Shown piece by piece: positions 1-64,000 of a DNA stretch of 64,000 bases. The DNA comes from Bryum argenteum (lineage: Eukaryota > Streptophyta > Bryopsida > Bryales > Bryaceae), in NCBI GenBank assembly GCA_037043015.1, contig CM073322.1, positions 1,933,601 to 1,997,600 on the forward strand. Reading direction: 5' to 3'. A program made the translations under genes and the position numbers. A model generated the notes under the pieces. The model had not been told where the DNA came from and ran no database searches. It was given only the letters and a program-made list of their open reading frames with translations. Position 1 is the first letter of the stretch, and each line of letters opens with the position of its first letter.

Positions 1-1311
1 TGGACATGGACATGCCCTTAAAGGGTTGGTAGCTTCTATCTCCTGACTTCAGCTTAGCTTTCACTTCCGCAGCCCGATCCAAGATCTTGAGCAGCGTATC
101 CTTGTCGAAATCGTCCAAGTGAAGGAAATGTGTACGCCCCTTCTTCAATTTACCATCTTGTTCACCTCCTCCCAAAGTATCAGTCCTTGTTGCAACACCT
201 ACAATGGTCACGACAGAACACGAACTGCTCAGTTATGAAGCGTTCACAGTTGCAGATGTGCCACATATCATACATCACAGATATGATCAAAACAAGCTGA
301 TCTCCTAATCAGAAAACGCGGGAATGCAGTTGATGGCAACTTACCTACAGCTTCGTTTTTGTCATTTGCTATGGAGCTGGTAATAGTCAAAGGACGATGA
401 TCACTGCAGAGAGGCGCATTCCTCCTCTTCAAGAACACACTCGTAGCCTTGGAACCTGGGAAGAACATCCGATCATTTACGGAACTCCATTTCAATTGCG
501 AATATGAAAACATGTAAACAGAGGAAATAAGCAGGAATATTGAACACTAACCACAGGCTATTCACTCACTTAAAGAACTCCACTGCGCGTCTACATTGAA
601 GGACAACCATAACCCCTACTGAAGCGAATATTCGTGGTTTGACAATGACGACGTTTTCTTAAAGATACAGTTCTTTTACTTCAGAGCTCGCAAAGTTCAA
701 GGTTACCAGGATATGTAGTAACGTTGCATTGCACGTAGAGGAAAATACTCGAAATGACGAGTAAAAATGTGACTACAAAACAGGCATGCAGGCGGAACTA
801 TCTGTCCATGAACGAACAAAATAGAGCGAAGGGAGGTCGAATACGACATACACAACCGCAATACCTAAATAAGGTCGAATTATGCCTAACACACGAGTAG
901 ACTCATGATCTACACTAACGCCAAAATGCATCATCCTCGCAAAAACCCTCGACAGTAACACAAGAATTCCACCATTCCTGTACCGTTTCGGCAGCCATTC
1001 AATGTATGAAACAAGCTTTTCGCTGCAAAAATGTTGATTCCAACTTCCTCACTGAAGATCGCACTTCCCGTAACAAGGATCAATGTGCGAAGCTCCAACC
1101 CTAGGTAGCTCTAGAATCTTCGAGCAAAACTTAAACCCCTGCATATGTACAATCGCGACTAATACGACATTGCTTGAGCAGGTCTACATTCAGATTCAGA
1201 GCTGGAATGCGAGAGTTTACCGAAGGTGGAAGAGGACGAGAGTTCAGCGGATTGACTGAGCTGCTGGAAAGCAGACACTCCCGCGAACGCCACGCTCGCA
1301 CAGGCTGCCAT
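1..1311 (-). CDS. OTC: Ornithine carbamoyltransferase, plastid precursor (5' part, three exons)
   Basis: This enzyme joins carbamoyl phosphate to ornithine to make citrulline in plastid arginine synthesis. I assembled three minus-strand exons: 1311-1221, 455-345 and 198-1 (continuing off the window). Both introns are phase 1 with clean sites (TTCG/GTAAAC to CCAG/GT, and GTAG/GTAAGT to GTAG/GT), and the frame stays open. Residues 1-70 or so are rich in Ser and Ala and begin MAACASVAFAGV, as expected for a transit peptide. The third exon carries HFLHLDDFDKDTLLKILDRA and then SYQPFKG, which is the N-terminal start of the OTC fold in plant enzymes. The carbamoyl-phosphate motif and the active site lie outside the window. 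The family call rests on about 50 residues recalled from plant OTCs. An upstream ATG at 513 inside the second intronless reading is less likely, because the spliced model supplies a better transit peptide. Confidence 0.8.
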
Positions 1312-1689
1312 CGCTGCAGCAGCAGATCGCTGAGAGAATGCTACTCCCAATGGAAATGCCGGATTGCAATGCTGAGGGGTGGCTAGCTATGGCGGAACAG
1401 AAGCTCGGGAGAATGCAAAGCCTCAAGCCAGCCATTGGCAACAACGGCGTATACTGTATACGAATACGGTCGGGGATCTTTGGTGTACGGTAGGTCCGTT
1501 CTATGACAAGTGGTGGTGTTATGACCTTCCTATTTGCCACAACATTTGAAGTGTTGCTTTTGGCTTTCCCAAAGGTTAATGTATAGTAAAGTGCTCAATG
1601 TTGGTACTCTATATGGATATTACAAGTGTAAGCAATTTTTCTGCATGGGGAAAATTAGTAGAAAGAAAGAGCAAGTGGAATCATCATTT

Positions 1690-2160
1690 ATGAACTCTTC
1701 AACAATGGGTTATAAATTTTTTTAAATGGGAATAGAGGTGTTTCTAAAACAGTGACCTAAAGTGACACCTATAATGTTTGCAGGGGGTACATGGTATCTT
1801 TGTACAGAGAAGTTGTTGTGTACCTGTGAGTGAAGATTACTAGAGCTCTATCTTGGGACCTGTTCCATTTTGAACCACTATACTCTAATGTAGAAGTACT
1901 GCATATCAATCACTTTAACTTTTTTGCACATTAGGTGGACTGATGAATAATGGCACCAATTATGGCACAAAAACTAGAATGGGATTCATTTTGTGTGCAT
2001 TTTCGTAAGGTAAGTGGGAAACTAGAGCAAGTAGAATCATCACTTTTGGACTTTCTTACAATTTGTTATGACTTTTGAGGGTGAACTTATAGGTGCTCCC
2101 AAAATAGTGCCCTAAAATGACACCCTAAAATCATTACTTGAAGTACATGGAGGATTGGAC
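1690..2160 (+). repeat. Dispersed repeat with GTGCCCTAAAATGACACC core, two copies
   Basis: Copies at about 1690-1860 and 2040-2160 share a core reading roughly GTGCCCTAAAATGACACC, followed by a stretch ending in GTACATGG. Related copies lie at about 35640-35760 (+), 41740-41940 (-) and 50800-50940 (+). No coding capacity or clean termini are seen, so the class is unknown. Confidence 0.55.
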
Positions 2161-3697
2161 TTCATAGCTAGTTTGTACTCTTGGGTCAAAAGGCCTAATG
2201 TGCCATTCTTGGTACCGAGTCGGTTTGAAGCAGTCTACGCTAAGGGTGCATAGAATTCATATGATGATACATATCATAATTGTAATAAAATTGCCCACTA
2301 GGGGTTCTTACCACTAATTTTATTTTCATAAAACATAAATGAATTCAAATCATAAAGTTACTCATACTAACCTTCGTTCGTATTTTCAACCCTTGATGAA
2401 CAATACATGCTTAAAAGACATCTTTTTGAGTGTATTTTGGAAAGTTATAACATACTAGGATTGTGTTCATGGGGCTAGACCAAATAATAGGAAAGCGGCA
2501 AACATTCCTAACATTTAGAGCCTACGATGTTCTTAGCATACTCGTTCAAAGAGAGGCCCATCTATGCATTCAAAAGTAAAGTTTGCAATTATCCACACGG
2601 AAACATGTTGTTAGCCTCCAAAATCACCATTGATTTGTCGGCATTGTTATTCTAATTGAGGTACAATAAAAGCACCTCTATCAACTAATGATGTATAGTC
2701 CTATCGCATGTCCAAATTCCATTTCACAATGTTCATTATCATTTTTAAATTAGTTCCATCTTCATCATGAATCATGAGTAGGCTATTGAGCTTAAAATTC
2801 ATATTTGTTCTTAGCTATTGAATCTCCGTGGAGTTGAGCTTAATATTTATCTTATCCTTACTGCAATACCTTCTACATAAACATAAATAACTTTCAAATT
2901 TGTATTTAAAAATCTTAACAAATTTCTTACTCGGAGTACAACCATCTATACTACGCGAGTTTCACACTAAATATAATGAAGATTCTAATATCAGTATACA
3001 TATAATCAAGAGTAAGTTTCTTGTTGGTCAAAATAAGCCTTCATTCATTTCCTTTATACATTCTACTTATGTACAGTAGGATTAATCAAATTGGCATTTT
3101 GGTGATTCTAGAGATAGTGTCTTACACTGCTGCCAACTTTGACACCCTCCCGAGGGCTGAAAAATTGTTGTTTTTCTATGATTCTTTGGGGCAAACATTA
3201 TTTTTATGGTGAAAACATGTGTACCAAATTCAAGTCCAGAAGATTTATACAAAAAAGTTATGCAAGATTTACCAACATGGGGTAGTTGTGAGAAAAGCTT
3301 CACAGCTACCAACAAAGAATCATAGGAAAATAACAAATTTTCAGCCCTCCGGAGAATGTCAAAGTTGGCAGCTACACTATCTCTCGGATCACCAAAACGC
3401 CAATTTGAATGTCACCCTACTGTAAATGGAGGAATGTAAATAAACTACCTAATAATACTTACCCAAAATCACATATTTATATGAGGACTTTGATCATGAT
3501 GTGGCTAAAACCAGAGTGAACGTGATCATAAGTTACAAATTTTCTAAGTACAAAAGGAGCATGCTTTACTGTTCAAGTCTATGATACTTATTTCTGAAGG
3601 CGGTGGAAGAGGGAGAGTGGGTCTGTCAGTAGTACCAGGACTATCACAATCAAGGCCCTTAACAATAATATGTATTAATTAATAGTTCTTACGAAGT

Positions 3698-3794
3698 CCA
3701 TTGTTGGTATGTCCTGTGGGCATATCACCAAGGGTAGATCGAACGGACACTATATTCACGCCAACCCATAGGGCTCATGTTTTTTTTCTTCTTC
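3698..3794 (+). mobile_element. 5'-truncated SINE-like copy with target-site duplication
   Basis: A 97-bp insert ends in a (TTC)n tail and is bracketed by a perfect 12-bp duplication, TTCTTACGAAGT (3686-3697 and 3795-3806). Its 3' half, with a GAACGGACACTATATTCACGCC-like stretch, resembles the 3' end of the full SINE at 6225-6584, but the tail is TTC rather than TATC. It is probably a second subfamily, truncated at the 5' end on insertion. Confidence 0.65.
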
Positions 3795-4337
3795 TTCTTA
3801 CGAAGTTTCGATGTGATCGAGACAAACTAAGTTAGTGTTTCCCAAGAAAACGTGGCCAATTTCAAAACATGTGTTGTAAGAGAGGCCATCTTTGTCAAAA
3901 TAGCATATCCATCGCGAATAGCATATGCTTTGAGAAAACATTCTCAAAACAAAGTGTGTGTATAACCCAAATATGATGGACCATTCTTTGGTATCTCCAT
4001 TAGTTTTAAGGATTGTCTTGTACAAATTCATACTATTTTTTAAAATTTTTGGGTTTTACAAAGAAGCGGAGTGTAAATTAAATTTAGAGCTTTATGGTGT
4101 ACTTGGAATTTTAAATTAAAGAATAATTTAGTTTTCAATCATAAATCGTTCTAAATTTTCCTTGTGTTAGAATACTTCCTTGTCGCAAGGGTGTTGTTGG
4201 TTTTATCACATTTTATTGTAAGATATGTAATTTAAAGTGAATCTCATTAATTCACAAACCTCTGAGTTTAGTTTTGCATATCTCTATATATAAAAGAACA
4301 TGATTAGGGTTTTTGTTGTTTGTCCTGGGCGATGCAT

Positions 4338-4375
4338 GGATATGGTCATGGTCATGGTCATCATCATTTGGTCAT
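4338..4375 (+). repeat. CATGGT-type hexanucleotide microsatellite
   Basis: A short run of GGTCAT units lies inside the Helitron-like element. Confidence 0.6.
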
Positions 4376-4618
4376 GTATACATGGTATGAAGAGTTTTAA
4401 AGAGTTTGAAGAGTTTTCAGAAGTGGTATTTAATTGTTATTAAGAGTTTATTAGATCTTAAGAATATAACAAGGAGGTAAAGAGACAAGGCATATGAAAC
4501 ATGAAAATGGGAGCAAAGAAGAAGTGAAGAGGGATGAAGAGAACATTGGAGGGGATCTAGGAACAGAGAACAAAAACAGAAACTAGGAATGGAGGATGAA
4601 TCAAAGAACAAATTATAA

Positions 4619-4698
4619 GAACTAGGAACGAATGATGGAAACTAGGAATGAATGATGGGAACTAGGAATAAATTATGGGAACCATGAACAAATGATGG
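4619..4698 (+). repeat. 20-bp minisatellite in Helitron
   Basis: Four imperfect copies of a 20-bp unit (consensus AACTAGGAAYGAATGATGGG) lie in tandem within the Helitron-like element. Confidence 0.7.
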
Positions 4699-5768
4699 AA
4701 GTTGGGGGATGGGGAATTGGGATATGGAATAAAAGATGGGAATTATGAACGGGATTTTGGAGGTAGGCAACCACTAGGAAAAAAATAGAGAATGGGGAAC
4801 TTTAATAGAGGACTGGGAACCGAGAACAGTGGAACGAGGGAACGGAGGACATGCTAAAAATCCTAAAAAGCAGTGAAAAGACGGAAACGGAGGACATGCT
4901 ATAAAGTTAACCTTGAATAGAATGGACAACTGAGAAGCAATAAACTTGCATGATGATTGCATATCCCATAATTTCAACATCACCAAAAACCTCCAACTTT
5001 GTAATTGTTTGTTATACGAAGGTCTGGATTTTTTACATATATTGTAAATTTTGCTATGACCTTTTTTGATGTTCGTTTCCAGAGGATATGGGTAAGGACT
5101 TGTATATCTACTTCTGTAATAAAATACTGTACGACAATCCTTCCTACCCACCAACGTACCAACCTACAAACTCACCAACCTACCTACATTCTTTTATGTT
5201 TTTTGGATTATGTAAAAAAAGAAAAATTAACAAAACATGGACATCTATAAAAATAAGAAATATAATATGTGGAAATGGTAAACACGAGATAATTTTATAA
5301 AATTACCATAATAAAGAGCTTACATGTCGGGACGACGGATACATTGCTAGTATATGAAATTATTTTAGTTGAAATACAAATATTGAAAGATAACTCGCAA
5401 CGGCAATATACGTGACTCTTCAAATTATTGTAAATCTACAAGGCATGAAGGCTTTGAGTGACTTATAGAGTTTGGGATTTAAAGATCATTCATGAAATCA
5501 TTTTGAAAAACTAATGTTGAAAGATAACTTGCAATGACGATTTAGGTGACTCCTCATATCATTGTACATCTACAAGACATTAAGACGTGCTCCAGCGAGT
5601 CACTTGATTTAAATAGGTTGCTTAGTGGTGCTAGACTTTAATGATCTTCTTGGCATTCATATTTTTTACTTTTGAGAAGAGTAAATAGTAGAACTCAACT
5701 TTAGTCAATCATTTATTGAGTGCACAAGGTAATAAAAGGTGAACCATATGTAACGGACAATATCTAGA

Positions 5769-5990
5769 AAATTTCCTAGAACAAGAAAGTTGATAGAAGA
5801 GAAACTCCAACCTATTTAGAGGCCAGCGTGAGTATAGTGTAGATAAATTTCCTAGAACAAGAAAGTTGATAGAAGAGAAACTCCAACCTATTTAGAGGCC
5901 AGCGTGAGTATAGTGTTCGTTCATTACTTTTTCCCCCACTTGTCCTCCGCGGTAGCCCACACTGATGAGCACCCCAGTAGGGCGGAGGAC
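5769..5990 (-). mobile_element. Degenerate SINE-like copy carrying a 72-bp tandem duplication
   Basis: Read on the minus strand, 5990-5800 resembles the 3' half of the SINE at 6225-6584 (the GAACRNACACTATACTCACGC region, then a GGAGTTTC-like end and a TCTATC-like tail). The 72-bp block 5769-5840 is repeated without mismatch at 5845-5916, four bases further on. The 5' part is too degraded to show box A. Confidence 0.5.
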
Positions 5991-6224
5991 CAACGCAAAC
6001 ATGAAAGATGATATCATTAACTCGAACATAAAACGTCAGACATAAGTCAAACAAACACCCTATTTGCCCACCCTAGAATACATACGAAGAGTTTGAATTT
6101 ATTCTAAAAATAAAAGTAGTTGATCAAATTTGAGTAATTATTTTTTGCAAAAGACGTAAAAATAAGTATTTTTGAAATTATTTCGTGTCGATGATGCACC
6201 AAGCATTACGTTAAGCGAAATGTA

Positions 6225-6584
6225 AGGCACCACAAGCCTTGGCTTGGTGGTTAGGGCTTAGGCCCCCAATGAGGAGGTCGTGGGTTCTATTCCCCATGCT
6301 GGCGTGGTGCTCACCACTATAGTCCACCCAACTATTGTGGGAGGTCCTTGGACCTTGTTGTATGGGTACCTCAAAGTCCTTTGGGGGGATACTATGTCAA
6401 GTATCTTCAAAGCACTAGTAACTAGGTTAAAAACTAGCGTAGTTATAGTGTCCACCCTCGAGAGAGGGAAGTAGTATTGTTCCAATTTCCCCTTGTCCGG
6501 AGGCCATCGGGATATTAGCATTACGAACGGACACTTCATTCACGCCGGCCCCTTAGGAAGGACCGGAGTTTCTATCTATCTATC
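6225..6584 (+). mobile_element. Full-length tRNA-derived SINE
   Basis: A 360-bp element is flanked by a perfect 13-bp target duplication, TAAGCGAAATGTA (6212-6224 and 6585-6597). An RNA polymerase III box A (TGGCTTGGTGG, 6240-6250) and box B (GGTTCTATTCC, 6283-6293, one mismatch to GGTTCGANTCC) are spaced as in tRNA-derived SINEs. The 3' end is a (TATC)n tail. Short reading frames inside it are not genes. 5'-truncated relatives lie at 52804-52906 (-) and 61561-61695 (+), and a tail fragment at about 62600-62640. Confidence 0.88.
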
Positions 6585-7344
6585 TAAGCGAAATGTACAC
6601 CTGGAGCAGATTTGGGGCACTTGATAGGAAGCCGACTCAGGAAGTGACTGGAGGTCAGATCATGTGGCTAGTCGAATCATGCGAAAAGGTAGATAAAGGT
6701 GCTCAAAATCATCGACAGTCGTAGATATGAGGATGTATAAGTGAAAGTTACAGTTACCGGTGTGTGAACTGGGAGTGGCGCGTAACGAGTCGCGAAGAGC
6801 AACAGAGAGGAACAGGAAGGGGAGGAGTGTTTGGCTGCTCGCTCTGTAACCCTAGGGCATCGCCATAGCCAGCAGGGGAACTCACCGGCCAGAGATAGTT
6901 CTTACACTTTTACACAGGATTTGTAGTGGCCAGCCGGCGAGCAGGCGCTGTGAAAAATTTGGGCCGGATTGGTACAGTGAGCGAGGAGATTGGCTTGAAC
7001 GGAGGGTTTGGTTCAGGGGCATGATCTCGCGACGCCGGCTTGGTGCGAGCTCGCAGCTTCGTCTATGCGGGAGCGCCGTATGGTCACCTAGATCGGTGCG
7101 TGGAAACAGGGTTAAGGTTCGTCATAGGATAGGGTGAGACGTTAAGAAAAAGGCAAGGAAGAAGCGAGGAGCAGGAACGGCCACGGCCATGTTTGTGGTG
7201 TTTCCCGCGAGGTGATATTATCTAAGCCTTTTGGTCACCTCTGGCCAGATTTTCCAAGGCGCCAAAAGCATGTGACTCGTCGCCTGCTGTTCAACAGAGA
7301 AGGAATTTGTACATAATAAAAGAGATACAACGGCGTCGTCTTCG

Positions 7345-11332
<3,988 letters not shown>

Positions 11333-14300
11333 AGTAGTATGGCCCCAGGTTTGTGGCGTAAGGGCAGGGTTGCTAACCTGTCTCTTAACACCAAACCCCC
11401 TAAGTTTATTGGCTTCTCTTATTATTTTCTTACGTACTAGCCGAGAGTAATTCTGTTTCTATGTGAACAATAGTAGCCACTTTATGAGTAGCCAAACAGA
11501 AAATATCACCGGTCGCTGCATCTGTGTCGATAGGCGAATCATTATCATCTTCAACTGATGAAGATTCCAACATTTTCTCTGCATTTTGATAGCTCTAGTC
11601 GTCAGTCGCATGACACAAGCTTCAAATACCCGTCTATGCAGAAACCCTATCATTCGTGACGTATATAATACCCTTCACTCCTAGTGAGGATATTTTAGCC
11701 TCTCTCTTAGTATTTCATTCCCACCCTAGTACCTGTTGCCAACCTACTTCATGATGTATCATACCCCGAAGTGTAGTTGCTTGCCTGACTTTTTTTTTTT
11801 ACTCTTTTATAAACCATTTTTTGACTACTTTCAGGGATGGTTGTCCTTTGGGTACATATTGTTCTCCACTTGTGCTTCTGGCCAGTTGTTTTTTAGTGTA
11901 TGATTCTAGTCACATTCCTCTGCGGCCTTTCTGTCTGAGAGCAGTATTAATTGTTGTTTATCCAGAATGATGCGAGTTAGTCGGCAGCTTAGCTTGATAA
12001 TACTTCTCGGACACTGTGCATGTGAGCATGGCTTACGTCTGGGCAGCCTGGCGGTTGTGCAGGGTCGAGATTCATATGCTGGAAACTCCGGAAGAAATCC
12101 TAGTTCCTCTCGAAATTCCAAAGAGTGAGCAGATGGGCTGAAGCTGGGTCCTTCCTGCATATACCTGGTTCGAACGACATACATGTAGTGCAGCTTGATT
12201 ATCGTTCTGGCCTTGTAGTGTATCTGCCGTGCTTAGTCGTGAATTAACTAATAGCTGCTGCTGCCCTTTTTCATCAGCCAGGTAGTAATTCTGAGTATTA
12301 CACCAGATTGAAGTTCATGAATACCGGTATGTATGTAGATGGCCATGGGCGTCCAGTTTCCAGGAGGATAGAACTGTTTTTACTTCAGTGGCACTGTTGA
12401 TGCCTTGTCTTGGGTCTAGGTAATCGAGATTTTGGTTTGATCCGATAGTTCCCATTCAGCCACGGTATGCTAGTCACCTATATTCTCTAGCTTGCAGTTA
12501 GAAGAAGAAGAAGAAGTCCGTTGCCATCTGTTAGGGCGTGCTCAGAATGTGGTTTCAGAGTTGATGAAGCCCGTTGCCTAGAGGAGAATAGACTTAGTAA
12601 CTTGCTATTGGTGTACATTGGTCTTACTGTACTGTTGGAAGCCAGAAGAAAGTCACCGAATCGCCTCTTCAGAGTCTTACTAACTGCAATTCTTCTTCCT
12701 CGTCTCTAAGTAGTCATACAACCTTCGATATTCCTAAAATTGGTCTTCTATTCTCGATAAGAATCCATGTTCATTTTTCTACTTTTTCGACAGGGTAGAT
12801 GTATATTAGTGAGCAGGCTCAAGAGATCTCGTTGATTGTCCAAGGTTATGTATTCAGCACAGGGAGTTAGTCATCAGGTCACGAAGGTTGTGTCTTCAAT
12901 GTATTATGGTCAAGTGTCTAATCATCTTACCCCTCTCATTTCTTAGAATTACTTCGATTGCACCATGAGAAGGTTAGTGTCTCCAAGGTAGGTCTTATGA
13001 AAGCGTGGAAAGTCCCTGTGTTGGTGATTTCAATGATTGAGAAATTCTGTACCATGGACAGTTTCCTCAAATATTAAGAAAAAGCTATCAGTATTGTATT
13101 TTTAGTCTGCGTCCGTCAATTGTTGAATTCTTGCCTCTTGTGTTGGTGTTCTTCAAGTGCAATTTCTCTGTTTTGCAGCAGACTTAATTTGCATTTATGT
13201 CGTTGAGTCCTTGCTTTTTGCCTTTTGCCTTTTGTGTTGCCGTCTTGGAAGGTTTTGTCGTATCTGCCTTGACCTTTGCATTAGGTAGCGTCGTAGTATC
13301 ACAGCCGAGAATGTACTTGCCGAGAATGTTGTACATATGTGCAAATGTATGTACAGTACTTGAAAGAATGTGTTTTATCCTCTGTACAATTTATGATCAG
13401 TCAGGTCCACAATCAGTACGAACTTTTCTTTGAAGGCAGTTTTTATTGAGACCTGTGAATATTTCCCGTGAACTAAAAAATGATCCGATTTGGAATCTGT
13501 AAAAGTGTGCACTGCATACATACAAATAAAGTTTAATGTTGCACAAGTTATAATTTCTGTATGCACCATTTACCATTGAGTACTCTCTCCTTCTTGAATT
13601 ACAATATTCATTTTTGCTTGCATATTTGAAATGAGTTCTTAAAACTGTTCTTTGGACACTTGAGTTCTTACTTGTTGATCAATTTCTTGTTTGTTTATTG
13701 GCTTGGGAAAATTTCTTTACAGGTCTCACACTTAGTGTTTTCTATTGAATTGAGTTCTTGTTGATCATTTTCTTTTTTGTTTGTTGGCTTGAAGAAATTT
13801 CTTAATAGGTCTTATAATCAATGTTCTCTATTTAAATGAATGCAAGCCCTTTACACCATAACAAATGTTCTATGAGAATTGAAGGGATGGTTTGAAGCAA
13901 GTAGGCAAGCTCAATTTTTTTCTAAGAATCATGCCTATTTTAAGAAATTCAACCTTCAGTGCCGATGAAGACCACATCAAGAAACTACTCCAATCCAAAG
14001 GATTAGAAACATAAAAATCTTGCAGTAATTCAAGAAGTATAGATCAAGTATCCAAATAACAACTTTGGAAACTCATCTCAAATCTGCACGCAAAAATGAG
14101 ATGCATAGAATTACATTACACTTCGATTTGAATCCAATGCACTTTACGTTTCTCTAATCGGATCATTTTTAGTTCAGAGTTAAAAAAAAATTGCCTTTAG
14201 AGAACATCTTGAAACAATAGTGGACCTACTTTAGAGGAGAAGAACGTACTTTCCCTTCACGGGGGCAATTCTCTCATGAATTATACAAATTTTGTATGCA

Positions 14301-15002
14301 CTTGTGTTGTTGTAATCACAATGGAATGTGCTACAATATTACAACAAATCTACTCATTTACTTTTGTAGATCACAAAACAACTTAGTTCAATAATAGACC
14401 TGTATGATCTTCACTTCTCTCTTTACCTAGCAGAGAGTTTGTCATAAGTCTCTAATTTCTGCTTATTGTGAAGAGTTGTTTTTTTCCCTTGAACTTGCTA
14501 ATAATAGTAGAGTTATCAATTGGCAATAAATTGTCCAACTCTATATTGCGCCCCATTTGGAGTTTGGCCCATGTGATGTTGAAGTGACCCTTGACTTGAG
14601 GCCTATTCAGGAAGTGGGCCATGGATTGTGCCTTACAATATGAAATTCGTGCAACGTATCTGTAAGCCCCAAAATGAATAAAAAATGGACCTCACGTGAG
14701 TAGTAGGTCCAAATTTTTGACCAAGGCCCAATTCTTACCCTCCAAAATGATGCTATATCATTCATCTATTAGACTTTGGGAGAAATGGCCCAAGCCTCAA
14801 TATAGAGCACTTGAGCCCATAGTAAGATAGTTAATCACTTCCATTAATCAATATATAGAATTTAGGAATGAGCCCCCAAAATTAACCCTAATATAAAGTG
14901 GTCCATAACACATCAATAGTGGGTCCTCCAATTGGACCTTAAATTGGCGCACGGCCCAATCTCGAATTAGGGTTTCAAAGTTGGTAATGTGGATTGAACC
15001 TT
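11333..15002. other. CK1 3' region and intergenic DNA
   Basis: The first 1-2 kb downstream of the CK1 stop have the mixed composition of a long 3'UTR or a decayed gene. A short GAA run is at about 12501-12515. I found no conserved reading frame. From about 13.6 kb the sequence is AT-rich and non-coding. There is no recognisable transposon terminus. Confidence 0.5.
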
Positions 15003-15004
15003 GC

Positions 15005-15012
15005 TCTATAAA
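15005..15012 (+). promoter_or_regulatory. Possible TATA box for MGST3
   Basis: TCTATAAA lies about 430 bp before the MGST3 start codon. A CT-rich stretch at 15394-15407, frequent in plant 5'UTRs, lies between them. No experimental start is known. Confidence 0.35.
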
Positions 15013-15442
15013 GTGGAAGTCCCCTAACCCAAATTAAAGAGCCGCCTTTCACACGTGAGTCAGGTCCTGAACGGAGGTCAGTTTGGTCCCCTCACCAACC
15101 GAACCTCGTGACTGTTCCCTTGTTCCCAACGTTCCCCTGTTCCCTTCAACACCTACTGCGATACTTCTTTAGGACGTTCCTCCTGTTCCCTGGATCTCAA
15201 GCTGCAAGTTTCCATTCACCGACGCCTTCTGCACCTCCACACGAAGCAGCCCAACCGAAAACTTTACTTGCCACTTAGTTTTCCTGTAAGTTCTCGTCTC
15301 TTCTGATTGCACTTTTCAATTGCTCCCGCTCAACACTTCATAGAGACCAGCTCCCACCAGTTTCCATCACCATTCCATTCCTCCACCTCAGTCTCTCTCT
15401 CTCTCTCAAGCACACGCATTGGAACAGACGCATTCTGCAGCT

Positions 15443-16065
15443 ATGGCGGTGGAGCTCGTGATCCAGGAGAGCTACCGGTGGGTGCTCGTTGCAGTTCTCC
15501 TCAACATCATCGTCGTCTTCGGCATGGCCATCATGGTAAGCTCCCTCCTCCTTCTCACATTGCAATTGAATGAATGGGTTCTGCAGTCAGTTCGACCTAG
15601 CAGATCTGGAGTACCTTACTCATGTGCGTGACAAAGATTACAGCATTCATGTACCAAGAAATGGATCGTACTAAGCATGGATGGATTGGTACGTGTTTCT
15701 GGCAGGTGGGGAGGGCTCGGAGGAAGTACAACGTGCCGTACCCGATAATGTACGCGAACGAGAAGGAGAACGGGAAGCAAGCGGAGGCATTCAACTGCGT
15801 GCAGAGGGCGCACCAGAACACGCTGGAATCTCTCCCAAGCGTCATCACGCTGCTACTTCTCGCTGGCCTTCACTTCCCGCGCGTGGTGGCCGCGCTCGGC
15901 ATGCTCTACTTCGTGGCGCGCGTGCAGTACTTTAGGGGATACTCGTCCGGCGTTGCTGCGAATCGACTCAAGTCTGGTGGATTCCTTAGTTTCCCCATCT
16001 TCATGATCCTTACTCTTTGTTTCCTTGCTTCCATTCTTCACCTCTTCTTTCCAGAGCTTCTGTAA
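15443..16065 (+). CDS. MGST3: Microsomal glutathione S-transferase 3-like (MAPEG) membrane protein
   Basis: Two exons (15443-15535 and 15706-16065; ATG/GTAAG donor, GGCAG acceptor, phase 0) give 150 residues, the usual MGST3 length. Segment one (about residues 12-31) is a hydrophobic helix. It is followed by the positively charged loop RARRKYNVPYP and by FNCVQRAHQNTLE, the glutathione-binding signature of MAPEG proteins. Three more hydrophobic segments follow, with ARVQYFRGYSSG between them. The family uses glutathione in the ER membrane for conjugation or peroxide reduction. Ferns, mosses and angiosperms all keep this gene. A decayed partial duplicate of its 3' end lies directly downstream. 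Confidence 0.93.
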
Positions 16066-16299
16066 ATGCTAGGTACCGCATTCTATTCTATTACGTGCCG
16101 CTTCTCTCCGTCACCTTTTCTTGTTTTCACAAGTTTTGGTATTCTAAGCTTTACGGTTCTCACTTGGTAGGAGAGGAGCCATTGGTTATGAATGACTTTC
16201 ACAAGTAGGATTTCTGCGGAGTGTTTCTGTGTACAATTTTATGTTATATACTTCGGAGCAAAATTTTAGTGCATCAAATGTGGGTGGCAGTTTTTTGGA

Positions 16300-16610
16300 A
16301 CATTTCGCAGCTTCCCCATCTTCATGATCTTTCTCTTTTGTTTCCTTGCTTTTGTTATTCATTTCTCTTTTCCACAAATCATGTACAAGGTTTCACATTC
16401 TTTCAAGCGGCGATTCTCTTTTGTTTCCTTCACCTTTTCTTTTCTCATGTTTTGTGAACGTTGGCACATTTTATTATGTGGCGCGTGTCACCTTTTAGGC
16501 TCTACAGTTCTTGGTTGGAGAGGAGTCATCGTATTGGATGACTGTCTCAAAAGTGTGGACTTTTCAACTATGGAATTCCGCAGAGGGGTCTCTTCTGTGC
16601 AAGTTTTTGG
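16300..16610 (+). pseudogene. Decayed duplicate of MGST3 3' end and flank
   Basis: The stretch TTCCCCATCTTCATGATC of the last coding segment (from 15991) recurs at 16312, and the flank with GAGAGGAG (16171) recurs at 16518. Similarity is patchy over about 300 bp with offsets of 321-347 bp, so indels have accumulated. It has no intact frame. Confidence 0.7.
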
Positions 16611-16907
16611 CGGGACCCGGGCTCTCATAAGAATTTTGTGATTTGGAAAATGTCATCTCTTCATTGCTATTTGAAGGGTGTAGTAAATCAAATTCCACTA
16701 TTTGGAATCTACTTATTGGAATCTACTTCTTGAGTTCATGAACGACTATAGTATAGACTTGAGATTGATGCTTATTTTATTTGGAATTCGAGACTGCCCT
16801 ATATTTTACATGTAAACTTGAGGTAAATCTTCTAACACATTCTAGATATTGTCTGAATATATTGGCATGTCGAAATAGGATTGTGCACAACTCTGAACCA
16901 TCCCTTG

Positions 16908-17802
16908 TTAACCCCTAACTTTTCTAGAAGCCCGAAATGGGCTTTTGCAATTCCGGGCACCCTAGATGAAGGGGTTAGAAGTAATATTTTTGACTAAGAA
17001 TTTTATCGGGTTCTCCTTATACTGCAAAGTGTATGTGGTAAAATTTGCAAAGTCAAATTCCAATTTTTGAGTCTTCTAGGACGATCCTTGGGTTGCGAGC
17101 TGAGATGGGGCAGCTCAAAAAAGTAACTTTTTTGATTTATTTTTTTTGAAACATGATCATTACTAAATCACTACTCAAATTTTAAAGTGACTCAAGTCAA
17201 AAAGTTTACCAATTTTACAAGGGCAGCCTCCAAAAAAATTTAAAACCAATTTTTGCAATACCCAAAAAAACTCTACCTCTAAGCACTCGTGGGGGTGTAA
17301 GCCAATTTCTTTTCTTTTTTTAAAACTTCCAACCGTAAGATCTTGTACCTAAGAATATGCGTGATTACTCTTTAAAAAATTGACCGTTGGATGTTTACCA
17401 TTTGAGAGATCATAACATCCAAAGTTTGTCTCCCAAGTTTTTTTGGGTATTGCGAAGATCGGTTTAAATTTTTTTTGGAGGCTGCCCTTGTAAAATTGGT
17501 AAACTTTTTGACTTGAGTCACTTTGAAATTTGAGTATTGATTTAGTAATGATCATGTTTCCAAAAAAAAAAAATTAAAAAAAATAACTTTTTTGAGCTGC
17601 TCCATCTCGGCTCGCAACCCAAGGATCGTCCTAGAAGACTCAAAAATTGGAATTTGACTTTGCAAATTTTACCACATACACTTTGCAGTATAAGGAGGAC
17701 CCGATAAAATTCTTAGTCAAAAATATTACTTCTAACCCCTTCATCTAGGCTGCCCGGAATTGCAAAAACCCATTTCGGGCTTCAAGGAAAGTTAGGGGTT
17801 AA
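16908..17802 (+). mobile_element. Foldback MITE with TTAA ends and arms of about 350 bp
   Basis: The element starts TTAACCCCTAACTTT and ends AAAGTTAGGGGTTAA. The first and last 350 or so bases are inverted copies of each other around a centre of about 180 bp. No transposase is present. A single-orientation relative lies at 47805-48390, and a remnant ends at 40885. The TTAA at each end (16908-16911 and 17799-17802) is taken as the target duplication. Confidence 0.85.
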
Positions 17803-18133
17803 CTTGATAATAGCTAGTAAAATTTTACCACCCAAAGGTGAGGGCAGCCTGAAACCAGTCAATTTGCTTAAAAAGATATGTCAATTGTTTTTACAAAGAC
17901 TAAAAGTATGATTCAAAGAACCTGTAGATTCGATTGATGAAATGTGATAAAAATTGATTGGTGAAATGTGAAAAAAATCGCGGAGTAAACCGAATAAACC
18001 ATTATAAAGAAGACCAAAGTCAAACGCTTTTTTTCAAAACAAATAATGAAAAATCATCCTTCACACAATTCAAATATGGGCATCTTTCAAAACGGTACAT
18101 GCATAATCATACCAAGAGAGATTGCGAAACCAC

Positions 18134-18328
18134 ACAACAAGATCATAACTTCCATGAAATGATCAACGATTGCGGTAGAAGCTTGAGGCACTTGTTTGTT
18201 TGTTTGGGTCACTCTAAAAGACACGGATTCAAAAAGTATCGTGATATATTGAAGTTCAATGTGCGGATTGATATAATAATCATGATCCCAAGCTTATATC
18301 GAGATACTATGTTTTTGGAAGCATGGAA
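18134..18328 (+). repeat. 195-bp direct repeat, left copy
   Basis: It is almost identical (two differences seen) to 19712-19906, with a constant offset of 1578 bp. Together they flank the Elongin-A ORF. They start ACAACAAGATCAT and end GCATGGAA, without the TG...CA ends expected of LTRs. Confidence 0.9.
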
Positions 18329-18407
18329 AATGGCCTCTATTTAAATCTTTTGGAGACCTAACTAACCAACCAACCAACTACTATCCTCTCTACTTTGGAG
18401 ATTGCTT

Positions 18408-19115
18408 TCAGAGGTGGAATCTTCGGGGAAGCACAAGGTGCCCATCGGTTGTGGCATGCCGCCGCCTTAGGTGGTCATGATGTTGTTTAATGGCCATCTT
18501 CCACAACCTGTGTTTCTCTACGCGGGGAGTCATATCTTGGATCTTCGTTTTGGCCACCGATCCCCTCGACTCTACGACGGGAGCCGTGTCTCTCTTCTCT
18601 GCAAACCCCCTTGACCCAAACACCGCGGGTTGCTTTGGCCGTGGCTTTGGAAGGTTTTGGAGCGTGGTTGTCGTCTTGGCTCGCTTTCTCGTGGGTTCGG
18701 GAGCCACCTTGTCGATGCATTGAATTTTCCTACTTGCTTTCACCGCGTTTTGCCGGTGGTATAGCTCTCTCAGGCGCTCAACGCCCTCCTCTTGCAACTT
18801 CCCTTGCTCGGCAACTTTCTCCTCGTATAAACTCCTCCATTTGTGGGGCGGGCCACCTTGGGGCGTTTGCTTCTCACACATTTTTGCGTTGCCCTCTCCA
18901 AATCGTCGTGCAAAGTGGATCCGCCACAACGGGTCCGTGATGGACGTCAAGTCCCTTTCTTTCGAGCACGTTTCGATGTGAAGAAGTTGCTCCGTCGAGG
19001 CATGCGGTAAGATCTTCCGTAGTCGGAGCTCGCTCATACCCCCGACGTCGCCAAGCATGTGCACGTTGTCAATGGTGTGTTGTAAACTACCCGTGCTACT
19101 ATGAGGAAGTGCCAT
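18408..19115 (-). CDS. Elongin-A-like protein, intronless
   Basis: Elongin-A is the large subunit of Elongin/SIII, which acts with Elongin B/C in transcription elongation and as a ubiquitin-ligase adaptor. I chose the ATG at 19115 (235 residues) because a TATA box lies at 19255-19265; an in-frame ATG at 19229 would sit on the expected transcript start. Residues 10-110 match the plant Elongin-A core: IDNVHMLGDVGG, LRKILPHASTEQLLHIE, then an ITDPLWRIHFARRFG stretch, KWRSLYEEKV and a Lys/Arg-rich coiled region. The C-terminal half is basic and low-complexity. Plant Elongin-A genes normally have introns, so an intronless copy between near-identical 195-bp repeats may be a retrocopy or transposon-captured gene. 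The open frame argues against long decay. Confidence 0.75.
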   Translation of the reverse strand: MALPHSSTGSLQHTIDNVHMLGDVGGMSELRLRKILPHASTEQLLHIETCSKERDLTSITDPLWRIHFARRFGEGNAKMCEKQTPQGGPPHKWRSLYEEKVAEQGKLQEEGVERLRELYHRQNAVKASRKIQCIDKVAPEPTRKRAKTTTTLQNLPKPRPKQPAVFGSRGFAEKRDTAPVVESRGSVAKTKIQDMTPRVEKHRLWKMAIKQHHDHLRRRHATTDGHLVLPRRFHL

Positions 19116-19254
19116 CGGATCTAGAAGCTGTTGTATACCAAAAATGACGGACGATCGAGCAATGATGCAACCAAAAGCAACCAATGACTTGTCTACAACA
19201 AACTTAATGAGACCTCTGGATGCAAACATGTGGTGGGCTAACTGGGCTTGGCTT

Positions 19255-19265
19255 GCTTATATAGC
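19255..19265 (-). promoter_or_regulatory. TATA box for Elongin-A-like gene
   Basis: GCTATATAAGC on the minus strand lies about 140 bp before the chosen ATG. Confidence 0.5.
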
Positions 19266-19711
19266 ATGCATCCCACATTCTTACCGCCGAGGCTAGCTCA
19301 CAAGCGGTTGTCCAAGTTGTCTCGGGGGTCGTCATTTATTTAAAGAGTTTCTAAGTGTTTCATGTTTGAGCCGCCTCGGGCGTCGAGGAGTCTCACTAGT
19401 TTTCTCAAGCTCCTATCGCACCAAGGTGCACATGTAGCATTGGTCTCACTATATTGATGAAAGAATATATGTAATCTACAAACCTTTCAAAACTCTGGCA
19501 TCAAAAACAAACTAGAGGCATTGATGGATGTTGTCAATCAGCACTTTGGAAGTTGCAGCTTGTTCTATCACTCTCGAATCCTCAAAATTCAAATGTTATC
19601 GCATGTACATCTTAGCTGTAGCGGTAGGAGGACGCAAAAACACAAGACAATGACAACACCACGGTCGGATGCTTTGCAAGATGCCTTAATACTCACACAA
19701 GCTCGATGGCA

Positions 19712-19906
19712 ACAACAAGATCATAACTTCCATGAAATGATCAACGATTGCGGTAGAAGCTTGAGTCACTTGTTTGTTTGTTTGGGTCACTCTAAAAGAC
19801 ACGGATTCAAAAAGTATCGTGATATATTGAAGTTCAATGTGCGGATTGATATAATAATCATGATCCCAAGCTCATATCGAGATACTATGTTTTTGGAAGC
19901 ATGGAA
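19712..19906 (+). repeat. 195-bp direct repeat, right copy
   Basis: Partner of 18134-18328. The bases outside the repeat differ on both sides, so the duplicated unit is well defined. Confidence 0.9.
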
Positions 19907-19999
19907 TATGATCAAGTTGACTCGGGTGAGGTGACTGCTTCTCCACGAAGCAAACAAGTGCCAGATGAGGTAGGGCGGCGTTTCATCTGCTTCGAGTAA

Positions 20000-20393
20000 C
20001 CTCAATTACGTTAAAATGGCACTATTCCATGTGCCATTTTAACAGAGCTAAAGTGTCATACTGTGCAAACGTGCCATTTTACAAGCATATTTTTGAAGTG
20101 AAGTGAAGTTCAGAGGTATTTATGCCTACGAGATGATATGTTTATTAATATCACACATGTACTCCGTAATATCAAATAATTTCTGTAATATCACCAAAAT
20201 TTCCATAATATCACACATTTTTATGGTTTTTGACCTCTGGACACAATAAACGGGCAATAGTTCTGAACGGCCGTTCAGAAATATTTACCCTATCATGTCA
20301 AAACTCGACAAAAACCAACATCATTTATTTGTCATTTTGAGCACCCAAAAAGCGCCATTTTACCGGAATAACGCTATTTTAACGGAATTGAGG
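20000..20393 (+). mobile_element. MITE with CCTCAATTNCGTTAAAATGGC termini
   Basis: The left end CCTCAATTACGTTAAAATGGC and the right end (inverted) CCTCAATTCCGTTAAAATAGC match at 19 of 21 positions over 394 bp. The motif GCCATTTTA recurs inside, including a perfect 13-bp hairpin at 20010-20043. No clear target duplication is visible. Confidence 0.6.
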
Positions 20394-21144
20394 CTGAGTG
20401 CAACATCATGGGAGTGCGATTGTATTGTATCATTGTATGCACGGCGCATTCAAGAAGAGGCTCTTGTCAAGACCTTATGCGCATGCTATAATTGGCCTAG
20501 ATGTAATGCTGGGTTGACGTCGTCAATGTATCAAATGTACATCTCATCTATATTGTGTCTTACAAATAAAAAAGAATTTACACTGATTGCTAGTAATTAA
20601 AATGGGGACAAGAACCTTGATTGGGTGTCATTCAACCTGAGAATACACAAAAGCCTCAGTGTACAAATTTTGCAAGGTACCATATCTCTCAACTGTTTAC
20701 TTGAGGATTAATTTGCACAATCTGCAATGAAATCTAAGATTCGAGAACCGTTATTGTATGATTGGACAATATTACCAACAAGAATAAACTTTTGATTACA
20801 CTACTTGTCAACTAGAACACTTATCGTGCCCAAAGTGACTTACTCAATTTAAGGAAAGTTGAAGGTTACTCGTTGTCAACCCGCCCTCAATTTTTTAATA
20901 CCTCATGCATATTCATTCAAGGTTGTACACAAAGAGTGGATCCAAATGGAAATCAAAACTATACCTTGATGAGCAATTTTGTAAAGATAGAATCATTCCT
21001 TGAAGTACCAAAATTTATTTTGAGTATATGAGTGTAGCAACACTGTAAGGACATACTAGTCTATCATATATGGTAGATAGTTTGTTTGTTGATGAAAGCA
21101 GGAGTTTTTGCAGGGGTGCCGGTAATGATTTTAGATCGAGCACA

Positions 21145-21150
<6 letters not shown>

Positions 21151-21203
<53 letters not shown>
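21151..21203 (+). repeat. (GT)26 microsatellite
   Basis: An uninterrupted GT run. The His/Thr reading frame across it is an artefact. Confidence 0.98.
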
Positions 21204-21205
<2 letters not shown>

Positions 21206-21232
21206 ATTGTCTTTTAAATTCACCAATCCCTA

Positions 21233-21300
21233 AAAATAGCATCACTCCAAGTATAGTGAACTCTTTTAATGCACAAAAATAGGTGTTCCTACCATAACCC
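21233..21300 (+). mobile_element. Partial copy of the 22465-23409 foldback element end
   Basis: The segment reading ATCACTCCAAGTATAGTG, followed by AAAATAGGTGTTCCTACC, matches the right arm of the foldback element in the TSNAXIP1-like intron. Only this end is present. Confidence 0.55.
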
Positions 21301-22340
21301 TTTGAGAGTGATTTAATCCTCCTTTGGGTCTTGATGAGACAATCTTATCACTAACTTTTCACTCGAGATTCTTTACTTAGAAGGTGTTTATGTATAGATC
21401 ACTTTATAAATCCTGAAACGCCATGAGTCCATTATAGATAAATATGCAAAAGGAATTTTTACTGGTGGTTGGTGGGGTTTGTGTATAGAAAGTGGCCTTG
21501 TTTGCAAAACAATTCTTATCTACTACTAGCAAGATTTCCGATTGTCAAGAAATGGTTTCATTATGGTAAATAGGGAAGGAGTTTGAAAAAGCAATGGTCT
21601 TAGAGACACTTTCCTTTCTTATAGATACTTCCATGGTCTTAGAGACACTTTCCTTTTATCTTTTAGAATCTTCATTCTGGTGAATAGGATCTTATTATTA
21701 TCACTAAGACATAAGATCTTGAGATTAGCATCTAAAGTCTTCATGATAAGGTTGGAAATGATGAGGAACTACTAAGTGAACGATATTCACAATTAGGTTT
21801 AACGTTCAACGGTTGCATAAAGAGAATCTAATTTGTAAATAAACAAAGTGACAAGGGAGGGAGACTATATTTTGTATTACATTTAGATTGGTAATAAAAA
21901 GTAGTAATCCATCAAAAGTCTTCTTCTAAGATGTTATAATTTGACGGTTTGCAAGTACATTATATTTCTATAAAATGACCATTTAATACCAAAACGACCC
22001 AAAAAAACAGACTAGGTTGCGTACTCCACTAATTCAATTGTGATTAATTGTTTTGAAGATTTCTTAATTGAACCTCTATCTCGTATAAATCAGTAATGTT
22101 ACAAGCACCATATTGGCATGATTCAACAAGGAGTGATCGTAGTCGCACATGTCTTGTATCAAAACCTCGTTCAATGGTACCCTAGAACTCTATATACTCC
22201 ATTCATATTAATGCGCCATATTGCTAGATGACCAATTTGAGGATATTGAGGTTCTTGCCGAAGTGCGACCAATAGCTCAATAAATTTCGACAAACGATAT
22301 ATGACCAATATCCACCTATTCACCATCCTCTTTGAAAATG

Positions 22341-25300
22341 CTACTTCTTCTTGCCCTTCTTACCCTTATCACCTTTCTTGCCTTTCTCTTTAATCTTTGG
22401 TTGGTTGGCCTACAGACATGAGCAAAACCATGAATACATTCCCATCAATCACAATGAATACATAGGGTAAGTACACCTATTTTTGAACACTTTAGCCATT
22501 CACCATATTTGGAATGATGACATGTACGATTCATTGTTTTTCAGCGATTAGCAAGAACAATCTTCCCACATTTTTGTGATAATTTTTAAGCACTTAGATA
22601 ATTAAATGTAAATTTTAGAAAAGTCTAGTATAGCCTCACCTACAACCAAACACTCTAAATATGTATACGCAGGGTACATGCAAGGATCAACCAATCTAAG
22701 AAACTAGTGAGAAGTCTAGGAAAGAGGTTGTCCAGGTAACCCTTAAACGTCCATGGGGTCTCAAACGGACAGCCCAAAATTGGATCACAACATCTTTTGG
22801 ACTTGGGCATCATGAATAGTGCACTTTTTGAACTTGGGCATCATGAATAGACCAATCAATGATGAGCTTGCAACCTCCTACAAGGTTATGTACAACCCCA
22901 ACCTACCTACCACAATCCTTTCAAAGCACAAAATCATTCATACGAATTGTGATTTGAATTGTAAGATTTCACTTTTTGAATGCATCAGAAGAAGGTGACC
23001 AGTTTGACAACAAAATATAAGTGAAAAGTTGAGTACAGAGAGAGCTACAGGGAAGATTCTGTTGGAATCAAGCCCCTCGGGTTTACTTGAGCGTTTAAGG
23101 GTTAAATGGGGGCATCCAAATATAATTGTATCTACCCTACCACAGTTCACACACTAATCAAAAGAACCCCACAACATAACCTCAAGGGCATTGAGGTTTC
23201 ATATGTACATGCAATGGGGTGAACAACAATAGGTGCACCTATAGTAGTCACTTCTAAAATTTGTAGTTAAATATGTAAGTGCTTAAATCTACTACAAAAA
23301 TAGGGAAACCTTGTCTTTTCTATTTGCTAGTCACTGAAAAATAGTAAATCACACATGTCATCACTCCAAGTATGGTGGCTTAAGTGCCCGAAAATAGGTG
23401 TACTTACCCTAGAAGGAATATGATTGATTGTTTTACACACTCATCAGATAAACGAAGCGCATGTAGGAATTACGCAATACACACCAAGAACATCGCAAAA
23501 TAATGCTTTTGCATTTGTACACTTGAATCATATTTTGTCAAGCACCTAACCCTCCTTTAACCTCTAACTTTCCTTAAAACCTGAAACATGTTTTGGAGAT
23601 TCCCGAAAGAGAAAAACTCAGCCAACTTTGACCATTATAATCTCACAATGAGGAAGAATGGACGGTTCAAATTTGGTATGTGAGAAGAATGTCAAGTGAA
23701 CTTTGAGATTTTACAGTTAAATCTTTAATAATGCTTAGATTGAGATTTTTTGAGCTTAATCTAAAGGTCAAATTTTGTGACTTAGACCGTTTTGCAACAA
23801 GAAAATGTCAACTGAAAGGAGTATGCAAAAAACACCATAATTGATTAGCGATGTGCTCACCATAACGAGAGCAACGGTGACAGCGGCACACTCTTCTTCC
23901 AGCTTCCGATTCATTTCCTTCAACTCCTGATTCTCTTCACAGATCTCTTTCGCTTGCTTGGCCGTGGGGTAGCCGATGAATGGACCTCCACGGAGACGCA
24001 ACCAGTCAGGACGAGGAGTGAACGTCTCTGCTTGCCGCTCGAATCTCTGCGCTTTCTGAAGTGCACCTTCCAGGTCGTAGAAGTTGTTCTGCAACTCATT
24101 GAACCGCTCCTTCGGTACTCTGCCCACATGCAGCAACACACAGCAACTCATTACAATCGAGATTGAATCTTCGTCCTAAAAAGCCAGATGCTTCCATTCT
24201 CTTCCTTCGACACGCATGTTCTTGCTTCCTGAAGCCCCTGCTTCAGGAGCTCCATATCAATAGCAACATCTTCCATATGCTGTCAGTACTTTGATGAATT
24301 ACAAACTAAGAATGTCCTTCGCTTCAGAAGCTCCTTACATTAGCTTCATCTTTCATGTGTTGTCTGGGATGGGTTAACATGCTAAGAATGTCATGTAGAA
24401 ATCGTATGCGAAGCCCTTGATATCGATAGCTACATCTTTCATGTGTTGTCAGTACTGAGAAGTTTAAGAAGCTTAGAATGTCGTGCAGGAAGCCCTTGAC
24501 ATCGATCGCTTCAGGAGTTTCATCTTTCATGTGTAGCCGGTAGGGTGGGATTAAAGAATGTCATGGTAGAGGAATGTACCCATCAGCTGCTTCTCGACGT
24601 GCTACAGCGAGATTCTGATGAAGACGTTGCACTTCTCTGGTGAGCTCGACGTAGCGAGCATTCACGTCCTCCAATTTTCTCACGCACTCTTCCTGCCGTT
24701 CACATCAACATTACGATAAAGCAAAAGCATCGATCATTTTAGAAATCATACTCCATGTTATCACTGTAGACCTTCCCAATCTACTTTCTACTCTAAAACC
24801 TGCATCAGTAACAAGATGTTGTGAAGTTGCATTATTGAGAAACAGGAAAGAAATATAGGCTAGCTTAAGAATACGCTTACATACATATTTGTTTTTGACT
24901 TCGGACGCTTCCAGAACGAGGGCCCTTGACTGAGTAAGTTTCTTATCGAACTCCTTATTCTACACCCACAGAAGTCAACATAGAGTGGAATGTACACAAT
25001 CAAAGTCGAATGAATGCAACAACAAAAGAGTCAGAGTCTACTCATAACCCCAATTTTGTATTGTGAATCTTACGACATCCCTGTTCAGTATTTCTTGAGA
25101 ATGGCGACAAGTTCAGAATTCAATGGCCTCTCCATCAGGACTGAGAATTGAAAGAGAGGCCCACTTAAAATGAGGCTGATATAGCTTCATACCTCTTTAT
25201 TAGCTTTTCGCAATAACCTCTGGTCTCTGATTAAGTCGCCTTGAAGAACTGCAACTTTCGCCTTCTCATTCACGAGAAGCGCATTCAGCTCCTGCACAAC

Positions 25301-26609
25301 CCAAGTAGTCAATGAATCACTGCTGATCGGGGTTGTTTACATCTCCCGGTTGGAACTTTAAGAAAAGAAAAGGCTCTAGAAGGCTCTGGACGTTGTAGTA
25401 CAGAGACGCTTGTTTTCTGTCACCATGGTTGGCAGGAGAGTTTTTTGTACCCTTTGTTTCATTTGATCTGGGTGAATTGAAGCAAATATGATTGTTATCA
25501 ACTTCTTTATCACACTGGCCTGTGTTGTTGTAGTTGATGGAGAACAAGGTTCTGTATCAGAGCGAAGTGATGCAAACCTCAATGTGCTGCTGGATGCCAT
25601 CGGTAGTAGCTTGATTCTCACTCACGATCGTCTTCCATCGCTCTTGCTCCTCGATCATGCTTTGATGCTGAGCCTCCAGTTTCGTCACGAGCTCGAAGTA
25701 AGGAACCTGGTCGAAGATCGATCGAAACCAGTGAGCAATCTGACTTTGTTATGGTAGCAATCTGATTTTGGGTTTACATTTTGTTATGGTAGCAAGTTGC
25801 AGCGTGCACCTGTTCGAAGGTGCCGCCGCCTGCGTGGGGCGTGATGTAGTTGCTGTAAATCGCCTGCTCCAAGTTTTGCAAAATGGTGCGTAAAACGCGT
25901 TGGTAAGGTGAGTCCATGGCGCTAATCTCCGCCAGCAACTGCACCCTGCAAACCCCCATTCTCAGCTCACAAAGGCAGGGAAAGATATATACTTTTGCGA
26001 TCGAGAGCAAGCAGGGGAAGATGCTTACAAGGCAACAAACGCTGGACCTGTACGCATCCGGCGCATCTTCGTACTTGCCAGGAGTAATCGGGCGCGCTTG
26101 CGGCCCCGCCTTTCCCAACAACTCCATCAGCTTCACCTGGCACCCGGCACCCCACTCTAACATGAATCCTGTAAACAATTCAGAGATTTACAGATTGTGA
26201 GATTGCAGATTGGAAGTTGCGAGATTGTGAGATTGGAGATTTGAGAGTGGTGAGTTGCCTCGCAGTATACGGCGCGGGACTTGAACTGGGAGGGTTTGAC
26301 GGTAGGAGCAGCGGCGTCACCGCCGCGCATCCGCGACGGAGAGTGTTCGCGGGCATTCAAGAGATTGGCGGCGCTGTTCTCGTTGAATTCCATTACGGGC
26401 GGCTCGTGGCGTGGCTTTCCTCGACATTCTTGCCTATGCCGCAATTCGGGCTTCTCCTCTTTGGGTTTCGGGCGCGAGGGGAGAAGCCCCATCAATTGGT
26501 CGTGAAAGCTGCTGTGCCGCTCCGGCCCGCATTGCATCGCCTTGATCTTTTGCTTCCGCAGACACTTCTTGCATGTCTCAAACTCGAATTCCTCATGCTC
26601 TTCCGCCAT
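22341..26609 (-). CDS. TSNAXIP1: TSNAXIP1-like coiled-coil protein (ciliary/flagellar family)
   Basis: Minus-strand exons: 26609 to about 26321 (donor tentative), 26168-26048, 25945-25810, 25706-25578, 25291-25193, 24959-24885, 24692-24580, 24119-23861 and 22409-22341. Exons 2-9 join in frame with GT-AG sites. The first junction is phase-consistent only with a weak GGCG/GTGACG donor. The protein is about 429 residues. SPYQRVLRTILQNLEQAIYS fits the TSNAXIP1 N-terminal domain. A long Glu/Lys/Leu coiled coil follows, then VPKERF and the TPRPDW motif seen in animal TSNAXIP1. The last exon encodes only a Lys/Gly-rich tail. In animals and algae such proteins occur in cells with motile cilia, so sperm flagella are the likely site. 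The last intron holds a foldback element, and intron 7 is a tandem repeat. Confidence 0.75.
22465..23409 (+). mobile_element. Foldback element with TA target duplication in last TSNAXIP1-like intron
   Basis: The first 144 bp (GGGTAAGTACACCTATTTT...) recur inverted at 23262-23409 (...AAAATAGGTGTACTTACCC), flanked by TA on both sides. A TTAA-family element (22736-23105) sits in its middle as a nested insertion. Confidence 0.75.
22736..23105 (+). mobile_element. TTAA-family MITE, uninterrupted copy
   Basis: The ends are GTAACCCTTAAACG (left TTAA mutated to GTAA) and CGTTTAAGGGTTAA. The 370-bp body is nearly the same as the interrupted copy at 47798-48748. No transposase is present. Confidence 0.8.
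23557..23800 (+). mobile_element. Degraded TTAA-family relative of 52963-53230
   Basis: TTAACCTCTAACTTT is followed by AACTCAGCCAACTTTGACCA and further stretches shared with 52963-53230. The right end is lost. Confidence 0.5.
24215..24579 (-). repeat. Tandem repeat filling TSNAXIP1-like intron 7
   Basis: AGAATGTC anchors at about 24311, 24387, 24477 and 24557 mark four degenerate units of 76-90 bp. Each also carries CATCTTTCATGTGTTGTC-like and GAAGCCCTTGA-like segments. The repeat occupies most of the 460-bp intron up to the exon 7 donor. Confidence 0.8.
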
Positions 26610-27478
26610 GCCCCCAATCGATCACTTCCCCACAACCGATCACTTCCCCACAACAGATCACTTCCCTACAACCGATCACTTTCTTACAATTGATCACGAC
26701 TTCAAAACTCTCCGCTCTCCACTGGTACTCTACAATTTGACCTCATTCGGATCTTTCAAACAAAAGTGATCCAGAAATGGATCCCAGTGACGATCGATCA
26801 CCGACATGGACATGTGTACATACAGAAAGTTTTGGTTCATGTGAAGGGGTGCGATGAGGTGTAGTTTCATCAGCAGAACCAGCCGGTCAGAAATCATCGA
26901 CGAAAGCATGTTTCGTCATCATGCTAAAGTAAAAATAACCCTAACACCATAACTTATTGCGAAAGCTTCAGAAAACTTACATTAAAAGGAAGTTTACCCT
27001 AATCAGTCGGCAAAAGCAAAAGTGCGATGAATAAGTACAGTATATAGCGAGGGTGCCATCGATGTTTCGGTTGTGTTTCTTCTTCCTTGGACCCCACCAC
27101 TGCTTTATTATTATTCGTGGCCATCACGAAGCTTCACGCACTCATTCATACCGACCCAGTGCTAACCTAAATACGTGATCACCACCTCTCCTCTTGCCAA
27201 CCTTCAATCCCACCTCACTCTCAATCCAATTCAAACCCCCTCTGCCCTGATTGAATTGAAACTCTGCAATCCAATCGAATTTCGCTCGCCTGATTGAATA
27301 GGAATCCTGATTACACCTCCACCCTCCTTTCGATCTTTTACTACGAGGATAGTAGTGCGGTGGTTCAAATCTTGAGGACCTGAAGAAAGCGAAGAGGGAG
27401 GTGCGACATTCACTCGATTGCGTGATTGGGAAGTGTAGATAGGAGTTCTGTTCTGGAAACCCTAAATTGGTCGTGGCC
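26610..27478. promoter_or_regulatory. Bidirectional promoter region between TSNAXIP1-like and UFD1-like genes
   Basis: The two genes are divergent, with 869 bp between start codons. Next to the TSNAXIP1-like start are four to five copies of an 18-bp unit (GATCACTTCCCCACAACC, 26619-26694). A TATA-like TATATAG at 27041-27047 is on the UFD1 side. No other elements are recognised. Confidence 0.5.
26619..26694 (+). repeat. 18-bp minisatellite upstream of TSNAXIP1-like gene
   Basis: Consensus CGATCACTTCCCCACAAC, with copies diverging to the right. It lies in the 5'UTR or promoter of the minus-strand gene. Confidence 0.85.
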
Positions 27479-30400
27479 ATGGACTTCGAGTTGCGAGCTG
27501 CAAAAGCGAAATGGGAGAAGGAGCAGAAGGAGAAGAAAGAGAAGGCGCGGAAGCGATTAGAGTCTGAGAAAAAAGCTCGAGAAGAAGCAGCAAAGCGGCA
27601 GGAAGCGATCGAGGCAGCGCAGCGAATTCGACGATTGGAAGAAATGGCTGCAGCTCTTGCCGTAAGTATCTCATCTCGTTCACTTTGACTACTAAATCGT
27701 TCTCCCTCACTAATTGTTATTGGTATTGTGTTTAGGCGTCAGAGCGAGAACAGGCGGATCTCGAAGCTGGCGATGGGATTGTTTATAACCGAGTGTTTAA
27801 AGCGTTGCCTATTGCTAGCAAAGGCGACAAGATTCGGCTTCCCCCTTCGGCGTTCGAGCACCTTTCTTCCTCTAACGCCATTGACAAAGGCCCTATGTTC
27901 TTTGAAGTCTCTGCTGTGCATCCTCGCCCCGCATCCTCAGAAGAGGTATAGTCTGTTTTCACTGCAATTGATCAACTTTTCTGATGCTTTGCTCATCTTC
28001 GACAGAGATGTAGCTCCTCTCGATCAACCTGTAATCACTATAGTGAGTTCCCGATGCTTGTTGTGATCTTCCTCACCTTCGGACGAGGTATAGCTCTTAT
28101 CACTGCAAATCGATCAGCCCCAGATCATCATGGCGATCTTATACTGCAATGGATCAACCATTGGCAGTTTCTGATGCTTGTTGTGGTATTGCTCACCTTT
28201 GAAAGAGGTTTAGCACTCATTACTGCAAATTGATCAACCTTGATACCGTGATGCTTGTTGTATTAGTGCTTACCTTCGGAAGGGGTATAGCTCTTTTTGA
28301 TCAACCCCAAATCAGCATAGCGAGTTCGTGATGTTTGTTGTGATATTGCTCACCGTAGAAAGAGGTATAGCTCTTTTCAAATAACCCGAATTCACCATAG
28401 CGAGTTCCAGATGCTTGCTCACCTTCGAAAGAGCTACAGCTCTTTTCACTACAGACTGATCAACTCTTCTTATGCACTTGCTCAGGATGGAAGAACTGCA
28501 ACCCATGCAGGAGTGCTAGAGTTTACAGCAGAAGAGGGGCACGTGGAGCTTCCACCCCACGTATGGCGAAACGGGGGATTTTCAGATACGAGTAAAGAGG
28601 CAAGAGTTCGTTACGTGCGTCTTCCAAAAGGGAAATACGCAAAGCTGCAACCTGAAGGACGAGATTTCGCAGTAGTACTCAACCACAAAGCTGTTTTAGA
28701 AACCGAGCTGCGGCAGCACGCGTCATTGACGCAGGGTGACTTACTCACAGTCCAGCACGGCGGCGTCGAATACGGCCTGAGAGTATTAGAACTCAAACCA
28801 CAAACCTCAGTCTCTGTCCTGGAAACAGACTTAGAAGTTGATGTGGTCGGAGCTGAAGATTCATCAGCAAGCTCTCAAAGCAGGTTAACACCGTTGACGC
28901 TCGGAAAGGCTGAAAGTGGTGTTGTGGAAGAAGGAAGCTACTCGTATTACCGTTTCACGATCGATTCCCAGCTTGAGAAAGGGGTTGAAGCTCGCAGCTT
29001 GGATGTTTTGGTGCATTTAGAAGTGGAGAATCAGAGTGAGGCAGATGCAGATTTGTATGTGGCTGCACATCCGCTACTTTTTCCTACGAAACATCAGCAT
29101 CAGTGGTCTTCCCATGATGTGGGATCGAAAGTCATTTGCTTGACGGCCTCTTCGAAGGAAGTGAAGGCTGGTGGATATAGTGTTGGAGTTTTTGGATTTC
29201 AAGGAAATACTCGATTCTCGTTGCGCGTGGAAGCGAAGGCTGTTGAAGTTGTCGAAGCTTCCACTCAGGGACAGCGGCTGATGAGTAGTAGTAGCGGCAG
29301 CACCTCCTCGCAGCCTGTTGATGATGGGTTTACTCAATGTGAGAATTGTAAACAGTCGGTTCCTGCCAGAACACTCATGCTCCATGAAGCGTATTGTAGG
29401 TAAGACCTCATTCACTTCTTGCCTCTTCTAACAAGCTATAAGCTTTTGCTCTTATTCGTAACTGACGTTTTTGACTTAGTGGTCGATCCTGAAAAGAGTC
29501 AACTGTTTCAACAATTTTCGATTGTGCATAAGGTAGCTTATGTGGGTAGAAAACCGATTGTGACTTGTGCTGTAGACGGCATAACTTCTTCATAGCATGG
29601 ATTTGTAAATGACGTTCTTTGATTTGGTGCAAGTGTGTCTCTTTCAAATAATCAATCACCATTCCACATGGTCGTTATAAGACCCACAAGTTTTTGACAT
29701 TGAAAAGGGTTAAGTGTTCCGACAGTTGTGGTTTATGGCTTGTGTATTGACTGGACTGTAAAATTGTGCTGTAGACGTCATAACCTCGCATGTCAACACC
29801 CTGGCTGCGGTGTGGTGCTACGAAAAAGCGACAAGGACAAACATGCGCATTGCAGCAAGTGTGGACTCGGCTTGACAGGAGATGAGTTACCGAAGCACAT
29901 GAAAGTGTTTCATGAACGCCTCAAGTGCGAATGTGGAGTCGAGCTCGAGATGGAAGCCATGGTAAGCAAGCTTTCATATCTTGTAACTCCAAATTAAACC
30001 GAAAGTGTTCGATAGCTTTCTCCAAGTTGCAGGTCTTTCCATGGGGTGTGTATGATAGATCAATGGCGAACCCTTTTTTAGTGTTAACCTCCCATACTTG
30101 TTCTTGTTTAACATAGAAAAATGTAAAGCAACAATTGGCCTTGATTCTAGCTTGTTTTGGGCCCGCTCTGATTGTGGAGATGGTGCATGCAGGTGGATCA
30201 TCGAGCTTCCTCCTGCCCGAAGCGATTAGTGAGCTGCCGATTCTGCGGAGACATGGTGCAAGCGGGAGCAGCGGCAGAGAATGTCCGTGACAAACTGAAA
30301 GGCTTGAACCAGCACGAAAGCGAGTGCGGTGCTCGCACTGCAGACTGCGATATCTGTAAGCGTGCGATCATGTTGAAAGAGATGGACATTCACACAGCTG

Positions 30401-30732
30401 CAGCTCACGGACCACGAACCACCCATTCTCCTCCTCGCCATCAACCGACTGCACCGACACCGGCTGCTCCAAGCCCGCATGTGGTCGAGTGCCCGATTTG
30501 TTCAGTGAGTTTCCGAGGCTTAGACCACGAGCAACAACTGAATGCTCATCTCGACAATGCACACTTCTCGCCACAGCAGCAGGTGCCGCCCTTGCCAAGT
30601 GCTATGGATGTTGATGGTGAGCAACAGCATGATTTGTCTGCGCTTCGAAGTTTGACTGTTTCGTGCCCCATTTGTGGCATGGCTGTGCATAGTGAGCGAG
30701 ATTTGAGCCAACACATTGATCTTGTTCATTGA
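27479..30732 (+). CDS. UFD1-domain/zinc-finger protein (plant PRLI-interacting factor K type)
   Basis: Five exons (27479-27661, 27736-27945, 28486-29399, 29775-29961, 30193-30732) encode 677 residues. Residues 5-60 form a charged helix (WEKEQKEKKEKARKRLE). Residues 65-245 or so are the UFD1 double-psi barrel, with DKIRLPPSAFEHL, THAGVLEFTAEEG and YAKLQPEGRDF. The C-terminal half carries Cys/His fingers: CENCKQSVPARTLMLHEAYC, then CQHPGCG, HCSKCG, CECG, a CPKRLVSCRFCGDMV finger, and two C2H2-like ends (CPICSVSF..., CPICGMAVHSE...). UFD1 barrels bind ubiquitin and recruit Cdc48/p97; the fingers recall TRAF-type domains. The domain order matches Arabidopsis PRLI-interacting factor K. The role is inferred as ubiquitin-linked protein turnover. 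Introns 2 and 3 contain tandem copies of their own splice junctions. Confidence 0.92.
27946..28485 (+). repeat. UFD1-like intron 2, built of seven tandem units
   Basis: Units of about 65-120 bp start near 27936, 28003, 28081, 28201, 28280, 28360 and 28429. Consensus features are GAAAGAGGTATAGCTCTT, CACTGCAAATTGATCAACC, CATAGCGAGTTC, GATGCTTGTTGTG and TTGCTCACCTTC. The true donor (GAAGAG/GTATAG) is the start of unit one. The true acceptor (TTGCTCAG) is the end of unit seven and differs by one base from the TTGCTCAC of other units. Confidence 0.88.
29565..29585 (+). repeat. Duplicate of exon 4 acceptor in UFD1-like intron 3
   Basis: TTGTGCTGTAGACGGCATAAC repeats the real junction at 29764-29784 with one change, 199 bp upstream. 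Weaker matches extend upstream of both. Confidence 0.8.
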
Positions 30733-30837
30733 TTAGAAAAACCATTCTTTTCATTCTGATTGTAAACAAGTGAATACAAGATTATTCTGTTATCTGTACA
30801 AAGTTGAGAGGATGTTCTGGAACCCTCTTCCTAGTCC

Positions 30838-30930
30838 TATGGATGTCGATACACAACTTTGCCCAATTTGTGGCATAGCTGTGCATAGTGAGCGAGACTT
30901 GAGCCAGCATATTGATCTTGTTTGTTGATC
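30838..30930 (+). pseudogene. Duplicate of the last UFD1-like zinc finger
   Basis: It repeats the final exon from the ATGGATGT codons to the stop, about 196 bp downstream, with an internal deletion. It remains open in frame for 29 residues (CPICGIAVHSERDLSQHIDL, then a stop) and is preceded by an acceptor-like CTTCCTAG. It could be a relic or an alternative last exon. Confidence 0.75.
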
Positions 30931-33597
30931 AGGAGCTTCATTAAAATCGTTCATTGATCAGCAGGCTCTTCGAAATCTTTCATGAGTATTTGTACAGATT
31001 TGAGAGGACGTTTCTTTCATGTCCTTCCTTGTCACTGATGAATATTGATACATAAGTCAGATAGTGAAGTAGCTTAAAGTTGTTCGGACAAGGTAGCATT
31101 CCATTTGTGTAAGGCCGGTCCTGTGCAGGAAAAAGAGCTCAGTAGGGAAATCTGCAGGAAGCTCATGGAGCGGTATATATGTATTTAGAGTAAAATACGC
31201 TTATGGGAATTCATGTGTAGTTGCACAAGAAACTTCGAAATTCAATCTCCAAAATTGTCCCACTACTTTCAGCCTTCTCCAGAGCACAAATTTGCTCCAT
31301 GAAATCCCCTAGAGTTAGCCCTTCTTGATATCACAGTTGAGATGCATCATGTGGAACTCAAATCAATGAAACCAAACTTGAAGCTACAAAGCATATATTA
31401 GAGTGCTTCTTAGAAAAGAGGATTCATGTTCTAAATTTCTAGATTTTTGGTTTGAAATGTCTCAATTTGAAAAAGAAAATAAATTAATCCGATGGAGTTT
31501 TGGGAGAGAGTGAGCGTGTATAAAAGTTTCAATCCCAATCGCAGCGTTGTTGCCGAATGGTGCATGAGCAAACTTTGTTGAAAATCTACGAAATCATAAA
31601 GAATGAGTTGTTGGAAGATGCGTGATCCACGAGATCAAAAATGGGATGTGCACGTGGAGGAGATGCTCTAGGTATGAAAGTAGGGACAATGTCTCAATTT
31701 TTAGACCTTGGGAAAACGGAGGGTTTTATGTTGTAAGCCGTTTGGTTACTAACTTTCGTCTGTGCGAGATAGAAACTGCTAGTGTCCAGAGTGGAAGAAA
31801 CACATGTGATTCCTTCCTTCCTTTGTGCATGCATGCATTTGCACGTCTAGAGCATCATTGAGCGTTAACCGATTAACATAGACTTTGCTTATGGAGAATA
31901 TCAAGTCTCACCACAAGTTTATAAGTATTCTAAAGAAGTGTGAGCATTGGAATAGAGTTGTGACCAGTTTGACATCAAAATATAAGTGAGAAGTTGAGTA
32001 CAGTGAGAGCTACAGGGAAGATTCTGTTGGAATCAAGCCCCTCGGGCTTGCTTGGGCGTTTAAGGGTTAAGATCTCTTCACATCCCCTTTGCACATTGCA
32101 AACAACGAGCTCCACGGCCTTTCCAATTCTATGGTATCTAAATTACAATGATGGTTCAAAGTTCAAGCAATAGTGTTAGTTCAAGCAAAAGTTCAAGCAA
32201 TAGATATATTTTCTTAATGAGGCCAAGTATATTTTGCCTCAATGTCCACATACATATAGGCAAAACATGTGATGAAAACTCCATTCACACAAGAAATAAA
32301 GAAATAACAAGAAAAACATGTATTCACAAAGTTTGTATTATAGCAATCATTGTTTGTATCGTTTGCATAAAGAACACAAGATAATATGTTTCTATAGCGT
32401 TCATTGTTTGATTGATGAAAGTATAATTTTTAATCTTGTTTTTTTGAAATACCACACAAGAGTTTCCAAAATATCCGGACATAACTAGCGTAAATATTGA
32501 AAAGGGCTAGCTTGTCATTCTTAAGTGCTTTTTCAATTCTTTAACTGAGACACCTTTTTTTTTTTTAAGTGATTTTAAATATTGCAAATAACATCATGAT
32601 ATTAATAATCAAGATTAATCTCACACAATAGGATTTGAAGCAAATACTAAAATAAGTCATCATGTGGAGCAGAAGACTTGTATCGCCAATAAGTGAAAGA
32701 TGGAATTTTTTTTGAAAGTAAAGAAACACAAATCTTCCTGGAAGTTGAGGACTTCAAATAAAAAGATGTACAACTCTAAACATGAGACTTCGCAGAAATG
32801 GACTTGAATATTAATCAGCATATTACATACTAATAATATACGAAGCTGTTATTTCTAAATTTATTTAATTGTTCGTTTACTTAAAGCCAAGTAACATCCT
32901 AGTCCCAAACATCATGAAAATGTTGAGAGAGCAATATGGAGAGAGAGGTCTAAATGGGGTCGATTGTTTAGAAACAGATTGGCTGCTTTTACAGAAACTG
33001 TAACTTCGGCTCAATGTATCTAAAGATTTGCTAATCCATACAGTGAAACTTGATAAAAATTGGTGGGTAAACTAATTAGACAATTATAAACAAGATCCTA
33101 CAATTGGAATTCCCAAAATCAAATTCAAAGAAGCTTTGTTCACGGATTCAGATATAGCCATCTAGAAGTCAATGCTAAGCTTCTCCTTGACTCTCGTTGT
33201 CTGATGGCACCTGATCAAATAATGCAATTGACCAAAGCATTGCATGTAGAGTGAGGAAATCTCCCCATTTCATTTAACCAATTTCCTATGACCAATAGCA
33301 GAAATCTCCTCAAATGCTTAATTTCTTTCAAATAGGCCTTTGAGGTCTTCTCCAAAAATGTACCAGACTATTTTCTAATCTTTCTCAAAAAATGTTTTCA
33401 CTACTGTTGTACCTACTTTACCTTCAAGATGCCCTAAACTCCTGATTTCAGCCTCGAATTCAATGTGAGCCACCCAATGAAACAAGCGTTCGGTTGCTTG
33501 TAAGCCTGAATCACAATGGCAGAGTGAAGCTTACTCCGCCATGGCCAGACCTTCTCGGGTGTCCCACCAGCAATGGCTCAATCCTTTGTAAAGAATA
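30931..33597. other. Intergenic, AT-rich
   Basis: It contains a further faint duplicate of the UFD1-like 3' flank (to about 31030), a solo right end of a TTAA-family element (31962-32070) and short AAAGTTCAAGCAATAG repeats (32158-32205). No gene is recognised. Confidence 0.55.
31962..32070 (+). mobile_element. Right-end fragment of TTAA-family MITE
   Basis: It matches the last 109 bp of 22736-23105 and 48387-48748, ending GGGCGTTTAAGGGTTAA. The left part is missing. Confidence 0.75.
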
Positions 33598-34905
33598 TCA
33601 CGGCCAAGCATGCACGAAGAATCCTTTCGCTCTCAAACCAGCAAGCAAGTGCACAGCCTGATCCCTGGTATGATCCTGGAACTGGAACCACCCGAATCCA
33701 CCCATGGAGAAATCACTATAATGAATCTCCACAAACAACTCATCAACAATGTCCGCCATCTGAGGGTCGTCAATCCAGCGATGGAGTATCGCCCACTCAC
33801 TCCCCTCGATATCCATCTTCACAACCACCGTGTCGTCGGCAGTCAACTTGAGCTCCTCCTTGATGAAGCGCGTGATGTTCAAAGCATTCTTGCTCTCATC
33901 GTCGAAATCCGACACGAACTTATTATACAACTTCATCCGCTTGATCATCCAGGACGGGATCCTCGGGGTCTCGTTCACCACAGTCGCCAGCATATTCGCC
34001 TCCGCAACGTTCGAAGCCTCCACGTAGGGAGCTTCCGGAAACTGGAACAACGCCTTGTCGATCTCGAACACGTGAACCTCAGTGAAATCGCATGGGTACA
34101 TTCGTGAAAACCACTGCACGCTCGTGTTGAACATGTTGCCGCCCAGGTCTAACAATACACGCCGCTTCCGTAAGTTGAGATCGACCCTGTCACCGACGCC
34201 GTCAGATCCAGATATCGACAAGAAATTCAAAAAGAGAGATTTTTTATGACTGCAAACGTAGAGAGTTTGAGATCGACCCTGTCACCGACATCGACCAATC
34301 TAAGATCTAGACATCGACAAGACATCCAAAAGGAGAGAGTATTTATAACTGCAAAAGAGAGAGATGGATCGCCGACACCGATCAACTCAGATCTAGAAGA
34401 AACTGCAAAAGGCAGAGTCTGGATGAACTGCTAAAGAGAGAGAAATTTGATAAACTGAAATTAAACGAGAGAGTTGCAAAAGAGAGATTTTGATTATGGG
34501 AACCTACTTGTTGCCGAGCAGCCATGGAAGAATGTGGGTCTTGTCTTCAACGTCTGCAACGTACTTGAGCGCGTACCCTCGTCGAAAGTTGTGTACGTCG
34601 TCGAGCGCTTCAATCTGGTGACCTTTCACTCTGCAAACAGCCGGCTTCCCGACCCACTTCATCTGACGCCATGGATCCTCCCCCGTCCGGACTGCTATCG
34701 AAGGCAAATGGCCGACGATCGAGCCACAATGCCTCTCATCGGCTAGGGTTGGAAATCCTCCTCTGTCGGCCGAAGAAGCCACAGACGACGACCGAGTGTA
34801 GATGTCGATGGAGATGAAGGAAAGGAGGAAGAGGATTATGGAGAAGTAAATGAGTGGATCTACTCGCCGAATCGCATTCAGCGACCGGCGAACCAAAGTG
34901 GCCAT
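33598..34905 (-). CDS. FkbM-like methyltransferase-domain membrane protein, plant family
   Basis: Two exons (34905-34508 and 34186-33598) join in phase 2 (GCAACAA/GTAGG, GACAG/GGTC) to give 328 residues. A short basic N-terminus precedes a hydrophobic anchor at about residues 17-35, suggesting a type II Golgi or ER membrane protein. The C-terminal half has VLLDLGGNMFNTSVQWF, a Rossmann SAM-binding motif I, then FTEVHVFEID, the acidic residue that would hold the cofactor ribose. VKMDIEGSEW follows, the FkbM/FkbM-like hallmark, then VDELFVEIHY. This combination matches a plant family annotated as methyltransferase FkbM or DUF7870. Its substrate is unknown. The intron contains tandem copies of the exon 2 acceptor. 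Confidence 0.88.
34187..34507 (-). repeat. FkbM-like intron made of tandem units
   Basis: The 23-bp junction TTGAGATCGACCCTGTCACCGAC (plus-strand reading, split here as TTGAGATCGACC and CTGTCACCGAC) occurs at 34175-34197, the true acceptor, and unchanged at 34267-34289, 92 bp away. A third, degenerate unit starts near 34368. Each unit also holds AGATCTAGACATCGACAAGA-like and AACTGCAAAAGAGAGAG-like stretches. Confidence 0.85.
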
Positions 34906-37900
34906 TTGTTGTTCTCACTGGAGTGTTTGTGTCTGTTCCTGCACGTACTGAATAATGAGTGAGGCCGAGTCTTGGCTGAACGATGGACCTATGACCGTGT
35001 ATGGGGCCTATTACCGTGCCAAGTTGGAACGTACATCAAAGTTAAAAGTGTATAAGGTAGACAAATGTGTGCATCTTCTTGAACCGCCCACTCTAGATTC
35101 CTACCTACTTTCTAGATCTCGTGTAGAAGGATGTACCTCATGTACACATGGAGCATGTGAACGGTTTTTGGTAATGTGGTACATGTCACTTCTAAAAGAA
35201 AATTAAAAAATCCATAAGAATTAGAAAAAATATGAAAACTTATTTATTTCGTCATATCTAAAATTGAAATATATTGATTCATATTCCAAGTTTCCAACTA
35301 TAGTATAATCCTCAAATGCATGGTTTGAAAATTGTTTACTTTATCCTAAGCTCGGTATGAAAAAATTGTATTGGATCATAGCACGTCTTTGACCAAGGTC
35401 ATGAAGTGTTCATTGAATCTTTTACCGTGCTCACTTGAAGATTGAGTGATCACATGCTACTACAATTTGGTGTAACTTTATATTAATGTGCATCTCCATT
35501 ATAAAGGTAATTTGTTAAATATTAACAGATATTTTAGCAAAATAATTTTGTAGTGGAATTAGTGTGGTGAGCAATTTGTGTGCTTGGGCAAAGTAAGTAG
35601 AAGAACGGACCTATTGTAACCATCTTTTTTAGACCCTTTCAATATTTGTAATGAATTATTGAGGTTGAACTTGAAGGTGTTCCTAAAATGGTGCAATCTA
35701 GAATGAATGCGGTAAGTATGTTGAAAATCACTTTTATAGCTATTGGTGTACCTCCTACAGAGTTCACTCGTGTGGGCCATTTTTTGTCTTGCACCGTTAC
35801 TAAGCAAGCAACCTTATAAATCTTCACCTTGTTAAAAAAAAAAAATTGTAGATCACAGCGAGGTCAGAAAGTGCTTTGTAAACGTATGAGCATGCCTAAT
35901 TGAAAATCAACCTTCTAGACCCAAGTGACCACACACTACAAGTTAAGCGACCACATTTGTTCTACTAGAGAATGGTCAAGATGGGAGACCTATGACCGCA
36001 AACTGTGCCAAATCTTCCGCATTCTCAAGCGTTGAATACACCTATGGCAGATTTGCGCAAGGTTTTTGTCACCCGTCACCATCTTTCTCAGCGTTCACAA
36101 TTTTAAAACAGTGAAAGTGACAAAGTGACTCCACAAACCGATTGTGGCATTTTAATGTACCTTGGAAATGTCCCAAATCATAGGTGCATTCAACCAAAAT
36201 TCTCCACATCATGCTTTGAACATGCAACTAGGTAACTATAGAGGAATCAAAGTGCTATGACCAAAGTCAGTAGTGGACGTACCACCGTGGCCACTTGGAA
36301 AACCGACGTCATGGGCCGGGGGATGAAGAATGCTACGAGCTGAGTGAGCGTGGATACTAGAATACCAGAACATTCGCATCTGCCCTGAACTGTAAACCTC
36401 AGTCTTGGATCAATCTGAGGTTGAGCAATTTTGCAAATAGCTGATATTGTGTGCACAGAATTTGAGGTTTCCACCCATGAGCAGTACTTGAGCAATGAGG
36501 TGATTAGTCAGAGCAAAGTACAATGGAATATCTGCAGCTTGCATCATCCCCTGCAATTTGAGAGTACTCGTGCACTGGCCTGCCCTTTTGTATTTCACCG
36601 ACACTCTACACTTCCCGACCACCGTGCTAATCACATTATTTTTTAATTATTTTGTAACAATCGATGTATTAATCGATTGAGCAATCAATCCCATATCACA
36701 TGTTACTGTGGGACTTTGTCACCAAAGTGCAGTGGAGCCGTGTGTTTAACCGTATCTTCATTCATTTTTCTTTTACTACTAATGTCAAAAGAGCCAGATT
36801 GCGGTTGTTTTGCCTTCATTCAATCTTTGACTTTTTCATATCTTCTCAAGAAGACCATGCATGCCTTAAGATTCCTTACCTACAAGATATTTAACTTGCA
36901 CTTAGTTTACTTGAACTAAAGGAGTTATTCATTCTCAAAGTTCAGATGTGTAATTGGGGCAGGATCAAAACTGAAACATGATTCATGAGATCTGCTATAC
37001 CTATTTTTTTCGGGCAGCTTCGACCGTAATACCGGTCTCCCCTATGCGGACTAGTTGGCTCTTCAAGAGCTCGATCCTTCCAAGAAATGAAGCAATAGTG
37101 TCACCGGGCTTCACCTTTGCAACGAAGAACTTCACTCTCAGATTGTGAACATTCTCATGTTCTCATTGGCTCGTTGGTCATGCATTGTCTTCAAGATCTC
37201 TCATATTGCATTAGATGTTGTGCAACTCTACATGCTTGATATTTAACGCTTGATATTTAACGCTTGATGTTTAACGCTTGATATTTAACGCTTGACCGCT
37301 TGTGATAGAAAAAAGTATCCATAACTATCTTTCTTAACCCAATCTACCAATGCCATGGGATCGATTTCTGCGGCTTTTACTACTCTCATAACTAATTTCA
37401 TCTAGAATGACCATGTATGGTAATTGTTGCCATTGAAGGCATGGATGTGACGAGCCTTACTACACCCAATGTGATCTCCCATTTCGCTCAAGACTCCCAC
37501 TGCCAAAAAGAAACTCCCACTCCTGACAAGAATGTGCTTAAATGGCTGTAGCTAGGCGACTAATGGTAAAAACTCTTGTAGTAGTACTTCCACTCTGACT
37601 AGCAAAACTCTCCACCGAAACTTGCAATCACAACTACTTCTTGAACAAGTGAAACCTCTCACTTGACAGAAAATAAAACCTCTCTTGCCGAACTCGTAGT
37701 ACTTTTGCTATTAAAAGCAATCCTCTCCCACTGATATAGGAATCCTTTTCAAGGGCATTAGTTTACTCAAACCAAAAGAAGTGAGATAGTCTTTTTCGGA
37801 AGCCAAAGGCTAGGGCCCATAACCTATTAGAGTAATTAAAGATCAGCTTACTCTTACAAACACAGAACCTCACCATAAATCTATTCCCAACTTATCAAGT

Positions 37901-38640
37901 CATGAAGCGTATAACAGTGCTTCAAGCACAATGCATCCTTACAGGGCAATGGCTCTCCTTACCGACAACCAATGCAACACAAAATCTACGCATGTGAATC
38001 GCTGACTTTGTCACTCAGTCGGCCAAATTACACTTAAATAATATTAGAACTGGTTCTGCGAATCCCCACTTGCACACAAGCTTCCAAAACGTGCACCAGA
38101 TCGTGAGTAATTCCCTCTTACTGAGGGCGAATCTATAACTTACCAGTGAGCGGAGAATCTCTTAGCAAGATAGATTGATTCAAGGCCATAAGGTACATTC
38201 CACCAGATTCCCGCTTCTCACTTGGTTTTGTGTTGAGTCAGTAAAGCTTCAAGATTATTGTAATCTGTAGACTTCGCCAGCCATTCTGAGTCCTCGATAG
38301 TTTGTCGGTAGGGAGATTCTAGGGTTGAGCATTAGATTCTCACTGCAAGGTAGATGGCCATATTCGTTACATTGAGACAATATGTGCACTTCGAGACTTT
38401 GAGCATACTTTAAGTCTGTTGGAGTTATCCCCGGGATGGGGATAAAACTTGAATGCAACCTTTGGGCACTAGAGGTATTCATGTGTATTGATATATAAAA
38501 GTCTCAAATAATAAAAACATTTCAATATTGAAGATGTTGAACGGTTTTTCTTTATCCCCGGATCAAATATGAGACTCCAAATCGTCTCAATATAACGAAT
38601 ATCGCCTTGTAGCCTGTAAAAGGATACTCATAATCTGGAT
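34906..38640. other. Intergenic
   Basis: No credible gene. The 35640-35760 stretch is a copy of the dispersed GTGCCCTAAAATGACACC repeat. A 16-bp repeat (CTTGATATTTAACG, four copies) lies at 37234-37297. Confidence 0.5.
37234..37297 (+). repeat. 16-bp minisatellite
   Basis: Four near-perfect units of CTTGATATTTAACG plus two bases. Confidence 0.85.
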
Positions 38641-39525
38641 TGCTGGTATCGATCTTCTGTGCTTGATTGAAGTGAAGGTCGTCATAGATGCTTCACGGAA
38701 GTTGGAGGTGTATGTAGAAAGCGCAGTGGATATCGAAGACAGTTGTTGCTTGCTTAATTTTTTTCAGAAACAGGAGGGGAAGAGTACCTACTTAGTGTAT
38801 AACATGACCTCAAATAACTATGCAAATCTCCAGGTGATAACTGTGGAGTGATATGCTGTATAAACTAAATCTTTTCTTGTTCAAAAGACTGATCTGTATG
38901 ATCGAGTGGTTGTCGATCGAGGTCCAGGAGCCGATCACGAAGAATGTGTTCACATTACAAGACAGCATTCAAGAGATTCAGTTTCAGTACAAGTTTTTCT
39001 ATTTGGTTATTGTTACAGTTTGGTTGCTCTTGCAGGAGAAAGACGTCCTTGACGACGGGCACTCCAGAACGTACTACACCCCTATTGCAGGTTCTCACTT
39101 CTCACTCCATGCTCAAGAATGATCAAATTACTTTTGTACAATTATAATTGACTACATAATCACGGATTTAAGCAAGTGGTGGAATCTGGTTTGCAGAGGG
39201 TGGCAGCGGCCCAGATTTGAACACAAAGTTGACCGCACAACTGAGCAGCTGAGTAGACGGTTGTGACACCCCTCGTGTTGGAATGTCAGACTGCAATGAT
39301 TTGAAGTTTGTAGCTGTTGTGAGACATTTTCAATCTAAAAAAATAGTTACTGTATGCAAAGTGGATTGTGTCGAATCTCTCTAGAAGAATATGTTGTTTA
39401 TGCTGAGGTTTTTGTAATGTTGCAGAGACCAACATCGCCGTCGGGAGTAGCATACAGGTCATCTCACCTGGAGCCTGAAGTAGCTTACCGACCACCAGGA
39501 CCTCCTCCCGAAGACGAAGCTTAAG
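38641..39525 (+). other. Possible multi-exon gene, unresolved
   Basis: Several short open stretches are bounded by good splice signals. Examples are 39036-39070 (encoding EKDVLDDGHSRT), 39197-39259 (encoding RFEHKVDRTTEQLSRR in the compatible frame) and 39426-39450 (stop). Upstream, 38663-38760 reads EVKVVIDASRKLEVYVESAV and 38910-38985 reads EVQEPITKNVFTLQDSIQEI. They look protein-like, but no single chain of phases could be confirmed and no family is recognised. The stop at 39450 lies 87 bp before the next gene, so both could share one transcript. Confidence 0.35.
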
Positions 39526-39537
39526 CTTGTAACACTT

Positions 39538-40293
39538 ATGTCTGATTGGACTCATTGGAGTAAAGTCGCACATGACGCCCCCTTCAATCCCTTGCCATCA
39601 AAGCGCGACATGACGGAGGAAGACTCTGAAAGCTCAAACGATGACAATCCCTTCGCTCCTTATGAGAGCGAGTATCCACGAATCCGTTGGCTGCCTCCAG
39701 GTGGGACTTGACTGTGAAAGTAACACCACTTAATGACTTCAATAAAATTGGTGCGTTGAAGATGATGCCTAACACGCGACTGACACTCAACATTTTCTGA
39801 AAAGCACAATTCTGAATGCAGCTTCACGTGTTGTTCTCTTCAATCAGGTCTGCCGGGGAGAATGATACCATCACCTCCTCCGAACACCAACACCAGTTTC
39901 CCTCTGCAACCCTGGGATGGATCCAATTGGGCTTCGTTTGCAGGCCATCAGGGACTGAGCTACTATGAAGAGAACGATTACATTGCAAGTCATCGGGGTG
40001 CTCCTGAGGAACGGAGCTACTATGAAGAGAACGATTACATTGCAAGTCATCAGGGTGCTCCTGAAGAACTGAGCTACTATGAAGAGAACAAGTATAGTGC
40101 AGTAGCGGAGGTTGAAGATGTGAAGTCTTGTTGTAACGAAGGTGAGAGGAGACGTAGGTCTAAGAAGAGCCAGGACGACGCAGTTGGTGCACAACATGTT
40201 CGTGGCCGTGGTCGCAGCCTCCATTCGAGGTTGCGCAGGGCACTAGTAAAAAAACTATGTTGCATGACTAGCCACAAACATGTACACTCGTAA
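39538..40293 (+). CDS. Small orphan protein with 23-residue tandem repeat
   Basis: Two exons (39538-39700 and 39848-40293; CTCCAG/GTGGG donor, CAATCAG acceptor, phase 1) encode 202 residues. The first exon is acidic (TEEDSESSNDDNPFAPYESE). A Pro-rich section follows, then a unit of about 23 residues built around SYYEENDYIASHQGAPEE, present twice and then partly a third time. The basic C-terminus (RRRRSKK and RGRGRSLHSRLRRALVKK) could be a nuclear or membrane-binding tail. No domain is recognised. The consistent phase and the in-frame repeat favour a real gene. The ATG was chosen because the frame upstream reaches no better start. Confidence 0.55.
39957..40093 (+). repeat. 60-bp-class coding tandem repeat
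   Basis: GAGCTACTATGAAGAGAACG and the following bases recur at offsets of about 60 bp (39957, 40014, 40074), with the third copy diverging. They encode the SYYEEN repeat. Confidence 0.85.
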
Positions 40294-40301
40294 AACAGAC
40301 A

Positions 40302-40535
40302 TTAACCCCTAAAGGTCTGAGCGTGCCGTGGCGACCAGTAGAATACTGTGTATTTTGGTTGTATTTGGAGTGAATGCACACCTTTAATGGGTTTGAGTTC
40401 AAAGAAGAAGTTGGCATTTGAATTAATGCGGTTCTAGTGAGCTATTACAATTCCAGTCTAGAATTTCTTGTTGGTAGCAAATCCTAATTATACGACAGCG
40501 TACATACTATCCCCAAGGGACTTTTTAAGGGTTAA
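40302..40535 (+). mobile_element. TTAA-family MITE
   Basis: 234 bp from TTAACCCCTAAAGGTCT to GGACTTTTTAAGGGTTAA, with TTAA on both sides and terminal inverted similarity. It inserted just after the stop of the orphan gene. Confidence 0.7.
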
Positions 40536-40699
40536 AGATAATTTCTGCTTAGTTTGAGTACTAATCATAAAACACACTTGCCTACCGGTGGTAATCCGAG
40601 AGCCTCCAGTTAGTCATAAACACATCAGTGAAAAAAAGTTCAAAATAAAAGTTAAATACATTTTTTTTCTTTTCTGCCCCACTTGGGCCTTAAAAACAA

Positions 40700-40885
40700 A
40701 AATTTCAATCACAATTTATTTTTAAAAAAATTTGAAGTTGGCTTTGCACTTTTTTGCACATACATCTTGTAGTATATAGAGCACTTTCTAGAAATGATAG
40801 GCAAAATAATAATTTTGACCCCTTCATTTAGGCTGCCTAAGATAGCAACTATCCATTTTGGCTTTCTTAGATCTTCAGGGGTTAA
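40700..40885 (+). mobile_element. Remnant of 16908-17802 family
   Basis: The right-arm sequence CCCCTTCATTTAGGCTGCC, followed by a CCATTTTGGCTTTC stretch, ends in GGGGTTAA. The left half is degraded. Confidence 0.55.
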
Positions 40886-40999
40886 AAATTAGACCATTTT
40901 GAGTTTTGTTTCTTTTACATGTAAAAGAGGTACTTAGGCATGTGTTTGCTATTTAAACTTTTTGTACATTATTTTCTCAAGTCCTTTATTTATTGTCAA

Positions 41000-43344
41000 T
41001 AATCAACCTTTTCATGTGTAGTTCAGCACACCTTGTGTGAAAAGTCAAGCTTTCCTCTAGAGTCTATAGGTCCTATGAAGATAAAGAATTATGTAGCTTA
41101 TGTGTGACTCACTCAAGAAGAAGATAATGAAAAGCCTCAAGTCACAATTATTTTCAAAATTGGTTTTTTAGGCTCCAAAACACTACTTCTCCATACTATA
41201 ACAAAAGAAAATGACTTCTAATTCAACTTGGAACATTAAGATTTCACAAAGAGTGAGGAATTTTATTATCATACGGTGTGCATACATGTATATAAGTTAG
41301 GTATTAGATCATATTGTTACATAATTTGGAGTACATCAAAAGTTGAAAATGTCCATCTTGTTCAGAAACAGGATAATTTTATGATTTCGGCAGTTTTTAT
41401 GAGGTCTTCAAACTTTAGGAATTATTCTTTGACATTGTCCGTATCTAGGTACCTCTCATTGCGTAAATTTAATTTTAAGGCAATTATTTATGTATTTTAT
41501 TTTGAATTTTTTAGTAAAGCATGGCACGGTGCTTCAACTATGCATTGGAGATAATGAAGACATTGTCACTATTGCAAATGTGGTATGAGTAGAGGGAACC
41601 GGTAGACCCCAAGTGGCTTAAAAGACCCAAGGTTGGAGTCTACTAGTTCCCTTTACTCAATCCACATATGCACTAGTGTATACAAGATTGAGTTTGTATG
41701 AAGGTTTATAGCAGATTGGTCTAATGGAGCACATCCTACAATGGAGCTCTAGTAATCTTCATTTATAGGTACATTATAGGTTCTCCATACATGAGTATCA
41801 TGTACTCACTGCAAACATTATAGGATGTCACTTTAGAGCACCATTTTAGGAACACCTACATTTCAAACTTCCTAAATTTATAATTGAATGTAGAAGAGTT
41901 CAAAAATGATGATTCTACTTGTTCCATTTTTATACTAATTTTCGCCATGGACTAGTAACATCCCTACATATTTCTCAAAATTAAGCCACTATTGAGCACC
42001 TTACCACAAGCAAGTGCAGACTAGAATGTCTCCAAGAATTTCAAGCAATGTAGAAAGAAGAATGTCTATACCTTGAAACTCCATTTAGAAGTTCTCAAAA
42101 TCAACCGGCCAACTTGTCATTAAATGCAGGTACTCCCCATTCATTACACCTCTTGCACAAATTTTGGATGTTACAATCTTGCAAATGATAAACATCCAAC
42201 AGTCAATTTTTGGACAAGTGATTAAACATAGGCTTATCAATAAGATCTTACGATTGAAAGTTTAAAAAGAGTTAGAAGATTTGGTTTACTTTTCGGGAGT
42301 ACACAGAGGTAGAACAAGCGGTTCACATTTCCGGGAGTACATAGAGGTAGAAAAAACTGAGGTTTCAAGCTCCAAATACACACGAGGGCGAGGGGGTAAA
42401 CTACTGAACTGATTCATGATGCCCATCATCTCCTTCGATTCTTGCGAGGACAGCGAAAGTATCGTTGAAATCCTCAAAGCTCTGCTCAGTTTCGATGTAA
42501 AAACATGCAACTTTGGAGTGAATCGACTGGCAAAAGTCAAAAGCTCTGAATGCAATACATTCGTTGCTGCAGCAATTCAGGCACGAAACGAACGTTTTTT
42601 TCTTACTTGTACGCGGTGCCCACCATTAAACACAGCACAGACCTTGCCAGGCAGTCGCACAGAATCTCGTTAAACAAGAGGCATGGCCCGCCTGCCATCT
42701 TTACAGCCTTCCTGCTCAAACTCCACAGAGAAGAAGCCAATGCACTGACACTCCCTCATGCCCTCTTCACCCGGAAAACACCACAAGATACACTCATCTG
42801 CTGCCCCAGTACTGACACCCCAACTCTCAGGCATCTCATCAATGCATCGATCTAGTGCTAACTCTAATTGATAATTACAAACAATGAAGCGCTAACTGTT
42901 AGTGATGAAGCTAAGCTCACCAGAATGCTGTGTAATCAACTCCCGGGTTGGTTTCGGATACTCCTGCGTTGAAAGTGGTTTGTGCTTACCGGATGTAGCA
43001 CATCCCTCAACTAAGAAGAGCTCACTAATATGCTCAGTAAACCAATTCAGAGTAGAATACTGGATCTTCCTGCTTTGGAAATGGTTATTGCTAATAGAAC
43101 AATCATCAGTTGAGGCATGAGGAGAGTCAAGGAGACGAAGTCAAAGCATCGTTCTCAGGGAGCCCCACCATGGCGGCGTCTGATGGCAGAAGCATTAATA
43201 TAAAGAAATGATACCATCAGTCACTTATTGAGCTCTTTCATGCATCTGGAAGGGAAGCTACTTCAATTTTGTTTGCAGAACATACATAACTGCCCTTGGG
43301 TAACGATCATTCCCGACAACGAGATCATTGAACACCGTCTTCTA
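41000..43344. other. Intergenic
   Basis: No gene is recognised. 41740-41940 is a minus-strand copy of the dispersed GTGCCCTAAAATGACACC repeat. Confidence 0.5.
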
Positions 43345-43770
43345 CAATCAGTACACTGCAACAGCAGCAAACATGCACAAGGGATGGTCTTCTTTGTATG
43401 AGAAACAACCATGTCAAGTCACAAAGCTCGTTCTTCGATATACTAAAGAACAAGCTTTTGTAACTTGACATAGCTGGTCCTTTGCGTCTCGTACGACCAG
43501 CACAGGCAAACATGCAAAAAAGATGATCCTCTTTTTTCATATTACAGCCACGTCAAGTCACGAAGTTGCTTCTTCGATCAAACAGAGGAACATGCTTTTT
43601 GACTTGACATAGCTGGTCTTAGCAATCAGCACGCTGCAAAAGCAGAATAGATGGTCTTCCTCATTCGTGCTGTAGTATGAAAACAGCTAGCCCCCATTGG
43701 ATTGAATGTGTGTCAAGTCACAATTGCTTGTAAAACGCTAAACAAACTATGTCAAGTAATTGCTTGAAAC
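43345..43770 (+). repeat. Three tandem units with internal inverted repeats
   Basis: Units begin near 43345, 43481 and 43621 (about 135-140 bp). Each contains GTCAAGTCAC, and the first two also the inverted match TGACTTGACATAGCTGGTC about 45 bp later, so each could form a hairpin. They lie just past the stop of the DUF688-like gene, so probably in its 3' flank. Confidence 0.75.
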
Positions 43771-43937
43771 ACGTCAAACAACAGCTTGCTCGAAGCTTCA
43801 CCGGGAACATGGATTGAGCTTAAGAAATGCAAACGAACAAGCTACGATTTCCTACTTCCCGCATTGCCTATGTACAGTAGCATATGTAAACATATGCCTC
43901 ATGCTTAATCGTACATACCTTTCGCAAACACACTCAC

Positions 43938-44950
43938 TCAAGGACTATCAGGAGCCATCCCCCCTAAGCAGCTGCAAAGCATTCCGAACCGGCTGGCGAA
44001 CAGAGCCCTGCCGATGTTCTCCTTCCTTAGAGACTTCGAGTAAAGCTCGACTGGAGCACCCCTGCAATCAAAAAACTCTACGATCAAAACAAGGCACAAA
44101 TAGCAAATAACTATGAAGGAAGCAGTAAAATGCAGAAGGTGATTGAAGAGTACCTTGATTTCGCATTAGAGCGGGATAATGGCGGAGTAAGAGCTGCCTC
44201 TCTCAGTGTCAATGGCGGTTTCGGAGTCGAGGCCATGGGCGAGTCGGGGAACAAGAGTTGCTTGAGAGTGACGGAGTCAGGGGAGCTCGCATTGGAAGAA
44301 GGCGAAGAAGAAGACGACGAAGAATTCGACGAAAAGGAGCTTTCGCGGTGAAAGAATCGGAGAGGCGAGAGCGAGCGACGCTTGTTATGTTCCTGCATTC
44401 CCAAGATACTCATCGTCGTCGTCTCCTCATCCGCAGTCTTGGTATACCCGCAGAAACCTCGCGGGGAAGATTGCGGGGAGGAGTAGCTCTTAAACGAGGA
44501 AGAATCACAACTCGAAACATCCGAATCGCGATGTTTCACGGCCTGCAAGCGCGGCGGGAGACGCAAGCTCGTCGTTACGAGCTGCCCCTTCGCGAAAAGC
44601 TCCTCCGCTGAAACTGTCTCTCCCGAAATTCGGTTACTGAACTCAAATTCTGTCGACTCACGCGCCGAGCTCTCGTCACTGCTACTCGGCGACGAGGAGC
44701 CCTGCGTAGTCTCATCGGAGAAAGAGAAGTGCTCTCTCTCCCCGCTCTCCAGCTTCGGCGTGCCCGGAACAACCTCCCACGCAAATGGTATTGCGGCAAG
44801 AACTTCCCCCAATGGCGCCTCAATCACTTCTTTCGAAAAGGCGTGACGGGGACTTGTTGGCGCGCTCGTGTATGGCGTTCCAGCGTCAACATCATCGAAG
44901 TAACCATCATCGCTCACCTTGAACACCTCCATCTCTGCACTAAAATCCAT
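43938..44950 (-). CDS. DUF688-like plant protein of unknown function
   Basis: Two exons (44950-44154 and 44061-43938; TCAAG/GTAC donor, TTGCAG acceptor, phase 2) encode 306 residues. The N-terminal third carries AGTPYTSAPTSPRH and AIPFAWEVVPGTPK. The latter is the PFxWExxPGxPK signature of a plant family (DUF688 and relatives) with no known function. The middle is very Ser-rich. The second exon encodes a conserved-looking end, SLRKENIGRALFASRFGMLC. No membrane segment or enzyme motif is seen. Without splicing, the first exon would run on only to a weak Ser/Ile/Leu tail, so the spliced end is preferred. Confidence 0.8.
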
Positions 44951-46250
44951 CAATCTCCCTAATGCGCAACGCCCATTTCATACACACTCTCAAAGAATCT
45001 CGGTCACCCCGCCAAAAACACCAATCCAAACTAACTAACGAACAAAGCTCTCTCGATGCAAGAATCGATGCAAGAATCAGTGATTCTTCGGTTCTAAATT
45101 GGGACTGTAGGGAATTGAGGAAGTTCTTTCACCGCCTGGGCTGCAGTGGTAGTGGTGAGCATCACGGTTCTAAAGGGACGCCGAGCCGCCGCCCTCAGGT
45201 ACAGCAGGAGGGCACGACCCAGGGAAACTGGGGGCGTAAGAGGGATCAATCAACTTGCAAGAAGGAAACAGTATCAAAACAACCAAACACGGATGCGCGG
45301 AAGAATTTTTTTAATTCCCTTAAAGCAGCTGACGGAAAGAAAAGCGCAGAAACATGAAAGAAAAGAAGATCGCTAATCCAATCCTCCCGAAAAGAAAGAA
45401 AACGAGAGCGGGCTAATCCAATCCTTCCGAAAAGAAAGAAAACGAGAGCGGCGCTATGGTCGAGGAGTCAGGCTAATTATAGACAGCGGTTTCCCTGTCT
45501 GAACATCCCCCAACCTTCATCTTCCACGAAGTGAGGACCACCCCATTTGTTGCACGACTGCACGAGGAGCTTCCGGTTTCCGGAAGCTCCACCACCAACG
45601 AGGGCTACTACCGATGCAAAAAACAATCGAGGGCTACTATCGATTGTTTCAAGAAAAGAGAAAAACGAGGGCTACAACTGTGGAAATGTCGCAAGTCAAA
45701 GTCAAGAGCACGCGGAATAACATGAGTTACCCAACATTCTCAATGACCTTCACGAGCAACAACCGAATCACATTCTTCTCATTCAACCAATCACTGGATC
45801 AATCGATCAATCGAACAAAACCATAGCTCTGTATCGGATTTACATGCAAGTGGTTTTACCTTATCAGTGAATGTAATTAATCGGTGCACGCAAGGGGGAG
45901 ATGGAGCACCATAGCCAGTGATTTGCTGCAACGAGAGCAAGAGCAACGAAAAAGATGGAATCAAAGAATTAAGAAGGAAGCATAATCATATCATGGGTTC
46001 TTGCTGTGTGATCTTGGCGGCGCCTGGATTGTTGTTGAGAGGGAATCGATCGATCGATCGATCTTGGCGAGGAGATCCGAATCGATCTTGGCAGCTTGTG
46101 ATGATCATTTCTGTGGATGCGCTTGATTGCTTGATCGATTATCATCCTTCAGTTCACTGATGCTTCTTCAAGATTTCAACGATTTGCTGAAAGCTTTTTG
46201 AGATCTGACAATGAGTTTGACGTAACCTTTTTTTTTTTCTTAGTTCAGTT
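44951..46250 (-). other. 5' region of the DUF688-like gene
   Basis: This is the likely 5'UTR and promoter. It contains a tandem duplicate of 42 bp (45367-45408 and 45409-45451, CTAATCCAATCCTYCCGAAA...) and a short (ATCG)n run at 46046-46062. No frame is conserved. Confidence 0.5.
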
Positions 46251-46476
46251 TTGTTCTAGTGTTGGATTCTTTTGAGGAACTGAAGTAAAATGAAGAACAA
46301 GAGGAACCCAACCGCGCAAGAATCACATTGTTTGGGCTTATAGGATAATTACAAACATAGAAACGGATGCTTACAATTGTAGAATATTGATTTTCCTTTT
46401 ACGGTAACGGGGACAGGCATGATCAAAGTATGTATGTGAGCGTGGCAACGCCATGTGAGTGTACTAGTAGTATACT

Positions 46477-46676
46477 TACGGACGCTTTACATGAGAAGTT
46501 TTGTGGATGCCCATGTACATGGAGCTGAAGGAGGGTAAAAACCCCTCTCATATGATTGCTTCTTTTTTTGAACTTTGAGAAAATGAACCAATCGCATGAG
46601 AGGGATTTTTTCCCTCCTTTGGCCCCATGTAGAACTTGACTCCCCATGTAAAACATCCTTTATGATGAACACCCTT
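46477..46676 (+). mobile_element. MITE with GGACGCTTTACATG termini
   Basis: The left GGACGCTTTACATG and the right CATGTAAAACATCC are inverted copies, and internal stretches also fold (CCTCTCATATGATTGCTTC with GAACCAATCGCATGAGAGG). Related ends lie at about 50303-50332 and 52168-52197. A 3-bp TTA duplication, as in PIF/Harbinger elements, is possible. Confidence 0.55.
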
Positions 46677-47320
46677 CTGATAATATTATAGAATTTTATT
46701 TTTTATTTTGAAAAAATATAATTAAGTATTCTCTTTGAGGGTTACCTATAGAGCAGATTATAATGAAAAACAGCTCCTCGGGCTTTGTTGGGCATTTAAG
46801 GGTTAACTAGCACTAGTAATTAGGAATTTAAAGGGAAGATCATTAGATGAAGTGTTAAGAACCAACATAAATTCTCAAGAATAAAATAATAATAATAAAT
46901 AATATAAAAAAAACTTCATAGTACCCACATGCACGCAATAAAAGGTAAATAATCCAATCCTAATCTAGTCATTAAATAACAATTAATATTTTCACACCAA
47001 AATCTAAAAAGACACAACTCTCTAGAGAAATTAGGGGACTTGTTAAAACTGTAGCAGCCCTAAAAGAAAACACAACTTTTCTCTTTTAGATTTGCTATTG
47101 CCCAAATGGCCCAAATTCAGGATCATCATGGAAGTTGCCAAATAAAGAGTCAACCCCTTACCCAATTGGGTAAGCCAAAAGGCAAAGTATTTCTTCAACT
47201 ACAGTATTTCTTTCTAAAAAGGTTTCTTCTCCATTGATTTCCTGCCAGATTTGCAAAAAGATTCCCTTCTTTTAGTTTGACCAAACATGGCATTGAAATA
47301 TCATATACCATAAAACTATA

Positions 47321-47422
47321 CTCCCTCTGTCCCATTATAAATGTCTAGTAGGTTCTCTCAAATCTACCTGTGAAGGTAGAATTGAGAGAACCTACTCGAC
47401 AATTACAATGGGTCAGAGGGAG
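47321..47422 (+). mobile_element. Stowaway-type MITE, 102 bp
   Basis: It starts CTCCCTCTGTCCCATTAT and ends AATGGGTCAGAGGGAG, flanked by TA (47319-47320 and 47423-47424). This is the Tc1/mariner Stowaway pattern. The interior is also palindromic. Confidence 0.9.
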
Positions 47423-47797
47423 TACTTTTTTTTTAGGTGTAGCGTTGTTGTGTAAATATCATCCATAGGAAGAGAAGACTTTTGGAACAATGATTTTTTT
47501 TTGTTATTTGTGGTACCATAAAAGTTAAGAGAGTGGGAAATCATTAGCTCTACAAATAGGTGTTGCCAAAGGATCTCAAAGTCAATACCTTCCACTTGAA
47601 TAGTGAATATTCCATGTTGGATCAAGGTTATGTTGGTAGATAGGGAGCTCATTGTTTATAATATTTTGATGCTATGTGTGTGGTCATAAGTTTCATTTTT
47701 AAGGTTTGACTTACTCTTCATGTTTGAAAATCAATAAGTTCTTAGTACCATGACATTGAACTATACGTTTCCAAATGTGCATGAGGAAGGTGAACAC

Positions 47798-48748
47798 TTA
47801 ACCCTTAACCCCTAAATTTCCTTGGTGTTTTTTGGGAGCTTGAAAGTTCAAAATTGCGATTCTCCACCTCTAAGCACTCGTGGGGGTGTGGACCGATTTC
47901 TTCTCCTTTTTTAAGACTTCCAACCGTAAGATCTTGTACCTAAGAATATGCTTGATTACTGTTCAAAAAATTGACCGTTGGATGTTTACCATTTGAGAGA
48001 TTATAACATTCAAAGTTTGTCTCCCAAGTTTTTTTGGGCATTGCGAAGATTGGTTTTGAAATTTTTGAAGGCTGCCCTTGTAAAATTGGTAAACTTTTTG
48101 ACTTGATTCACTTTGAAATTTGAGTAGTGATTTAGTAAAGAACATGTTTAAAAAAAAAAAATTCAAAAAAGTTACTTATTTGAGCTGCCCCATCTCGGCT
48201 CGCAACCCAAGGATCGTCCTAGAAGACTCAAAAATTGGAATTTGACTTTGCAATTTTTGCCACACCTACTTTGCAATGTAACTCACACAATTCCAAAAAA
48301 TATCTCAAAAATATTCATTTTTACTAAGAAACTAAGGCTGCCCAAAACATCAAAAGACCGTTTCGGTTTTTAGGGAAAGTTAGGGGTTAAACGCCCATGG
48401 GGTCTAAAACGGGCAGCCTAAAATCGGATCATAGCATCTTTTGGACTTGGGCATCATGAATAGTGCACTTTTTGAACTTGGGCACCATGAATGAACCAAT
48501 CAATGATGAGCTTGCAACCTCCTACAAGGTTATGTACAACCCCAACCTACCTACCACAATCCTTTCAAAGCACAAAATCATTCATACAGATTGTGATTTG
48601 AATTGTGAAATTCACTTTTTGAATGCATCAGAAGAAGGTGACCAGTTTGACATCAAAATATAAGTGAAATGTTGAGTACAGTGAGAGCTACAGGGAAGAT
48701 TCTGTTGGAATCAAGCCCCTCGGGCTTGCTTGGGCGTTTAAGGGTTAA
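47798..48748 (+). mobile_element. TTAA-family MITE interrupted by a second TTAA-family MITE
   Basis: The outer element begins TTAACCC (47798-47804), resumes at TTAAACGCCCATGGGG (48387) and ends GTTTAAGGGTTAA at 48748. It matches the uninterrupted copy at 22736-23105. The inner element spans 47805-48390 including TTAA on both sides. Confidence 0.85.
47805..48390 (+). mobile_element. Inner TTAA-family MITE (relative of 16908-17802)
   Basis: The termini are TTAACCCCTAAATTTCC and GGAAAGTTAGGGGTTAA. The interior matches the centre and right arm of 16908-17802 (for example, the CTCTAAGCACTCGTGGGGGT and GATCGTCCTAGAAGACTC stretches). Confidence 0.85.
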
Positions 48749-48908
48749 CAAAAGTCATACAAATGTAGGGTGGAATTTCTAACAACATCTCCTGTTTGTC
48801 AAAACCAATAAGTTGCACCTTCCTATAAAGTCTATCGTGAAATATGCACATTTGTTCAACTTTAGATAAGTGTATGCTTTAGGTGCACCTCCCAAAGCTA
48901 AGTGTACA

Positions 48909-49165
48909 TCTGTATATATGATAGAACCAGGTTCGTACGGCAATCCTTCCTACCCACCAACATTCCAATCTACCAACCTACCTACCTACCTTCTTTTGTG
49001 TTTTCTAGATTATGGAAAGAAGAAGAGAAAAACAATGTTTTTTTAAATAATAAAATAAAATTTTAAAAATGACATATATAAAAATAATAAACATAATATG
49101 AGGGATAACTTTATAAGAATACTATATAAAGAGCTTTCCCGTCGGGACGACCGGTACATTGCTAG
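48909..49165 (+). mobile_element. Short Helitron-like element
   Basis: 257 bp from TCTGTATATATGATAG, preceded by A, to CTAG at 49162-49165, followed by T. Its last 230 bp are shared with 4281-5350, including the GTCGGGACGAC hairpin before the end. Confidence 0.72.
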
Positions 49166-52100
49166 TAACTAAAGAATACAAGTGACTATGGTTTAAAATT
49201 CTACCCATGTGTAGGAACAAGTCTAATTCCTTTTAATCTCAATCCTCCAATTCAAATGGTTGCTTGAAAGAATGTTGCACTCCAACCACATAGACCACTT
49301 CAAATCAAAACAAAATGCCAAAAAGAGATATTAGAACCATTTGCAAATATCCTTAAAAGATTCAAAAAGGCCAAGGTGGGCCTATTAGAAAGAGATAAGT
49401 GGAGAAAAAGGTAAAAAGCAAAACCCTTAGTTACCAATTATGGACTAAACATGTCTGAAGCCTCCAAGTGGACTTAATTGTGGCTTCATGGGATTAATTT
49501 GGGGCTTTATGAGGCTATAGCACTGATCCCTGATTATTAGATGAGGCTATGGTGTTTTTTTCACCTGGGCTTTTTGCCACTTGGTTTCTTGAGGTATGAA
49601 CACCTATTACCGTGCATTTGAGAATCCTGGCCTATTTACAAAAAGATTTAGGTGCTAAATTTTAAAAAATTCAGATATTAGTGTTAAAAAAATAAAGAAA
49701 ATAAAGAAAGAAGAAGAAGAAAAGGAGAAGAAAAGAAAAGATAGAAAGAAAGAAAATAAAAGAAGTGAGAAAAAGTGAGATTATCATTTTTCAGTTTTAT
49801 ATGAATACTTTTTTGGTTTTAGAAAATAAGTAAGCCTACTCACCTGTAACGGCTGCGTTACAGGAGGGGCAAAGTCATTGATGGGGCCAAATCCTCTCTT
49901 GTGAGTGGTTCAATTCTTGAAACTGGCCCCAGGGGCTTTACATGGGGAGTCAAGGCCAGTTTTCTGAAATTCTATTACACTGGGTGGAGGAAAATTTGTG
50001 ACACGGCCCACACTCCAAAAGTTGGGAGATACAAGAAGTGTGAGAGGCCAGTGCTTGACTTCAATATAAAATCATTAGTATCATTCAATATTTTAATGTG
50101 AACAAATAAAAACCATGGAATGTAGTTAATAATAGGAATTGACCCCATGGCATTGTTTTTCCTTTTACAAATAGGCCCCAAGGGCCTTATACATGGGGGA
50201 GTTGGCCCCCATTTTATTAATTGTTTAATGTGTTCTCCAAGTGGCCCATGAGGCCAATTGGGCTCAAAATATGAGTAAATTGGCTTGGAGATTTGTTGGC
50301 CTTGATTCCCCATGTAAAGTGTCCCTAAATGTGCATAGCATATTCCCAATTTGATGTCATCCTTCTGTAACTTAGGCTTATCAATGATGCCTAGTGTTCT
50401 TTCTTCATTTTTTTCTTTTTTCCTTTTTTTGAAATAGATCCATGTTCACCCAATAATAGGTGAAGCCTCGCATGCACATGGGTAAGGCACGCTGACTTTG
50501 GGGGTATGTCGGGGTATAGATGCTTCTACCAATCTACCTCACTTCACGTTGCAGAGTTGCAAAGAAAGAAGAACTTCAAACCTATTTGAAGCTACCTCGA
50601 ATATAGTGTTTGTTTGTGAAAATAGTGTTTGTTTGATTGATGTTTGCTAACATATCATGAAGACCATGTGCACCAATTGTTTCCGTAGATGTATCTATTT
50701 TTCGGGGAAGCAATTTAAGGTGGACTACTCAATAATGGCACAAATTTCAGTATAGGGAATATGTGATGGAATTCAGAATCATGTGCATTGAGCAACTAAA
50801 TCAAGTGAAATCATCAAATTTTGAAATCTCCTACAATTTGTTCCAAATTTTTGAAGTTGAAATGATAAGATTCCTAAAATGGTGCCCTAAAATAACACCC
50901 AAAAATCTTCACGACCGATACATGGAGAATCAAACATAAAAGCTATAACGTACCATTTTTGTGCCAAGTTTTGAGCTCAAGGGAATTAAAATCCTCGATT
51001 ACAATTGACCAAATTTTTGGAAACAACCAAAGACCTTTAGAGTGGTCCCTTCTTACTGTTTGGTCCCAATGTCATTTTCTTTACTTTTACCACAATAAGG
51101 CATGGCTTTCAGTTGAGAATTTAAGGTAGAGTGTAAAAATGAAATAAAATAATGGGAATGTTTGGACGGATGCATTTATTTAATTCTCACTAGGGGAATT
51201 GAGAGTTAAATAGTCTACACGAGTACACCCGATAGTGACAATTTAAATTCATGAGGGGTGTAAGTTGCAAGTATAGGTGTAGTCGTTGGTGTAGTTACTC
51301 AAACCACCTTTTATTGATGTTCTTTTTCTCTTTTCACAGGTTGATTTGATAAAGAAATGAACAATCACTACACAAGAGTTATTAATTAGTGTAATTGCAA
51401 AATGTAACAGTGATCGTGCGAGCATAGTGTTACAACACTAATCGTCAAACCGTAACATTGTGAAAGCATGCAAACTTTCGTGGAAGTGGAGAATCTTTTG
51501 GAAGTGGTGCAATTGGTGGCTTGAAGAAAAGACAAGGGAGATTAATTGCAATGGCGGTCCAAAGTGAATACTTATCTGAAGAGAGTTGAGAAATCGTGTT
51601 ATTAACCAAACCTTACCCGTTATGGTGATCTCCTCGTAACACTAATTAACAACTCTTGTGTAATGTAAGAGTGGTTATGGGATACGAGACCAATACATGA
51701 GAGCCCATCTCTTGTATTGTTAATCATGAGTAGACGGGGCCTCCATCATGAGGTAGAGAAATTAGTAGACGAGATTGCTTATGGTGGCTTTTATCTCGGA
51801 TAATTTTGCAATCTCTATTTATATAGATTAAGTAGAGAGGTGCGTTCATTTGCACCATTAACCTTTGAAGGCCTTGGTGCTAAATTTCCGTAGTAATAAA
51901 AAAATGATTTTTTTCTACTTCACGCCTTAAAATGAATCAATCTAAGATATCATAGAAGATCCAACTGGAAGATTTTAAAGGTAAGCTACCCTTCTATTGA
52001 CACCTTAGTTTTCAATCATTGATTCTTCTTCATATTATAATGGTCAAAGTTGGGTGCATTTGTTTCCTACAGGAACCCCAAAAGCAATTGTTTCATGCGT

Positions 52101-52800
52101 TCTTAAAATGACCCATGGAGCCAATTGAGCTCAAAATGTGGATGAATTGGCTTGTAGATTTGTTGGCCTTGACTCCCCATGTAAAGCGTCCCTTACCCTC
52201 GTATGTTACCTCCACCATATTTGGGAAGCCCCTCCTACCCAAAAATTGAACGATTTTTGGTGCAAGGCACTAATGGCGAGATGGGTCATGTTTCATTTGC
52301 GGGCCATGAGTACCATATCACCCGGAGTGGCAGATGAAGTAGGCTGCGGATGTGACTGGGATCTACATGATTGTGTCCACGCCATTCACGCCATTCCGAT
52401 GGGCATGCCATCAACTGTCTCTTACGCCAAAAACAAGACAGACTCGGAGGGGCACCCGTAAATGAGTGCTACCAGCGTTTCTCAGAACCAATGGGAGTTT
52501 TTCTTCACAATCCCAAAAAAAATATATTCGGACCTGGGACGACCGTTTTTGATAATTTTGAATTCAAAATTCATGGGCCCGAATTACTCCAAGAGCTTGC
52601 TTCTTGGCATTTTAAACCCAAACATTAAAAATGAGGGGACTCTTTACCCCTCCCTCCCCTCCCTTGCCCCTGAGAAACGCTTGTAGCGCTGATTTACACT
52701 GATCCCTTCGGAAGTGATAATTATGAGAGGCTACTGCTGAAATGTGACTTTCAGAATACCTAACATTTAGCATCATCACACTTGTTTGAATTTGTAGAGA
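49166..52800. other. Intergenic repeats
   Basis: Degenerate elements, no gene. It includes GGCCTTGAYTCCCCATGTAAAG ends of the 46477-type MITE (50303-50332 and 52168-52197, with a reverse end at 49935), a SINE-like remnant (50560-50615, minus), a copy of the dispersed GTGCCCTAAAATGACACC repeat (50800-50940) and a MITE at 51367-51665. Confidence 0.5.
51367..51665 (+). mobile_element. MITE with TACACAAGAGTTRTTAATTAGTG termini
   Basis: The left ACTACACAAGAGTTATTAAT and the inverted right ATTACACAAGAGTTGTTAAT match at all but two positions. The left terminus reads CACTA, and the right reads CATTA, so a CACTA-type origin is possible but unproven. No transposase is present. Confidence 0.55.
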
Positions 52801-52803
52801 TTA

Positions 52804-52906
52804 GATAGATAGATAGAAACTCCGGTCCCTTTCTAAGGGGCCGGCGTGAATGAAGTGTCCGTTCGTAATGCTAATATCCCGATGGCCACCGGACAAGGGG
52901 AAATTG
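52804..52906 (-). mobile_element. 5'-truncated SINE copy with 16-bp target duplication
   Basis: It matches the last 103 bp of the SINE at 6225-6584 in reverse. It is flanked by GAATTTGTAGAGATTA on both sides (52788-52803 and 52907-52922), perfect over 16 bp. Confidence 0.85.
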
Positions 52907-52962
52907 GAATTTGTAGAGATTACTATATGATAGGCCACTTTGACCAAAAAAATTGTTAGATT

Positions 52963-53230
52963 TTAACCCCTAAAGGTCCAAGAAAGCGGTAATCGCTTTT
53001 TGGAATTTCCTCAGGGAGAAAATTCAGCCAACTTTGACCATTATATTCTCAAAATTGGAGAAAAATTGACAGTTCAAATTTGACATTCGAGAAAAGGGTC
53101 AAGTTAACTTCAAGATCCTACAGTTGGATCTTCTAATCAATGCTTAGATTGAGTTTCTTTGCACCTGGAGTAGAAGAAGGTTCTTTTTGATAATTTAAAC
53201 AATTTTGTATCAAGGACCTTTAGAGGTTAA
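52963..53230 (+). mobile_element. TTAA-family MITE, 268 bp
   Basis: TTAACCCCTAAAGGTCC at the left and GGACCTTTAGAGGTTAA at the right are inverted, with TTAA at both ends. A degraded relative lies at 23557-23800. Confidence 0.8.
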
Positions 53231-53646
53231 GCTGCCAAAATTTTGGGAAGTTTTCATCATCAAAGAAAATACTGGTGCTCAAATTTCTTGGGACCAACAT
53301 GGAAATGGGACTCTCAAATTAAAACTCTTAATCATATGGTCATTCCTCGACAATTTAAGTGTTGAACTATTCAATCTCATAATTTGGACTAACAATTAAG
53401 TTTGATGCTTGCGATATTATATCCATTACCTAATCCTTTTGTTACCGACATATAGTTATATTCTCTAAGTTGAAATATAATTTCATCTTGGTTTTGAGTT
53501 GTTACAAATAATACCAAATTGAAAGAACAAAGGACTCCATGAAGAACTAAATTGTGTAGACGTTCACTAAATTCTTCATAAAATTTGACATTTAAGGTAA
53601 AGAATACACATGCAATCGCTTAAAAATGTGGTGATGTTGCTATGAT

Positions 53647-53707
<61 letters not shown>

Positions 53708-53709
53708 TT
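53647..53709 (+). repeat. (TA)n(TTTA)n microsatellite
   Basis: A run of TA followed by a run of TTTA. Confidence 0.95.
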
Positions 53710-53876
53710 CTAGAATATATGTCTGTTACTGAAAGGAGTCTTTTGATATAAACTTTTAGATAAAAGGCAAAAACAAAAACTATTGTTGATTCTAAAATGA
53801 AATGTTGTAATTTTTATTTATTTTTATATTGTTCTTAAACTAAACTTAGCTACTGTAAAGATTTGTTTGTGTCAAC

Positions 53877-54747
53877 TTAACCCCTAAAGTGAACTAAGGC
53901 CATGTCCTGGTCGTTTGGGGTTAGGTCAACTTCTTATTTAATACGTTTAGCTTGAATGAAGTTGAAACCTTTTGCAAGGTTCTAGAGTTTTTCAGTACCT
54001 TTGTGAATAGTTTCAAAATTTGTCATACTTTAGGAGATAATCACACTCAAAGTTTGAAAACACTATTCAGAATCTGCCCAAAACTCAGTATATGCTCATT
54101 TATTCTCTGAAGTTGCCCAAAATCAAATAGATCGTAGAAACTTTAAAAATTCACCAAATTTGAGATTTCACTTTTTTCCAAGTCTTGTTTTTTGAGCATA
54201 TAGAAGAGGTAACAAGGCATGATCAGTTCCAATCCAATTATTCTTTACATACCTTTTTTTATTTTCAAATGTCGGCCTTTGTAGTTGAATTTGCGCATAC
54301 CTTCATGTGATGAATCAAGCATTTCTTTAGCTTTCATAGGTCATATGAGGGTAAAAATTGCATGGACATGTTGCCAACTCACCCAAGAACAAGAATATGA
54401 AGAGCCTCATGTCAAATTCTCTACCACAAATGGTTTTTTGGTCCTCAAAAAACTACTCACCCTTTCTACAACAAGGAAAAAAAAAAAAAAAAAAAAAAAA
54501 GAAAAGAAAAAAAAAAGGAAAAAAAAAAAAAAAAACTTCCTCCAACTTTGAACATTACAATCTCTCAATTGGTAAGGAATCCGACTATGAAATTTGATAT
54601 ACATATGCACATACAAGTCAAGTACGAGATCCTACAGTTACATACCTAAAAATACATAAACTTTCACCTTGCATCAAAAGAGAGTAATAATTACCAAAAT
54701 TTTGAGACTTTATGGCAGCTTTAGGACTAGTCCACTTTAGGGGCTAA
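53877..54747 (+). mobile_element. Larger TTAA-family element (about 870 bp)
   Basis: The left TTAACCCCTAAAGTGAACTA and the right TAGTCCACTTTAGGGGCTAA (final TTAA mutated to CTAA) are inverted. It contains a poly-A/poly-GAAAA tract at 54475-54536. A degraded relative lies at about 62577-63010, interrupted by a SINE tail. Confidence 0.65.
54475..54536 (+). repeat. A-rich simple repeat
   Basis: A stretch of A broken by single G. Lys-rich reading frames across it are artefacts. Confidence 0.95.
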
Positions 54748-57715
54748 TAACCGAGACCTACAATTTAGTCGTGCACCCAATCCAATCGTAAGAGTTTGGA
54801 TGTCCGAACAAAGGTTCGACTCTCAACTTTACACTCTTGAAGAAAAAAATTGCAACACAAAGCCATGCATATTTGTACCATCCTTGGAGCAATATGATGT
54901 GGCACTTTCCAAAAATTAGGTTCTTGGGGGTCAAAGGCCTGTCGCCACTTTGAGCAAAGGTCTCCATTTTGTGAGTACAAAAATGGGTGTTTTGTGGAGG
55001 AAAGTGAGTTCGTGATCATAGTACTTGTAGTACTTGTACTAACACGGCAATAGAAAGAGAAAAAAGGAGATGGGACTTGTTGAAGCTTTTGTTGACATCT
55101 CATGTGAAGCATGTCATTTCAGACTCATGACTTACATGTAGTGATTGAGCAGCTTGTCCGGTAAGCGTTGGTAGCAGCTACCAAGGAGGATGGAGGAGGG
55201 GTAATGAGCCCCCCAATTTTTTGATGTATAGACATTAAATGCCAAGGAGTGGGCTTCCAAGGTCCAAGGGTAACTTGGGGTTACGAACCTCAAATTTGAA
55301 TTCAAAATTATACAAAATGGCCTTGGGAGGTCCCCACGGATTCTAGGGTGCCTCCTTGGTAGCTGCCATGAACCATTGCCCCAACTTGTTCCATTCTTAC
55401 AGTTTTAGTTTCATTTTTATCTGCTAAAGAGCATCATCAAGTAAGGCATAATCACTCCGGCAATGGTGTTTTACTCAGTAGGCAGGATTCGGGAAATAAT
55501 TCCATCCTTACTAGCTAATATCCTGTAGTTCCCTTGTCCAACCGGTTTCAGGTGAAACCATCTTGGCAGTTGTCTCATTTTACATTGAGAATAGAAATTT
55601 TTCTTGTAATTATTATCAGTTTTTAGCCGGTATTTTCAAGAATCCACCGGTTAGTAGGTTATTTCCATCAGCTGATAATGAACTAACCGTTGGTTTTTCC
55701 CGATCATTGCCTAGTCCATGTCTTTTTAGACCAAATCTATTTTAGAGTGATGCATCAAAGATCAAATCTATTCTAGAGTAATGCAACAAGGATCGATGTT
55801 TTTATCATTGCCATGAGAGATTTGTCGGTATTGCTAAAAGGAGAACGACAAGGGAGCTACAAACTTTGGTGCATGAAGAGTCAATCAAGCTGTTTGCAGT
55901 GACATACTGAAATGTTGGGTGTTAATATGTGACTTTCTTCGATATATCTTCAATATATTGAACATCATTTGCGGTGGGACACTAAATACAGTATATTGAC
56001 TTGAGCTACTCCAAAAGTGGAAATGTCATAAGCAGTATAGAATTTTGACATAACTCTGGAAAATTTGGATATAGTGGATTGGAAGGTAGGTTACAGGGTT
56101 CATGGTTCTCAAATTAGAAAGATCCATTGACCTGTAACATTGCATGAGTTGAAGATCTCTGCTTTGGATCGAGGTTTAGCATTTTCACATTTGAAGATAA
56201 TCTATGTGGCACATCGGTGCATAAGTTTCAAAGGTTTCAATGCTGCCCTTTGTTAAAAACCAACATCATTCTTAATCGCATAAACAGTGCCGGAATATAC
56301 AATATCATGGAAATCACTTCGTCACATGTGTGCCAGAAGCCCTCTCAATCTAAACTACCTCAATAATGCAAAGAGGAACACTGAGAAATTCTACGAAAGA
56401 AGCTGTCCGAAAAAGTCCGAACATTATCAAGCAAAGTACGATGATCATGCAATCTCAAGACCGTTTCTAGAAGAAGTACATAAGTCCAATAGAAGGAGCA
56501 GGCTGAGGCAGTTACAAGTGTTGAAATCAAGGACATCAAACTTGCTACAGGAGCTAATACCTTTAGTCAGAGGTTCTCTGTTGTCAACTTGTGACTCTAG
56601 AACAGGCACAAAGATCGATCACTTAAAATTTCAACTTTTGAATTCAGTATCCACGAACACTTTCATTGCTACCACTCGAACCTCCCTACAATCGCACATA
56701 AGAGCATACAAATATCTGACCAACTCGGACACTATTTACGAAGAGTCAATCAACCGACGAGTAGTAGCCAATGATACTAGCATCTGTGAACTAAAGCCAT
56801 GCCACTTCAGGAAGTGTTGATAACAGAGATACATGATAACATCCATGATCAAACTTTCGACATAGAATATCGCTTTACATTGATAACTTCCACTTGATAT
56901 ATGGTGAATCGTATTCTAAAACGAGAACACAAAACCCTTTCGAATGACACGCACAGATATCCAGAGTATGCTCAGGATCTGTCATGCTGTGAACACATCT
57001 AGATGCCCTATTAACTTAGGCACTGTCATTAGAAAGGGTCGAGCGTATCGCACTTTACTGAAATTTCTCTGAAAGCTATGATGGTATCGTACAGAATAAT
57101 GATAACTGTACAGTATAGGAGTTACTAATCTACTAAAGCAAGGACGTCATTACCTTGACCAATCAAGCGGCTTCTTTGAAGTTCGCCTTATGGGTACTGC
57201 ATGATTCGTGATATCCTTCGCTGCTCTTTCAAAGGATCGTCTGCAGCCGGTGGTGTGGCAGCACACCCTTGTGCCGGAGGAGACTTAGGCTTGTATCATC
57301 AACTATTCAAAAAGAACGGAGGTCCGATCGACTCCTCCAGACGGTCAGTTGAGCTATCGGTAAGTGAAGATTCAGCTTATTGAGACCAACTTCCAGATGC
57401 GTACTAGTTCAAGTTTTACTCGTAGTAAGCACTTGTCCTACCTTGTAAAGAAAGCAGACGTCATTTAACTGTCTTGAGTCTGCCCAATCTGATGGAATCA
57501 ATGGATGGTACTAGTAGAGAGCCCCACTCTTAGAGAGGGCCTGTTAGTTCTAGCGTCATTGTGGCAGTTTTTAACATAAACCTGAGCAGCTGAGCGTTCT
57601 GAAGTCAACGAGTGTGGGCTATCTACAAAAAGTTATCGTGAGTCGGCCTCCATACTAGATCAATGATTCAGGAGCTGCGATTTAGAAAAGGTGTGCTACA
57701 GATAGCTGGTCAGCA
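54748..57715. other. Intergenic
   Basis: No gene or transposon end is recognised. The open frame at 56287-56820 (177 codons) has no recognisable domain, codon bias or splice partner and is not called. Confidence 0.45.
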
Positions 57716-60700
57716 TCAGAGTGGCTTCGCCCTCTTGCAACTGGACTTCTCCACAATACCTGAGGGCCTGCGAAGAGGTTTAGACTCGGCATCCGATACT
57801 ATAACGTCGCTGGATACGGTCCTGGCAAGCTTCGAACAGCTCCGCAAGAGGCTCTTCGGCTGGGAGGACTTGTGCTCAAACCGAGACTCCTGGGCCCCGC
57901 TGTCAATGTCCGTATCCTGAACGATACTTTGAGGCAACGTGCTGGACAATGCCATGGTGGCAGCCACTACTGGCTCGTCGAGAAGAAGGCTTCGAACACG
58001 GGTCGCTGCTCGGGTGCTGATGGGTGGAAAGATGGTGGTGCTGGTCACTCCTATATCTTCGCAGTTGCAGCCTGTGTGTTCGGAGGAAAACACCGAGGGA
58101 CTTGGAGACGACTGGTCCCCACCTTCTTCCAATCCCTCCGCCTTCTCTGCTCCCTTCTCCGGGGCTACAGTCGAAGAAGCAGGTCGGATGGGAGACTGAG
58201 ATCTCATCTGCAGAGATCGCAGAAGAGCCGCTCTTCTCAGGTCAGCAGATTGGCAGGGGTCCGTGGTCGGAGAGGGGGGCAAGCGACCCTCATCTGCACC
58301 TTTGACTCGATTCTGAGCGCAGGGCAGTGGAAGTGAGGGCGTGTAAGGAGGGGGGGTCTGCTGCCGCGACGACAGAGCACTGGAGTGTGTAGGGATATAA
58401 GGAGGAAAGTGTTCCTTACGGCGCGGGGACACAGGGCTGGTAGGGGTTACAGATACGGACTCCAAAGCTGTAGAAACTGGCAAGAAGGTAGGAGTTTCTG
58501 ATGCACGACCCATGCGAAAGCCAACACTCTCATCGCTATCATCCGACATTGGAGAATCTAGTGTTGATAAGTCATCCCTGTGCACATTCAACTGTCAGAG
58601 AATGTTGCAGTCACAAATGATTGACATACACGAACGAAAGGCCTAGCAATTGACATATGAGCAAAAGACGAGAAATTTTACTGAGTGGTAGAACTGATCT
58701 ACACTGCAAGAACTGGAACGCTATGGTAATACTGCCACTTTAAGTAGCTCCATACCATAGTGGGTGCAAGAAGGATATAAGACGAACATAATCAGAAGCT
58801 CAAAGTTTGACACTCAATCACGTTGTGAAGATAATTAGTCGGATGGGGACAGCTTTTATTTCACTAAATTCCATTGAGGTTCGTTGCATGTGCTCGTCAA
58901 AAACGTTGGACATTGACAATTCATCACTTCACCTACTTGACTCGCCGTCCTTTTAGAGTTGATGCAGTAACGAAGCATACGCAAGTCGACCAGAAAAGTA
59001 AGACTGACTTCTTATAGGCAATGACATACTGAAGGTCAGGCATAGGCACGGAACATACCCATGACTCGTGGGGAAAGACGATGCAGATCGTGAAAGACCT
59101 GCTGTCTCCGTGTGAGCAGGAGACACCATGTTGTCAATCAAGGGAGGAGATGATCGTTGGGAGTGAGACGTTGAATCACCCACTCGCAGCCCATTCAAAC
59201 TTGATGCCATCACCTGCAGTCACGTCGATGTGCAATTTTCAAGACGCGCGACGCAAGAGGTAGAAAACATCATTTTGGCAGAGAAACCATTGAAAAACCA
59301 CATCCCCAGATACATCAAGCACTCCCAAACATGTGTTACGTTGAGATAAAACTCACCTCTGTGAGGTACCGTTTATGATTGTGGAAATTGTCGAAATAGG
59401 CTTCATCGTCAGCTGGCCGGGACCGTTTTCCACCGATCAAAGAACCAGAATCCCGACCCATTTGGACTCTAAATTTTGAACACCTGAAACACCAACGAGA
59501 AGCCATCGATTCAGAATTGGACATCATACAGAACTACAATGAAACATATTAACCCTTTAAGGCCCTCTGCGCCACTGTTAGGATGCAGACAATATTTTCT
59601 ACTTTCCACCATGCATAGTTGTCTGCTTTAGGGTCTGTGAAACACTAAAAATGTCTGTACGAGAAATGTCTGCACGAGAAAGATGCACGACAAGAGTCTG
59701 TGAAACACTAAAAATGTCTACACGAAAAAACTCTGCACGGGAAAGATGCACGACAAGAGTCTGTGAAACACTAAACATGTCTGCACGAAAAATCTCTGCA
59801 CGAGAAAGATGCACGACAAGAAAGGCAATTGAGGCATTTGAGGGCGTAATAAATTAATGACAACCAACTCTATTGCCTTACATCCTCACACATAACCATT
59901 CAACGCAAACAGGTTCAACCTTCTCCCTCCTGCCAACGGCATGCAGCAATTGCCTTCTTGGAAAATGAATTGGACATAGATGTGCTTATCTGTTCCACAA
60001 TTCAGTATCTTTTAACATGGAGCCACTCGAATTCCTAACAGCATACAGCAATGAAAATAACTTCTTGGAGTTGTAGTTCGGCTACCAGCAAGACAAGATT
60101 GTACTCTACAGTGAAAACACTACACCTAGAATACAATCTGAATTACTCGTTTTGTGACATAAAAAAGAAATTTCAGCTGAACACACTCTTCCAGAAACAA
60201 CTTTTCACTCTATTCCCTCCTACCAACGGCACAGAGCAATAAAATTATCTTCTTGAACATTAAATTGAACAAAGAAGTGCCTATCTTACTCTATTTGAAA
60301 CGAGAACTATCTGAAACGTGGAGTCACTCGAATCCCTAACAGCATACAGCAATAAAAATCTTCTTGACATTATAATTCGGCCACACTAGCAAGTCATGCT
60401 GAAATTCTAAAATGAATAATAGCAGAACTACGTTGTCCTAAAAATGATGAGAAAGTACTCGTTGTAATAACGAAGAGAAAGAAACCTTCTCAGCCAAACG
60501 CTCATCCGAAGCTCATGTGGAAATCATCATCTTGAAAACTGGATTGAACACAAAAGTGCAATTCTGTTCCAAATTCCAGAAGCTACTCAAATACCTAAAA
60601 CCATACAGCAATGAAAACATCTTATTGAATTTGTGATTCGACCACACAGTACTACCAGCATACCATAGCTAAACTCAAGAATGGAACAAATAACAACAAG

Positions 60701-61015
60701 ATCACAATCTGAAATTACTCTCTGTAGTGATGAAAAAAACAAAAACCATCTCGCGCTTCCGAAGCTCAAGAAATTAATCGATGCTATTCTGTCAGCTTCG
60801 AGAATATACGCGCACTCGAACCCCTAGAAGCATACAACAATGAAAATCTCTTCTTGAACTTGTAATTCGGCCGCACAGCACTACCAGCAAGCCATAGCTG
60901 AGCTGAAGAAAAGAAAACACTGTAACAAGAACACAATCTGAAGTTACTCGTTGTAGTGACGTCAAAAAACCAGAAACCTTCTCGCTCATGGAAGTAATCA
61001 ATGCTACAACTCACC
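57716..61015 (-). CDS. Plant-conserved Ser/Pro-rich protein of unknown function
   Basis: Coding exons 59461-59357, 59213-59059 and 58577-57716 (GAG/GTGAGT, CATGG/GTATG; acceptors CTGCAG and GCACAG) give 373 residues. A 5'UTR intron is inferred from a CAG/GTGAGT donor at 61014 and a TTTCAG acceptor at 59484, with a non-coding first exon from 61015 upwards (end unknown). The N-terminus has ADDEAYFDNFHNHKRYLTE and MASSLNGLRVGDS. The middle has LDSPMSDDSDESVGFRMG, VTPTSPVSPRRK and SADLRRAALLRSLQMRSQSP. I recognise this order from plant proteins of unknown function, but I cannot place it in a named family with confidence. It has no membrane segment, and the many Ser-Pro sites suggest phosphorylation. 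The C-terminus is basic (KSSCKRAK). Confidence 0.78.
59484..61014 (-). repeat. 5'UTR intron filled with two tandem arrays
   Basis: An array of three units of about 62 bp lies at 59633-59821 (unit with AAACACTAAAAATGTCTGCA and AAGATGCACGACAAGAGTCT). An array of four degenerate units lies at about 59925-61014, with GCATACAGCAATGAAAAT anchors at 60041, 60342, 60601 and 60830 (spacing 301, 259 and 229 bp). The last unit runs into the donor junction. Confidence 0.82.
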
Positions 61016-61560
61016 TGCAAAAGTTGAAGCCCCTACGGATGCTAGCGACCACTACAACGAGGTCGAAGCTCCAGATCAGCTGCAGTCTCGTCCTGGTCGG
61101 AAGAGCACACCATTGATGATCAGCTGCAAGCCTGCAACGGCAACAAAGATAGTAACGTCGGCTTGCCTTCCTTCCTCGAAGCGTATCAGGCGCGATTGGT
61201 CACCGAAAAACGAATCTAAAAACGGATGCAAACAGAATACAATGCACGGAAAGTGCTCCTCGAAGAATTGCGAGAGAAATCAGGGAGAGAAGCCGTCAAT
61301 CGAATCGCCGGAGACGGTGAGAGTATGCCATAGCCTACAACGGACCTCTCAACGCCGGCATACCGGTTGTTGCCAGTCACATGTCCTTGTCGACCGGTGG
61401 CTCTGGTCGCCCCCGCCCATTCTTCTTCTTCTTGGCGCCTTTCCGGTGGTTCTCTATGTTAGAGCGGGAGCATCTCCACCCATACAATGTGGAGTGGCAC
61501 TGTAAGATGGGGAAGATTAAAAAACCCTAGTAGGTGAGCAAGCACTAAATCTCTACCTTT

Positions 61561-61695
61561 ATAGTGTCCTCACTCGAGAAGGGAAGTAGAATTGTTCAAT
61601 CTCCTCTTGTGCGGTGGCCATCGGGATATTAGCATTACAAACAGACACTTCATTCACGTCAGCCTCTTTGAAAGGGACCGGAGTTTTTATCTATC
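61561..61695 (+). mobile_element. 5'-truncated SINE copy
   Basis: The last 135 bp of the SINE at 6225-6584, flanked by an 11-bp duplication, TCTCTACCTTT (61550-61560 and 61696-61706), with a TATC tail. Confidence 0.8.
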
Positions 61696-62152
61696 TCTCT
61701 ACCTTTGCGTTACCACTTGGATTTGAAGTTGTAATGAGCGGTGCTTTTAATTTCTATGAGACGTTACCGATAAATAAGCTCGTGAAACATTTTAAGTTTT
61801 ACATTTTCATAGTAAGGGGGCCTTCCAATTTGGTGGTTCTCTAGAAGTAGCAACAAGTGGTCCTTTTGAATATTCAAAAGCAATATTCAAAGTTCAAAGA
61901 GGCGTTACTGTAGTAAGCAAGCAAGCCATGAAACAATGCCAACTCTACATTTGTACATTGAAGTGATAGTAAAGGGGTTAGAATTCGTATCCATTGCTTT
62001 CAAGTTTCAAAGAGGCATTATTGTAGTAGGGAGTAGGTGAGAAAGTCTGTGACATACAGCAAGCCTTACCTTTGCATAATCATTATGGCATTCTCAATTA
62101 GTGGTCCAAAGGGTCTAGAAGTTGTCGAGCATTAAGCACTGGCAAAAACATA

Positions 62153-62254
62153 CTCTATTTGTCCCATAATATCATATTGATAGGTACTCTCAATCCTATC
62201 CGTAGAGGTAGAATTAAGGCAACCTATCAATATGACGTCATGGGACAGAGGGAT
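62153..62254 (+). mobile_element. Stowaway-type MITE, 102 bp
   Basis: Same length and layout as 47321-47422: CTCTATTTGTCCCATAAT at the left, ATGGGACAGAGGGAT at the right, TA on both sides. Confidence 0.8.
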
Positions 62255-63260
62255 TATAAATTATAGATTGAGTACTTAAATTTGATTTAGAAGGTTATAT
62301 ATCTACTTGAGTAGATAAGAAGGTAGAGGACATAATTATAAGGTAGTATTAATACGTCCCCGCGACATTGACACGCTCATACAAATCATTTCTAGTACTT
62401 ATGGGCCCATAAATATTTTGGATCTCAATATATCTTGGTTTGAGAAACTTGGTTTGCAATCTGATTGTTGCTCACACCTCTACAAAATAACTCGCTTCCA
62501 ACGGCAGGTCATGCATCCCACTCCAACCAACGGTGCGCGAAATCGCAAAACGAAAGAAAACAGAACAAACTATCTGCCATAACTCCTAAAGTAGACTAAG
62601 GACCGGAGTTTCTATCTATCTATCTATCTATCTATCTAGTCTTGTCAGCCTCGGAGTTTCTATTTTTAGCTCGCATAAAGTTGAAAACTTTTTGGAGGTT
62701 GTAAAGTTTTTGCAAATCTTTTTAAAAAGTCATTTCACGATTTAAAAATCCTCACACTTAAGGTCGTATGTGTTCCCAACTCACCTCGGAACAAGAGTGT
62801 GAAGAGCCCCATGTTGAATTTTCTACTAAAAATGGTTTTTTGGCCCTCAAAAAATAAGTTGCCCTTTTCACAACAAAGAGAGAAATTTTTTCTCCAACTT
62901 TGAGTATTATGATCGCATAATTGGTAAAAGAATTAAATATGAGATCTTTGATAAATATATATACATAAAAGTTAAATACTAGATCCTACGGTTACAAACC
63001 TAAATATATGTAAAAAAAGGCAGATTGAAATTTTGTAAGTTTTGAGTAATTAGAGAGAAAGTTTCTTAGGAAAATATTGCCACAAAGGAGAGGCTGCTAA
63101 ATATAGCACCCTTTGAATCCACATCCTTTCTCAACGGTCTCTTATATTTTGCTTTTCACCATACTTTGACAAAAAGACATAAGCACTAGTAGTTCAAGAG
63201 TTTCGAGGTGTTTCTCTCCAACCTCCAATGTTGGCGGCTTGTATATCCGTTGGGAAAGGA

Positions 63261-63325
63261 AATGGTGGCGGCTTTTATGTCCGTTGGAAATGTCATATCC
63301 AATGGACATACAAGCCGCCACCATT
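63261..63325 (+). repeat. 28-bp hairpin
   Basis: Arms 63261-63288 and 63298-63325 pair with two mismatches around a 9-base loop. A further copy of GGCGGCTTGTATATCCGTTG lies just upstream (about 63233). Confidence 0.85.
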
Positions 63326-64000
63326 GTCCATTAAGTCAGTCCGTTGGAAATGCCTTAAAGAGGCTAGCTATGTAATTTCGAGAAAATGGAAATTATCCAT
63401 TGTATCTAAGATTGATTTTCAATTGTTGCCAAAATCAAGACTTTTCAAGCATGCAATGATATTGCAATAAAAAAGACCCATGGACCTTGAGTTGTATCTT
63501 CTTCATTCACCATTAGATTTTAACATTGTTTTCGAGTTGGATTCCATTTTAAATTCAACTCTTGTGGTAGAAATATTATCTAAATCCAAGAGGCAATAAA
63601 ATTAGGTCATCCATTTTAGAGCAAGGTGCCTATAATTGGACTTTTTCCTTTTGTATATTTCACGACAAATTTCACCATTTTGGGGCTATCATTTGAGCCA
63701 AAAGAAAAATATTAAAAAAAAGGGTAAAAGAGTCTTTTTGAGATGAGGTGAATAACCATCTAGTCAAAGCTGTTTTAATTGCACTAAATCTGTTAGTTAC
63801 ATTGCCACTCTAAAGCAAAAATGATGAAATTTTGTAATTTTATTGAGTTCAAATACATTATGATCTTGCAATCAATGAGGCCCCATGACTCAAGAATCGG
63901 TCCAAATGACCTATTGTATTACTAATATACTTATGACCAATGAATCTACCATTGTTTTGCACGCATGCCATCCACCTTTACTTACATTTATGATACTTTG

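Follow-up and report, generated by a model that had tools for sequence, protein, structure and literature searches.

How can an intron come to hold many copies of its own splice junction, and what does the gene then make of them? Parts of an answer have been described. The "mirage" minisatellites of amphioxus, found in the globin genes BflGb6 and BflGb9 (and in Adh3, as cited there), are minisatellite-like tandem duplications of an intron–exon boundary into several units, and both 5' and 3' boundaries can be involved (PMC3087553). Many of their units, though not all, carry AG/GT signals, and regular splicing is said to be undisturbed; in BflGb6, the units are 81–100% identical and come in haplotypes of six and of three (PMC3087553). 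In potato, one tandem duplication across an intron–exon boundary made an additional intron, shown with the help of relatives (PMC4974935), and the fission yeast introns SPOG_01682 and SOCG_00815 hold 24-nt tandem repeats with a similarity that runs into the adjoining exons (PMC3629103). Finally, Cryptococcus CNN00420 has amplified a repeat of ~107 nt that comprises exon ends and a full intron (PMC2395259). For a boundary minisatellite filling a plant intron, we found no report by titles and abstract openings, in a search outside of which most subscription papers lie.

Here, we consider the second intron of a moss gene, which looks very much like such a structure. We argue that a short intron, already present, probably grew in place as its 5' junction and its body were duplicated in tandem again and again, a reading of the sequence to which we assign a probability of about 0.7.

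The window (the whole stretch of DNA analysed, 64,000 nt, at C2:1933601-1997600) is from an assembly of Bryum argenteum of 258.8 Mb in 25 contigs. A UFD1/zinc-finger gene spans positions 27479-30732 of it, and five exons join into a single open frame of 677 aa, in which Pfam recognises four families (UFD1_N1, UFD1_N2, Znf_XAF1_N, and TRAFD1-XIAF1_ZnF). An earlier gene model of four exons and 439 aa was wrong at the 3' end and has been replaced by this one. The Arabidopsis gene At4g15420 is, we presume, a relative with a similar layout; the name appears in none of the 10 literature matches listed out of 144. Introns 1 to 4 measure 74, 540, 375, and 231 nt, and the gene's parts that matter here are these:

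27479..27661, plus strand: exon 1, from the ATG (reading frame; Pfam on the joined protein)
27736..27945, plus strand: exon 2, ending in phase 0 (reading frame)
27946..28485, plus strand: intron 2, 540 nt, a degenerate tandem array (repeat analysis, reading frame)
28486..29399, plus strand: exon 3, with a start that has no profile match to the array units (joined frame, profile)
29775..29961, plus strand: exon 4 (joined frame)
30193..30732, plus strand: exon 5, through the stop codon (joined frame)

Does intron 2 resemble itself more than chance would have it, as an earlier note on this DNA maintained? It does. Its 540 nt contain 362 pairs of 12-mers that agree at two or fewer mismatches, whereas 200 dinucleotide shuffles give 8.1 on average and never more than 27. 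When the window is cut into a grid of 236 segments, each 540 nt long, two segments that overlap intron 2 take ranks 6 and 7; the five that rank higher coincide with a poly-A run, a (TG)n run, and a 63-nt array. Tandem Repeats Finder, which the earlier note had named as a check, sees a part of the array (28247-28417, period 80, 2.1 copies) and leaves the rest unreported, presumably because the units differ by insertions and deletions. Anchored on GCTCA, the array divides into seven units, listed here along with the exonic tip and the true acceptor:

27929..27990, plus strand: unit 1 (62 nt), in which GTATAG at 27946 is the true donor (recovered at E 3.7e-5 by a profile of units 2-7)
27929..27945, plus strand: the exonic tip that matches the units, at the start of unit 1 (10.4 bits; 0 of 1959 AGGT sites reach this score)
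27991..28070, plus strand: unit 2 (80 nt), donor GT lost, ATGTAG (profile, donor reading)
28071..28190, plus strand: unit 3 (120 nt), putative decoy donor GTATAG at 28088, with a partial extra copy at 28143-28158
28191..28267, plus strand: unit 4 (77 nt), putative decoy donor GTTTAG at 28208
28268..28347, plus strand: unit 5 (80 nt), putative decoy donor GTATAG at 28285
28348..28416, plus strand: unit 6 (69 nt), putative decoy donor GTATAG at 28365
28417..28477, plus strand: unit 7 (61 nt), donor GT lost, CTACAG
28478..28485, plus strand: the true acceptor, TTGCTCAG (0.80 pyrimidine over 20 nt, the top value among 32 AGs in the intron)

A profile built from units 2-7 only recovers unit 1 at 27932-27980 on the plus strand of the window, at the E value given above, and its top match outside the array on that strand has an E of 1.6. 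Pairwise identity between units is 69–84% over aligned columns, and adjacent units are not clearly closer in sequence than those far apart. Identities in this range argue that the array is old, and that it is not an assembly artefact of identical copies. The earlier note's central claim, that intron 2 is built of seven tandem copies of its own junction segment, stands, with corrections to what each copy contains.

These corrections concern both ends of the unit. The true donor reads GAAGAG|GTATAG, and it had been said that every unit opens with a copy of this exon end and donor. Five of the seven units (1, 3, 4, 5, and 6, the true donor included) have indeed kept the GT, as many but not all of the units do in a boundary minisatellite; it has been lost in unit 2 (AT) and in unit 7 (CT), and the array itself seems to start further upstream, as discussed below. 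By estimated U1 pairing, the true donor is the best of the seven (-6.9 kcal/mol), followed by units 3 and 6 (-5.8), unit 5 (-5.4), and unit 4 (-4.4), with the GT-less units 2 and 7 at -1.0 and -1.3; donors 1 and 3 of the same gene are estimated at -7.6 and -9.4 kcal/mol. At the other end, the claim was that every unit closes on a motif close to the acceptor. TTGCTCAC does close three of the six inner units, but the other three differ (TTGCTCAT, TTCCTCAC, and GTGCTTAC, once each), and at the acceptor-equivalent place none of the six has an AG. Outside the true acceptor, the AGs of intron 2 have a pyrimidine fraction of at most 0.70. One candidate inner acceptor is a TTAG at 28266 in unit 4 (TTGTATTAG, pyrimidine 0.60), which lies seven nt upstream of the acceptor-equivalent place.

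Intron 2 is in phase 0, so the donor reads GTA TAG, and an mRNA spliced from any of the inner donors would retain this stop codon. From the reading frame, we infer that splicing uses the first donor and the last acceptor and no others, and it is plausible that splicing skips the decoy donors. Hairpins that mask the decoys (AAAGAG...CTCTTT around GTATAG) were considered as a reason and set aside: predicted accessibility does not separate true from decoy, the donor of unit 6 standing at 0.66 compared with 0.36 to 0.42 for the true donor (flanks of 20, 35, and 60 nt).

What if the inner junctions were not skipped at all? Each unit opens with much the same exon tip and donor, so a splice made to an inner AG|GT would bring the original donor back; the intron could then be removed stepwise through recursive (zero-length-exon) splice sites, with the same donor rebuilt each time and the mRNA unchanged. 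AG and GT do stand side by side in units 3, 4, and 6, exon 2 (GAAGAG) joined to GTATAG would restore the true donor sequence, and some units, as we read them, have a branch-like CTGAT upstream. Yet the inner AGs concerned (28087, 28207, and 28364) come after purines, the pyrimidine fractions before them are 0.70, 0.55, and 0.45 compared with 0.80 at the true acceptor, and an intron of 540 nt has no need of such a device. We regard recursive removal as very improbable. If it were nonetheless true, the array would be a self-correcting intron, and recursive splice points could arise directly when a 5' junction is duplicated in tandem.

Where, then, does the array begin? The final 17 nt of exon 2, a block length chosen after the repeat list had been seen, were aligned on the donor and scored with the inner units as the reference; the resulting 10.4 bits are equalled by none of the 464 AGGT sites in the window, by none of 1959 such sites in 264 kb, and by two of 63362 plus-strand positions. 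When the last three exon bases (possible splice consensus) are dropped, the score is equalled by one of the 464 sites, by two of the 1959, by none of 555 GAG|GT sites, and by 68 of the 63362 positions. The 12 nt just upstream of the tip score -15.9 bits; that is, the match to the units ends there. Given the standing of the tip among AGGT sites and this end to the match, the unit probably includes an exonic tip of 14–17 nt, and the array appears to start that far inside exon 2 and not at the donor. At this edge of the array, GCATCCTC occurs twice in exon 2 (27918-27938), 13 nt apart, which may be chance.

One might object that the array is a minisatellite like any other, that it stays within the intron, and that its likeness to the exon end is owed to chance or to a splice consensus that both share. 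For this reading, the exonic tip agrees with the unit consensus at just 11 of 17 positions, and its 10.4 bits compare with 18.7 to 27.8 for the inner units scored leave-one-out. A cruder test, which took the closest ungapped copy of the 24-mer across each of the gene's eight splice junctions, looked for within 600 nt, and set it beside those of 2970 random positions, is also non-significant here, with 16/24 for donor 2 (reached by 14% of random positions) and 14/24 for acceptor 2 (reached by 68%). Moreover, this genome often duplicates short segments locally: of 1484 pairs of neighbouring segments, 70 score as high as a duplication in intron 3 that is described below. The single-copy result speaks against the exonic tip, and the profile of the six units speaks in its favour. 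Once the donor sets the register, confinement to the intron has to contend with the 1959 AGGT sites that all fall short on 17 nt and the 555 GAG|GT sites that all fall short on the 14 nt before GAG, as well as with a blastn pairing of 28429-28484 with 27941-27995, which extends five bases into exon 2. We judge confinement to the intron unlikely, and the earlier note's proposal of growth by tandem duplication of a junction segment draws its support from the tip that outscores those 1959 other sites, as expected of units that span the exon–intron boundary.

Did the intron also arise this way, as the same note had ventured? In the AGGT-duplication (Rogers) model, a coding segment with an AGGT proto-splice site is duplicated in tandem and an intron is born between the copies, with a body that comes from the duplicated exonic segment; there are precedents in potato and fission yeast (PMC4974935, PMC3629103), and the exonic tip that appears to be part of our unit is in keeping with it. 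The start of exon 3 does not match the unit profile (score 0 with the acceptor G and 0.13 without it), and blastn of the array against the gene's exons, at E 0.01, returns no match except the tip of exon 2, although a divergence of 16–31% between units could hide one. An alignment of the exon 3 start with unit 7, tried as evidence of acceptor-side homology, was rejected (of its score of 22.5, TTGCTCA alone provides 14, which leaves 8.5, and the profile score is 0). Birth from coding sequence is thus not supported, the divergence of the units leaves room for it, and we hold it to be a little more doubtful than a minisatellite confined to the intron. The unit has the appearance of an exon tip plus an intron body, so most likely the intron existed first. 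The array does not show the birth of an intron.

At a distance of ~140 kb, on the minus strand (C2:2105371-2105547), there is a degenerate relative of exon 1 interrupted by one TAG, and downstream of it, the start of exon 2 seems to be joined to a stretch of exon 3 without the intron 2 region. It was considered as an outgroup and, with that region missing, is uninformative on the array.

Growth in place of an existing intron can be pictured as follows. Intron 2 would at first have been short and unremarkable. A segment made up of the final ~17 nt of exon 2 and most of the intron body would then have been duplicated in tandem, by slippage or unequal exchange. The first duplication might conceivably have run between two CTCAG motifs, one in the exon tip (27936-27940) and one at the intron end. 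Repeated several times, long ago, such duplication would have left a minisatellite in which each unit has its copy of the 5' splice junction. The copied donors would be without a strong partner ahead of the last acceptor because the acceptor-like ends of the inner copies have no AG, and splicing would remove the whole array as a single intron, joining the first donor to the last acceptor. Whether the inner ends came to have no AG through one change in a founder copy or through selection, donor copies could then build up without creating short extra exons. In all of this, we infer the pre-existing intron, the mechanism of duplication, and the splicing in a single step. How short was the original? 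Without the exon-like tip, a unit measures 44–63 nt (103 in unit 3), and any original length is a guess because these tip-less units are shorter than intron 1 (74 nt), with introns 3 and 4 longer still at 375 and 231 nt.

Searches of the 258.8-Mb genome at the DNA level with 601 nt and with 157 nt, by a method that passes over very common words and gives scores to the top candidates alone, match this locus only, and we found no copies of the array elsewhere. Introner elements have near-identical copies in many genes; units at a single locus are not such a family, at the sensitivity used.

The same gene, however, has a second boundary copy:

29565..29588, plus strand: second copy, inside intron 3, of its acceptor together with 13 nt from the start of exon 4 (22/24 compared with 29764-29787)

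Acceptor 3 is the only outlier of the eight junctions in the single-copy test (21/24, a value that 2.3% of the 2970 random positions reach or exceed within 600 nt). The extended alignment between intron 3 and exon 4 scores 35.4, compared with a maximum of 29.9 in 598 random segments; it is this score that 70 of the 1484 neighbouring segment pairs attain. The idea that intron 3 holds a dead copy of exon 4 was dropped, as the exonic match is weak once the 24-mer is left behind (equalled by 104 of 1494 random segments; shuffles, 0.024), and a junction copy of 24 nt is all that we claim there. Arrays of period 25 or more take up 6525 of 264000 nt, and the boundary copies may be by-products of a general tendency of this genome toward local duplication. 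Elsewhere in the window, an in-frame 57-nt repeat (39950-40089, 2.5 copies, with a 19-aa unit around SYYEENDYIASHQGAPEE) lies in an open frame of 169 aa that has no Pfam match at E 0.001, and two 86-nt copies with the acceptor-like motif TTTCTTWAYAGGTCT lie at 13671-13839. Elsewhere in the assembly, contig C12 has an intact rbcL frame (PF00016), followed by a frame that we take to be accD; the pair points to a green plant, and the rbcL has a moss- or liverwort-like look. A large contig also carries a partial rbcL broken by four stop codons (G000:C3:9744694-9744897), probably a plastid insertion.

How does the moss intron stand among the known cases? In Cryptococcus, the copies count as separate introns, whereas the moss copies appear to be one intron. 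The fission yeast introns are likewise made of tandem repeats with a likeness that extends into an exon, but their units are short, exon-like, and furnished with AGGC proto-splice sites, and gain was inferred by comparison; the moss unit is an intron body with an exon tip. As in potato, a duplication that crosses a boundary copies splice signals locally in a plant gene; unlike potato, where one duplication made an additional intron, many copies fill a single intron here. The closest known kind is the amphioxus mirage, and intron 2 fits it by structure as we read it, with tandem units of a boundary and splice dinucleotides in many but not all of them. It departs from the mirages of BflGb6 (81–100% identical) in that its units are 69–84% identical, in that it is seen in one assembly, and in its plant host.

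Intron 2 is, therefore, an example of a structure already described in animals and not a new principle. What it offers is a legible record of how an intron can lengthen (the junction copied, most donor copies still with their GT, and acceptor-like ends without AG), as well as a ready-made case in which the spliceosome's choice between donors that are nearly identical, all in one transcript, can be put to the test, and with it, boundary minisatellites as known from amphioxus are extended to a plant gene.
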